From: Brachionus manjavacas
Taxonomy: Eukaryota; Rotifera; Eurotatoria; Ploima; Brachionidae
Length of the DNA stretch: 64,000 bases
Reading direction: 5' to 3'
Assembly (NCBI GenBank): GCA_019054805.1
Contig: JAHQIY010000002.1
Location: 372,001 to 436,000, forward strand
Positions 1 to 64,000 of this stretch are shown piece after piece (the first letter of the stretch is position 1; every line of letters begins with the position of its first letter). Under the pieces are notes generated by a model. The model did not search any database. It was not told where the DNA came from and saw only the letters and a program-made list of their open reading frames with translations. Position numbers and translations under genes: made by a program.

Positions 1-57
1 AAAAATCCATTTGATAAAAAAATAATTTTTAAAGAAAAATTAAATTTTTTTATTTAC

Positions 58-1108
58 CTTCGCCGCCCCATCCCCAATAAGAGTTCGAATATCCATTGAC
101 TTTCTTGTATTGATCAGTCCGGATAGATAGAACCCCTCCAACCAATGTTTGATATGGAAGTTTGTACTCGAATTTGTCAATAGCCACGCTCAGATGTCTA
201 GGCCTGTGCGAACATGTGTAAACATTTCTGTCGTCCTCGGGAAGTAGATCTACATCATGAAAAACAATGCAATCATATTTATCTACTTTGAGGGCTTCTA
301 GATAAGCCGAATTCATTACTCTTCCTTTATTGAAACTGATGTTCAGTGGAATGGTCGGTTCGACCACAAAAATTCTGTAGTCAAGCATTTGACGCTGTAG
401 AAACATGTGAAGATAGTTTGTGATGACTTTCAAATGAGGTAATCTGTCTCTGAAGGGAATTATGATGGCCACTTTGAAGCGACTATTGCACTCTTTGGGT
501 TTCCAGTGACCACCAAGTTCTATGCCTTCATAGTCGACCAAATGTGTGGAATTCACTGGCAAAGTTGCATTTAATAAGTTAATGTCAGTCGAGTTCCATA
601 ATTCTAAAAACTCCGATTTATCTATTTGATTAGGCTTTGAATAATTTAAATTTTTTATATCCATATTGTATTTTAAGTTGGCATTTGAGTAAAACTCGAC
701 CAGACCATCTAGACCAAATTCTTCCAGAACTTCATCGATGTTTATTGTTGCATTTTCAGAAATTTTATAATCTTCATTGCTACAATACTCAATCGGCTTG
801 TTTAAGGACTGGTATGCTTTATGTATTGATCTTTTTATAAGCTCAAACTCGTTTTGTACGATTGTGCCCAAGTCTATTTTTTTCTCCACAAGAAACTCTT
901 TAGCATCCCGCTTGGCTTTATACCTAGCATTGCTTGTTTTTGGCTGAGATATTATCAAGACTAGTGCAAAAAATGAGATAATAATATAAATTTTTAATTT
1001 ACGCTTTTGTAACAAAAATTTAGTTGTGTTTAAATAATTTTTATATTTTTTAGAATAGTTAAAAATTTTATAAAAAATGTCACGACCGGTTTTATATGTT
1101 TTAATCAT
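58..1108 (-). CDS. beta-1,4-galactosyltransferase-family glycosyltransferase, copy A (5' exon only)
   Basis: Golgi type II enzyme of the beta4GalT/beta4GalNAcT family (GT7); it would transfer Gal or GalNAc from the UDP-sugar to terminal GlcNAc. Seen: membrane anchor near residues 39-55, then FKVAIIIPFRDR (211-222), metal-binding DVD (285-287), RPRHLSVA (302-309) and WGWGGE (345-350). The frame appears to stop after GEGK, but GAAG|GTAAAT is a splice donor that cuts the next Asp codon in phase 1; in the two paralogues the following exon restores the DDD of the WGWGGEDDD motif. The last exon must lie before base 1, so the gene is cut by the window edge and is not a pseudogene on this evidence. 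Leu322 sits where vertebrate beta4GalT1 has the donor-selecting Tyr, which favours UDP-GalNAc (inference). Bases 49-722 are almost identical to copy C. ATG at 1108 is the first in frame. Confidence 0.9.
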
Positions 1109-3740
1109 ATTTATGACACTGTTGAAATATCTTTAGGTATCATCTAAAAAAAAGTCTAACAAATAAAGTCATGAAATTTTTGAAAAGAGTTCATTGTTCC
1201 CATCAAAAGTCTAATAACAATCATGCTTTGGAAAATATTTTCTAGAAGGTGATAATAAATTTGAAATTGGAAAAACCAAACGAAAATTAAAGTTATGCAA
1301 TTATTTACAAATGATCTGATTTTAAAGGCCACAATAATTGGAAAATTTTGTTTATGAAAAACAAAAGTTAGATGAAATTATTTAAAATTTAAATGATTTT
1401 TTATTGCTTTTAATTAAAGAAATTATTTTTTACTTTTTCCAATATTTTACGAAAACACAATTATTTAAAAACATTCAAAAATTAAATATCGATCGAATAA
1501 ATTCTATTTTCCTTAAGTTTGATGTCTGGTAATTAAATACAATTTAAATTTATATTCTAAAGCCTGAATTTTAGCCAAATTAATTTGATCTTTTTTTTAA
1601 GTTTTACATTTTTCGACTTCCTAAAAAAAATCTGATGTTTAAACCGTGATTTTTAAATTTTTTTTTTGAAAACCTCAAATTTCATTATGCTTATTTATTT
1701 ATGGCCAAATTATATCTAGAAAAAATTAAATATAATGAAAAAAATATTTAAAAAATTTGCCAAAATTAATAAATATTGAATTATTGATATTTTATTGATT
1801 CGAACTAACGATACCATGGAAATCTATCAATAAAAAATAAAAAAAAATCTTTCATTCTTTTATTTGAGACAATTTAAACTGTTGTATTTTTATTTTGATT
1901 TAAATACTTGAGCTGATATTTAATTTTATGATGTACGGAAAAATTTGAAACACTTGTGTAACTTATAAATGGCTTTTTTATCTCTACAAATTTCAAGTTT
2001 TAAATCAAGAGTAAACAAATTTTCAAACTTGTAGGAGAAATTTCTTAAACATTTAATGTCAATCCAAAAGAGAGGTTTCTTAAAACATCTTTATCAAATT
2101 AAATAAAAAAAACTATTTACTTTAGATTTTGAGTAAATGATTTGAAAAAGTGGTTATGTCACGAGATTACCTGAGTAGCAGACAATATTTGGCAAAAATA
2201 TCGAGTTTTTTTTGAGGCTTCAAGTGGTACTGCGATAAAAATACCAAAACAAAATTAAGCATTTTTTTTCAAAGCGTTATTAAAAGGGACCAGAATCATT
2301 CATTCAAACTTTTTATATTATTTTTTATTTTTGATGCTAATTTTTTTCAGTTTTTTGATTTATGATTTAGGTTTGTCAAAATTTCAACAAAATGAAACTT
2401 TTGGATTTTTCTATTCAAAATAAAGGCTTTTCATAAAATCAATATAATTTATGCAACAAGAATTAAAATGTTCATTTATTGACTTTAAATAAATTTTGCG
2501 AAATTTTTAAAAATTTTCTTCAAAACACTTTGAATGTAGCCCAAAATAGAGGATTAGATTTGATAAACAAATTAAAATCTCTACCGAGTAAATTTTAAAT
2601 TTTTGCAATAAAAATTCTTCAAGTTCTAAAGTTTCAAAATTTCATTTAATTTAATCAAAGAAATTCAAAGCTCTAAATTGAGCATTCTAAAAGAATCCAA
2701 TTAATCTAAACATTTATTTTTTATTTTTTAATTACCCTTATGTACATATTTATACAATTTATAATTTAAATGTATTCTATTTGTTTCCAACAAGTTCAAT
2801 AAATATAGAGGAGTCTTGATTAGAAAATTTTTACAATTAAAAATAGATCCCCTTAAAAACTTGTTTTTTTGTAAAGACTCTTTTTATTTTATTGTATTGC
2901 CTAATTTATTTTTAAGTCCTAATCAAATTTTAATTTTTCAATTGACACTGTTGATAAAATAGTAAAACGTTGAATAATATATATATTTTAGCTTCTTTTA
3001 ATTAAGAAATATGATGTATATGTAAATAAATTCATTTAAAAAAAATAAAAATTACCCTAATGGTGCGTAAAAAATACAGCATAGAAAATGACCATTTAAA
3101 CCATTTATGCATGCAGTGAACACGTTAGAAGAAAATTTTTTTTTTTTGGAAAATGCGTCATTAAATTTTAATTACGCGTTTTTAATGCTGCATTGAAAAT
3201 TTTAGGAATTTTAATATTTTCTTTCAATCTGAATGCTCAGTTATTAGCTGATTTTTAATTTTTGACGTCTTATTTTTTTTTAAATATTTTTATAATTTTA
3301 TTATTTTGAAATAGCTTTAAATAATCGATTTTGGTTAAAAAATGAATGTTCAAATTAATTTTCAAATTTAAAAAATCATTCAATTACTTACTTAAGTAAT
3401 ATTTAATTCTTTTATTTTGTTGACGTATTTCTTCGAACCAATTTTTTTATTTTCTTTGATAATTAGAAATTTTATTAATGTCTATATTTATGTCATTTTC
3501 AAACTAAAATAAAATAAATTTAGCATTTATTAATTGAATATAGAGTTTTTTTTATAAACAATTAAAAGCTTGAGAATTCATTGATTTTATTGACAAAAAG
3601 TTTAAATTCGGAAAAATTAAACAAAAATTATTGCATAAATTAAAATATTAAAGACTAGTTAAAAAATAACCGGTAAAACGGTATTTTTTTTATTCAAAAT
3701 TATCAGTATGGAATGTGAACACTTAAATTGGAACTAGAAA
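1109..3740. other. AT-rich intergenic spacer between glycosyltransferase copies A and B
   Basis: No supported coding sequence, RNA gene or repeat boundary was recognised. It is 5' to copy A and 3' to copy B on the minus strand, so it should hold copy A's promoter and copy B's polyadenylation region, neither of which I can pinpoint. Confidence 0.55.
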
Positions 3741-5494
3741 TCATTTTGGCAAGCCAACATCAATTAGAATGTATGTAAATAAATTGAAAATTTTGTATTT
3801 GACTATTTTGTACTGCACATTATTTAAGCCGTCATTTTTCTGCATTGTTGAGGTTCGACGCAACAACTTAAATCGATCTTTATTCAGTTTTTGCGGTTTA
3901 TGCTTCATCATTTTGTACCTGGCTACTTGCTTGGGAGGCCGTTCCAATGTAAATTTCATCCGAGTCAATCGATTGGCAAAGTCATCGTCTTAAATTAAAA
4001 ATTAAAGAAAATTTTATAAAATTTTTTTCTAATTCGAAATTTTAATTTATTTATTTAAAAAATGAAAAATTTAAAATATTTATTTAGTGAGCTATTTTTT
4101 TCTAAATCGGAAAATTATGATTTTTATATAAAAAAAAGTGAACCACATTAAATTATTTGGCATTATTCTCCTAGAATACATAATAAGTATTCTTTAGTAA
4201 AAAAAAATGCATTTATTTGTATTTCAGAATGCAAAAAACTTAATTTCAAATTTTTTCTTATAGTTTTTATTTTTATTTCTAAATAAATTCTAATTTTGCT
4301 ATCAAAAAATGGACAGCTGAATTATGTAGTGGTGAAAAAAAACTTTGAAAATTTAATTTAAAGTGTAGGTAAAAATTTAAAAAAATGCCAATTTTATTTA
4401 CCTTCACCACCCCATCCCCAATAAGAGTTCGAATATCCATTGGCACCTTTGTATTGTTCCGCTCGAATAGACAGAACTCCTCCAACTAAATAACTGTAAG
4501 GCAAAATATAATCAAACTTATCAATAGCAACGCTCAGGTGCCTGGGTCGGGATGTACATGTATAAACATTTCTGCTATCTTCAGGCACCAAATCTACATC
4601 ATGAAAAACAATGCAATCATATTTATCTACTTTGAGGGCTTCTAGATAAGCCGAATTCATTACTCTTCCTTTATTGAAACTGATGTTCAGTGGAATGGTC
4701 GGTTCGACCACAAAAATTCTGTAGTCAAGCATTTGACGCTGTAGAAACATGTGAAGATAGTTTGTGATGACTTTCAAATGAGGTAATCTGTCTCTGAAGG
4801 GAATTATGATGGCCACTTTGAAGCGACTATTGCACTCTTTGGGTTTCCAGTGACCACCAAGTTCTATGCCTTCATAGTCGACCAAATCGGTGGAATTCAC
4901 TGGCAAAGTTGCATTCAATAAGTTAATGTCAGTCGAGTTCCAAAGCTCTGGCTCTTCAAATGTAGAGTTATAAGATGTGTTTATGGGCTTGTAAAATTCA
5001 ACCAAATTGGACACATTCAGCTCTGATAAAACTTGTTCCACGTCTATGCGTCCTGTTAAGTTATTATCTAATGAATGAGTGCAAATGTCAAATGGCTCCC
5101 GTATCGAAGCAAACGCTTCCCTCACAGCTCGTTTGATTTTATAAAATTCGTCATACATCTCATTAAAGTTGTAATTAGTCTTGTTCATCTCATCCTTTAT
5201 ATCTTTTAGATAAAGTTTTTTATAATCAGCCGTCTTTCTCTGCACAATGTAATTCCAGTTAAAAAGACACAAAATCGAGATCAAAGAGGTAAAGAATATA
5301 AATTTTTTAAAATATCGTACATAAAAGACTTTCATTGATGAAGACTGGTCACTCAGTGGTTGGTCATATTTCATGAGATTGTCAGATGTGTCCAGATCTA
5401 TGCTCGATATAGCGTCCAAGTCCAAAAAGGTTCTTTCGTTCTCAAAAGATTCGCTTATTGGCGACGAAAGTCTTTTCTTGACTAAATCATTCAT
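3741..5494 (-). CDS. beta-1,4-galactosyltransferase-family glycosyltransferase, copy B (complete, two exons)
   Basis: Exon 1 is 5494-4402 and exon 2 is 3988-3741, joined by a 413-bp GT-AG intron in phase 1; 446 aa predicted. The join gives WGWGGE-DDDFANRL, exactly the family's catalytic motif, and exon 2 carries the usual tail (ERPP, ARYKMMKHK, DGLNNVQYK, ILIDVG). Exon 1 has a cytosolic segment of about 60 residues, a membrane anchor near 62-84, DVD at 299-301 and Leu336 at the donor-specificity position (GalNAc-type residue). Several NxS/T sites are present. A block of about 350 bp (4592-4942) is nearly identical to copies A and C, while sequence on both sides is clearly diverged, which indicates gene conversion. 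Family identification is firm; acceptor substrate and exact sugar donor are not. Confidence 0.93.
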
Positions 5495-8400
5495 TTTGAA
5501 ATTAAAAATTTTAATTTAAAAAAAAATGAATAATAAAAGCAAGCTTAGAGATTCATGATTTAAGAAATTTATTTCAATTTGTTTAGATAACGAAGTACAA
5601 AGAATTTTGCATAAATTTCGACTTAAAATAACATAAAAAATATGAAAATGAATCTTTTACGTGTTGTTATTTTAATCCGAATCTAATTCAATCGTTTTGA
5701 AAACAAAAATTAAACCCCATTGCCGGTTTTTACTGCTCTAAATGAATATTTTTTTGCTAAATTTGTTTTCTCTAGTTGATTGCTTGACTACTCTTTAATT
5801 TAGAAAATTTTCTACTAAGAACTAATTTAATTTAAACTTGGGAAAATTATCGATTTTAACTAGTTAAAATTTTTAATTTTATCTCATTTAATCATTTAGA
5901 TTAAAACTAAATTTTAATTTTAATTTTTTTTCTATTTTTTCAAGTTGCTATTTGAAAAAAAAAGATATTTTAAATCACCTTTTATAATAATTTGAAGAAT
6001 TTGTATTCTTTTACAAATTTTTTATGTTTGAAATAAAAAAAAAGACTATTTGAATTGAATTGAAATAAAATCCGAACATACCTTGTTAAATCTGAAATTA
6101 AAGCCAAAGTAAATTTTACAAGTATTCATCGAATTATTGACTCTTGATCTCAACTGCATATGTTTAGATAAAAAATTCTAAGTTCTCAATTTTCAATTTT
6201 TTTTTTGATCTTTTTACTCTATTGGGATATAAAGAATCTTTTTTTTTGCTAAGGAAAACAACTGATTTTAAGAAAATAAAGGAGGACACTTTTTCATTTT
6301 AAAATTAACAAAATGGAAAAAATAACAGATAATATAATATGTATGTAAAATTTAAAAAAAAAATTATATTTGATCAAGATAAATTAAATATTTAAAGAAG
6401 CTACGTTTCTCAAACAACACTATAGTTGACTCAATTCTGCTAAGAAAGAGTACCGACTAAACCTTTGTATTTTTATTTTTGTTCTTTAATTCAATATTTA
6501 TTCCAAGAACATATAAATTTAAATGAGATAAGTTTTAAAATGACAATCTAAAACAAAACCTAAGTTGACAATCTTTTGAAGCATTAGATATATAGAAAAT
6601 TTTTAAATCTAAAAAACCTTACATTCATGCTCAATTTAAATGATGCGTTTGTTTTAAGCAAAAAATTAATTTTTTTAAATTTTTCATTTCCAGGAATTAA
6701 TTATTTCTAATTTTAATTTTTTTATAGTTTTATGAATTTCCGATTATTATTCAACTAACAATTATCCGGCCAATATTCAACTGATTATTTTTTTTAAATT
6801 ATTTTTATTTAAATGATTCATTTTTAATATAAAAAAATTACAATAACAATGTATCTCCTTTAAAAAGATTATTTACGCTTTTCACGCTTTGAAATGAAAA
6901 AAAACAATTAAATAACTAATTTTTTTTGATAATTTGTAAATAATCCTGTAATGTTTAGCTAAAAGAGAAATTCTAAAAATATTAAATTGAGTTATTTTAT
7001 TAAAAAAATTGTATTTCAATATGATGAGTCAGAGTTCTATCAATTTTATAAAATTTTATCTTTATTATAAAAAATTGTGATAAACTAATTTACTTTTGAA
7101 TTTTTTGACACTTTTTTTTGAATCTTAGACAAAAAATTTTCAACTCAAAGATATTTTGAATCACCTTAAATTTGTTTAGTTCTTATCAAATAATAAAAAT
7201 TTTACCAAAGCTATTTTAATAAGTTTAATTCTGTTTCTAATGAGAGAAAACAAAAAGTAAGCTAGTCATTCGAATTTTAATAGTTAAATATCTGATAACA
7301 GCTCATCTTGTCAAAAAATAAAAATTCTGAATTAACTGTTTTTATTTTAGGATTATCTTTAGAACAAGTCTAGAAAGAGGACATCTCTCAGAATATTTGG
7401 AATTTCAAAAATTTTAAAAACTCTAACTAAACTGAACAAATATTTTAATTTTTTGTTTAAAAAAATAATTAATAATTCATTAAACCAACTTAGTAAATCC
7501 CTAGCTATTTCAATATATCGTTTTGAATTTTATTTTTTTTACTTAGAATTATTTATTCTTCTTTTTTCTTTTAATTTATTTTTTTGACTTTTTATTTTAT
7601 CTGAATTATATTTTTTTTGTAATATTTTAATTCTGAAGGAGCATTAGCTTAGTAAAGATAAAAAAATAAATAAATTAGTTTAATTTGCATTCAACTATCT
7701 TAACTCTGCTTTTCTAATCAAACAAAGAATATCCTCACCACTAATTGAGTTTTTAATTACCAGGTATTGTGAAAAAATAAAAATTTTTGAATTAGCTTTT
7801 TTTTTAAATAGATTACTTTAGCTAAAAAAAATCTCACTAAAATTCTAAATTAATTTCGTGATAAAACATTTTTTAATGAAAATATGAAACTATTAAACAA
7901 TCAATTAAAATTGAAATGCCTAGCTAGAAATAAAGAAAAACATTATTTGTTACTTGTAATAACAAAATACTGATTTAATTAAATTTAAGGGTCAAAATGC
8001 ACCGACACATAAACAACTCATGAATCAGAAAATTCTAACTTGATGCTGCCTTTAAAAATAAAAATTACAGCTCAATCAACTTCATTTTTAATATTTCCTT
8101 CGAAAAGCTTGTCTAAAAAAAATCTATAAAAATAATTTCGATTCAGCTAAGCAACATAATTTAGATTTTTACGAAAAAAATTTTACCATGAGTAAATGTT
8201 AAAAAATCAAATTTTGAAATTAAAAAAATCTTAGCATTAAAAATGAAAAAAATTATATTGAAAAAAGATTAGATAAAGGAGTAATTATGCCACGAAATAT
8301 TTATTTTAGAATACATGAAACCAAAAAAGCAAAACAAAATTTTTTTTTACGTGAACTCATTTTAAACCAGGGCTAATTCAAGACAAGAAAACTCAATTAG

Positions 8401-11400
8401 CGGTTTCTATTTCAAATTAAGCTATTTAAGAATTCTTAATGTGCAGGTATTGAATAACTTATTCATCTGATACCCTCGGAAATATTACACAATAACTTTT
8501 AAAGACCTTTAGTTTTTATTTTTCATTTACAAAAATTTATTGTTTGCTTTTATCGAGAAAAAATAATTTTAGATGTATATGATTTCAAATATTTAAGAAT
8601 TTTAAACAATTAAAAACATGAAATGCTTGAATATCATTTTGAAAAAATACAATTATATTATTACTCTTGAAATAAAATAGAAAATTTACCTATAGAAGTG
8701 AATTTTTTTTTCTTAAATTAATTTTGATTTGAATTTAATTCAAAAATTCTAAATCGTTTTCTAAATATTGTTTCGATTCTTCAAACATTGTTTTGAAATT
8801 TAACTTGGTTGTATCTTAAATTGTTTTTTTTATTAAATTAAAAACGTGATAATTTTAATAAACTCTAAAGAAATAGAAGGATTTTCAACGCTAAATCAAA
8901 TTTGATTAAAATTAATCAACAAAAAATGTTAAAAATATAATTTTAATTTTCAAACGAAATTTAAAAATCAATGATTGATGTGTTCTTGTATGATTTGACA
9001 AGTTTTTGAACTAATTTAAATTTTATCAAGTCAGGAATTAATCACACATGGTGCTTTTTTCTAAAATTGACAAAAAGATTATGCAAAAATTTGATTCTTC
9101 TGTTCCATTTATGGCTTTAAGTTAAATAAAAAATTTATAAAATTAGCTGACACAGCAAAAAAGTGATTTAAAATTTTTTTTTAAAATTAGTTTTTATATT
9201 AATGATCAAAGCTTAAAACATCGATGATATAAATTCTTAGGTTACAGTTAAGAAAATTGAAATAGAATTGACAGAATTTTTTGGTTGAATTTCAAAATAA
9301 TAAAAACAGTACATGTTATGACACAAAAATTTAAAAAAGAATGTAACAATAGTTCTTGGTAAAGAAACAAATTAACTGAAAATAAAAAACAATTTAAAAA
9401 ATGAACTAGCTAAGTGAAAATTAAAACTAATAATCATAAGCAAAAATCGATTTGGTTAAAAATCAGAAATTTTTATTTTTCAATGAAATTTAAAAGTGAA
9501 AAATTAATTTTGAAAATTTATTATTTATTCCAAATGTAATAAATAAAAATGAAATTATTTTCAAAATTTTTCATTTAAGATAAAAACTAGTCTCTTGTAA
9601 CATTAAATAGAGAATACCGATTCAAGTATGACTTAATTAAATAGAAATGTAGCTCGATTTTCAATAAATAAAAGTTGAAATTTGTTAAAAAGGTTAATTA
9701 GATTATTTTTAAAGAGCCTTAGTGATTTTTTTAGCAAGATATTTAAAAATTTTAAATTTATGAAAAAATTTCTAAAGAGGGTAAAATTATGCGATCAACT
9801 CAGTTATTAAAAATTTTAAATTCGCTGTTTATTTTAATTGAAACATGCTTTCAACCTTTAAGAAAAATTAAGATACCTTTTTTTTAAGAAATTGAATAGA
9901 AATGATTTATATTAATTATTTCATTGTTCTCTTTTGAGTAACTAAAAGATCTGAAATAGAACTTTTAATGCTTCAAAATATTGTTTCTTGTTTAATAATA
10001 GAAATCTTTTAAATTTTGTTTCAAAAATCCACTTGTTTTTAGGCATCAAAAAATTATTTACGAAAAAAATGTTAGTAAATTTAAAATTGAAAATGGTTCA
10101 TTAAAATCTTGGTTAGAAAAATATTTATCATAATAAAAAATATTAAAATTTATCTTATCCGTTTTTATTGAAACTAAACTAAAAAATATTTATTAATAAA
10201 TTACTAAATATCAAAATAATTCTTTTTCTTTAACTTATTGAAAATGTTTAAAAGATATTTGAAAATAAAATGTCCATATTCCTTTTTAACACATATTATT
10301 TTTGTCTGAATTTTGGAGAATTCTACTCCATGATTATCTTTAAAATAAAATTTTTAAGATGACATTTGATAGAGATACGAATTTGAAGATCAATTTATGT
10401 TTTATTATGATCAGATTGTTTTTTTCGTTGTTTATTTGTAACAAACAAATTAATATTTTTTTGGTTTTCATTCATAAAAATAAATTAAATGGATATTGAA
10501 AATCTTCTTTTAAATAATTTAATTTTTTATTAATCTCAAATAACAATTTAAAATTGTATTCCCTAGAAAGTCATTTGATTTTTTAAATCAAATAATTTTT
10601 TACAAATTTAAAAAATAAGCTTGACCAGAGATGATCCAGAGATTAACTTTTTTAGAAAAGCCTGAAAAATCCACTAAAAATTGAAGTTCGAGCTAATAAA
10701 ATAAGAAAAACTTAAATCAGTGAAACTAATTATTAGAATCTGTCAAAAGACGCAGTTTCCGTCAAATAAAATGGAATACAACTGGGATTAATTTCTGACA
10801 AGTTTCACTATAAACTAATAAACAACCTTAAAAACAATAGAAATTATTTTTTTTATTTTTATCTCAAATAAATGATGAGATAACATTTTATCCTTTTGCT
10901 ATTTTTAGGAGATATTTTTTGAGAAAAAAAGAAGCTTTTTATACTAAAGTGGAATTTTTATTCAATTTTTAGATACTGTAAAAGAAAAAAAATGCTTTAT
11001 CAAACAATCTGTCTTTTATTTATGAAAAATAATATAATTGTGGCATTTCTTTATTTTTATTTAGAAAAAACAACCTTAACCGTGTATTTTTCATAATGTG
11101 ATCATTTAAATGGTGCTTTGCAGAAGTGAAGTTATATAAAGGTGCCACATAGAAGCAAATAGAGCCGATCGAAAATAAAAATCTAGCGATTGAAAAAAAA
11201 TGATAATTTATTTTTAATTTGAAAACATAGATAAATTTTTATTTAAAATTTCAAGCACTTTCATATTTGAAATTAAACTAAAAAAAGTGAAATATGGAAT
11301 TAGAACAAGTTTATTTTTTTTGGTAAAATTGAAAATTAAAAAAAAACTTTTTTATTTGAATTTAAATTCAATCATTAAAAATGTAGCTAAATATACAAAC

Positions 11401-12263
11401 CTTTATACAGTGCTTTTAAAAAATCTCCAGAATGGGCTAAATTATGCAATTTTACAAAAGATTACGTAAGCTCACATTAAAATACGTAACTTATAATAAA
11501 ATCGTTTCAAAATGCTTGCGGCCAAAAAAATGAGGTTCTTGGTAAAAAAATGTTAAATTGGCTTTTTTTCCAAAATATTTTATCAATTTTATTGTGAAAA
11601 ATTAAAAAAAACTTCAATTTCCCTTTCCGTTTTTTTCTTAGTTTTACGTAAAATTACACAATTTTCGGTAAAATTTGTAATGAAACTAGTCAAAAGACAA
11701 AATTCAATCGTTTTCAAAAAGACTATGAATCAAAAGATTTTAAAGCGAAAAATCTATTACAAAAATTTGTTTATCAAAGAAGTTATAATAAGGATTATTA
11801 TTAAATAGGTATTTATGTTAATTATTAGCGTGTAAAAATAAATATTTTTTGGGTATTTATTTTTTTGTCAAAATTATTGCAAAAGAAATAAAAACTGATT
11901 ACAGAAAAATTTTGTTGAGTATTATAAAAATGATTATTGAGTTGTATAAGATTTTTTAATGGGTGTTAGAAAAATTCGAGCACTTGAAAATAAAAATTCA
12001 AAATCCTCCGTTTTTTAATTTGAACTTACTCCTAATCCAAAAGGATGGGAAGCTCTTTCTTTATCAATGGTTTCTTTATCAAACTAGCTTGTAAGTTGCA
12101 TCTATGTGAAAATGAGTAGATATCAAATAGTTATTCAATAACCTTATTTATTAAAGAAAAATAAAAAATTTAGCATCTTTATAGCTGTATCATATTTGGT
12201 GCCTTTTGACCCTTTCTTTCCTGTAGTGTTTTCTGCATCATCGGCGTTGTCAAATGTCTGAAT
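5495..12263. other. long gene-free AT-rich spacer
   Basis: About 6.8 kb upstream of glycosyltransferase copy B. Only short A/T-run-rich frames occur, none with domain motifs or splice-compatible partners. I see no RNA gene, tandem array or recognisable transposon here. Confidence 0.6.
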
Positions 12264-12345
12264 CAGAGTTGTTTAAAAGTCTCAAAATATAGTCCGAGTC
12301 CGGACTTTAAAATTTTTTTTTTTAAAAAAGTCCATTTTTTTTTAA
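12264..12345. repeat. truncated end of a hAT-type MITE
   Basis: Starts CAGAGTTGTTTAAAAGTC, matching the termini of the MITEs at 13226 and 13817, then iterates 'AGTCC' words before an A/T run. Only one end is recognisable, so this is a truncated or solo terminus. Confidence 0.5.
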
Positions 12346-13225
12346 TTTGCTAGATCAAAAAATTTTAACTCTTGGGTTGTCTAATGCAACAAGATTGTCA
12401 TTATTTCAGAATTTTCTTGCAATTTTAGTATAAAAGTCTTCATAATTCTTTTCTTCTTTTGAGGACTGTTTTCTCCCTCTCAACATCGGTTCCCTCCTGA
12501 CTCCTGTAATATTCTGGCGCAAGCATCGTTTTGCGTAATTTATATATTGATTTATTTTCGTAATGATTATTCTTTTCCTTGTTATGTAATAATTTAAAAT
12601 TTCTAATCATTAATATGAATATTTAGATTGTTTTTATTTAAATAATTAGCCACTAAGATAAATTGAAACTCTAAATGAATTTTTATACACTCAATTTTAC
12701 TTTTTTAGACCTCAAATAATCATTTAAATACTTTAATATTTTAATTCCGATATTTTAAGCACTCAAATTATTTATCTAATATCCAAATTGATTTGTAGCT
12801 AAATACCCATTTTAATACTAGCCTTATAATAATTTTGCTATTTATATCAATGCTATTTTGAATGCTATTTCAACAGTAGATACATTTTGTTATTAAAACA
12901 AACTTGATTTCGGTTGCAAACCTTTTATAAAAAAACACTTGCCTAGAGGAATATTGCTTGGATATTATGTGTTTTAGTTTGACTTGTTTTAAGAGCAAAC
13001 CATTCAGCAAATTGATGGCTACAAAATTTTGAAAAACTCATGAAGATGTCTGTTTATATTTTAAAATCTACATCAAATCGTGTGAGTATAAAAATAGTGA
13101 ATTTGTCAACGAATCAATGTAACAAATATGGTATATGGATATTTTTGAAAATGAGAAGATACTTATTGGCTTCAGAAGTCTTGAAGATCTAAAACTATTG
13201 AGTGAAGTCTGTGGTTATCTTGAAA

Positions 13226-13484
13226 CACGGTTGTTTAAAAGTCACAAGTCTCAAGTCGAGTCCAATTCCAGACTTTTTTTTTAAAGTCCGAGTCAAAGAC
13301 TTTTATAAATAGCATCAAGGACAAATGAAATCCGTTCCAGGTGGTTATTGTTACAGAAAAATGAGGTGGTTATTATGTAGACCAAGATAATGTTGGAATT
13401 TTTTTTAAAATTAAAAAAAAAAGTCCGTACTTGTACTTTTTTTTGATGACTTGGACTTTATTTTGGGACTTTTAAACAAATCTG
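13226..13484. repeat. hAT-type MITE, copy 2
   Basis: About 260 bp with inverted ends: left CGGTTGTTTAAAAGTCACAA, right (reverse complement) CAGATTTGTTTAAAAGTC. The inside is rich in AGTCC/AGTCA words and has no coding capacity. Flanking 8-mers TCTTGAAA and TCTTAATA match only partly, so the target-site duplication is decayed or misjudged. Confidence 0.5.
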
Positions 13485-13539
13485 TCTTAATAACCAAAAT
13501 ATCAGTTGAGATCAAGAATGAATACCTACCACCAATTTA

Positions 13540-14600
13540 GGGACTTAATTTGGCAAAAATAGGGATGACAGAAACAATAAAAAGCTTATTCTTTGAGGAA
13601 TTTCTGTCCAAATTAAATCCAAAAAAATCAGCTGGACCTGATTTAATAAATCCTTTGCTACTTAAAAGTAACAAAAAAGAGGACTCATTAGACTATGAAA
13701 GAAAGCAAATGTATCTTTTAAAAAAGCGGATCCAAACGGAAATTTCCGTATTTAAAAAAAGACATTATAATTCTTTAAAAAGTGCAACAAAGAGCGACAA
13801 AACTGATTGATTATACCAGACTTGTTTTTAAGTCACAGTTTTAAGTCTAAGTCACAAAAATTTAAGTCAAAGTTATGACTTGACTTAAATTTTTTTTTTT
13901 TAGAAAAAGGCTAAGTAAAGCCAGTCAGCTTGACGGTCAAAATTTTGGACCGTTTAAAAAATCGGTAAAAAAAAAGCGAGCAGTCAAAGATACGGTCAAC
14001 ATTGTGGCGAGCGGTCATTTAGCCGTTCAGCTTGGCGGCCAGAGTTTTGGACTGCCGCGCTGAAAAAAAAAAGTGTTAAAATATCAAAAAAATATTTAAA
14101 AGTTAATATAATTAAATATGTTTATTAATTAAAAAAAAAAAACATATTTTAATTAGAAAAAAAAAAAAAATACCAACGGTCATTGACTTGACTTAAGACT
14201 TGTGACTTAAAAACAACTCTGGATTATACCAGAACTAAGTTTTATGAAGACAGATTGAAATACTTAAATCTAATGAAACTTAAAAATCGTCGTTTAAGGG
14301 AAGACTTAATTCAAGTATGTAAAATTTTAAATGGTTTGAAAAAGTATCTTTGACAAATGGTATCAATTTCGCTTGTAGTACAAAAAACCCACGAAGACCA
14401 CATGACAAAAAACTGGTCTGAGAAATAAATCACAGAGGCTTTTTGAGGCTTACAAATCGCTGCATAAAATCTTAGAACAGTTTATCAGTGAATGCCGTTA
14501 ATGCGCTAACAATAGATAGTTTCTAAGTTATCATTGACAAATAAGTCTTTAGAATGGTGAGAAGCAAAGACTGGCAAAGTCATTTATTTAACAAGGCTAA
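13540..14600 (+). mobile_element. decayed CR1/L2-type LINE, internally deleted and interrupted by a MITE
   Basis: The first part (13550-13810) encodes LNPKKSAGPDLINPLLLK, the start of a non-LTR reverse transcriptase fingers region. After the MITE, the frame resumes at 14222 with KFYEDRLKYLNLMKLKNRR and LREDLIQVCKILNGLKK, the C-terminal RT region typical of CR1/L2-like LINEs. Further 3' a broken frame gives NRCIKS-NSL and VNALTIDSF, matching the usual LINE tail (W-NSLP...V.A.S.. .FK). The centre, including the YADD box, is missing and stops are present. Non-functional. Confidence 0.72.
13817..14221. repeat. hAT-type MITE nested in the LINE
   Basis: Begins CAGACTTGTTTTTAAGTCAC and ends with the inverted form (reverse complement CAGAGTTGTTTTTAAGTCAC). 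It is flanked by a perfect 8-bp direct repeat GATTATAC at 13809-13816 and 14222-14229, the length expected for hAT elements. The inside is non-coding and holds a GC-richer patch around 13920-14070 with repeated CGGTCA words. Removing the element and one duplication rejoins the LINE. Confidence 0.7.
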
Positions 14601-15388
14601 ACGCTTTTCAGAGTAAATATCGATACTTCAGTTACTGCTACTACTGCTTCTAATATTTTACTTCTACAGTGAGAAGAGAGTAGTTAAAAGTTATTGAAAG
14701 GCTTTACGGAAATGAAAATTTAATTTAATTAAATTTTTCTTATTCTATGGTCAAAAATTCTAATCATAGCTTTTGTTTTTACGAAGTAGTTTTTTTAGCT
14801 TTATTTAAAAAAAATAACTTCAAAAATAAACAAACTAAATTTAAATTAAATCAAATATTTTTATTGATAAATATTAAAGTTTTTAGTTAAATAGATAATT
14901 TTTATTTTAAACATAAATATTTATTTTCACAATAAAATATTATTAATGTTTTATAATACTAATCTAATTATAAATACCTTTATCGTATTTTTTTAAATCC
15001 TATTAAGGGGCTCATTATTTGACATTTTGGAGATCTTCTTACTTGAAAAAATCCTCGTGCTGTTTCCTCCAGATTACGAGTCAATAATCTACATACCTTG
15101 TCCCCTTGCAAAGAAGTCTGTCAAAAAAAAAAATTTTAACGTTTTATCATTTTATTTTAAATTTTGAAAAAACTGAATGATCACGGTTTAGTCACATATT
15201 ATGCGATCATCAATTGATTAGACTTGTTCGCCAAACTAACATTATTAAAATGTTAAGTAGTTTTATGAATAGTACTTTATGGTCAAGACCCTTTTTAACT
15301 AGAAAATAAAAATGCATATAAGAAAAATATTTAATTAAAAGAAAAAATAATAAATCAATAACAATTATTAAAAAAATTAATTTTAATA
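14600..15388. other. gene-free spacer 3' of YJU2
   Basis: No coding frame, repeat or RNA gene recognised. It should include the YJU2 3' UTR and polyadenylation site on the minus strand. Confidence 0.5.
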
Positions 15389-16478
15389 TTATTCATCCTC
15401 GTCACTGCTATACTCAGCTAGAGAAGAGAGAGCACCAAGACTTGACTTAACTTGATCTTTATCTTCATTCGGAGCTGTATCGGGTTTCTTTTTGATAAAA
15501 GATGAAATTTTTGATTTTGTCAAAGCATTATTGTTGGACTGGCTTATTGTTGGATTTTTTAAAAATTCCGACAAAGCACTAGCCTTGGATTCATCTATTT
15601 TTATTCTCTTTGACGAGATCTCTTCTTCATTTTCTTCTAGCTTTATCTTTTCTCTTTTAGATTCGTCTAACTCGACTTGTTCATCATCAGAAACTTCCTC
15701 GGAATTTTTATTCCTAAAAATCCTCCTTATCTCTTCTTCATCTTCTTCTTCCTGCCTTTCCAGCACCTTTTTCTTCAATTCTTCGTGCTCTTGTAGCAAA
15801 ATTTTTGGGTCTACGGACGCATGGGCTGCATTTAGCTCTCTAATATCCTCCAAAGTTTCCAAGATTGCCATTTCTCGCCTAGAATCACGCGTTCGATTTT
15901 CCAAAATTTTCATAGGATTGTTTGCTTCCTCTTCCTTTTCTTGCTTAGCTTCCAGTTCTGCTTGTTTTTCTGCTAGACGAATGCATTCGAAATTTCGAAT
16001 TGCGCCAAACTCCATGTGATAATCTGAATTTTCTGGATCGGTCTTTAAATAAAACAATTAAAAAACTTAAAAATTTCTTTAAAAAAATTAGATTATACCA
16101 GAAATGTAATTTCTGCCAAACATTTTGTACACTTAATGTAAAATCTATACACTTGAATACCAAGATATGTCTTTCCGATTACGTCTTCTTTTCTGGCATT
16201 GAATTTTTTACCTCGGTAAATGTATTCACCGCATGTTGTACATCTGTGATTAAATATTTGTTAGATTAAGGAAAATAAAATTGATAAAAAGTAGTACCTC
16301 ATATTGAATGGTGCCATGAGACGAATCGTAAACTGACGATTTTTTTCTCGTTTGACCCTCGGGAGTTTCGAAGGGTCGAAATTTGGCGGGTAATATTTCT
16401 AGGAAAAGAAATGACATGAGTTTTATTCAGGATTTCGACATAAAATTTACTTACATTTAAAACTTTTCTTTCAGACAT
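15389..16478 (-). CDS. yju2: YJU2/CCDC94 pre-mRNA splicing factor
   Basis: Yju2 joins the Prp19-associated spliceosome and helps dock the 5' splice site and branch helix for the first catalytic step. Four exons: 16478-16455, 16398-16298, 16243-16099 and 16042-15389, with 56-57-nt GT-AG introns; total 924 nt, 307 aa, against about 320 aa in human. N-terminal [19 protein letters not shown] is diagnostic. A zinc site is formed by Cys43/Cys46 (CTTC) and Cys80/Cys83 (CTKC), the same spacing as the family. [25 protein letters not shown] and a helical segment follow, then a Lys/Glu/Ser-rich tail ending YSSDEDE. The closely related CCDC130 paralogue is less likely because of the N-terminus and zinc spacing. 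Confidence 0.95.
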
Positions 16479-17550
16479 TCTTATAGATTTTTGATTGAAA
16501 AATTAATTTTTATATTGTTCAAAATCTTCAAGTACTTTTATTTATACATCTATTTATTATAAATAAAGTATTTTCCAATTCAGAAGATGCTTAACTTTTA
16601 GGCAATTAAGCAATTAGAGTGGCAAAGTAAATTTTTGTTCTATTTTCAGTCAAACCAAAAGTTACAAAAAATCATAAAAAAACAAAATGTTATTTATGAT
16701 TTTGGAAGATTACGAAAGACTTAAAAATATAAATTTGACTCTCATACGTAAATTTGCAAAAAATTAACACAAATTTCAAAATTCAATTTGTCTAATTTAT
16801 GTAAAATTTAGATTTAACAATGTTTTCAATAAATTGAGAGACAATTTTTTGGGCAAAAAATTTAAACTTTGACAAATAATTTTTGGGACAACATTAAAAA
16901 GTAGCTATTTTGATTTTTTGAATTTTTAGAAAGCCTGGTTAAGTTAAAAAGAAAATACAATTTTTCAAATCATTTTGAAAAAATTATTCATTCTAAATAT
17001 TTTGAGTGGCATATTTGATTTCAAAAAATAAAACTTAAATTACATTTTTTTATTAATTTTCAAAATATTCAAAAATAATAAATTTTTATTTTAAAGGTCA
17101 TGAAAGCATATTAAAATTTTTAAAATAAATTAACTTTTAGAATGCAAATTAATTTATCTTTAAAAATTTTTTGGTTATTGTTAACCGCTCATGTTTAAGA
17201 GCATTAAACGGGCGTATTTTTACAGGTTATTAATTTAATTTTAAAAAATTAATTTAGTTTGTTCTTCAGAGAACTTTAATTACCTGCTCCAAAATAACTG
17301 AAAATTATTTTATATTTATTGTAAATTTTTTTATTTTTGTATATCATTAATGGTTTATCCACTTACCCCAATTTTGTAGAATCAGCAATAGGACAAAATT
17401 CTGAGCCAATTTTTGAGCATAACTTTTTTAATTTTTGATTTTTAAGCCCATAAATCTCGTCGAAAAAGAGTCAATTTTAAAAAAAAATATTAACAGTTTG
17501 ATTCAAAAACTTTTTATTTATTTAATTGAAACTTTATATAAAACAAACAT
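16479..17550. other. AT-rich spacer between YJU2 and the GWKP-repeat gene
   Basis: Non-coding. It should contain the YJU2 promoter and the GWKP gene's 3' end. No motif beyond A/T runs can be defended. Confidence 0.5.
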
Positions 17551-19929
17551 TTATTCTTCATCACTTTCTTGAAATTTCCAAAGTTGATTTTCTCTTTCTT
17601 CATCATTATCGTCATCCGGTTTATTTTCATCATTAAATTTAGTTAGTTTAAGGCTTTGGTTTGTTTTCGACGCCTCTCGCTCTTCTCCCTGCTCCAATTT
17701 TTCTTCCTTCACTGCAGAATTATTATCCGCCAAATTTCCCTCATCATTTATTTCACTTTGTCTTTCTGTCTCATTTTTTATGCTTACTTCATTATTTTCT
17801 TGACCATCTAAATCAAAATTTTTAGACCCATTTCTTAACTGATTTTCCACTTCTTCCTTATCATCTACTTCATTTTCAGCCTGACTTTGCTGTGATTTAT
17901 TCTTTTCCATTTCAACATTTTCATCATTTTGAGCCTCATTTTCAAATTTAGATTTATTAGATCCATTACTTAACTGGTCTTCTTCTTCTTCCTTATCATC
18001 TACTTCATTTTCAGCCTGACTTTGCTGTGATTTATTCTTTTCCATTTCAACATTTTCATCATTTTGAGCCTCATTTTCAAATTTAGATTTATTAGATCCA
18101 TTACTTAACTGGTCTTCTTCTTCTTCCTTATCATCTACTTCATTTTCAGCCTGACTTTGCTGTGATTTATTCTTTTCCATTTCAACATCTTTTTGAGCCT
18201 CATTTTCACAATTAGATTTTCCAGATGCAATACTTTGACCATTATGCAAATTGTCTTCGGCATTTTCATTTTCCTCATTATTTTTACTCTGTTCGAGTTT
18301 AGGATTTTCGTCTGCACGAACCTCTAATACAGATCTTTTAGACTCTAAATTTAACTCATCCTCCAACTCTTCTCTATTTTCAATTGAATCATTATTTTCC
18401 ATTCTGATAATGGATTCTTGCAGTTCATTTTCTTCAATATTGTTCGATATTTTCGGAGTAGATGTTTTGTAAACATCGTCATCTTGTTTTACAGTATCAA
18501 CTTTTTCCAAGTTAAGCTTTAGCTTTGAATTATCTCCAGTAATTTTCTGTTCATTTTTTTTCTCAATTGGAGGTTTTGAATTTATTTTTGGTTCCTTATT
18601 TGCACTTAATCTAAATCTGTTGACAACTGGTTTTTTATCTTCATTGAATTTATAAGGATTTTCCTGTTTAACCTTACCATTTGGCTTCCATCCTTTACCA
18701 AGATTATTTTCGTCCTTTATCATTTTTTTTTGATTTGTTTCCTTCTCAACAGGTCTAACCAAATCGACTTTGTAAGGATTATCAGGCTTTACTTTACCAT
18801 TAGGTTTCCAGGTTTTTCCAGCATCTTTATTATCTTTTATATTTTTTTTTTCGACCACCGAAATCATTGGTTCCTGGTAAAGTTTTTTAAGATCGTCTTT
18901 ACTTTTGCCACATATTGGTTTCCAGCCATTACCAACATCTTTTTCATCTTTGAAAACTTTTCGCTTTACTGTCACACTTTTGAACGGTTCTTTGTCATAA
19001 TCAGAACTATACGAAGGCTTGAAGCTTTTTCTCCTATGCTCAACATCTTTACCAATGTCTCTTGGGTCCCGTACAACTTTTTTTTTTACTATTACTGTTT
19101 TAAATGGTTCTTTTGGGGGTTCAGGTCTGGCATAAATATTCAAATTATTTTTCGACGTTGACAAAATATTCTTCCAGCCTTGGCCAATGTCTTTGGGATC
19201 CAAGATCACTTTTTTCTTAACAGTTACACTTTTAAATGGGTTTTTTTCGTAAGTAGAACTAGAATAAATGCTGAGGTCTTCTTTAGACTTGGCCAGAGTT
19301 GGCTTCCATCCTTTGCCTACGTCTTTGGAGTCTTTTTGGGCACATTTTTTAAATTTCGAAAAATCTTGCGAGCTTGAAAAAATAGCCGATTTGGACATGG
19401 ATCGTCCGACAGGTTTCCAGGACGTGTGGTTCATGTAAGTCTGGGATTTTGGCCTGCTCAAAGAACTAAAGCTTCGATTATTCGCTTTTTTTGGTTTTTT
19501 GTTTTGTTTAGATGAAGGAATTCGCGCATATTGGTCATAGTTGTATTTTTGGCTATAACCAGGTGCATAACTTGAATAGGTCGAGATGTTGTCATATTCA
19601 CTTTGAAGCGGAAATTTAAAAGAAAATTTTAGACTGGGCCTTTGAGTGGGTTCTCGGTATTGTGATTGTTGGTAATAGTCTGGATTGTATTCTGAATCAC
19701 TCTCAAAGTAATTTGACTCACTGGAACTTATTTCGTACAAATTGGAATTTGATTTTCCCAATAAAGAGTGAGAATAACTGTAAAAACTACTGGTCGGTGA
19801 ACTATCTATCAAGTTATCTATGTCGTGGAACATTTTTATCATTTCTGCTTTGCATTCTCTCAATTTGATTATTTGCTCGTCAAGTTTTCTATTTGACTCG
19901 GCCAAATTTGGTGAGAGCATTTTGTTCAA
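17551..19929 (-). CDS. large single-exon repeat protein with GWKP motifs and acidic tail, family unknown
   Basis: Uninterrupted 792-aa frame; I do not recognise the family. N-terminus (about 5-40) is charged and likely coiled coil. Residues 45-200 are Ser/Tyr rich. Residues about 202-424 hold six spaced copies of a D-x-G-x-GWKP-like motif (near 203, 247, 291, 331, 369 and 409; period 38-44) alternating with basic PFKSVTVKKKV-type segments. The C-terminal half is acidic (Glu/Asn/Asp/Lys) and includes three copies of a 45-aa unit (QSQAENEVDDKEEEE...), encoded by a 135-bp tandem repeat. No signal peptide or membrane segment. The basic, regularly spaced motifs would suit a cytoskeletal or filament-binding protein, but that is only inference. 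ATG at 19929 is the first Met of the frame. Confidence 0.8.
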   Translation of the reverse strand: MNKMLSPNLAESNRKLDEQIIKLRECKAEMIKMFHDIDNLIDSSPTSSFYSYSHSLLGKSNSNLYEISSSESNYFESDSEYNPDYYQQSQYREPTQRPSLKFSFKFPLQSEYDNISTYSSYAPGYSQKYNYDQYARIPSSKQNKKPKKANNRSFSSLSRPKSQTYMNHTSWKPVGRSMSKSAIFSSSQDFSKFKKCAQKDSKDVGKGWKPTLAKSKEDLSIYSSSTYEKNPFKSVTVKKKVILDPKDIGQGWKNILSTSKNNLNIYARPEPPKEPFKTVIVKKKVVRDPRDIGKDVEHRRKSFKPSYSSDYDKEPFKSVTVKRKVFKDEKDVGNGWKPICGKSKDDLKKLYQEPMISVVEKKNIKDNKDAGKTWKPNGKVKPDNPYKVDLVRPVEKETNQKKMIKDENNLGKGWKPNGKVKQENPYKFNEDKKPVVNRFRLSANKEPKINSKPPIEKKNEQKITGDNSKLKLNLEKVDTVKQDDDVYKTSTPKISNNIEENELQESIIRMENNDSIENREELEDELNLESKRSVLEVRADENPKLEQSKNNEENENAEDNLHNGQSIASGKSNCENEAQKDVEMEKNKSQQSQAENEVDDKEEEEDQLSNGSNKSKFENEAQNDENVEMEKNKSQQSQAENEVDDKEEEEDQLSNGSNKSKFENEAQNDENVEMEKNKSQQSQAENEVDDKEEVENQLRNGSKNFDLDGQENNEVSIKNETERQSEINDEGNLADNNSAVKEEKLEQGEEREASKTNQSLKLTKFNDENKPDDDNDEERENQLWKFQESDEE
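17815..18225 (-). repeat. 135-bp tandem repeat, about 3 copies, in coding sequence
   Basis: The word CTGACTTTGCTGTG recurs at 17881, 18016 and 18151, an exact 135-bp spacing (45 codons). Copies 1-2 and 2-3 are nearly identical through the core; the outer edges are diverged. Frame is kept, so copy-number change would alter the acidic tail length in steps of 45 residues. Confidence 0.9.
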
Positions 19930-21430
19930 CTATCAATTTTTTTCAAGTCAAAAGGTGTCTTTTAGTTGGATTTAAAATTTTTGAGAATTTTATCTTGTTG
20001 CCATGGCAACAGAAAAAATAATTTTTTAATTGCAACAATTAATATATATAATAGCAGATTATTTTAATAGGACAATCTTATGTTGTTTTTTTTTAAATTT
20101 GAAGGATTATTTAAATTTTCTTTTCGTTTTAATCCAAGGACGATTCACTTTTTCTTAAATAATAAATTCTTACTATTAATATTTTTTTTATTTCAAAAAA
20201 AGTAGAAATATTTGAGATCAGATACTTAAGCAAAAAAAATTTCTTTTTAAAAAAGATTACTGCATAAGCTTTTGGAACCTTTAACTCAAGTATTTAAAAT
20301 CATCAAGGATTTTTTGGCAACTTGAAGTTCATGATCATGATCACATGATCAGAATTTAATTGATTAAAATCTAAATAAAAATGATAAGATTAGATTTCTA
20401 ATTTTTTTTTAAATAGTTTACTATTTCTTATTTAAAAAAACAAATCTTTTTTTTCTATTTGATCCTTGATTGATTCTTTTAAAATCTTTAAAAAAAAATT
20501 CATATTATTTAATTCCTAATTGAAGATTAAACAAATCGTTTTTAGTAAATTTTTTCATTTATTATCAAAAAAATTGCAAAAAATACCTTTATTTTTAAAT
20601 CGAAAACTTAAAATTTTGATTTGAAATTTATTTAAATTTTTATTTGATCAAATACTTGAATTTGCCTGATTATTTTTTTATTTAAAGACCACGTCATTAT
20701 TTTATTATTTTCAAAAACATTTTAAGTCAAAAAGGAATTTTAAGAAATAGAAAAAATAGAATAGAATCATAATTTTCGCATATCTTTCGAATAAAAAGTC
20801 TAATTGATTTGAAATTTTAAAATTAATTTTTCAGATTTTAAAATTTCGTTAACTTCTTTTCTTTTTCTGATTTTTTTGGTCAAATTCGAATCTAGAGCTT
20901 TACAATTCTTGTTTGGTCTTAATTTAGTAATTTGAGCTAATAAATTGTCCAAAGTAAAAATAATATTAATAGCTTAATTAAGTTCTAAAATATAAATTTT
21001 AACACTTAGTTAAAATTGCTAAATAAAAAACTCCAAGAAATTTTATCATTTCTATTTTAATTTTTTTTATGCTTTATTTTCTTTAGCTGAAATTCTATAT
21101 TTTTTATCTATCGATTGATAGTTCACCTATAATTTCAAACTTTGAATAAATTTAATGTATTCTACGTCTTTTTCTTGTAGTTGGATTTGATTGAAAAATT
21201 TTGACGTTGACATTTGAATTTTTAAAAACTTTGGTGGACTACATTTTAAGCTAATGGTTGAATTGAAATCCTTGAAGCTACTTGATTTTATTTCCCAAGA
21301 GAAACCGGTATTTCAATAATATTTAACAGCTTATTCAATAAAATTTGATGTTATTGGCATTTAATTTGATATTAGTCACATTATAAAAAGTATGAGCTTA
21401 TTTATCGAATAAGATTCATTTTTAATTTTG
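19930..21430. other. gene-free upstream region of the GWKP-repeat gene
   Basis: No further coding sequence or repeat edge recognised. The first few hundred bases should carry the GWKP gene's promoter. Confidence 0.5.
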
Positions 21431-22234
21431 GCATATGTTTTTGACTTACCTCTAAATTATTAAAAAGTAACTCTAAAATAAAACAATTTACCTCTAATTT
21501 ATTAAAACATAAGCTAAATTGTTATTTATAAGCTATTTTAATAAAAAAACTCTATTCTAATAAAAAAGTATCTAAATTAGTAAACTAGCAGATATTTTAT
21601 TAAAAAAAAATCTAAATAAAGAAAAAAAAAGTTAATTAAAAAATAAAAAGCTAATTAGAGAAAAAAAAGAATGTAATATTTAATTTTGTTTGCATTTGTT
21701 TGGACAATACAAATAACGTTTCATACGCATTCCTGAGTTACAAACTCGACAATACTTTTTCGTTTCATCAACACTAATTCTTTTCGACGGTTGAGGAGCT
21801 ATTTCAGACTCATCGTTCTCATATATGATTCAATGCCTTTTGCAGGTTCATTTGATTTTTATTTGGAACGATGCTTGACTCATGAGTAATTTCATCGACT
21901 AGATGTAGAGTAGGCGAACGCCACATTGACCATTCCCTTACAATCGTTTGTTTTAAAAAAAAACCAATGAGTAAATGTCAATTAAATGAAACATTTGAAT
22001 TTTTTAATTAACAGAGTTTAATTCATAAAATAGATGTTTTTTTAATTGATTAGTTTTTTTTTTAATAATTTGCTGCAGTTTTCATTTATTAGCGGGTCTA
22101 TTAATATTTAGATCAGTTGTTTTAGATTAAGAAGTCTCTTTAATTTATTAAAGGTGAACTTTTAATATTAGAGGTAAGTTTTTATATTTTAGAGGTATTT
22201 TTTAATAATTTAGAGGTAAGCAAAGAATTTATGC
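21431..22234 (-). mobile_element. foldback DNA transposon remnant with iterated CCTCTAA subterminal repeats
   Basis: Inverted ends of at least 50 bp: left GCATATG...CTTACCTCTAAATTATT, right reverse complement GCATAAA...CTTACCTCTAAATTATT. Within each arm a short unit (CCTCTAATTTATTAAAA-like) is repeated several times, the architecture of foldback elements. On the minus strand, about 21945-21680, a decayed frame ends in KKYCRVCNSGMRMKRYLYCP followed by NKCKQN and a stop, a small Cys-rich zinc-binding tail that is likely the end of a lost transposase. No clear target duplication found. Confidence 0.55.
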
Positions 22235-22290
22235 GTTCGAGTAATACTTTTTTTAAGAAAAAAAACCTTTATAAAATGAATTTTAAAAAA

Positions 22291-22332
22291 ACTCGTTTAA
22301 TCTCATAAAAAAAAATATGAGATTAAACGAGT
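22291..22332. repeat. perfect 17-bp-arm hairpin
   Basis: Arms ACTCGTTTAATCTCATA (22291-22307) and its exact complement (22316-22332) flank an eight-A loop. It lies between the foldback element and the pogo remnant, so it may belong to a further element end. Confidence 0.75.
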
Positions 22333-22485
22333 CTATTGAGTACATTTTTTTCCTTGTAAATATTATAAACTGATTAATTAAACTACCAACTAGCCACTTG
22401 TTCGCTCAAGCCTTCTCAAATCAATTAATAAACTATTGAAACTATTATTGTTTATCTAAAAATTTTAATTGATAAAAGAGAGAAA

Positions 22486-23277
22486 ATGTATCTACAACAT
22501 CTGTTTTACTACCTTTAGATCAAGGTATAATTCATTCCTTTAAAGTTAAATATCGGACAGATGTTGCAAGAGAAAAGTTGCATGCCATATAATACGGCTC
22601 TGAGATCCTTACAATAGATATCTTTTCTTGGATTTACAAAATCAAACGCGCGTGGGACGGTTTTCTCCATCAACCATAAGAAATTGTTTTATTAAAAGCG
22701 GGCTTCAACGGTCATTTTGTATTCGATTTAGACGAAGTGTGCGAGAAAGAAGAGGATCACTATAAAGAAATTGCATCCTTTGAGAAGATACTCTATTTCG
22801 ATAAATTCGCCTAAGTGTCAATCGACAGCAACTTGGCTACGCGCGAAATGTCCTCAGAGGCATAAATTGTCGATTTAATAGCAACAAACAATCCAATAGA
22901 GCAAGACAGTGATACAGAAATTGAAGAGCAACAAAATGCAAATAAACAAGTGATTAACTCAAAAGAAGCAATCGATAGAATAAATGAACTGAAACAATTT
23001 TTTTTAAACAAAAAAGATGATAATTCTATTGTAATTAATTTATTATTTTAAATTGAAAATTTTATAATTGAAAGTAGTTCTACCAAACAACCATCTATTA
23101 CCTATTTTATTCAAAAAAATTAACTTTTTGTTTGTTTTCGGATTTTTATTTTAGTTTTTTTAATCAATAAAATTTGATTTAAAATTTTTTTTGTCCTTAT
23201 CATTTTATATGGGAATTTCGATTTAACGAATACCAAATTTTCCGCCCAAGTAGTTCGTTTTACCGAGGATTGACTGT
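22486..23277 (+). mobile_element. pogo/Tigger-type DNA transposon, 5'-truncated remnant
   Basis: A frame from 22486 reads LLPLDQGIIHSFKVKYR, the characteristic segment of pogo/Tigger DDE transposases (LDQG-I-SFK-YR), then stops in frame and continues as broken frames (IRNCFIKAGFNGHFVFDLD; a Glu/Asp/Gln-rich tail to about 23051). At 23205-23277 the 3' inverted terminus survives: read on the minus strand it is TACAGTCAATCCTCGGTAAA, close to the well-known Tigger terminus, next to a TA as expected for TA-targeting elements. No matching 5' terminus seen. Confidence 0.72.
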
Positions 23278-23464
23278 ATTCAGATTCTTATTTAAAAAAT
23301 TGGAAATTCTTTTCAAAAAAAAAATTTTTTAGATTGAATCAAAATATTAGACAAAATAGAAAATTGTAATTTTAGTAATTATGTTTGAAATTTAATTTTT
23401 TTATTAAAGGTTTTTAAGAAACTTTGGAATAATTGAAAGTTTTTGACTGAAATTATTAAATTTT

Positions 23465-24880
23465 TTACGCAGAGTTTGAAAATGATTGAACTTTTGTTTT
23501 AGTTTTGATTCGATTACTCAAAAAAATCATTACAATTTCAAACAAAACTTCAATAATTTCTGCAAAAGTTAAAAAACTTAGACCCAAAAAAAGTCCAAAC
23601 TGTCCCCCCAAGTTACCCAATAGTGATTCAAAACCTAATTCTGGTTTTTCTTCAATTCTCTCGTATGTTTTGGCACCAAAGTAGACATTAAACGACAAAA
23701 GGCTATCTCTCACTTCTTCCAAGCTTATAGTTTCATTGGGAAATTTTGACCGAAAGGACTCGTCGGCTAATAATTGTTGATATTGTCTATAACTAGGAAA
23801 ACCTGCTGCATTTTTGTTTATACTATAAAAAGTATATTCGCATTCTATCGGGCACTGACTGATACAAAAATCATAATATTTGGTAATGTTGTCAAAATTT
23901 TTTAAGCAAGAATTCCTCTCAAATAGAGTGGTTAAATTTAAACTTTTGCATTTGATGACATTTTCTTCGTTTACTTTATCAAGTGAACAATTGCGAGCAC
24001 ACCACTTCTGATTGTACGAACCAAAAGCCTCAATTGTATTTCTAAAATAGACAGTGTCAACCTCGGCCTTATCCGTTACATTTTTGACACAATTACTATA
24101 TGGCTTTGGAAGCTTATTAATGCTGATCTTATCAAGAATAAAATTGGTTTCAAATCCTGTTGGGACAAACAGTCCCTCCTCTAAATAAAGTGGAAAAGAA
24201 GTCTGGTTATGAACAACTACTACGGCGCCATATTTCTCTTCCCAACAAGGCTGATATTCTCGAGGTCCAATAAATAATTTGATTTGTAAGCCATCCAGCA
24301 CGGTTGGCCTTTTTGATTGTTCAATTGGAATAGGTTGTCCATCTGAATCTTTTCCAAAGTTAAAAGTGAAACAGTTTCCGAAAAAATCAGGTTTTTGAGA
24401 ATAAAATTTTTGTAAATTACACGACTTTCTGTCATATTTACATGATATCAGCATGTCTTCCAATTTGAAACCTTGAAGATCTGAAATTCCATATCTCAAT
24501 TGATTCCTTGTTCTTTTGTTGCAGCTTTTTAAGTTTTGACTATTGCTCAGAAAAGACTCGTTTAAATAATCACTTGCTTTTTTGTAATTATCTTCAATGG
24601 TATAGTCATAAGGGTTGATATTACAAAATGTGACTGCCGGAAATTCAAAATGTGCTGATTGTGCAAGTTCCATCTTGACTATAACATTAAACTCTAAATA
24701 TTTTATGATCAACTTTACCACTGAATACATTGAATAGGAAAAAGACGCTAAAAAAACAATTATCCAAAATATTCGAATAGCCAAGCTTTTGGTTCTTACA
24801 GCGTTAGGAATGCCATGCATTGAACTTGATTCTGCAAGTTCCTTCAATTTTATTTGATATAAGCTAGTCTTCTTGTTCAT
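23465..24880 (-). CDS. DEG/ENaC family sodium channel subunit (ASIC/FaNaC-like)
   Basis: Intronless 471-aa frame for a trimeric amiloride-type cation channel subunit in the plasma membrane. Seen in order: N-terminal gating His-Gly (MHG, H22-G23), TM1 about 36-58, the hallmark FPAVTFCNINPYDY after TM1, a Cys-rich extracellular domain (for example CARNCS and CISQCPIECEYTFYS), pre-TM2 LLGNLGGQFGLFLGLS with the selectivity-filter triplet GLS (433-435, G-x-S as in the family), TM2 to about 455 and a short basic cytosolic tail. Length is at the low end for the family (roughly 450-650). Ligand (protons, peptide, mechanical, bile acid) cannot be told. The lack of introns, in a window where most genes have several, may reflect loss or retroposition. 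Confidence 0.93.
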   Translation of the reverse strand: MNKKTSLYQIKLKELAESSSMHGIPNAVRTKSLAIRIFWIIVFLASFSYSMYSVVKLIIKYLEFNVIVKMELAQSAHFEFPAVTFCNINPYDYTIEDNYKKASDYLNESFLSNSQNLKSCNKRTRNQLRYGISDLQGFKLEDMLISCKYDRKSCNLQKFYSQKPDFFGNCFTFNFGKDSDGQPIPIEQSKRPTVLDGLQIKLFIGPREYQPCWEEKYGAVVVVHNQTSFPLYLEEGLFVPTGFETNFILDKISINKLPKPYSNCVKNVTDKAEVDTVYFRNTIEAFGSYNQKWCARNCSLDKVNEENVIKCKSLNLTTLFERNSCLKNFDNITKYYDFCISQCPIECEYTFYSINKNAAGFPSYRQYQQLLADESFRSKFPNETISLEEVRDSLLSFNVYFGAKTYERIEEKPELGFESLLGNLGGQFGLFLGLSFLTFAEIIEVLFEIVMIFLSNRIKTKTKVQSFSNSA

Positions 24881-25886
24881 TTTCGATTAAATAAAAACTT
24901 TTTATGAAAACTTTTCTACATTATATAACTAGCAAAGCGGATATTATTTAACCATGCGTCTAAATCTAATTTTCAAGCTTTTTTTTCTATTTATCGGAAC
25001 TTAATGTTTATCTAAGAATTTTCAAAATTTTATTGGATTAATTAAAATTTATTTTTATTAGTTTTTTATTTTCTCACGTTTTTTTAACTTGAATTGACTT
25101 GGATACAAGTTTCATTAGATTTCTAAATCTTTTTTTGATTTAATAAATTTTAATCAAATTTACTTAGTACTTTTACTATTAAAATAATTACTGTTTGAGT
25201 TTTAATTTATTTGAAAGTTTTTAAAAAAATTTTAAACGACTAAAAATTTAATTCTTTTCAAATTGTCTATTTTGAATTCTAAAAGTGAATTAATAAGATA
25301 TAAAATAAAAATTTTCAATTTATTTAAGCTAAATTTTCGACTTTAGTTAAAAAATATTTTTCAATAAATAAAGATGATCATTAATTAATTTATTGTTTTA
25401 CATGTTGACAATAGAATAAATTAATCATAGTAACAATTTAATATTAGATAAGCTTAGAATAAAAATCATGGTTAGATTTTATAAACATAAAAATAAAAAA
25501 GTTTAAATATATAAGAAATTAAAATATAATCTTTGAACATTAATAAGATGTTAAGACAAATTTTTAAAATAAATCGAAAAATATTAGGCCTTGTTCAAAT
25601 CCATTCAGTGATAAGTGTTAAACGCCGGTTATGTTAAGTTAATGAGACTCGATTTATTTATTTATTTTTTTTTCATTTTTTAAACAATTAAACTACACAA
25701 ATTACAAACACAGATAAAGGCCTAGGTAAACTATTTATATTAATGTGGAAATATTCGAACTAAACGAAAAAATGCAATAAACTTTTAAGTAATTGTAAAT
25801 GAATTAATTAAAAAACCTCAATCGGGAATCAAGAATATCAAATTAATAATTATTAAAAATTGTTGACAATGGTTATTACAATAACG
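24881..25886. other. AT-rich upstream region of the DEG/ENaC gene
   Basis: Presumed promoter of the channel gene in the first few hundred bases; nothing else recognised before the hAT-like foldback element. Confidence 0.5.
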
Positions 25887-26419
25887 GGCTCTGGGCTCTG
25901 TAACATTTCATAGCAAGCTATTTTTCATTGCAAGACAAAATTCATCGCATCTCTAATTTTTTCATTGCATCATTTTTTTTTTCATTGCATATAATTTATT
26001 CATAGCAGATAATTTTTTCATTGCAAATAATTTTATATGGTTTTTGATTGCATCAAAATTTCATTTACAAATTAATCAAAGTAAGAGCTTGAGAAATGTT
26101 TAATAGACCGGCTGAACAAGTAAAAAAAGATTCACGTTTGCTAAGTTTGTGTAAATTGTATAATAAAAAAGAATTGTGTCAATATATTGAAGATTTAATT
26201 TTGAAGATTAGACATTGAATTTAATTTAATTATTTTATTTTTTATTCAATTAACAATAAAACATTTACTTTTTTTAAATTAACTTTATTTGCAATCAATT
26301 AATCCAGGTAAATTTTGTTTATTTATTTATTTTTTATTTTAACTTTGCTATGAAATTTATCTTGCTATGAAAAAATTTACCTTGCTATGATTTTTCTTGC
26401 GATGAAACGTTCTAATGCC
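25887..26419. mobile_element. hAT-like foldback element with 8-bp target duplication
   Basis: A 533-bp element with GGC...GCC ends, bounded by the perfect 8-bp direct repeat CAATAACG (25879-25886 and 26420-26427). Left arm iterates TTTCAT(A/T)GCA(A) words about every 18-35 bp; the right arm iterates the complement (TTGCTATGAAA). A short frame at 26096-26218 (MFNRPAEQVKKDSRLLSL... 40 aa to a stop) may be the tail of a lost transposase. The 8-bp duplication points to hAT, while the iterated arms are foldback-like. Confidence 0.68.
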
Positions 26420-27029
26420 CAATAACGATTATATCTAAAATTAATTAAATTGAAATAAAAAGATTAATAATTTGATAATTTATTGATTTTCAGGATCGTA
26501 GATAATAGTAACCTAAGTAATAAATCAAAAGTTTTATTTATTCCAAATTCATTTAATTCTAAAATATGAATAATTTTTAAAGTCAACACAAATATAATTA
26601 AATGGTGAAATTTTTTTTTTAAATTTATTTATTTTTTATTCAAAAATTGACATCTTTATGAGTAATTTAAAAAAATGGATGTCAAAATTGAAAATTTATT
26701 TTTTAAAATAACTAATTTAATAATTACTCAATAATTATTGAGTGAATTGGATCTGTTTTTCATAATCAAGTGGCAATAGCTTATGAGAGCTCAGACACTT
26801 CCTTTGTTATTGGCATGTGATGAAAATATTTTATGTTTTGAGTAAACAGACTTGTCTATCGTAGTCAAATGAGCTGAAAAAAGTTCCCATATTGAACAAG
26901 GAAAAAAATTTATTTATTAACTTTATAAACGAATCTACACAAAGAGAGTCTCTAAAATTCAGTTTTAATCATTTTAAATTAAAGAAAAAAAACTTTAATT
27001 TATAGTTTAATTATTACCATAGGTTGGGG
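26420..27029. other. AT-rich spacer
   Basis: No coding frame or defined repeat recognised between two mobile elements. Confidence 0.45.
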
Positions 27030-27573
27030 TTGTGAAGTTCGTTACAATTCGATCTTTTCAATTCAGAAAAACTAGAATAAGTTTTTTACTAAAAGAGATA
27101 ATTTAGTTCTGTAAAATGCTTAATGGTTAAGCAACTTTGCTTAATCCAAATATACATGTCTGCAAAAACTCTGTAATGTAATTGCACACTTATATTATAT
27201 TTAAAATATAGTTTGGGATGGAATCCCAGGTTGTTTGGAATGGAACTTAGTCCTCCCTTTCAACCACTTGCTTGAAATTACATCTTAAAAAAAAAAAAAA
27301 AAAAATATACATGTCTGCAAAAACTCTGTAATGTAATTGCACACTTGATTTGAATACTTTTTAATGGCGTGCAAAATATTCTTCAATCTTCTGTATTTTG
27401 CACGCCATTAAAAAGTATTCAAATCAAGTGTGCAATTACATTACAGAGTTTTTGCAGACATGTATATTTGGATTAAGCAAAGTTGCTTAACCATTAAGCA
27501 TTTTACAGAACTAAATTATCTCTTTTAGTAAAAAACTTATTCTAGTTTTTCTGAATTGAAATGAACTTCACAA
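27030..27573. repeat. large inverted repeat (foldback family FB-D, copy 1)
   Basis: Two arms of roughly 180 bp fold on each other around a 15-nt spacer at 27379-27393. The arms match nearly base for base except near the outer edge and for an insertion in the left arm (27192-27304). A related, more diverged inverted repeat sits at 45238-45732, sharing outer GTGAAGTTC and inner AATGGCGTGCAAAAT-like words, so this is a dispersed family and not a local accident. Confidence 0.8.
27192..27304 (+). mobile_element. short poly(A)-tailed retroposon with 42-bp target duplication
   Basis: A roughly 113-bp insert ending in about 21 A's interrupts the left arm of the inverted repeat. It is flanked by a perfect 42-nt direct repeat (27150-27191 and 27305-27346). 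That this is a target duplication is shown by the right arm, which carries the same sequence only once. The body has no coding capacity; its source RNA was not recognised. Long duplication plus poly(A) indicates LINE-driven retroposition of a small RNA or SINE. Confidence 0.8.
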
Positions 27574-27852
27574 TTTATGAACTTCACTATTTGAGGAATT
27601 GATTCAAATTCATTTAGTTCTTCTATTAGTTGATTGTGGTTTAGCATTTTTTTAAAATAATTTTTGAGTAATTGTTCAGTCCGTGTTGAGATCATTACTA
27701 ATTGGAACTTTTTATGAATCTCAGATATTCTTGTTTTTAAAGGGAAAAAATTTATGTGTCGAAGAATATTGTTCTGGATTACTTTTAGATCCGATATAAT
27801 TCTTTGCGTAGAACAGGACAGAGGGATAAACGAATAATCGATTAATGATCTA

Positions 27853-28157
27853 ATGAAACTCTTAAAGTCAAGTCAAGTCAATGACTTAAAATTTTTTTTT
27901 TTTAGTGAAGTTTAGTCAAGTGAACTAATTATCTGATTTTTAAACTAAAAAATAAATATGATTTTTTATTTTAATCCAAAAAAAGTTTAGTTTTAAAATC
28001 AGAAAATTAGTTGACTCGACTAAACTTCACTAAAAAAATGAAAAAAATTTTTAAGACATTGGCTTTGACTTAAGAAAAAAAAAATTTAAGTCAAGTCATA
28101 ACTTTGACTTAAATTTTTCTGACTTAGACTTAAAACTGTGACTTAAAAAAAAGTCTG
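27853..28157. repeat. hAT-type MITE, copy 4
   Basis: Right end in reverse complement starts CAGACTTTTTTTTAAGTCAC and continues close to the MITE at 13817 for tens of bases. The left end (AAAGTCAAGTCAAGTCAATG) keeps the inner repeat but has lost the CAG tip. It abuts the LINE RT remnant at 28143-28640. Confidence 0.6.
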
Positions 28158-28640
28158 GAATGGTTCCATTGGAACAACGCTATCGCCTGATTTGAGTTTT
28201 GATCTATATTTTGTTTCATAGCCAGGACGGTAACCAGCAGTTGTAAAGACACAATAGTTGGTCTTGTTTGAGTTAATTTTTAAATCCCATTCTATGCAAA
28301 ATTGAGTGATTTGTTTAATCCCATTGTTCAAGTTTATTTCAATTTGTTTTAGAGATTTGTTGGTAGATCAAATACACAGATCGTCAGCGAAGATGGCAAT
28401 TTTTAGTTTTTTTGGGATCATGTTTACAATGTCACTAAAAAAGAGTAAAAAAAGTGTAGGTGATAGACAGCTCTCTTGAGGGACTCCGGTTCGAATGCTA
28501 AATTCCTTCAGCATGTAATTGTTAACACAAACTTGGAACTTTCTGTTTAATAGGAACTGTTTAATCCAATGAAGCTCATAATCTAATTTGCCGAATAATC
28601 GACGTTGATTATAAATTCTTAATGAACTTGCATGTCAAGT
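28143..28640 (-). mobile_element. non-LTR retrotransposon reverse transcriptase remnant
   Basis: Read on the minus strand from about 28625: GKLDYELHWIKQFLLNRKF, then TGVPQESCLSPTLFLLFF, the catalytic FADD box (IAIFADDLCI) followed immediately by an in-frame stop, then QFCIEWDLKINSNKTNYCVF. These are RT motifs 3 to 6 of CR1/jockey-like LINEs. Stop codon, missing ends and the abutting MITE show it is dead. The clade is a guess from motif wording. Confidence 0.78.
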
Positions 28641-28824
28641 TGGTGTATTTTCGGACTTATTTTCCTGTAACGCTTTTGATTTAGATCAAAATTTTCAAGT
28701 TGAACTCGAAATTAGAAGTGACAAGCCGACCAAAAGCGTAAGACAATCGGTCAATAAAATGGTAATTGGTGGCGGTCAAGGAATGGTAAGATGTAATTGT
28801 ACATCTCGATGTATTGTGTAATTC
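28619..28824 (+). pseudogene. Cys-rich fragment of a transposon-encoded protein
   Basis: A plus-strand frame to a stop near 28824 reads KMVIGGGQGMVRCNCTSRCI. The GGGQG...C-x-C-x3-C pattern resembles the Cys-rich tail behind some integrase-type transposon proteins in animals. Only one fragment is present, with no upstream catalytic core. It overlaps nothing else on this strand. Assignment is tentative. Confidence 0.35.
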
Positions 28825-29175
28825 CAGATGTCATGGGTGAAATATAATTTACTCTAAACAATAAGCTTTTTTTCAATATTCACACTTTATTTCATTTACA
28901 TTAGATTATTACTATATATTTATTTTTTTAATTTCAGTTAATTAGGAGAAAAATAAAAAAAACAGAAAAAATTGTTAATTTTATTTATTTCAACGTAAAG
29001 CAACGTAATTATCGATATTTACGTATTATCAAAAAAAAAAGATGACATATACTTTTGACTGAGATTTTATTTAAAAGACATATGTGATGCACCATTTGTA
29101 CATGCTAGCACTTAAGCAAAAATTTGTTTTTTTTTTTAAATAATTTTAAAAATTTAATTTTGAAATTTCTGGAAA

Positions 29176-30016
29176 ATGGCAAATGAGATTTTAGTTGATG
29201 CTTTGCCTTATATAGATTCCGGCTATGAGGAACCCGAAGTTAAACAAATGGTGAGTGTTTAAGTTGAAAATATTTGAATGATACTAAAAAATTTAATTAT
29301 TTAGGTTTTTTCGCTTATAGAAGAAGAATGCAGGCGGTATAAACCGACTAAAAATTACCTTGAAGTATTCGGACAAACAAACATTCATGCTTTTGAGGTT
29401 AAAAAAAAACAAAAAAAACTGAAATTAACTTCTTTTTTTTATTTTAATTAGACTGATATACTGAAAAATGAATTTCAAAGAATGGAACAAAGACAACCTA
29501 TGGAAATGATGAGCATGAAACGCTATGAGCTGCTACCACCTACGTCTGGAAAGCAATCAGATGTTTCTGCTTGGCTAGAATCAGTCGAGAATTCGCAAGC
29601 TCAACTAGAGCACCAAATCTCCAGAATTGTCAATCTAGAACTATTATCAGACTATGGTGCCAACTCTTGGAAAACATACAACCAAACTTTAAAATCCATG
29701 ATTGATCAAGCTGAAAAACAACTGGAAGATTTGAAAAAAAATATCCAAAATGTCAATTTAAGTCGTAAGTACGAACAGACTTCTGCTGGTTCCAAACTTG
29801 ATAGTTTAGAAAAAAAGTGAGTTTAAAAATTAGATTCGATTTTTTATAAACATTTTTTGTCTAATTAGATGGATTGGTTTAGTAAGTAAAAATTATGAAA
29901 TTGAGTGTGCGATTGTTGAGCTCGAAAAAGAGCTAATCGACATCAAAAAGAAAAAAATATCAGCAGAAGATAATCAAAATAATGAAAACGTGGATCAAAA
30001 TCAAAAAGATGATTGA
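29176..30016 (+). CDS. bcas2: BCAS2 / SPF27, Prp19-complex core subunit
   Basis: SPF27 is a small core subunit of the Prp19 (NTC) spliceosomal complex, nuclear. Four exons, 29176-29250, 29305-29397, 29452-29816 and 29869-30016, with 52-54-nt GT-AG introns; 681 nt, 226 aa, versus about 225 in vertebrates. Diagnostic segments: LVDALPYIDSGYEEPEVK at the start, EEECRRYKPTKNYLE, then MEMMSMKRYELLPP and the coiled-coil LEHQISRIVNLELL; the helical tail ends in a Lys/Glu/Asn-rich stretch. The last intron splits a Lys codon and restores WIGLVSKNYEIE. The start is fixed by the family N-terminus. A second NTC-related factor, YJU2, lies 13 kb away, but the spacing does not suggest linked control. Confidence 0.95.
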
Positions 30017-30081
30017 AATTAAAAGATAAATTTGAAAAATTATTACCTCTTTGTAAATAAATTTGATTTGAGTCTTTAAAA

Positions 30082-30087
30082 AATAAA
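30082..30087 (+). terminator. probable polyadenylation signal of BCAS2
   Basis: AATAAA 66 bases after the BCAS2 stop, followed by a T-rich stretch. In such AT-rich DNA the hexamer occurs often by chance, so this is a modest call. Confidence 0.4.
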
Positions 30088-30377
30088 CTTTTTTTCGGGC
30101 TAATAAGTGACACTCAGTTACTCAAGGTGAATAAACAATATTAATCATATTTCAAGTCCTTGTTAAAATACTTTTAGAAAAGTTAGTAAATACCAAAGAA
30201 ATATTTCACATAAATCAAATTCATGAGATGATTTTTTATACCAAACTATCATACCCAGAGTTTAACTTGTTCTTTAAATAACAAACAAAAACTTAATAAA
30301 ATAGAAGATGATATTTGCTTAAATAACAGATAAATAATGTCTAAAATTTTCAAAAATTAAAAATAGAAAATAAACCT

Positions 30378-32880
30378 ATGAAATTGTTAAGTTTGCTAAT
30401 TTTATTCGGGACTGCTTTTGCGACTCCGGTTCCCACCGAGACCTATTCTAATGAATTGGTCCTAAAAGAGCCAGATATTTACTACTTGTTTTGGACTTAC
30501 AATGACACGGACATTTTAATGGAAACTCATGTGAAGACAACAGGATGGGCTGCTTTTGGAATCAGTCCCACTGGCGGAATGGATAATTCAGATGTTGTGG
30601 TTTCTTGGATTAATACCGATGGGACATATCATTTTACCGATAGACATATTAGAGGAAGAAAAGTGATTGTAGATCAGAAACAGAATTGGTTTCCGGTGTC
30701 TGTATTTCAAAAAGATGGCTATTTAGTCACAAAATTTAGTAGAAAAATTAGAATATGTGACGAGTCCAAAGAAGATTTGGACATTCCCACCGGAACTCCA
30801 AAGACCATTTTTGCATTCGGAACAATTTTAATTGACGATGACATTGGATATCATGGAATGAATAGAGGCATCAAGTCTGTTCCTTTAATAAGCTCGTTGA
30901 ACAATGTGGCTAAGTTTAATTTAGATGAAGTTGATCAAGTTGAATACAGAGTTAATGTAAGTGAATATTTCTAAATTTTTTGAAAATTTTACAAAAAATA
31001 AAATATAAAATAAAGTATACTTTCGATGGCCTTCAAGACACTTTGTACTATTGTGCAATGTTTAAATTGCCTGATTCATGGATCAAAGAAAAACGTCATT
31101 TAATCAGAGTAAAAAATTAGTTATTTTTGGTTTTTTTATTAAATATTTTTTGTAAGTATGAAACTTTGTATTCACCTGGTACGGAAGAAAATCTTCACCA
31201 TTGGACTGTCAATGAGTGTGGATCAGAATTTGAGGAAATTTATTTGAAGAATAATGATTTACCCAAGCAAGGCGAATGCTTTTCAGGAGATTGGTTAAAA
31301 GCAATTCAGCATTGTCGCAAAATTTCGCTTGTTTGGGCTGTCGGAGGAGCAACTGTAAAGTCCAATATGTTTTTTGCTAAATTTATTTTAACATTCCTTA
31401 GATTCAAGATTTTCCTGAAGACTTGGCTTACCCAATGGGCGGTCCTGATGAAGAGACTAAATATTTTTTTCTTGAGATTCATTATGATAATCCGAAATTG
31501 AAAAAAGACATTACTGATAATTCCGGAGTGCGATTGTATGGTACAAAAAATTACCGTCAAAAAGAATTCGGTGTTTTCACAGTAGGAGCAAGTGAGAATT
31601 ATAATGGAATTATTGTTCCACCAGGTGCCGATACATTTAGGGTAAATTATGGATGCTCAAGTGATTGTGTCGATGTAATTTTAAAAAAAAATTTTATTTT
31701 TTGTTCAATTTTAAAATTTTTATAAGAAAATTTTTGAAGAACAAGAAGAAATCAAGGTGTTCAGTACTTTGCCACATACCCATCTTACTGGTAAATTTTA
31801 TGCATATATTTTTTGATCTATAAGGATAAATATTTGATGAAATTAAATAATCAAGGTAAGGAGATTTATACTAAAGTGATCCGTGATGGAAAAGAAGTGG
31901 CCTATTTAGCCAACAACAAATATTATGACTTTAATTATCAATATTACAACTTTTTGAACAAGCCTGTCACCCTAAAAAAAGTTTAAAATCTTAAAACATT
32001 TTAGCAAAATAATTCTTTCTTTTTTCAAAAGGGAGATGAACTGCTCACAGAATGTGTTTACACCACCAAAAATAAACAAGAATTTACTTATGTAAAATTT
32101 ATTTTTGATTTAAATTTAAAAATTAGAAAATAATAACTTTCAAGGGAGGTTTATCAACAAGAGAAGAAATGGTAATTTCTCCAAATTTAAATTAAAATAG
32201 ACTAATTTTTTATTTTTGAAGTGGTAAGAGTTTAACAAAAATGGATGAATTATATTTTTTTAATTAAAATTTTTCAAGTTTTACTTTTATTTGGTATTAT
32301 CCTAAAACATCGGCATCTCTATGCGTCGAAGAATTCGAACAAAAACAATGGATTGACTTTCTGTCTCAATTCAAAGAGTAAATTTAATTATTCTTCATTT
32401 GTTATTTTTTTTAAATGTTTTCAAGCTCGGGTGAAATGTATGCCAATTTAAATTTAACCATAGAGGATTTGTTTAAACCAGGAGATGAGGCACTAAAACT
32501 CAGAATCGAAAAACCCAGCGAAGAATTGATTAAAAAATTCGAAGATTTTCATAATAAGAATCCTAGAAGACAAATATGCATTGCAAATAAGGTATTATGG
32601 TTTCCTTTAAATTTTTAAGATTAAAAATTCAAAATTTGAGCAGAAAACTACAATATCAACTAAAGAGCCTTTTATTGCTGAACCGATTGTAGATGAATTT
32701 TGTTCACAAAAATCAACAAGCCAGGTCACAACAATTTCAGCATCAATGGCTAGTTCATCGATTTTAACCACAAAGAAATACCAAAAAACATCTACCAAAC
32801 CTATGATTTTTTTTAATTCCTCCAATTTTATCAATATTAACTTTTTTTTATTACTCATTAGTTTATTTTTGGTTAGTTAA
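30378..32880 (+). CDS. DBH/MOXD1-like copper type II ascorbate-dependent monooxygenase
   Basis: Secretory-pathway copper hydroxylase of the dopamine/tyramine beta-hydroxylase and MOXD1 group. Twelve exons: 30378-30956, 31016-31108, 31157-31354, 31402-31674, 31727-31790, 31856-31980, 32032-32091, 32127-32171, 32222-32223, 32279-32377, 32426-32591, 32641-32880; 1944 nt, 647 aa. Signal peptide 1-15, DOMON domain about 30-150, then both Cu domains: CuH ligands His238/His239 (LHHW) and His317 (HYDNP); CuM ligands His398/His400 (HTHLTG) and Met479 (STREEM). The frame is open only if a 2-nt exon TG is used, giving the family's Cys480 after that Met. The tail ends in a hydrophobic stretch (FFLLLISLFLVS), suggesting a GPI signal or membrane anchor, unlike soluble DBH. 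Substrate unknown; start chosen for the signal peptide. Confidence 0.92.
32222..32223 (+). other. 2-nt microexon (TG) of the monooxygenase gene
   Basis: TG lies between an acceptor (TTATTTTTGAAG) and a strong donor (GTAAGA), with flanking introns of 50 and 55 nt, typical for this gene. Exon 8 ends ATG in phase 0 and exon 10 begins T-TTT-ACT; only two added bases keep the frame open, and TG+T makes the Cys conserved in DBH/MOXD1 (EMC). All direct joins that skip it run into stops. No transcript evidence is available here. Confidence 0.75.
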
Positions 32881-34014
32881 TTAACATATTAATCTATATA
32901 GGGAATTAAACTAATTTTAATAAACCATTGCATTTAACTTTTTTTATTTTCATCAAAATTGCACAAAAAAACATACTGTTAAACTATTAAAAAAAACATC
33001 GAATCAATTTCAAATATTAAGATTCGAAATTTTGACAATTCAATTTAAAGAAAATAATTTTGAAAAACAAAAAAAATGTATTCTAAAATGATACACAGAG
33101 ATGAAAAAGTAAAATCAGTCAATGATAATAGACCAAGTTAAGCATATTTACTGAAAAACATTTGCCTTTTAAAATAATAATAAAACTTGTTAAAGATTTT
33201 TTATAATCATCTACGCCATCAAGAAACAAATGAATTTTAGAGATAGCCCCGAAAAAATTTTAAATTTTATCTAAAATTTCTTTAATTCATATAAAAAATC
33301 ATAAAAAGAGATGAATGACAATATTACCAAACCACAAAAATTGTAAGAAATACCATGAAATTGAAATGTAAAATTTGTTACACGCAGTTTTAAAAAAATT
33401 ATCTTTTTTTTATTTGAATAAATATGGCAATAGTTTTTCTTTTATTATGCTATTTTTTATTTTTCTTTTGATATTTTTTTTTTTATTAAATGTATGAATA
33501 TTGTAATCAAAATATGGTTAAAAATAAAAATTATTGGTAAAATAACTAGATTAGTGGAATAAAAATTGAAACTGTTATTGAAAATTTAATTTGTTTTTTT
33601 TTTTATTAAATTAGTGGTATAATTTATGCCGATAGCCATCTATGGTAGCTAATTGCGCAAAAATCCAGAGATAAATTAATGAACTACAATGAAAGCTAGA
33701 TTATAAAGAACATTACAGGTAAAGAAAAATATAAATAGAAAATGATTTACAAAAAAAATAGTAAACTCGTTGATGACTCTGTTGGTGAAGAAGTTAGCTC
33801 GCTGCTGATATTTGCTCGTGACTTGGCCATAGATTCTTCTCGATAATTTTAAAAAATTTTTATATTTTAATTTGTATTTTTATTAGATTTTAATCATATT
33901 TGATTTTTAAAAGAACTAAAAAATACAATTTATTTTATAAGACAGTAAAAAAGATCAAATTTTAATTTTTTATAAATTGAGTTAAATTATTTTTTTCGTG
34001 TAAAGGTTAGTTTA
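32881..34014. other. spacer between convergent monooxygenase and glycosyltransferase copy C
   Basis: Mostly A/T runs. The single notable patch is 33742-33846 (+), a 34-codon frame beginning MIYKKNSKLVDDSVGEEVSS, whose base use looks more coding-like than its surroundings. No family match and no partner exon identified. Confidence 0.4.
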
Positions 34015-35478
34015 TTAATGATCAGGAAGACCAACATCTATCAGAATAAATGTAAACAATTTAAAATAACTCTTTTTTAATATTCTATATCTCACTCTGT
34101 TCAATCCATCCGAAAGTCGCAAAAATTTTGTCTTTTTCAACAATTCATATCTTTTTTTGTTTAAATTTTGAGGTTTATGCTTAATCATTTTATATCTAGC
34201 AATTGAAATCGGTGGTCTTTCAATTTTCAGCTTTAATTCACCAATCCTCTTACCAAAATCATCATCTTAAAAAAAATTTAATTTAATTTTTATTTAGTTT
34301 GTTACATCATATTAAAATTATTTTTTAAATTCAATCAATAACAAAAATACTTAATTTTAAAATAAATTTTTTATTAAATTTTTTTATTTACCTTCGCCGC
34401 CCCATCCCCAATAAGAGTTCGAATATCCATTGACTTTCTTGTATTGATCAGTCCGGATAGATAGAACCCCTCCAACCAATGTTTGATATGGAAGTTTGTA
34501 CTCGAATTTGTCAATAGCCACGCTCAGATGTCTAGGCCTGTGCGAACATGTGTAAACATTTCTGTCGTCCTCGGGAAGTAGATCTACATCATGAAAAACA
34601 ATGCAATCATATTTATCTACTTTGAGGGCTTCTAGATAAGCCGAATTCATTACTCTTCCTTTATTGAAACTGATGTTCAGTGGAATGGTCGGTTCGACCA
34701 CAAAAATTCTGTAGTCAAGCATTTGACGCTGTAGAAACATGTGAAGATAGTTTGTGATGACTTTCAAATGAGGTAATCTGTCTCTGAAGGGAATTATGAT
34801 GGCCACTTTGAAGCGACTATTGCACTCTTTGGGTTTCCAGTGACCACCAAGTTCTATGCCTTCATAGTCGACCAAATGTGTGGAATTCACTGGCAAAGTT
34901 GCATTCAATAAGTTAATGTTAGTCGAGTTCCATAATTCTAAAAACTCCGATTTATCTATTTGATTAGGCTTTGAATAATTTAAATTTTTTATATCCATAT
35001 TGTGTTTTAAGTTGGCATTTGAGTAAAACTCGACCAGACCATCTAGACCAAATTCTGCCAAAACTTGGTTCACATTGATAGTATTTTTCCTATTTATTGT
35101 ATAATGTTCATTATCACACAATTCAATTGGCTTGTTTATTGATCGAAATGTTTTAAGAATCGAATTTCTTATATTGATAAATTCTTTTTCAAACGTTGAA
35201 CTATTTAAAAAAATTTTATCAATTTTTTTAGTCGAATAGTCAATCTTTTTTTTAGTGTTAAGGAAAATAAATGCAAGAGATAATAAAGCAAAAAAAAACA
35301 AGAATTTTATTTGTAGTTTTATTCTTTTTGAAAATTGATTAAAATTCATTGCGATTAATTTCAATTTTTCTTTAAATTTAATCATGTAACAAATACAAAA
35401 TTGAGACCTTAAATAAGATCGATTGAATAATTTTATTTTAAATTTTTGAAACGTCAGCAGCTTTTTCAAAAATATCAT
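34015..35478 (-). CDS. beta-1,4-galactosyltransferase-family glycosyltransferase, copy C (complete, two exons)
   Basis: Exon 1 is 35478-34392 and exon 2 is 34265-34015 (126-bp intron, phase 1), up to 445 aa. The splice gives WGWGGE-DDDFGKRI, followed by ERPPISIARYKMIKHK, LSDGLNRVRYR and ILIDVGLPDH. Membrane anchor near residues 56-73; DVD at 297-299; Leu334 at the donor-selecting position. The start is uncertain: Met44 (ATG at 35349) would leave a short cytosolic tail before the anchor, more typical of type II Golgi enzymes, and would give 402 aa. From 34383 to 35056 the gene matches copy A with only three visible differences, although its N-terminal region is different; its exon 2 differs from copy B, and copy A's is outside the window. 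Located about 1.1 kb downstream of the monooxygenase gene, convergent with it. Confidence 0.92.
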
Positions 35479-36172
35479 CTGGTGTCTGAAGTTAAAAATA
35501 TAAAAAATTTGTCTTTCATTTTATTATTTTAATATCAAATGACTAATGTCGATTCAGATGGTGTTGATTTAAAGACAAAATATTTCTTTAAATAACAAAG
35601 AAATTTTTAGAAATTTTTAGAAATTTAAAATTTTTATTAAGTGGGTTCCTAAAATCAAAAATTTTCATTATTATTGAAGAGTGTTTAAAAATAAATTTTA
35701 AAAATTTTTTAAGTGAGACACATTTTTTATGAATTAATAACAGTTTGAATATTTTTCATAACTGATTTATTTAAATTAATTTATGATCACAATCATTGTA
35801 GTTCATTTTATTACATTCTAAATCAGGATTTCTTCTTCTTCAATCTTGATAATATTTCAATTCTAGCTGCTATAGCCCAGACCTTTTAATCAAGTAGTAG
35901 ATGCACCCAGAGAAAAAAATCTAAAGATTCTATGAATGGACGTTTTTCCCTCAAAAATACTTGAAATGAACGAACGAATAATTTCAATGTTTGTTTTTTA
36001 AAGACAATTATTAAAAAAAACTTTTAATTTTTAAAAATATTTAACTTTTAATAAATTTCAAGCCAATTTTTACATTTTGCAATTATGAGAAATTAAGTAA
36101 TAATAAAGCACCCTGGCCAGTCGGGCAACGATATGAATTAATATTCATTATCCTTCTAAGATTTATCACAGG
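35479..36172. other. upstream region of glycosyltransferase copy C
   Basis: No recognisable coding or repeat content. Presumed promoter region for the minus-strand gene. Confidence 0.45.
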
Positions 36173-38023
36173 CAGACATATTCACTCATTTTTTTTGATT
36201 GAGAGTGTGAGTTTGAGTGCTTTGCACCCAAGTAGCGAGTGTGAGTGATACACTCATAATTGTTAAGTAAATCACTCACTTTTTTTTTCCTTCACACTCA
36301 AAAAAAAGTGAGTGAAAATTTTTAAAAATTTTAGAAATTTTCAATTCAAACAATTAAAAAGAAGATAATTATTTTAAATAATGTAAGAGTAAAGTTTGAA
36401 TTTTTATACTTTTATGTCTGTTTTATTTTAAGGAAAAAAAATTTAAAAATTAGGATTCATTTAATTCTCTCAAAATTTCAATATTTTCTTTCAACATGCT
36501 ACGTGTAATACGAATAATAGCACAAGTATTGCAAGTTTTGCATGCTTTGCCATTTCTCTTTTAAATTTGAACCAAAAATCAATTTTTGACTTGATTGCTC
36601 TCAAAGCTTCCGTTTTATTAAAGTTTCCTGCTCTTAATTACATCTCTTTTTCAAGTTCTTATTCGATTTTGACTTTTTCAGGTTCTTGATTTTTTCTCAA
36701 AGCTTCATCGTCCCTCAAAAGTTCTTCTAGAAAATCTTCATCATTATTCGAATCATTTTCACTAAACTAAGCGAAATAAATTTCAATGAGATCCTCTGGC
36801 TTTTCTTCATGCAGAATTTTAGTAAAAACAATCTTTAAAGAACCTAGACCATCCATAACATAGGACTTGTTAAGCCATAAATTTATTTTCCCAAAATTTA
36901 AAATAGATGCAGCCTAAAAATAAAAATTACATTTTAGAATAGGGCTCTTATCTCCAGGCTTTTATTTGATTGAAGATGGCATGTCAATTAATTGACTTGA
37001 TTTTTTTGATCTAATTAACACTTGAGTAGATCGCTGGCTGGATTCAAACGATTTATTACCGGAAATATTTACAATTTCGCATTTCATGGCATATAGATTG
37101 TTGTAATAAGTATAAAACCGTTTGTAACTTCCTCGATTTCGAACTTAATTAATTTCATGGCATATAGATTGTTGTAATAAGTATAAAACCGTTTGTAACT
37201 TCCTCGATTTCGAACTTAATTATTTTCAAATAAGAGCATAAAAATGAAAAAATAAATTACTTCTTTAAAAATTTTATTATTCCTTATTTTTTTGATTGAA
37301 TTTGATTTTATATAAGGTATGAATCATACCACAAACTTTTGTAATACTTTTTGAACGATCGAATCAGTTTGATTTTCCAAAACCAAGACTCTAGCAATTA
37401 TTTCAGACTTTTTTTTGAAGTTTAGAAAGATTTTGTCAAAGTTTAATATTTAATAAAGTTTTAACAGTTCTTTTATAGTAAAGCTTTAAATATGTTAAAA
37501 ATAATGAGATCACAAAAAACATGATAACTCGATTTTTCTAATTTAAAAATTTAAAAAAAAGTGAATTTAAAAAAAATCGAACGAAGAATGATTTGATCTC
37601 TAGTCTATTAGTTTAAAATCAATAATAATGATAAATTAAATTTCAATGTTTTGAGACAACGATTAGTCAAAAATTCTAAAAAAAATAATTTTTTATTTAT
37701 TCATTTTTGATCATTTTTTCATTATTTAAAAAAATTTCACCTGCTGAGGGGTTTAAACCTTCAACTTTACTAATTACACCATTTAAGTATTTTGTTTTTT
37801 TTTTTATTTGAACAATAAAAAATTGAAAAATATAAACATAAAAATTATTTTTTTATATTTGATATTGAAATTTCTAAAATTTTCAACTCATTTTTTTTGA
37901 GTATGAGTGTGAGTCTGAGTGATATACTTAATAATTTTGAGTATATAACTGACACTCGCTGCTTAGGTGAAAAACACTCACACTCAAAATGCTTTTTTTT
38001 ATGTTATGAAATGTCTAATCACA
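36173..38023. mobile_element. DNA transposon remnant with long GAGTGTGAGTG-rich inverted ends
   Basis: About 1.85 kb. Left end 36173-36310 and right end 37885-38023 are inverted copies: AGACAT tip, then GAGTGTGAGTG, CACC(C/T)AAG(T/C)AGCGAGTGT and TTAAGTA-ATCACTCA blocks shared over some 110 bp. Flanks carry a partial 8-bp duplication (TATCACAG / AATCACAA), compatible with hAT. The interior holds broken minus-strand frames (about 36910-36470) with Glu/Asn-rich text and several stops, and a 71-bp tandem duplication. No intact transposase. Confidence 0.55.
37081..37222. repeat. 71-bp tandem duplication
   Basis: Two head-to-tail copies of a 71-bp unit starting ATTTCATGGCATATAGATTG (37081 and 37152), essentially identical. 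It lies inside the transposon remnant, so it is likely a recent local slippage or unequal exchange. Confidence 0.9.
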
Positions 38024-38669
38024 ATAGGAAAGTCTAGAAACTTAAATATGATTTATTAATTAATTTGCCAATTCTCACTAGTATTTATAAAAATTATCAA
38101 TGCATAAATCATTTTTTTGAATTCTTTGAATTAAAGAATTTTTAAGAAAATTTTAGATATTTTTAATTTTAATTTTTTAGTTAATTTTAAAATTAGTTTA
38201 TTTTACTACAAATCAAACACAAAATTAAAGAATCGTTAAAAAGTATTTTTTAATTTTTTTGACTGGGTAATACTAGGATGATTTTTTTAATATACTACTT
38301 ATTATTAAATTAAAATTCTAATAACAGTAATTTTTAGTAGTCAAATAGATTATTAATTGTATAAACGGCATAAAATTGAAAAACTTAAGTTATTTTCATC
38401 CAAAAAAAAAAGAATAAATACTAATGTTAGGAACAATTTTATTTTCTGATATTTAAATAATTGAAATGATTTTACTAACATTTAATTTTATTTCATTTTT
38501 TAATATTTCATTATTTACAAAAAAATAAATAAATAAAATTTTATAAGAAAATTCTTAATCAACATAGCGTATTTATTTTTTTAATGCATTAAAAAAAACA
38601 TAGCTAATGACTAAATGCCATAAATATTTGAAGAAAAAATTGCAAAAAGTGATAATGAATATCCTTTTT
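38024..38669. other. AT-rich spacer between two transposon remnants
   Basis: Nothing recognisable besides A/T runs. Confidence 0.4.
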
Positions 38670-39315
38670 TTAAAGGGGATAATTTCTTTTTTTTTTCACC
38701 AAAAAAAATTCATTTTTATAAAAAATCACTTCATGTATAAAATTAATTCATTTACATAAAATATTTTTTTGAATCAAAAAACTCTCTTTTTTTAAAATAA
38801 TAGAATATTTTTTGGTGAAAAAAATGTTGTCACAATGAAACAATCGATGAATCGTTTGAAATGTATTACGAAATGATCGAATGCGAATCAAAAAAATGGC
38901 CATTGTTACAGAACTCAATTAGATTTCAACCAGTATTTCACTTTGAATAATAGTATCAAAAAAGTTAAGCTAAATAAAGCTGAATGTCAATTTAGTAAGT
39001 GTACTTGTAAAGCTTATTTTAAGGATTATTTGTGTAAGCATATTGCTGCTTTAGCGGTTAAAACCAAGTTAGTCGAGATCGATTTTAGTTTCAAGATTTT
39101 ACTATAGGAATTAAGAAAAAACGTGGTAGAAAAGCAAAAGCAAAAGATTGGTTTTTCAAAGATACTAATTAGATTAAAAACAATTTTTATGCGTTTAGTG
39201 ATTTTTTATACTAAAAAAAAAACAATTTATACAATAAATGATTTTTTATAACACAAGAATATTTTCTAAATTAAAGAAAATTTTTTTGGTGAAAAAAAAG
39301 GTTGCCTTTTTTAAA
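38670..39315 (+). mobile_element. MULE-type transposon remnant with SWIM zinc finger
   Basis: A frame around 38950-39105 reads CTCKAYFKDYLCKHIAALAV, a SWIM zinc finger (CxC...CxH), standard near the C-terminus of Mutator-like transposases. After a stop, a shifted frame gives GIKKKRGRKAKAKDWFF. The flanks are inverted: TTCACCAAAAAAA near 38695 and its complement (TTTTTTTGGTGAA) near 39285, with AAAGG(G/C) words outside. The catalytic core is lost. Confidence 0.62.
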
Positions 39316-39716
39316 TGCTATGAGATTTTAGGAAAATAAAATGATAATTTTTTTTATAATAAAATGAACAATATTTTGTTTCATTTTCTACAATTTATTG
39401 CAAAACATTAAAAATGAATATGTCTTAATCATATTAACTTTGTTGAATTAAATTAAAAATGACCCTATTTCAGTATTTTCAGTTTTCTGAATAATAATTT
39501 TTGTTTTTTGCATAAATTGTACGCAATTTTCAATAGATGAAAAAATCAGATTTTTAAGAGATGTTAAAGTGAAGGATTTTGGTAAATTAATTATTATTAA
39601 AATCTATTGGAAATTTTTTTTGTACTTGTTTTTTTAATCATTAGTTAAATTTAATAAATTATTAAAAAAATTTATTCTCAATTAAAAACTAAAATGACTG
39701 TGTTTAAAACGAATTT

Positions 39717-41756
39717 TTAAATTTTGCCTGCTTCAGTTTCTTTCAGATAGGACTGTTCGGACTGTTTCTGCCATAGCGTATGATATAAACTAAATGGATT
39801 TGAAATCAACTGCTTGTGTGAACCCCTTTCTACAACTTTTCCCTTCTCCAGCACAAATATTTCATCGGCATCGATCACAGTTATTAATCTGTGCGCAATA
39901 CAAATGGACGTGCGTCCATGGATCAACTTTCTCAAAGATGACATTATAACTTGCTCGGTAATCGAGTCCAAACTTGATGTCGCTTCGTCATAAACAAAAA
40001 TGCATGGATTCTTAAGCATGGTCCTAGCAATAGCCACTCTCTGCTTCTCACCACCACTTAATTTCAGGCCTCTCTCTCCCACCATAGTGTCGTACTTCTT
40101 CGGCATCTTCTCAATGGTATTGTGTAAGTCACACATCTCAGCCACTTTATAAACATCTTCTACATTGGTTTCCATATTGCCATAGTGAATATTGTACAAT
40201 ATGGTATCATTAAATAGCACTGTATCTTGCGGCACAATGCCAATCTTTTGTCTCAAGCTATCCAGTGAAACATCTCTAATATCCTGGTCATTTATTAATA
40301 TCCTACCTTCTAGAGGATCATAGAATCTGTACAACAGCCTCACAATAGTGGACTTGCCCGACCCACTTCCGCCAACAATGGCCACTTTTTTTCCCGATGG
40401 CACCTCAAAGCTCAAATCGGAGAATAGATCAGCTCCTTCTTGATACTTGAATCTAACTTTGTCGAAAACAATGGCAGACTTGGATGGCGTAATAATCAAA
40501 TTAGAAGCATTTGGTTTTTCTTTGACACCTGCTTGAATGGTGGTCAAATCGAACATGTTTTGCATGTCCAATATTGACTGGCGAACTTCGCGGTAAACAG
40601 TGCCCAAAAAGTTAAGCGGAACTGACAGCTGAAACAAAAGAGCATTGCACATGACCAGATCACCAACAGTCATTTGGCCAGACACGGCTCCATAGCCCGC
40701 CAAAAGCATGATAGCTGTCAGGCCCGTGCTGAAAATAGCGTTTTGACCAAAATTCAGCACAGCCAAACTAGTCGATGTCTTTATAGCTGATTGCTGGTAC
40801 TTCATCAACGATTCCTGGTATCGTTTCACTTCATAGTCATCGTTATTAAAGTATTTGACAGTTTCGTAATTGATCAGGGAATCAATGGCCTTGTTGCCAG
40901 CCTCGTTTTCAGCTTTGTTCATGTCAATTCGAAATTTGGTCCGCCATTTAGTGGTTAGGAATGTGAATGTGGTATATCCGCCAATGCATCCAACACTAAC
41001 TAGAGCATAATACAGACCAAATTTAGCGTACAATATTCCGCTGACCATTACTACTTCTAAAATTGTGGGCGCTATGTTGAACAACAGAGCTGACAGAACA
41101 AAGCTGATTCCCCTAGTGCCCCGATCTATGGCTTTGGATAGGGCGCCGGTCTGGCGATTGAGATGAAAGTTGAGGTCAAGCTTGTGCAAGTGGCGGAATA
41201 CCTGGGTTGCCAGCTGGGTGACGGAGCTCTGGGCTACAGTGGCGAAAATGGCACTGCGCAGTTCGCCGAACAGCGAGGCTCCTGCTCGGGCACAGCCGTA
41301 TCCCACTATTAGAGCGATCATGGTGATCAATATTTTGTCTGATGCCGACTCACCAAAGTCTTTTAATTTGGCATTTTTGTTCAAAAAGTCAACTATATCT
41401 TTGAACAAAAATGGCACTATTACGTTAAGCAGCTTGGAACCGATTAGTAAGCTAACTGCGATTATGACCCTGATTTTAATGTGAGTTTTATTTTTTGGCC
41501 AAATGAACTGCACCAGTTTTCGGATTATTTCCGACGTGCTCATTGTTGGTTTTGGCTTGTTGGTTGATCCGCTCCATCTAATAAATGACTTGCTTAAATT
41601 AACTCGATTAGTCAAAATTAGGCTTTTAGTTTGATGAGGTTTAAATGATTTAACTTGATTATAAAGAGTTCTGCTGAAGCTTGGCTGTTTTGGAAAGCTT
41701 ACCAGCAACTTTTTTGCCAATAGTGCTCTGCTACCTGCAACACTCAATAGCCACAT
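39717..41756 (-). CDS. abcb7: ABCB7/Atm1 mitochondrial ABC transporter
   Basis: Inner-mitochondrial-membrane half-transporter that exports a glutathione-linked sulfur compound for cytosolic iron-sulfur assembly and heme/iron balance. Intronless 679-aa frame (human about 752). N-terminal 60 residues are Ser/Arg/Lys rich and poor in acids, as in a mitochondrial presequence. TM domain about 93-400 contains the ABCB7 signature text [20 protein letters not shown] and [14 protein letters not shown]: Walker [10 protein letters not shown] (462-470), Q-loop Gln510, LSGGEKQR (566-573), Walker B IFVYDE (586-591), H-loop His622. All catalytic residues are present. ABCB6 is excluded by the missing N-terminal extension and by the closer Atm1 wording. 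Base composition is less AT-rich than neighbours, as expected for a conserved gene. Confidence 0.96.
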
Positions 41757-42524
41757 TTTGACTTTTCTATTAAAAAAAATTCAAAATGAAATTTTATTTT
41801 TGGTAATTTATTTTTACTGCACCAAAGTTATTAATTTATTTCTAGAGAATTTAAATTTGACGATTTATTAACAGAAAATGGTGATTTTGATTCATATTCA
41901 AAAGTATTTAAGGTGAATCAAAAGAATTAAAAATTAATAATAAAAACAAGGAAATCATGTGTTTCTTGTCGTAAATTTTGATTTAAAAAAAATAAGGTTT
42001 TTTCAAAAACAAAGCTAAGTTGTAAAACCTTAATGAAGCAAAGAAAGCAAGTCATCCCTCTTCTTGTGAAAAAAAGCCTAATACAAAAAGGTTGACCAAG
42101 GTCCGACAAGCTGTCAGTTCGACGCCACGGGTTCCAAAGAAAAAAATAATAATTGATAATCGGAAAAAGATATGCTTCAAATAATCTTTAATTTGTTATA
42201 AAATTTTATTTGAAATTGGACCAGTCCACAATTAAAAAATTTCCAATAAATTTTTGAATACAAATTTTTAAAAGTTAGAGACAAAATACATATAACTCTA
42301 TCTACTCAAAATAATTTTAGCTTGAAAATATTTAAAAAAAATAATAATTTCACTCAGAGTTTCATAAAAAATAATAGGAACAAAAGAAACCAACGATTGA
42401 CTACTTTATTAAGAGTAATATCGTCAAACTATTTCTATCAGTCCATGTGGTTAGATAAATTTTATTAAAAAAATCTAAAATTAAGCAATAATTTATGATA
42501 CAAAATTACATTATTTAAAAAAAA
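41757..42524. other. spacer between ABCB7 and the USP8 3' end
   Basis: Contains the ABCB7 promoter side and the USP8 3' UTR. A less AT-rich patch at 42040-42130 has no coding match. No RNA gene recognised. Confidence 0.45.
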
Positions 42525-45500
42525 CTAATATCTTGAATAGAACAAAATATAAGAAGCTGGTGACTTAAGAGCAGATGTGCTCGACAATTCTTTGACATCA
42601 GAATCATCATACTTAACCCATTTATCCATTTCAAGGTGTCGACACATGGAAATGTAGTGACCTCCGTCCATAGTCCCTATGTGGTTGGTGATGCCATAAA
42701 GTCTATAATTGTTCCCAACACCACTAACGCTTGGTCCTGTTAAAAATGCATTCAAGTCCAAATTTTCAGTCGGATAATCCACATAAGAAGTTATTTTATC
42801 TCTCCAAACTCCTTCGTATTTGAAACGCTTTAGGTGTATTATCAATAATGATGGAAGTTTCCAAATGTCTATTTTTTTCGTTGCGTCTCTGTATTTCTTG
42901 CAATTCGGACATTTCCACTTGGATTCTCCGCTCATATTCTCACTTCTCAAAAACAAGTCTAAACATTCCTTAAAAAAAACATTTTATAATTTAAAAAAAA
43001 TTTAAAAAGGCTCTTTTTTAAATGAAATTACATGCAAATTGCATTTGGATGTGAATATTGGTAAAGTCAGGTACATGAACGCATCGAATTTGACTGATTT
43101 TTTTCCGCAAGTTGAACATGTTACAGTAGACCTGAATTGCCCCTTGATAAAAAATTTTATTTAAGTATTTAAAAGCAAAAATGACGGATAACTATTTTAA
43201 ACAAATTTTAATCAAACTTGAGGTTTAAAGTTCAAATTTATATATTTTTTAAATGAAAATAAGAGATCTGAGATTTTCGAGAAAAATTGTCAAAAATTTT
43301 TTTGCAAAAAATCTAAATTCTACAAGCTTTGAAACCACGGACTTAATTCAATGAGGTGTTTGTAATAGCACTGCTTATAATTATATCAATAGAGAGCTAA
43401 GTATTAAAATTTTAAAATAGATAACAAAATTAAAGATTATTTACAGGAATTTTGAATACTTATCTTTGGTGGTGGTGATAAGATACTTGGTATGGCTGGC
43501 TTTTATTCAGATATCATAGAAAATGTTTCGAAAATTGACGTAGAAAATCCTTTTTCTCATAAAAATTTCTATTTTTTAAGTAAAATTGTACAAAAACTAA
43601 AAAAATTATTTTTTAATACTCAATTAATCGTAGTTTTAGTATTGAAAAATCATATCATGGAGTATCAAGCCAAACTTAATCTCACCTTTTCGACAAGAGC
43701 ATTTCATAATTGCACTCTGGCAAAAAAGAGTATTTTAAAACCTTTAACTGCTCGCATCAGAATGCTCTCGGACTGCCTTTTGTATAAATATGCTTTATTT
43801 TTTATATTCATAATGTAAAATGACATTTTTTACTTAGGCATAGTGATATAGGCATCTAAATTACATTGAATCTTTTAGTAAATAATTATGCGTCACTCGT
43901 AAGAAGTTAAATTTTAGCTACAATTTTTTGATGCAGTTACAGAATTAAATACTGAAAAGAATACTAGATTTTTATCATTTTGTTCTTTTATTTCAAACCA
44001 TGATCATTAAGTATATTAAAGAAAAAAAACTCAATATTTTTATTCTAAATCATTCATATTTTGGTGCAATTTGTCATCTATAATAATTTACAGTATATTT
44101 TTTTTTATTTTCTTTTGTTTTTTAAGTAAAAAACGAATATATTTACCCAAAAAATTATTATTTTTTATTTATTTTTCTTAAAACTCGTGGCTTTATAAAA
44201 GAAAAAATTGAATTCCACGTCCACATAATGTGTGTATCTATATTTGTTTATTTACACACAAAATGTGTGAGTAAAATAACACCATGTTCATGATAAAAAT
44301 TCATAATCATTATGATTTGAATTACAGTGAAAACCGAATACAAAATTTTTTTTTCAGCAAGTCTCGATTTTTCCTTATTTAAACTCTTTCATGAATTTTA
44401 ATTGAAAATTTTCAATTTAAAAGAATTTACAAATACAATAAGGTTAAAAATTTTTTTTTGATTTAAATTATGAATTTTTTAAAAGATGCACTCTGTTTTT
44501 TGTTTCAAATTACCCTCTTTGACTTGTAAGACTTTAAAATTTTTTAAAAATCTGTGGTTCGACTGTGGTTTTTTTTCTTTCCTTTTGAAAGATTTTATCA
44601 TGTTTTTTTATTTTATGACCTAATCAGTAAAAAAATTGACTTAAATTTTTAAATGGTATTCATTTTTTGACAGACATAAAAAAAGCTGACCTGCTAATGC
44701 AAAAAACGTATTATCATATCAAATGTTATACAAGATTTGTAAAAAGAAGAAGTTAGGGTTCAAGAACCAGATGGGAAGTCTAATTGAAAACCAGAAAAAT
44801 GTAGAGCATGTTGGAATTTAAGGAAACAAAACGACAGAGATCTGCAGGTTCAAAAGATAAAAATAAGATTTTAAATCAAGTTGTCACCAAAAAAAAAAAT
44901 TTTTTACTAGATTTTTCTTCTTAGCTTCTAATTAAACATAATTTTTTTATAATATTTTCTCAAATTAAAATATTTCAAAAACTTAATTCTTTCTCTTTAT
45001 TTTGTTGATACAAATTAATAAAAAATAAAATTGATAAAAAAAAATAGAAGTCGATTATAATACCTAAGTATTTTGATATACCAAAACAATAAATTTGTTT
45101 CTTAGAGAAATTATTTCTAAAAAAATTTATGTAAGCTTTAAAAAAAAAAATTATTTTAAATACAAAAATGCACATCTAAAGTAAGACATGCTTTAATAAA
45201 AAACTAGAATTTAATATGAAATTTGTAAATTTCTGATAAGGCAGTCCTGGTCTTGTGAAATTCAGTACAAAAGAACAAGAAAAATATAAAAAAATTAAAT
45301 CACCTTTTTTCTAAAAGTTTAAAATTAGTTCTGTGAATTCAACAAGGTGCAACATTCAAAGTTGCATCAAATATCAAGGTCTGCTAAATTTGCATTTTTT
45401 AGCAGAAATAAATCTTCAGTAAAATATTAGAATTTTTTTTCACTTTTTTTTATTATTAAAACTACTTAACACGGGGCTGAAAGTGAGGTTAATTACCATT

Positions 45501-48117
45501 CCAAACTGCCCAGGGTCCTCCCCTAACTATTAAATTAATAAAAAAAAAATCAAATAAATCGAGCGTAGTGCATTTTGCAGAGATTTTGCACACCATTAGC
45601 AGATTTTTAAAGTAATATTGCACTATACTTGTTTAACAGAATTAATTATACGAATTTTTAGATAGAAGGTTGTTTAATTTTTTTATACTTTGTGCTGTTC
45701 TTTTGTACTGAACTTCACAAAACCACAGTCCTTATTTTTAATTTTTTAAACTTTACATTTTCTGGATAGTTGTGTGTTTACGTAAATTTACGTAAATTAG
45801 CGTAATTTTACGGAAATTAACGTAAATTTGCGTAAAATAGATAAATTACGTAAAATAGATATATAGAGAATTGTTTTGTTTTACGTAAATTTACGTAAAT
45901 TAGCGTAATTTTACGTAAATTAACGTAAATTTGCGTAAAACACAAGTATCAAATCACTATTGTAAAATTTGATATTCAAAAATTTAAAAATAATATCCAC
46001 GTGTCAAATCATTACTGTTTATACTGAATTTAATCAATAATTTTGGTTATAATTTGAGAAAATGAAAAAAAAAATACCTGGAACAAATCGACAATTATTG
46101 AATTGTTTATTGACAAGTGGTCTTTCCACGCTTTATCAGGTGACTCACAATCATCATCACCTTGGGTGCTAATTTTAGGTCTTATCCTCACTCGATTCAA
46201 ATCCTCATGAAGCCCATCTAACAAAAATAGCAAAAACTCTTGAGCATCTTGCTGTTCATTCGACTTGAAAAGCTGATTAAACTCCTCAATTAAAAATTTG
46301 AATCGGTGCGTGGATATCACTCGGAAGCGTCCGGTCCATAGCGCGTTCATAATCACTGCAAATTCGTCAGCAATTTCTCCTTTAAAACCCAATTTATTCT
46401 TCCTATTCAAGTCTTTTTTGAACTGACCGCTCAGAAAATACTTCACGAACGGCTCTGTATTACTCAAACACTGAATGATCGAATTCATAAAGCAAGTATT
46501 GCCCAAATTACGAATGCCAGTTAGGCCGGGCCGAATTTTGGCATAAACAGGCTCAAGGTCTTCGATTCGCGATACCATCATATTTTCCTGCATGTTGGGC
46601 TTATTGGCTCTATCGACCAGTGGCTTGGCCAACGTCTTAAAATTTGGGGGCTTATCTTCGACTGGGTTTTCCAAGTCTGTTATATTGGGCGATGAAAAAG
46701 TGCGCTTTAGACCCGGTTTGTTTTCTTTAGAAGCATTTTTTTCATTCTTTACTTTTGCTTCTACATTAAATCCTGCCGGTTTGTTTTCATAGGAAAAAAT
46801 GCCAGTCACAGGATTCAGCACCTTGTTGTCGCCCTCTTTCATAAATGGCGTGTGCAAAAATTTAAACCTAGGCGCATACACCGAATTAAAAATGTTCTCA
46901 TTCAATGGCTCATAATTGTTGACATTCAATTGTGGCTTGGTGACACGGCTTAAAATTTTTGTTGGCAAAAAATTTTGTAGAGTTAAATTTTTCAAATTCA
47001 TTTCATTCTCAACTAAATTGTTCTGATTATTTTCAACCGGGTTTGAAACAGGCTCCAGTTTTGAGTTTTCCTTTTCTATTTCCTTTTCCTTTGGTTTGTT
47101 TGATCTGTCAATTGTTGGCTTTGAATTTGGCTCTTCGGGTTTTTGAACGGGCTCTTGGACAGCTTCATGTCGTTCCACTACTTCCGGGTACTCGATATGG
47201 ATTTTTTTATCCTCTGTGTCTTGCTCACAAGTGTTTTTTAGAATGGACACAGTTTTGCATGCCGGATAGTACACTAGCCATTGGGACCAGCCGCCGTCCA
47301 AAATCACAGGCTCATTTTTAACTTTTTCCAAGTCAAATTCATACACAGCACGCTTCAGAATCATCAATTTCGAGTCTGATTTTAGGTCTTTAAAAAAAGA
47401 GTCTAAGTCAAAAAAAATCAAATAGTCAAAGTTGTTTCTTTGAGCAAATATTTGGGCAGTATTAGAATCTTTTTTGGCCAGTGCGTCAGCTATCTTCCAA
47501 CTAGTTGTGTCAATAAGATTACCAGGAACGTTTATGTAAGAGATCAGTTTTTTTTCTCTTCCTTCCAAAGTCATCAAATAGTCTAAATTGAGGCGACTAT
47601 TTTCAAAGTCGGTCTCACTGCGGACGTCCACGAGCAGAATGGTGTACAAATTCTGTCTGATTAGATTTGTAAATTGGGTCGGGTTGATAAAATTGCTAGC
47701 AATTGGGCTTTTCATTTCTAATTGGATTTTAGAGGGCTCAATTTTGGTCATTTGTTTTTTTTCCTCTTCTCGTTCCTGGTACCGCTGCTTTATTTGCTCA
47801 TTCAGAGTCTCCAAAGCGACCATTGACTTGCTAAGTTTTTCTTTAGATATGAAATTTTCAACATAGTTGCGATCTTGTTTGTAAAGCTTGGAAGATTTTA
47901 GTTTTAAATAACCCTCAAAAAAGCGGTATAGAAGCATATAGGCTTTTTCATCCTCGCCTGAGCTTAAGCAGAGTGTGCCCTGGTCATATAATTTGAGTAA
48001 AGAGTTGCATATGCTGGGTCGATTGAAGTCAAGTTTGGAGAAATCGAAGCTGGTTTTCTGACGAAATTCCTCGAAACTGGAATAGGTCAAGTCTTTTTTG
48101 CTGGCCGGAAGTGCCAT
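42525..48117 (-). CDS. usp8: USP8/UBPY ubiquitin carboxyl-terminal hydrolase
   Basis: Endosome-associated cysteine protease that removes ubiquitin from receptors and ESCRT components. Exons 48117-46078, 43142-43032 and 42968-42525; introns of 2935 and 63 nt; 864 aa (human about 1118). N-terminal USP8 dimerisation/MIT-like region about 10-120, rhodanese domain about 145-290, linker, USP domain from about 531. Catalytic Cys542 in GIRNLGNTCFMNS; zinc-finger Cys pairs CSTC and CPNC; His box NHIGTMDGGHY. The linker holds two exact P-x-[VI]-[DN]-R-x-x-K-P motifs (PTIDRSNKP at 334, PLVDRANKP at 499), the known STAM/Hbp SH3-binding signature of UBPY, and RTFSSP (472-477), equivalent to the 14-3-3 site RSYSSP. 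These fix the identity beyond a generic USP. Confidence 0.95.
45238..45732. repeat. inverted-repeat element (FB-D family, copy 2) in USP8 intron 1
   Basis: Left arm from AAGGCAGTCCTGG...TTGTGAAATTCAGTACAAAA and right arm ending in its complement (GTACTGAACTTCACAAAACC...CAGTCCTT) match over 80 bp or more with gaps. The inner words (TGGTGTGCAAAAT) resemble the 27030-27573 element. A GC-richer, A-tailed segment near 45470-45550 may be a separate insertion. Confidence 0.6.
45778..45940. repeat. short array of ACGTAAATT words in USP8 intron 1
   Basis: Two nearly identical blocks of about 50 bp (from 45778 and about 45890), each built from ACGTAAATTTACGTAAATTA-type words with palindromic TTTACGTAAA cores. 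Single words of the same kind occur near 55500 and 28990. Non-coding satellite-like DNA. Confidence 0.75.
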
Positions 48118-49615
48118 TGAGCTTCTGTAGGCAAATCACCTAATTTTTGGTTACGAAATTGAAAAGTTTATATAAATATATTCAAAATTTGATTTGAATT
48201 TTTTTTTTATTATTTTTATATATTAATCAAAGAATATTATAGAAAATTATAATAATTTTAAATTTTTTATCATATTATATTATTTTGGCGCAGTTCAAGT
48301 TCTTTTCATTTAAATTTTCAAAATAAACTTCAGTTTTTTCTTGGGTTATGTTTTATTGTCATGTTATGGTGTTGAAAAATGAAGCATTAATTTTAAGACA
48401 TTTAAGGCCGGGTTCTTATAATCCCGCGGTCCTAAATGTTTTATTTTTATTCAGAAACAGATTTTTTAACTATTTTATTTTTTTAAATAATTATTTAAAA
48501 AATTCAGAACCAAAAGATGAATCGTTTCTAAGAAATAAAATAAAACTTTTTTTAAAATGATTTCAAAAAACCAACTCGTTCTTTTTTTTCTAATATTAAT
48601 ATTTAATTGTAGAAAAAAATTATTTAAATGCTTTAAAATGGACATTTCGAAATTAATTAAATATAAATTTTGACCCAACTTGCTATACAGAGAATTGACT
48701 ATAAAATAATGCAAAATTTCATTTAAAAAATAATCATGAAATGCAAAGAAATGAAAATAATCTAAAGTACTTTTTTTAACTTTAATAAGAATTATTGGAA
48801 TCTGAGAAAATTTAAAATTTGGTTTCAGAAAAATCGAAATTTTCTTTAAACATACATATAATTTCTCGTATATAAGCTATAATAAGCTATCTTTTACATT
48901 CCATTAGAAAAAAAAGGTTTTTTTATTAAAGGTCAACTTGATTAATATACTTTCAAAACTACTTAGCAAAAATGAAGGATAAAAATTTTTTTTAATTGTT
49001 TTCAAAATTTTAAATTGTCAGAATTTTTTTTAAAGTAAGACTTAAACATACACACATTTTGATTAAAAACTTAAAAAAAATTTAAAAAAGTAAGACCTAT
49101 ATTTGTTCAGAATTTTCTCTAGTTTCAGAATTTGTATATATCATTTGGGGTTAAAGGGTCCCCTGGGATTAGATACAAAAAAACAAAAGAACGGGTAAAA
49201 TTTCGACTTTTTTTGAAAAAATCTCGAGGCTAATTTTTTTTGGACATTTTTTAAAGCTTGGGTTTGTTCAAAAAAATTGCAAGTTTTAAGATAAATTATT
49301 ATCAAGGAAGGAAAACTTATTATCCTGTTCCAAAAATTCCCATTTCGAACTTTTTGGTGAATTGTTTGTACTTGCTATCGGAAGATGATTCAAGTAAAAA
49401 TTAGGGAAGACTTTTTGAATAAATACTATTAAAATATTAATCAGATTTTAGTATGTTATTAAGGTGTTTGGTATGTTAATAATGCAAGTATGGTCGAATG
49501 AATGATGGGCATGCTGAAAAGTTTTGCTTATATGTAAAAAAGTTTTATTTGTGTTGGTAATCGACTCCAATCGATTGATAAATTACATAAGTTAATTTTT
49601 TAATTAATTGATTTT
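48118..49615. other. upstream region of USP8 and AT-rich spacer
   Basis: Presumed USP8 promoter within the first few hundred bases. A short GC-richer patch at 48405-48435 (GGCCGGGTTC...CCCGCGGTCC) could be a transposon tip, but no partner was found. Confidence 0.45.
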
Positions 49616-50372
49616 TTTAGTCGACTATTAAATGGCCCATAATTTTTCTCCCGCTAATTTAAATAAATTTTTCGCTAATTTTAATAAAAATACCGCTATT
49701 TTAATAAAAAGAAATCTAATCTATTAAAGTTATGTCTAATTTAATAAAAACAATCTTTTCTAATAAAAACATCTAATTTAATAAAAACTACATCTTTTAT
49801 AATAAAGTCGAGAACGTGTTGAGGAATATTGTCAACTTTTTCTTGTTCATGGTGGTTTGTGTGTTCATTATCCGATACAAATATACGACCTGTGCTACCA
49901 TTTCCAACTAAAGAATACATAATTGTTTGGCAACCATCAAATTTATGCTTACATTCGTACCAATGTTTGAATCCTAATTATGTTATCTTGATACTTTTGT
50001 GTGTTGCCTTGAACATATCTCTTACTCAACTCAAAAAGCCTATTTGAGAGTGTTAGTAATTTAAGTTTATTAAAAGCTTCATGTTGGAGGGAGTGTCATA
50101 TATTTATTTTTTTTAAAGCTTTAATTAGCTCTAAAAATTTTTTACTTTTTATACCATAATTTAATAATTTTAAGTGTTGATATAAGTTTAAATCTTAATT
50201 AAGATATATTTTTAATTAATTTAATGGGAGGTGTTATTAATTTAGACGTGTTTTTATTTTTTTAGATGAGTTTTTTTTTTTTAAATTAGCGGAATTTTTA
50301 TAAAATTAGCGAAGTTTTTATTAAAAATAACAGTATTCAAAGATTATTCGCCTTATTAAATCGACTAAATTT
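49616..50372 (-). mobile_element. foldback element with iterated CGCTAATTTTAATAAAAA arms and transposase remnant
   Basis: Inverted ends TTTAGTCGA...TTAA-(A/T)GGC, then arms made of repeated (C/G)CTAATTT-AATAAAAA units running to about 49800 on the left and from about 50220 on the right in complement. Between them the minus strand reads WYECKHKFDGCQTIMYSLVG and later SDNEHTNHH, the Cys/His pattern (W-C...C...H-H) of the FLYWCH-like zinc finger carried by many Mutator-like transposases. No complete protein remains. Confidence 0.6.
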
Positions 50373-50510
50373 TTTTGGTCGATAATAAGAAAAGTAATTT
50401 TTATATAATAATTAAATCTTTTTAAATTTTAATTATTAATTATTTTAAAATTTTTTTTTAAATTGTTAAATTGTAAATTTTGCAAACATGTAATTTTATA
50501 AATTTATCAA

Positions 50511-50600
50511 TCATGAGTTCCAAACTTTGGGGACCGAAAAACCCTTAAATACAACACATCTCCTTTTGGCTTAAACCCAATGTTAGAAAAAAAAACTGAA
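50511..50600 (+). repeat. dispersed repeat R1, copy 1
   Basis: Starts TCATGAGTTCCAAACTTTGG; the first 49 bases are identical to 54938-54986, and the similarity continues through TTTGGCTTAAACCC. No coding content. Confidence 0.85.
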
Positions 50601-51012
50601 GTAATAGTAAACTCTTTTTTAGTAAAAATCGTTTAAAAAAAATTTCTTTAAATTGTTAAATGGGATTTATTTTTTTTTTACATAAACCCAAAGTTTAAAT
50701 GATAAAAAGACTGGAGTTTTTTCTATTTCACATAATAATAATGTATACTATTTAAAAAGATGAACTTTGTAGATAAAATGTATTAAATGTACCATATAAT
50801 ATAATTATTTTCTAGAAAATAAATTTAGCATCTAGATAAAATTATTAACTAATAGAATTAATAAACACATTTATAGAGAAAAAAATTAAATAACTAGATA
50901 ATCTTATTAATAAACTATTTATAATTGAATAGTTAATCAATATTTTATTTGATTAATTAATTAATATATTAAACTCGATCAAAAGGTAATAAATCCTCTT
51001 CAAACTCTATGA

Positions 51013-51087
51013 TGAGCCCGTATAGCTGAATGGTTTGCGTGTTAGTCATGCAAGCAGAGGAGCGAGGGTTCAAACCCGCGGAGGGTC
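51013..51087 (+). repeat. degenerate tRNA-like sequence with pol III A and B boxes
   Basis: TAGCTGAATGG (51023-51033) fits an A box and GGTTCAAACCC (51067-51077) a B box, 34 nt apart as in tRNA genes. A possible anticodon arm with a TAG anticodon can be drawn, but acceptor and T-stem pairings mostly fail, so this is a tRNA pseudogene or the head of a tRNA-derived SINE. Downstream (51230-51360) a frame fragment VKNSRGKNRYYQLMFEELQL looks protein-coding but isolated. Confidence 0.4.
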
Positions 51088-51489
51088 AAAAAATCTTCAA
51101 AATATCTTTGCAATACAGGGCGAATGTTTAAACCTCTTTCACCATAACACCGAACCTGGCAGTGAAGACAGTGATACCGAAACATACGGAGTGGCGCCAT
51201 GACAAACTCACCCTGTAGCTCCTTCTGGATTCAATAAAACAGAAATCGTTCAACAGAATGTCAAGAATAGTCGCGGAAAAAATAGATACTATCAATTAAT
51301 GTTTGAAGAGCTGCAATTAGAGGAAGCAATTGAATACATAACTCAACTAAATTTATAAAATGAACAAGAAGAGATTAAGATTTTATACCTGCTTAAAAGG
51401 ATATTTCAAATTGATGCTGAACATGTTCTTGAGTCGCTCAATAAAAGAAAAAAAATATGGTTTATTTTCATTTTCTTGTTTTTCAAATA

Positions 51490-52253
51490 TTTTCTTTATC
51501 TAGTAAAAAATATTTTTATTTAGTATTTTGTCTTGTTTTCTACCATTTGATAAAAATATTTAGTCAATTTTTTCTTTTTATCTAATAAAGTTAATCCTAT
51601 GCCATTCTTTTTAGCAAATTGTTAGGTTACCACTTATAACTTCGGGGTAGTCTTCGAGATACTGGAATTAAGTGGCCAACTTTTTTTCCAATTTTAAATC
51701 TTCAATAATTACCAACAATGTTGTTTTTTCAATACCAGTTGAATTTAAAAAAGATTTATTTTAAAAAGAGAAATAGAAATTATTTTAATTTAAAAAAAAT
51801 AACTTTTTTTTATTTTATTTAATAATTTTTAAAAAGATCGTATTTCATGACATAATCGTTTAAAGAAGAAAAAAACTAATATTTTAGTTAGATTTAAATT
51901 CGAAAAAAAAAAGAAAGTAAAAAAAAATTGACGATCAAGAAGGGATTTTGATTTTGTCAGAATAATTTCATTTATCTTTCAGACAATCTCTGACCTCAAA
52001 GTTGGTAAACATACTCAGCCATCTGATTTTTACAATTAGTTACCTTTGGAACGTAGCCATGTTTCTTAACAAAACGACTTATTTTACATTTAGAAAAAAC
52101 AATCAATCTTATTGATTTCTAAAGGCATCGATCATCTATAGTCTTTAGCCTTGTAGACCAAGAGCGGGCTTCAACGAATAAAAAATTAATACAAAAATGA
52201 AAAGTTAAAAAAATCGAGGACATGATGGAAATTTTCATTCTAAATGGTTTTCG
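51490..52253. other. 3' flank of the striatin gene
   Basis: Expected 3' UTR and polyadenylation region of striatin on the minus strand. No other feature can be supported. Confidence 0.4.
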
Positions 52254-55200
52254 TTAAACGTAAATCTTGATTAAAGCATCCGCACCGCCACTTGCTACGA
52301 ATGGCTTAGTAGCGTGAAACGCCACACAATTTATTGACTCGTCATATTTCTTTCTGTGTGATGTCATCTCTTGGATGCAATTTTTGTTCTCCAAATTCCA
52401 CAAACGTATCGAACAATCATGACCTGAAAAAAACAAAATAAAAATTTTTATAAAAAATAATTTTTTGCCTTTTTTAGGCTTTAAACTAATAAAAATAATA
52501 ATAAAACATAAACAAAGTTAATCACTATTCTTACTTGAAGACAATAAATAATTGCATGTTGGATCGATAGCTATATCTGTACAAGCGTCTTGATGCGCTA
52601 CCATGTAATAGACCATTTTACCTGAGTTTAAGTCAAAGAAGCGAATTTTTTTGTCCTCATGGGCGCTCACTATCAGCGACGAGCTCGGCTGGCTGACAAC
52701 TTTGTAGCAATGGGTATCTTGGAAAAAATATTAGAAAAAAATGTTTTAGATAAAATTAATAAAATATTAAAATGAAATAATATATATTCTTTAATTTACT
52801 TGTGTTTGAGTCGAAAAAATCAAATTTTGCTATTGACTTTGAAGTTTCTAGGTCGTAAAGAATGTGATGCGATTGACCAAAGCTGGTAACAATCCGAGAG
52901 TTTTCGTTATTTATAAAATCAACACTTGTTGGTACACCCTCGGACTTGTCCTCATTGAAACAGCTCAAAGATGAAGACAAAGCATCGTCCAGCTCATCGA
53001 CACTAAACGGATTCCACACTCGGACTGTGCTATCAGCCGAAACACTCACCAAAGTGTTGTCTACCAGACTTAAGTTCCATACAGCGTCCTTATGACCTTT
53101 TAGGTTCTTGACAAAAACATTCGGATCTTACAAAAAAACTTGGTATATATTTATATTTGCTTTAGTTTGATGGATCTTACTGTAAGGGTCGTATTGATCT
53201 ATGGTGTCATGATTAGGCATGTTCCATATAATTATTCTCGAATCAAGACCTGAACTGATCGCATGATCGCCCGATGGTGTTATCAAAAGCGAAAGAACAG
53301 GACCGGTATGCTTTCGGAAGGTATACAATGGCTCAATATCAGTATTCGAATTTCTTTTAAAAAAATATTTAAAAATTTTTTCTTTTAAAAAAATATTAAA
53401 AATATTTTCTTTTAAAAAATATTTAAAATTTTTTTTTTATAAAAAATAATTAATAAATGGTGTGTTAATGGTAAAATTAAGGGGTTTAAATAATGAAAAA
53501 TTTAATCAATCAGTCCATATACTTTCACAATATTGAAAGTTTTATTTCTTTTTTTTTTAAAGATTTCCTAAAAATGGTTAATAAAGTAAATAGAATATTT
53601 TTAATCATTTTTTTCCTAGCTGAATATTCAAACTATTTAAGGTTATATTTGAAAATAATATTTTTTATGTTATGCTACAATCATGTCGATAAGTATTTGG
53701 AAAAAATGATGAGCACCAGGAACTATATTTTGCTTCATTAATTAAGAGATTTGAAAGAAAAAAAATTTTTAAATAAGTCTTTTTTGATATTAGCGTCCCA
53801 AACTGATAAATTTACAAAACTAAAAATCAACAAATGTTTCTTGTCCAAGGGAGATCAAAAATTCCTAGGTCTAAATTGGCAAAAAATTCTCTGAAGAATT
53901 TACCATCACCATTGTGATACCAGTCTATTTTCTGATACAAAGTTTGAAAAACTCAAATTTAGTTTCGGTCAATACTCTAAGTCACGTGTTTGACTTAATT
54001 TTCTATTTAAGTTAAGTCTGTTATTGAGTTTGACCATAGAAATAGAAAGATAAATTCCAAGCAGAAATCGTGGGGTTGACAAGGATTTATTTTTAAAAAA
54101 ATTCGAGATTTCAACCTGTTTTGAGATCAAATGTTTTATAGTGAAAATTTTTATGGACAGACATTATTTGTGTTGAGTTTCTTAGAATAAAAAAGTGGTA
54201 AATAAAAACGTTTTACTTACTTTTTGTTATTTATTGTTGACTTATCCAAATTCCATAATTTAATTGTATGATCCTCGGATCCTGATAACAGGACGGACTC
54301 ATTGGTATGAAAAGCCAGGCATCTGATTGAATCAAAGTGTCCGCGCAGCGTGTGCTTATTGCTTATTGTTTTGCGTGATGACTAAACAAAATAATATTTT
54401 AACATTTGATTTATCTTTTTTCTATTTATTATTTAAAAATATGCACCATGTTTGGCGAAGCATAAAATATAATCAGAGACGACACAAATTTAAATTTTTA
54501 AATAAATTTTTTTCAACAAGCTAAAAAGTTAATTCTTAAAATAAAAATAATTAAACTAATATTAAATGTTATCAAATATTATTTTTTGATTTTCATTTGT
54601 AAATTTTTTAACAACTATTTTTTGCTCCTAAATTTTCTGATTATTAAAAATTTAGTTTAATAAATTAGATAACAATTTAAAAATATGTGCCAAAGAAAAA
54701 CCTCTCTAGCTAAATAAAAAATACTCATCTCATCGAAGGATAGCGATCAGAAAAAAACTTTTATCTTCTATTAGAGAATAAAATTAAGAATTTTAAAAAA
54801 TTTCATTATTGGTTTCAATTCATCAATTTTTTCTTCACATAATCTGAACAAAAATTATTTAAAAAAAAATTTTTTTTAAGGCTATTTTAATTATAATCCA
54901 GATTACATAATTACAAAATTTGCCATAAATTTTTAAATCATGAGTTCCAAACTTTGGGGACCGAAAAACCCTTAAATACAACACATGTCCTTTACAGGAG
55001 TTTGTTTTTTTGGCTTAAACCCTATGTTAAAGGATAAAAAAAACTGGAATTAGAAGACTGGTTTTTGAGGAAAGCCATCTTCTAAAACCGTCGAATAATT
55101 AATTCATTTTTTCTGTTTTCCTTATCTTTTTCTTTTTATCCTGATTTTTAATTTTGTAATTGAAAAAAACATTTTTTTCACTCGAATTACTTTGTTCTGG

Positions 55201-58200
55201 CATTAAAATTGGATTTATTTTGTCAGTCCGATTTAACATTACGTAAATGAATAATAAAAACATAATGTTTAAAAAATTCAAGAGCTTCGGCGTAGTTTTT
55301 GTTTCTTTCTTTATTTTATTTTAGTGTTTTAGGAAATTGATTTTTTTATAATTTTCAAAAATTTTAATCAAAAAATAAATTAAAACGAATCCATTATTTT
55401 TACAATTTAAAATTAACTCATTCAAAAGACACCACAGCTCTTAAATTTTTTGGGCATTTTAATTTTTGCAGCAATTCACGTACAATGTTTATAATTTTAC
55501 ATTCGTAAATTTACGTAAATTTTTTTAATTATCAAAACAAAAAGAAGGCACCTTTGTGTAATTGTCATTTGAAATAGTTTTTCGAGTCAGTCTCAAAAAT
55601 TTTTTTCTCTCTTTTTTGATTTTTTGTCACATTAAGTGTCGTCTCTGAAAATAATGTTTAAAATGAAAATAAAAAATACAAATTTTGCTAAACATTTTTT
55701 ATGTATTTTCATATATGTCGTAGATTTGCGGCGGCGAAGTTTAAAGCAAAAAATGTAGCAAAATAAATTTTATCATTTTTAAACCCAGTTTAATTTCAAT
55801 TACTAGCAATTATTTTAAAAAATTACTCTTTAACATTTTTAAAAAAAATTTTTTAAAAGTAAATAAAATCAAAAAAATTTTTATATTTAGAGAATAGATC
55901 GAATATTGATAGAAACAGGGCTGAATGTTCAGCTTTTTTTTTACTTTTTTCTGACATAATAAAACTTTTTTTTTGATTCTAATCCTAAAAAAATTCAAAA
56001 TTTATTTTCTAATTATTAAAATTTTCTGCTTTCATTTTGCACCAAACTACACCGCCGCATAGATTTTATAGATAATTTTTTTTCTAACTCATTGATTTTT
56101 TCTACTTACGTCAATAATTGTTTCATCACTAATGCCAGTCATGTTCATAGTATTGCCAACACTAATTCGCGACAACTCGCCCAAATTAGATTCATTTGTA
56201 AAGCTGTCATCTTCTAAAGAAAACAAACTATTCGGAGTGTTGAATTTTATTTTGTCATTTTTGGTGTTGGGCGACGAGTCCAAACTAGTCGCACTCTTGC
56301 TGCCTATTATGGACACATTTGACTGTACACTGTTCGAAGTATCGCTTTGATTCTCGTTCGACTGTTCTGTCAAGTTGACAATCATGGCCTGCAGTGCTGA
56401 CCTGTTCGGTCTATGAGTATTGACCATGCTGTGTTGAGCCTCGATCTTGGCGGTTTTAGCCGACTTGCGGTCTTTTTTGTACTGTTCGGTCAGCTTGCTT
56501 AAGTGAGCCTTGTCAACGTTCCAGTCCGACGACGAGTCCATGTCCGAGCCGGACTCCGAGGACAAAAAGGCGAATTCCTTGAGGGCATCTTCTGTGTCCA
56601 AGTCGCCATCCAGGCTATTTTTGTTCGCCTCCTCCTCTCCCATTTCTTCATCGTCGTCGTAAAACGCGCTCGCGTTTGTCTGATCACTGGTCACCCCACT
56701 AAGAGACAAAACCTTTTGGCTTGAATCACTGTCGCTTAATTTGAGAATTTTTTGAACATCGTTGGGGTTGAGACCGCCGTTAGCCTTGTTGGTAGACGCT
56801 CGTTTATTGTTCGAATTGATGCTCAACTGCAATAGCTGTTTATTACCATTCACAATGCTTGACAATGGATCCAGCTGGTTTGCTTGGGTCAACAGGTCCA
56901 TTGACTGTTCACTCTGGTTTGAAGTTGCTTTGCCCAGCAAGGACCGGAGACGCGCCGATCTTACATCTATTATTGTGTCCGTACAGCCGATTTCTTGCAG
57001 GTATTGCTTTAACAATTGACGTCCTTGCTTGATTGTGCTATTGCTAGCCGTATTCTCTTTGTTAAGTATTGGATGCTGGCTGATCGAAAATGCACTTGTT
57101 TCATTTTCATCTTTTGTTTTAAAAATTTTTTGTTATTAAATTTTGTTTTTTTTTTAAATTAAATTGAAATTGAAAAGTTAAAAAAATTATTTCAAAAATT
57201 TAGTCTAATTCTTTTTTACTCTTGGAATCATTCAGAGTAATGATGAAATCAAATACACTTTTGAATAATATTAAACTGTTTGAATTGAAATAATAAATTT
57301 GAGTTAAATTCAAATAAAAAATTTATAATAATAATAACAAGCTAAAACAGGGTTTTCCGTAGAGCAAGACCCGAAGGCTTCGCTATGTAAAAATTTTTTA
57401 TTAATAAACGTGTCACCAGAAGGTTGATAAGGTTAGCTAGAAAGATCTATAATGAGATATTCGAATAGAATTCATAAAAATGTAAGCTTGAACATCAAAA
57501 AAATTCAATTAATTTTTTAAAATATTATCTAAATTTGAATTTCTAAATTTATTTTTAATTATAAATTTAAATATTAAACTTAAATTTTTTACTAAGAATT
57601 TTTTCGATGTTCGATTTTAAATTTATTTAGATTCAACACCACTAAAGAAACGTAAAAGAGTAAAGTAAAAATAAAATTGCTTAATAATGATTTAAAATTT
57701 ATAAAAATTTAGTGGTGTTTTTATATTTGTATTTTACAAAAATTTATCTTAAAAAAAGGAAATTTAACTTTTTATCCTCTAATTCTAGCCTCAGTAAAAA
57801 TTTTAGAAAAACTGACACACAAAATGATGAGTAAAAATTAAATGAAAATTATTTGCAGAAGTTGTATTAAGAAGAACTAATTTTAGTATTTTACGAAAAA
57901 AAAAAATTTTAATTTTTGCATTTTTGTTCTGGTCTTCTGTTTTTTTAAAAATTAAAATAAAAAAAATATTATACTTTCTTTTCTTTGGTAAATTTACGTT
58001 AATTTTTGTAAAATAACAATAGGGAAACACCATTGTATATCAAGGTAGATACCTAATATTAATCATTAAATTTATTATAGAACGGTTCAAAGAAATGTTT
58101 TTTTCTTCAATATCAAAACTACAAAAAATATTTTAGTTTTCTTAATTTTCTTAAATAATATCTTCTAATTTTTGTGTTCTTTAAATTAAATGCCAGATGG

Positions 58201-60342
58201 TTTAAGGAACAAGTGGTTAATGAGCTTTAATTCAAAGAAGTCCCGATTATGCATTTTGGAAAAAAAGAATCTACATAAGAATTACAGGTTAGGTCTTGGT
58301 CATGGAGTCAAAGGAGTGCATGAACTAGAAGAGACCAGTACTGAGTGTGATCTAGGCATTGTTATATCTAATGGTTTAAAGGAAGAAAATTAAGTCCAGA
58401 AAGTAGGCAAAAAGCAAATCAAATTTGAGAGCAATTTTTGTTCAGAGCAGAACATTTTTGAAAAATTTATTTCATTAATTTTTTTCAATTTTAAAGAAAA
58501 ATTCAAAAATTGAGAAAAAATTCAGTCAAACCTAAATCTTTGTAATCTTTGTTTGGTCAAAAAAGATTTCTTAAAAAACAGTATTTTCTTTCATTAATTT
58601 AAATGGTACCATTCACTCAACTACTCAAAACTATTTCCATTTTTTTGACAATAATTTTTTCAATTATTTAATAATTGAATTCAATAAATTCAAAGAATCA
58701 ATCTCATGCAGACAAATATTGATTTGACAATCAATTATATGCAAAAATTTATAGTATTATTAAATATGCTCTAAAGATCGATAAACTTAATATGAATTTG
58801 AAATAACTTTTTCAATTATTTGTTTATAAAGAATAGAAAATAAGTATTGAAAAAAGCTTGGAAGAAACAATTTAAGTTTTTAGACTACAAGAGATTATGG
58901 AAGATTAATAAGAGGCGATTAGGAAAAAAATCTAAAGTGAATTTATCTTCTCAAATATCTATGTATAACATGAAGTTCAACAAATACTAATAGAATTTTT
59001 TTTTTATTTATTAATATTGCTTCAAGAATATTTTATGTTTCATTTGGAATTAATTTTGTATATTTTGTGAATATTCGATGAATAAATTAGTCAGAAAAAA
59101 GTTTTAATTAAATTACAAAAACAAAAATATAAAATATAAGACCAAATAGACTCTCACTGTAAAAAATGGGAAAAAAATCATAAACCTAAAACTAAAATTG
59201 TGAACTCAATTTCTTGATATAATAATTTTAATTGTTTAAATTTTGCGAAAGTTCAACTAAGAATCTTGCAACTGCACTTAAGTCTTTTTAATAGTTCATT
59301 TTCAAAAAACATCTTTACAAACAGATTAATATATCATGGCATAATTTATGAGAAAAAATTTTCGAAAAAAAATTCAAATTGTCAAATAATTTTTGAATTT
59401 CTAATAGAAAAAATTTTTGTCCATTCTTTTTTGAATTTAAAAATTCAAAGAATTTAAAGATAAAAACAAAAATTGAAAAGAGTGAATATTCCTGTCCTTA
59501 AAATCATATTACTCATTGTTTCACTGTTTCAAGCTATTCCTAATTTAAAAAATAAAAAAATTAAAAATAAAATGAATAATAAAAATGACCTAATATGTCA
59601 AAAGCTAATTAAAATTTTTTTCTAGTTTGAAATTCTTAATGTTAAAAAGACTAGAACCTTATTATTCAAATTGGATTTTTATGCCTGCAGTCCTGTTCGA
59701 ATTTTTTAGACTAAACAAATTATTTTTCTCCTCAAAAATCTAATTTTTTATTTCTAATGACCCTAAATTGGCTATTTAAATTAATGTTTCTATAGTAACA
59801 AATTAATTTAAAACAAAAATGACCTAAAAGATAATTACCATTATCATTTGACATGGAAGAGGTGCTGTTTTTGGAATCTGCTTGCGTGTTGTTAAAAGGC
59901 GCCGGTTCGCTACCAAACTTTAGTTTATGGAACTTGATTCTTTCTTGTCTTAAGGCTACTTCAAGCATTTTAATGCGTCTAAGTAAATTATTTTTGAGAT
60001 TTTCTTGTCCGCGGCGTTCGCCTTGCAGAAACGAAATTTTAGTCTATTAAATAAAAAAAAATTAAAAATTTATTTATCTAATTTAATTATCTAGCTGACC
60101 ATGAGCTCAGCGCGGTCAAGCTCCCATTGCTGTCGCTCGAACTCAAACCGGTTCCATTCATGCTGCAGAAAATGAAGAATGCCCGGCATGGAATACGAGG
60201 TGCTGGGTCTGTCCGATGCGTTGTTTGATTGTGTGCTGTTGGAAGAATTGGACGATACCGTATTCGGGTTTATGACAGCATTCACATCTCCATTGGTGTT
60301 CATGCCCCCGCCTGACAACAGCACATCTTCTGATCTTTCCAT
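52254..60342 (-). CDS. strn: striatin (STRIPAK scaffold, PP2A B''' subunit)
   Basis: Scaffold that binds the PP2A A/C dimer, MOB4 and GCKIII kinases. Eight exons: 60342-60100, 60043-59839, 57110-56110, 54381-54221, 53353-53181, 53126-52800, 52717-52535, 52423-52254; 2463 nt, 820 aa, in the vertebrate size range. N-terminus: LHFLQHEWNRFEFERQQWEL (caveolin-binding/coiled-coil start), then ISFLQGERRGQENLKNN and RRIKMLEVALRQERIKFH across the first splice, the PP2A-binding coiled coil. Exon 3 holds QGRQLLKQYLQEIG, then a long acidic Ser/Asn-rich linker. Exons 4-8 encode the WD40 propeller: LRGHFDSIRCLAFH, SGSEDHTIKLWNL, KHTGPVLSLL, LKGHKDAVWNLS, SHDCSIRLWNLENK, ending GGADALIKIYV. Introns 2 (2.7 kb) and 3 (1.7 kb) hold repeats. 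Every splice phase fits. Confidence 0.95.
53352..53430. repeat. A/T tandem repeat at a striatin splice acceptor
   Basis: Three copies of a roughly 30-bp unit (TCTTTTAAAAAAATATTTAAA-like) start at the exon 5 acceptor and run into the intron. On the minus strand the unit supplies the AAAAG acceptor itself. Confidence 0.65.
54938..55040 (+). repeat. dispersed repeat R1, copy 2, in striatin intron 3
   Basis: First 49 bases identical to 50511-50559; then an extra 18-nt segment (TACAGGAGTTTG...) absent from copy 1, before both rejoin at TTTGGCTTAAACCC. Confidence 0.85.
58165..58430 (+). mobile_element. LINE reverse transcriptase fragment in striatin intron 2
   Basis: Frame 58190-58393 reads NKWLMSFNSKKSRLCILEKK, then NYRLG and LEETSTECDLGIVISNGLK. 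This is the RT thumb-side motif of non-LTR elements (W-M-FN--KC-V-H-G...L-----E-DLGV--S--LK). Opposite strand to striatin, ends missing, no YADD box: a dead fragment. Confidence 0.68.
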
Positions 60343-62659
60343 TTTAGCTTGATTTTTGGCCCTTTTTCGTTGAATTCAGTGGAACAAAAGCATAAGTCTA
60401 AATTCAAACATAAATTTTTTTAAGTCCGGTCTCTTTAAATGGCAAAAAATGAAAATAAAGTTTTTGTGTTATTCTTTTAGTAACTCACGATTCATAAGCT
60501 GCTCACACTGGATGTATAAAAAATTTAACACGAAGCCAATATATTCGCATGCAAATGAAGAGAGAGCAAAAGAGAGAAAGAAAGAGAGAGAGAGAGAGTG
60601 ATTTTAAATTTTTAATTATAATTTCAAGAATAATTAAAAATAATTTTTGTTCGGGCGAAATGTTTGAGGAAGAAATTGAAATCGGCTTAGATAATTATAA
60701 GAGTCATGAATAATTTGAAATATTATAATTGCATGTGGCCCCAAAGCAATTGAATATTTTTGCCTTATTTACCAAGACCAGCATTTACCACCCCTCAAGA
60801 TTTATAATTTAATTTTTCTCATTTTATTAGCTCTAAAAGTTCTATACATCTGTGTACAGAAACTGTTGAGAATGCAAATATGAATTTCAACTGCGAAAAT
60901 GTTTGCTCTGTACACAAAATTTCTATGCAAATGATCTTCAGCTTCAAGCAATAAATTAGACTCCGAGTACGCAGAGCGTTGTTTTGGAATTTTTAATTTT
61001 GTCTCTATTGAAACAAAAATTTTAAAAAAATTTAAAAACCGTCAATTAATAGACTATGGATTTAAGAAGCAACGAGACTGATTAATTAAAAAATAATAAA
61101 TTTCTCTTACATTTTTGAATTTAAATAAATATTAATAAAAATTAATTGTTGTCTTCAGAAATTTCATCATATACATAATTTATATCAGTTTCCAGGCCTT
61201 ATTAATCATTAAAATAAAATGACTCAAACAAATTTAAATTTTGATAAAGATAAAAAAATTTTGTCATCATTTATTTGGAAAGTTTTTAAATGTAATTTAA
61301 GCTGTACTTGTGAATGATGTTTATTACATTAGCCCTAAAATAAAGAAACGAAATCCAACAACGGATGTTCACAGTTCTAAATAATCAAATAAACAAAAAT
61401 TGGATTTATTATTTTCTAATTATTTTTATGTTGTAGCAGGTGTTCAATATATTTTGAGTGTTTTAATTATTTTCTTTTTTTAAATATTTAAATTTTTCTT
61501 ATTTTTGCCTACAAGGCTCATTTGAAAAACAAAAAAAATGTTTACATAATGAAATTATGTAACAAATTCTGCTTTTTGAAAATTTTATGTACAGATCTAA
61601 TTTGATTTTTTCTTACAAAAATTACCAATTGATCTTGATCTAATAATATTTGGCTTATAATTATTACAATACCAACTAAACTGAATTCAAATGAATTTTC
61701 GAATATTTAAAAAATTGAAAAAAAATTCATTTTCCCAATATAATTTAAGTATGAGTGTACTTTTTAAAAAAATATTGTGATCTTTTCTTTTGTATCAAAG
61801 TTGTGTCTTAGACTTTTTTGTTAAAAATCGAACCAGCGAATAAAGTATTTTAAGAAATAAAAAAATACAATTTTTTAAATATTTTAATTTTCATGATATT
61901 TCTTTTGATAGACTTCAAATCTTAGCAGCTTTATGATTATTTTTTAACATATTTATGTTAAGCATTAATTTTTTATTTTTATTCTAAGTGTTTTTGTTTT
62001 TTTTATTTTCTTTAATTTTAATAATAATTTGAATTAAATTTGAAATTTGATTTTAACAAAAATCGCTCGGAATGAGGCTTAAAAAAGTTCTCATTTAAAT
62101 AAAAAACTTAGCAACTGGTTATGCGCGTTGCTTCATATTTAAACTTAAAATTTTGTTTTATTAAAGACAGTTTAATTAATAAAAATTTAAAATAACTTTG
62201 ATTAGAATCTGATTTACATTAAAGTTGATTCAAGATTTTGCTGCATGTATGATGACATAAAACAATGCTATTAAGTTTTGAAGTTAATCATTTAAGACAA
62301 ATTAATTGATAAAAATTCAGTGAAATCAAAGAATTTTTTTTTTAATTTCTATCAATGAAATTATTAAAATTTGCTATGAACTTCTTCTTTTAAAAAAATG
62401 CTAGACTGATCCAAACAAAAAGTATAATTATAAAAAATTTTTAACAAGTTTTATTTTGAAATTAAAATAATTATCTTTAATTACTTATTTAATTAAAGCA
62501 TAAATTAATTTTTTATTAAATTTAATTTGAAAAATAAAAAATTATAAGTGAAATTCAAAAAATTAAATTAAGTTATTATCATTTTTCATTTTAAATATAA
62601 TTTATCAATCTTTTATACAGTTAAATTGGTTAATAATTTAGCGTATTTTAATTAGGTGT
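60343..62659. other. upstream region of striatin and AT-rich spacer
   Basis: Presumed striatin promoter, including a GA-rich microsatellite at about 60560-60598 (AGAGAGAGAG runs). No coding frame or RNA gene recognised further out. Confidence 0.5.
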
Positions 62660-62885
62660 CTATTTTATAAGGGCCCATAGTTTTCCTCACCGCTAATTTT
62701 AATAAAAATAGATTCCTAAAATAAAGTTAAGACTAATTGAATAAAAAGACCCAAATCTTCGGCTTACCCGAAACCCTAAACCAAGGCTCTGCCCCGGATC
62801 CTGGCTGGCTGCACCCGCTTCTGATTTAGATGAGTTTCTATTAAAAATATCGGTACCAAAAAATTATTTGCCTTCTATTTGTATA
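62660..62885. mobile_element. short foldback element relative with GC-rich centre
   Basis: Left end GGGCCCATAG...CACCGCTAATTTTAATAAAAA closely resembles the left arm of the 49616-50372 element (GGCCCATAA...CCCGCTAATTT). The right end in complement (AGGCAAATAATTTTTTGG...ATTTTTAATAGAAAC) is a degenerate counterpart. The centre (62756-62822) is strikingly GC-rich and non-coding. Confidence 0.5.
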
Positions 62886-63812
62886 ATAAAGAAGTAGAAT
62901 ATTAAACCGTCATATCGATGATTAAATGGTCATATAAAATAAAAATTGATTGTCTTATAAAAATTAAACGGACAGAGCCCTAGTTTTCGATTCGGGCATG
63001 TTTTAGATCAGAGAACTTTTAGTAAAAAATTTAAATTTATAATTTAACTTTTCAAAAAATTAAAACCTTTAATTTAATTATCCATATGATGATTTTATTT
63101 ATTTTCATTTGACAATTTAATTATTGATATAACGGGTTAATATGCATCCTTATGAAAATATACATTTCATTTTCATTAGATGTATAGTGTATTTACATTT
63201 GATTTTTTTTAAGTTTTATCAATTTTAAAATAATATCATGCTTTGGGTGCAAGTAGAGAGCAGTTTTTTTTTTTAAATGGTCCTGAAAGACCAAAATCTC
63301 TACATTTCGATAAATTACTAATTGACACTGAGAACTAATTGATTATTTTATTTTTACTTCGTTCAACATTTAAAAAATAGTTTTTAGTCAATATCTTTTG
63401 TTTCTAAAATATTTTTTCCCACTGGATAAATTTAAAAATTTTTAATCAAAACATTTATTTTACTAAACTTAATTCAATTATTTACTAAATAAAATTTAAA
63501 AAAAATCCATAAAATAATTTGAAAAATAAAAATAAATATTGCATTAATGCTAAATCAAAATATCTTAATGATAATGAATCGATACCAAATCAATTTTCAT
63601 TATGATGTAACTTTGAAGCGATAGGACAAGTTCTCATCAATGTACATCACTCTTTGTGATCAAATTGACTTTGACATCACTAAAAATTTCTTTTAAATTG
63701 GGAGACGATATGACCATTTAGTTGGTATAAAGTTTGATCTTATGCTTATGAAACCTCCATATTTTTTTTTGGCAAAGGCAAATGAAAATCTGTTCCATCT
63801 AATCCTGTTAAT
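62886..63812. other. AT-rich spacer at the window end
   Basis: No feature recognised before the hairpin. Confidence 0.4.
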
Positions 63813-63958
63813 CTACAGTACATCCTAAAACTAACTTCATCGCTTTCTTTTCCGTTCCTCTTCCTTTCCTCTTCCTTCTTTTTTCTTAGAGGAAAGGAAG
63901 AGGAAAGGAAGAGGAACGGAAAAGAAAGCGATGAAGTTAGTTTTAGGATGTACTGTAG
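63813..63958. repeat. perfect inverted repeat with 65-bp arms
   Basis: 63813-63877 and 63894-63958 are exact reverse complements around a 16-nt spacer. The inner half of each arm is a pyrimidine (left) or purine (right) tract of TTCCTC-like words. The transcript of either strand would form a long perfect hairpin. Confidence 0.95.
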
Positions 63959-64000
63959 TTCACTTAGGATACAAAGTCTTCCTACAAATAAATATTCGTG

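Follow-up and report, generated by a model that had tools for sequence, protein, structure and literature searches.

The window analysed here, a stretch of 64,000 nucleotides, corresponds to bases 372001-436000 of contig C2 of the Brachionus manjavacas genome (114 Mb, 61 contigs). It was AT-rich, with a GC content of 21-34% across 4-kb blocks. No RNA families at gathering score and no tRNAs (ARAGORN) were found in the window. Three genes on the minus strand, at 50-1143, 4394-5494 and 34015-35520, had near-identical C-terminal halves and differing N-terminal parts; their motifs suggest galactosyltransferase-like genes, and their likeness may reflect duplication combined with gene conversion or with an exchange of exons. 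Also on the minus strand, the gene at 15389-16478 seems to resemble the splicing factor YJU2/CCDC94, and a fragment at about 28130-28634, broken across frames, looks like part of the reverse transcriptase of a non-LTR element, with a putative FADD motif.

The gene of interest, on the plus strand at 30378-32880, contained 12 exons (Table 1). Its spliced protein possessed the DOMON, Cu2_monooxygen and Cu2_monoox_C domains of the DBH/MOXD copper type II ascorbate-dependent monooxygenases, with E-values of 1.3e-22, 3.7e-24 and 2.1e-38, respectively. The alignment with human DBH (4zel) covered residues 56-491 with an E-value of 3.6e-55. By these features the gene product is a DBH/MOXD1-like copper monooxygenase, whose activity is predicted. 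The lengths of its nine introns other than introns 8 and 9 ranged from 47 to 65 nt.

Table 1. Exons of the DBH/MOXD1-like gene and the two introns flanking the predicted 2-nt exon (positions in the window)
Feature	Position	Strand	Description
Exon 1	30378..30956	+	hydrophobic N-terminus, DOMON
Exon 2	31016..31108	+	
Exon 3	31157..31354	+	includes HHW, aligned with the CuH ligands of human DBH
Exon 4	31402..31674	+	
Exon 5	31727..31790	+	HTH, aligned with the CuM ligands
Exon 6	31856..31980	+	
Exon 7	32032..32091	+	holds Cys452, aligned with C466 of human DBH
Exon 8	32145..32171	+	27 nt, GGLSTREEM; ends GAA GAA ATG, last codon Met473 (CuM ligand position)
Intron 8	32172..32221	+	50 nt, GTAATT...GAAG; acceptor sequence TTTTTGAAG; ACTAAT branch-site-like at 32201-32206, branch A 32205
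Exon 9	32222..32223	+	predicted 2-nt microexon TG, bases 1-2 of the Cys474 codon
Intron 9	32224..32278	+	55 nt, GTAAGA...CAAG; acceptor sequence TTTTTCAAG
Exon 10	32279..32377	+	begins TTTTACTTT; first T completes TGT (Cys), then FTFIWYYPK
Exon 11	32426..32591	+	
Exon 12	32644..32880	+	runs to the stop; hydrophobic C-terminus

The original prediction was that a 2-nt exon, TG, lies between exons 8 and 10 and completes a conserved cysteine codon. The coordinates and the flanking splice sites that it gave for this exon were exact, and the two introns so defined were indeed of normal length for the gene. At the site, AG and GT directly flank TG. The predicted spliced junction is ...GAAGAAATG-TG-TTTTACTTT..., which yields GGLSTREEMCFTFIWYYPKTSASL. 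The numbering of the preceding methionine as residue 479 was incorrect: with the ATG at 30378 as the start codon, the methionine is residue 473 and the cysteine residue 474.

Direct joining of exon 8 to exon 10 led to an early stop after EMFYFYLVLS, as had been claimed. To enumerate single introns, GT-AG, GC-AG, AT-AC and AT-AG pairs of at least 30 nt were considered, with donors from 32151 to 32279 and acceptors up to 32300. None of these pairs linked the frames of exons 8 and 10 without a stop. The claim that every alternative AG in the interval gives a stop thus held for single-intron joins, but not for microexons. When exons 8 and 10 were fixed and neither intron could be shorter than about 25 nt, the frame was restored by the length of five AG...GT segments. 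Those of 8 and 29 nt contained a stop and were rejected. Those of 20 nt (32201-32220) and 23 nt (32201-32223) were open, but were set aside because they require a first intron of 29 nt and insert residues beside the copper ligand, where the protein is highly conserved. TG at 32222-32223 was the sole open microexon among those enumerated with both introns longer than 29 nt and the only open solution enumerated with GT-AG introns of a length normal for the gene. TG is needed to keep the frame and would encode most of the codon of a conserved residue.

The splice sites around TG were ordinary for this genome. The percentiles were derived from matrices of 53 introns, comprising 44 predicted introns of 38-90 nt and nine of this gene, from which introns 8 and 9 were left out. 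The four splice sites of introns 8 and 9 fell between the 38th and 62nd percentiles, with the acceptor before TG at the 42nd and the donor after it at the 62nd. Within the range scanned in the introns of this gene, a CTAAY branch-like match was found in intron 8 alone, with its branch A 16 nt before the acceptor. The median length of 49 introns sampled from the genome was 55 nt. Four of them were at least 100 nt long, so length does not bar a single intron of about 107 nt, and the shortest was 31 nt, so short introns may occur. The chance occurrence of such a site was assessed with 20,000 dinucleotide shuffles of the interval in which the first 6 and last 15 bases were kept. An AG-NN-GT of any kind that left both introns at least 38 nt long was found in 4.9% of the shuffles, and one with TG at that position in 0.30%. 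Both sites were as strong as the observed ones in 0.14%, and the combination of TG with sites as strong was found in none.

A simple gene finder based on dynamic programming, with codon usage, splice-site matrices and a length prior, was also applied to 264 kb, although some runs covered only part or all of the window; introns 8 and 9 were excluded from its splice-site training. All runs placed an exon precisely at 32222-32223. Most runs barred introns shorter than 30 nt, by which the 20- and 23-nt segments were excluded by construction, and the TG exon was chosen again when introns down to 20 nt were permitted. When the acceptor at 32221 was forbidden, the score fell by 4.9 log units, a 1-nt exon was put at 32229 and the 3' end of the gene was broken. 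Loosely selected self-training drifted: over three iterations, 2, 11 and 14 internal exons of 12 nt or shorter were called, the TG exon counted, and the last iteration also broke exon 11 of this gene. With stricter self-training, 1, 4 and 4 internal exons of 6 nt or shorter were called in 264 kb, and the TG exon was in every list. Because the drifting iterations also called other tiny exons (three others of 6 nt or shorter, up to 13 others of 12 nt or shorter), the choice made by this crude gene finder is by itself weak, supporting evidence. Separately, a 1-nt exon, C, was called near position 1003 of the window (minus strand) in two drifted iterations and was absent from the last run; it is probably an artefact.

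It is very unlikely that a larger microexon starting at 32201 is used instead, with extra residues between the methionine and FTFIWYYP. Both the 20- and the 23-nt forms are open in frame with AG and GT at their borders, and one of the 49 introns predicted in the sampled sequence of the genome was 31 nt long, so introns nearly as short as theirs may occur. However, the 29-nt intron that they require is below the 47-65 nt of this gene, their acceptor scored 2.01 vs. 3.85 for that of TG, and the AG at 32200 on which they depend comes just before ACTAAT, the branch-like motif of intron 8. Moreover, the gene finder passed over them when introns down to 20 nt were permitted, and an insertion at this position was seen in no homolog: 55 have Met-Cys, and local alignment detected no such segment in the 24 others without EMW.

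The completed codon, TGT, encodes Cys474, which adjoins Met473. The alignment with 4zel was ungapped through EEMC...YYP. In this alignment, Met473, Cys474 and Cys452 were at chain positions 448, 449 and 427, which correspond after addition of 39 to M487, C488 and C466. The crystal-structure paper on human DBH gives His412, His414 and Met487 as its CuM ligands and describes a disulfide between C466 and C488 (PMC4846438). The copper-ligand residues HH and H (CuH), HxH and M (CuM) and the two cysteines C466 and C488 all had aligned counterparts in the rotifer protein, the Cys474 half of the disulfide pair depending on the 2-nt exon itself. By homology with the C466-C488 disulfide of human DBH, Cys474 would be disulfide-bonded to Cys452. 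As Cys474 is the equivalent of C488, the microexon would supply two thirds of the codon for a structural cysteine beside a copper ligand.

Three protein searches identified 83 distinct homologs, of which 59 reached the site. The remaining 24 had neither E/D/Q-M-C nor an EMW end and did not enter the count for this site, and the segment was not detected in any of them by local alignment. Consistent with the prediction that the cysteine stands where DBH/MOXD1 proteins have M-C, the sequence (E/D/Q)-M-C was found in 55 of the 59 homologs. A proline at +8, the same as in the spliced product, was present in 54 of these 55. The raw count was 53, in which the exception P0021 reflected a second, unrelated match, its true site having proline at +8; P0063, the homolog without it, looks frameshifted. 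The nearest named protein was from Brachionus calyciflorus, with 71% identity over 73% of the protein, and a partial protein of Brachionus plicatilis was 97% identical over 15% of the query at its C-terminal part. No close relative spanning the junction with the cysteine was found in the three protein searches, and the closest full-length proteins were P0003 (51%) and P0002 (47%).

The other four of the 59 homologs, P0001 and P0054 (both annotated from B. calyciflorus), P0058 and P0066, ended at EMW at the protein level. No relatives of P0054 were found in contigs of prokaryote genomes. After ATG, a tryptophan followed by a stop can be encoded as TGG TAA, TGG TAG or TGG TGA, and a GT donor directly after TG gives the first two. 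Thus, the EMW ends may most simply be read as ATG TGG plus a stop, that is, TG with a GTA(A/G) donor directly after it, although some may instead reflect a TGA stop or an incomplete model. Read as TG plus GTAA or GTAG, they would place a phase-2 intron in the cysteine codon of these relatives, at the very base where B. manjavacas has one. A donor directly after ATG, if read through, would give Met-Val and not EMW. The EMW ends therefore suggest that the downstream donor is conserved in relatives. P0066 has the look of a short raw ORF reading from exon 6 through to TG without a break, and for P0066, and possibly P0058, straight read-through to EMW fits relatives that would have the downstream intron only. 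The two B. calyciflorus models stop where a predictor confronted with a 2-nt exon would be expected to stop, with the upstream intron only putative in that species. Both models, P0001 and P0054, are likely misannotated, their catalytic domain lacking its final part.

The same homologs bear on two further explanations of the frame problem. In one, the assembly or the gene itself has lost or gained a base, through a sequencing indel or pseudogene formation, and the interval is a single intron. Two missing bases could be such an error, but the other exons were intact and the alignment with DBH was colinear, the two missing bases are present as TG between fair splice sites, and the 107-nt interval divides into two typical introns. 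Moreover, the EMW ends of the two annotated B. calyciflorus proteins point to the same TG plus donor and thus make a sequencing indel unlikely; we consider this explanation highly improbable. In the other, a single intron with non-canonical ends would keep two extra bases and give ATG-GT plus T (Met-Val) or ATG-AG plus T (Met-Ser). This would restore the frame by one splicing event. However, GC-AG, AT-AC and AT-AG ends gave no solution in the enumeration, which was limited to those ends and GT-AG, the cysteine of 55 homologs would be swapped out with the loss of half a disulfide, and the EMW ends would be left unexplained, so that such an intron is extremely improbable.

Paralog searches identified 13 places outside this gene. 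At nine of them (C17, two on C16, two on C10, C11, C12, C4 and C3:9167014), the E-M-C and the following segment were in one unbroken frame, with the one at C3:9167014 reading E-V-C in place of E-M-C. A tenth paralog, on C7 (260105-263299), shares with this gene the introns between exons 6 and 7 and between exons 7 and 8; it seems degraded before the methionine, has no E-M-C and is probably a decaying copy. The matches on C6, C29 and C3:2305035 were weak (E-values of 0.06-0.3) and lacked the segment. A repeat origin of the interval was also considered and rejected, as its 107 nt matched only itself in the 114-Mb genome, a weak result given that the search skips simple repeats and very common words. 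The 17-mer across the site occurred once in the genome.

The best explanation of these results is that TG at 32222-32223 is a genuine, and probably constitutive, 2-nt internal exon. This is very probably correct, and both the enumeration and the homologs support the original prediction in this respect, although the splicing itself is what we infer from the genomic sequence. The two introns of 50 and 55 nt are ordinary, and each would be recognised across the intron (intron definition). Where introns of about 50 nt are recognised in this way, exon definition would set no limit on the length of the exon. U2AF/U2 at the acceptor ending at 32221 and U1 at the donor starting at 32224, two bases apart, should not both fit. 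As the factors at these two sites would be mutually exclusive, the two introns would be removed one after the other. Intron definition, factor exclusion and sequential removal are argued here from general knowledge of splicing. The predicted product, ATG-TG-T, would encode Met473-Cys474 of the CuM domain.

Skipping of exon 9 gives the EMFYFYLVLS-stop product described above, and retention of intron 9 gives EMW-stop. Since both stop early, accurate inclusion of TG would be needed for the full-length enzyme. The site could also be regulated, with skipping or intron 9 retention producing non-productive mRNAs and the microexon serving as an expression switch, which is compatible with a genuine 2-nt exon. 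The early ends of both alternative products and the annotated B. calyciflorus models that end at EMW are in line with such regulation, but the truncation of these models may equally stem from failed annotation, as reported for plant microexons (PMC8831610), and we regard a regulatory role as unlikely.

Regarding its origin, the predicted 2-nt exon most likely arose through the gain of a new intron between ATG and TG, 2 nt upstream of a phase-2 intron by which the cysteine codon was already split. The apparently uninterrupted ORF of P0066 suggests that, of the two introns, the downstream one came first and the upstream one was added later. That a constitutive 2-nt spliceosomal exon of an animal nuclear gene, formed by gain of an intron exactly 2 nt upstream of a phase-2 donor that already existed, is common to Brachionus species is a tentative proposal, to which we give somewhat less than an even chance. 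If it is true, the birth of an ultra-small exon would have been caught, and intron-definition spliceosomes would set almost no lower limit on exon length.

Exons of 1-2 bases probe how the spliceosome recognises an exon too short for U1 and U2AF to bind side by side, and this gene would provide a compact natural case, of about 110 nt, for sequential intron removal. Ultra-small exons are rare and are also easily missed by annotation pipelines; at this site two public B. calyciflorus models stop, so that their catalytic domain is probably cut short. No 2-nt exon in a rotifer was found in the open-access literature searched by keyword. The original description placed exons of this size near the known limit of definition by a spliceosome, which is fair, except that exons of 1 nt have already been validated. 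These include exons of Arabidopsis APC11 (PMC4674806), plant VPS55 (PMC8831610) and Fusarium CYP621A (PMC12940212), the last of which also notes, citing an earlier study, exons of 2-5 bp for Arabidopsis, Drosophila and human. The predicted 2-nt exon therefore belongs to a known class of ultra-small exons, and its mechanism is not new.

Similar to the exons of Arabidopsis APC11 and plant VPS55 (PMC4674806; PMC8831610), that of B. manjavacas is ultra-small, required for the correct protein and overlooked by annotation. Different from it, the plant exons are 1 nt long and were validated by cDNA, RNA-seq or minigenes, while the rotifer exon is 2 nt long, from an animal and predicted from sequence alone. 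In most monocots, APC11 is described as an intronless gene in which the base is subsumed in one exon (PMC4674806). The exon of Fusarium CYP621A is similar in that it lies in a monooxygenase gene, completes a conserved codon, was found by homology and is placed in an interval about twice as long as a normal intron, but it is a 1-nt exon of a fungus, confirmed by SRA reads in two species (PMC12940212). Among animals, the 3-nt microexon of Drosophila homothorax is likewise nuclear and at the size limit, but is reported to be alternatively spliced (PMC7392893). The 1-bp exon of placozoan mitochondrial cox1 is also an ultra-small exon of an animal; as described there, however, it is flanked by group I introns in a mitochondrial gene and is not spliceosomal (PMC5436844). 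Finally, stwintrons (spliceosomal twin introns), as described, share with this site one interruption from which two introns would be removed consecutively. In a stwintron, however, a splice element of one intron is split by the other, while the introns here have intact ends and TG would be kept in the mRNA; a stwintron was rejected for this site, as the GTAAGA donor is intact downstream of TG and excision of the whole stretch from exon 8 to exon 10 shifts the reading frame. The rotifer exon would be of interest as a compact animal case whose structural role is clear and which may preserve a trace of how it arose.
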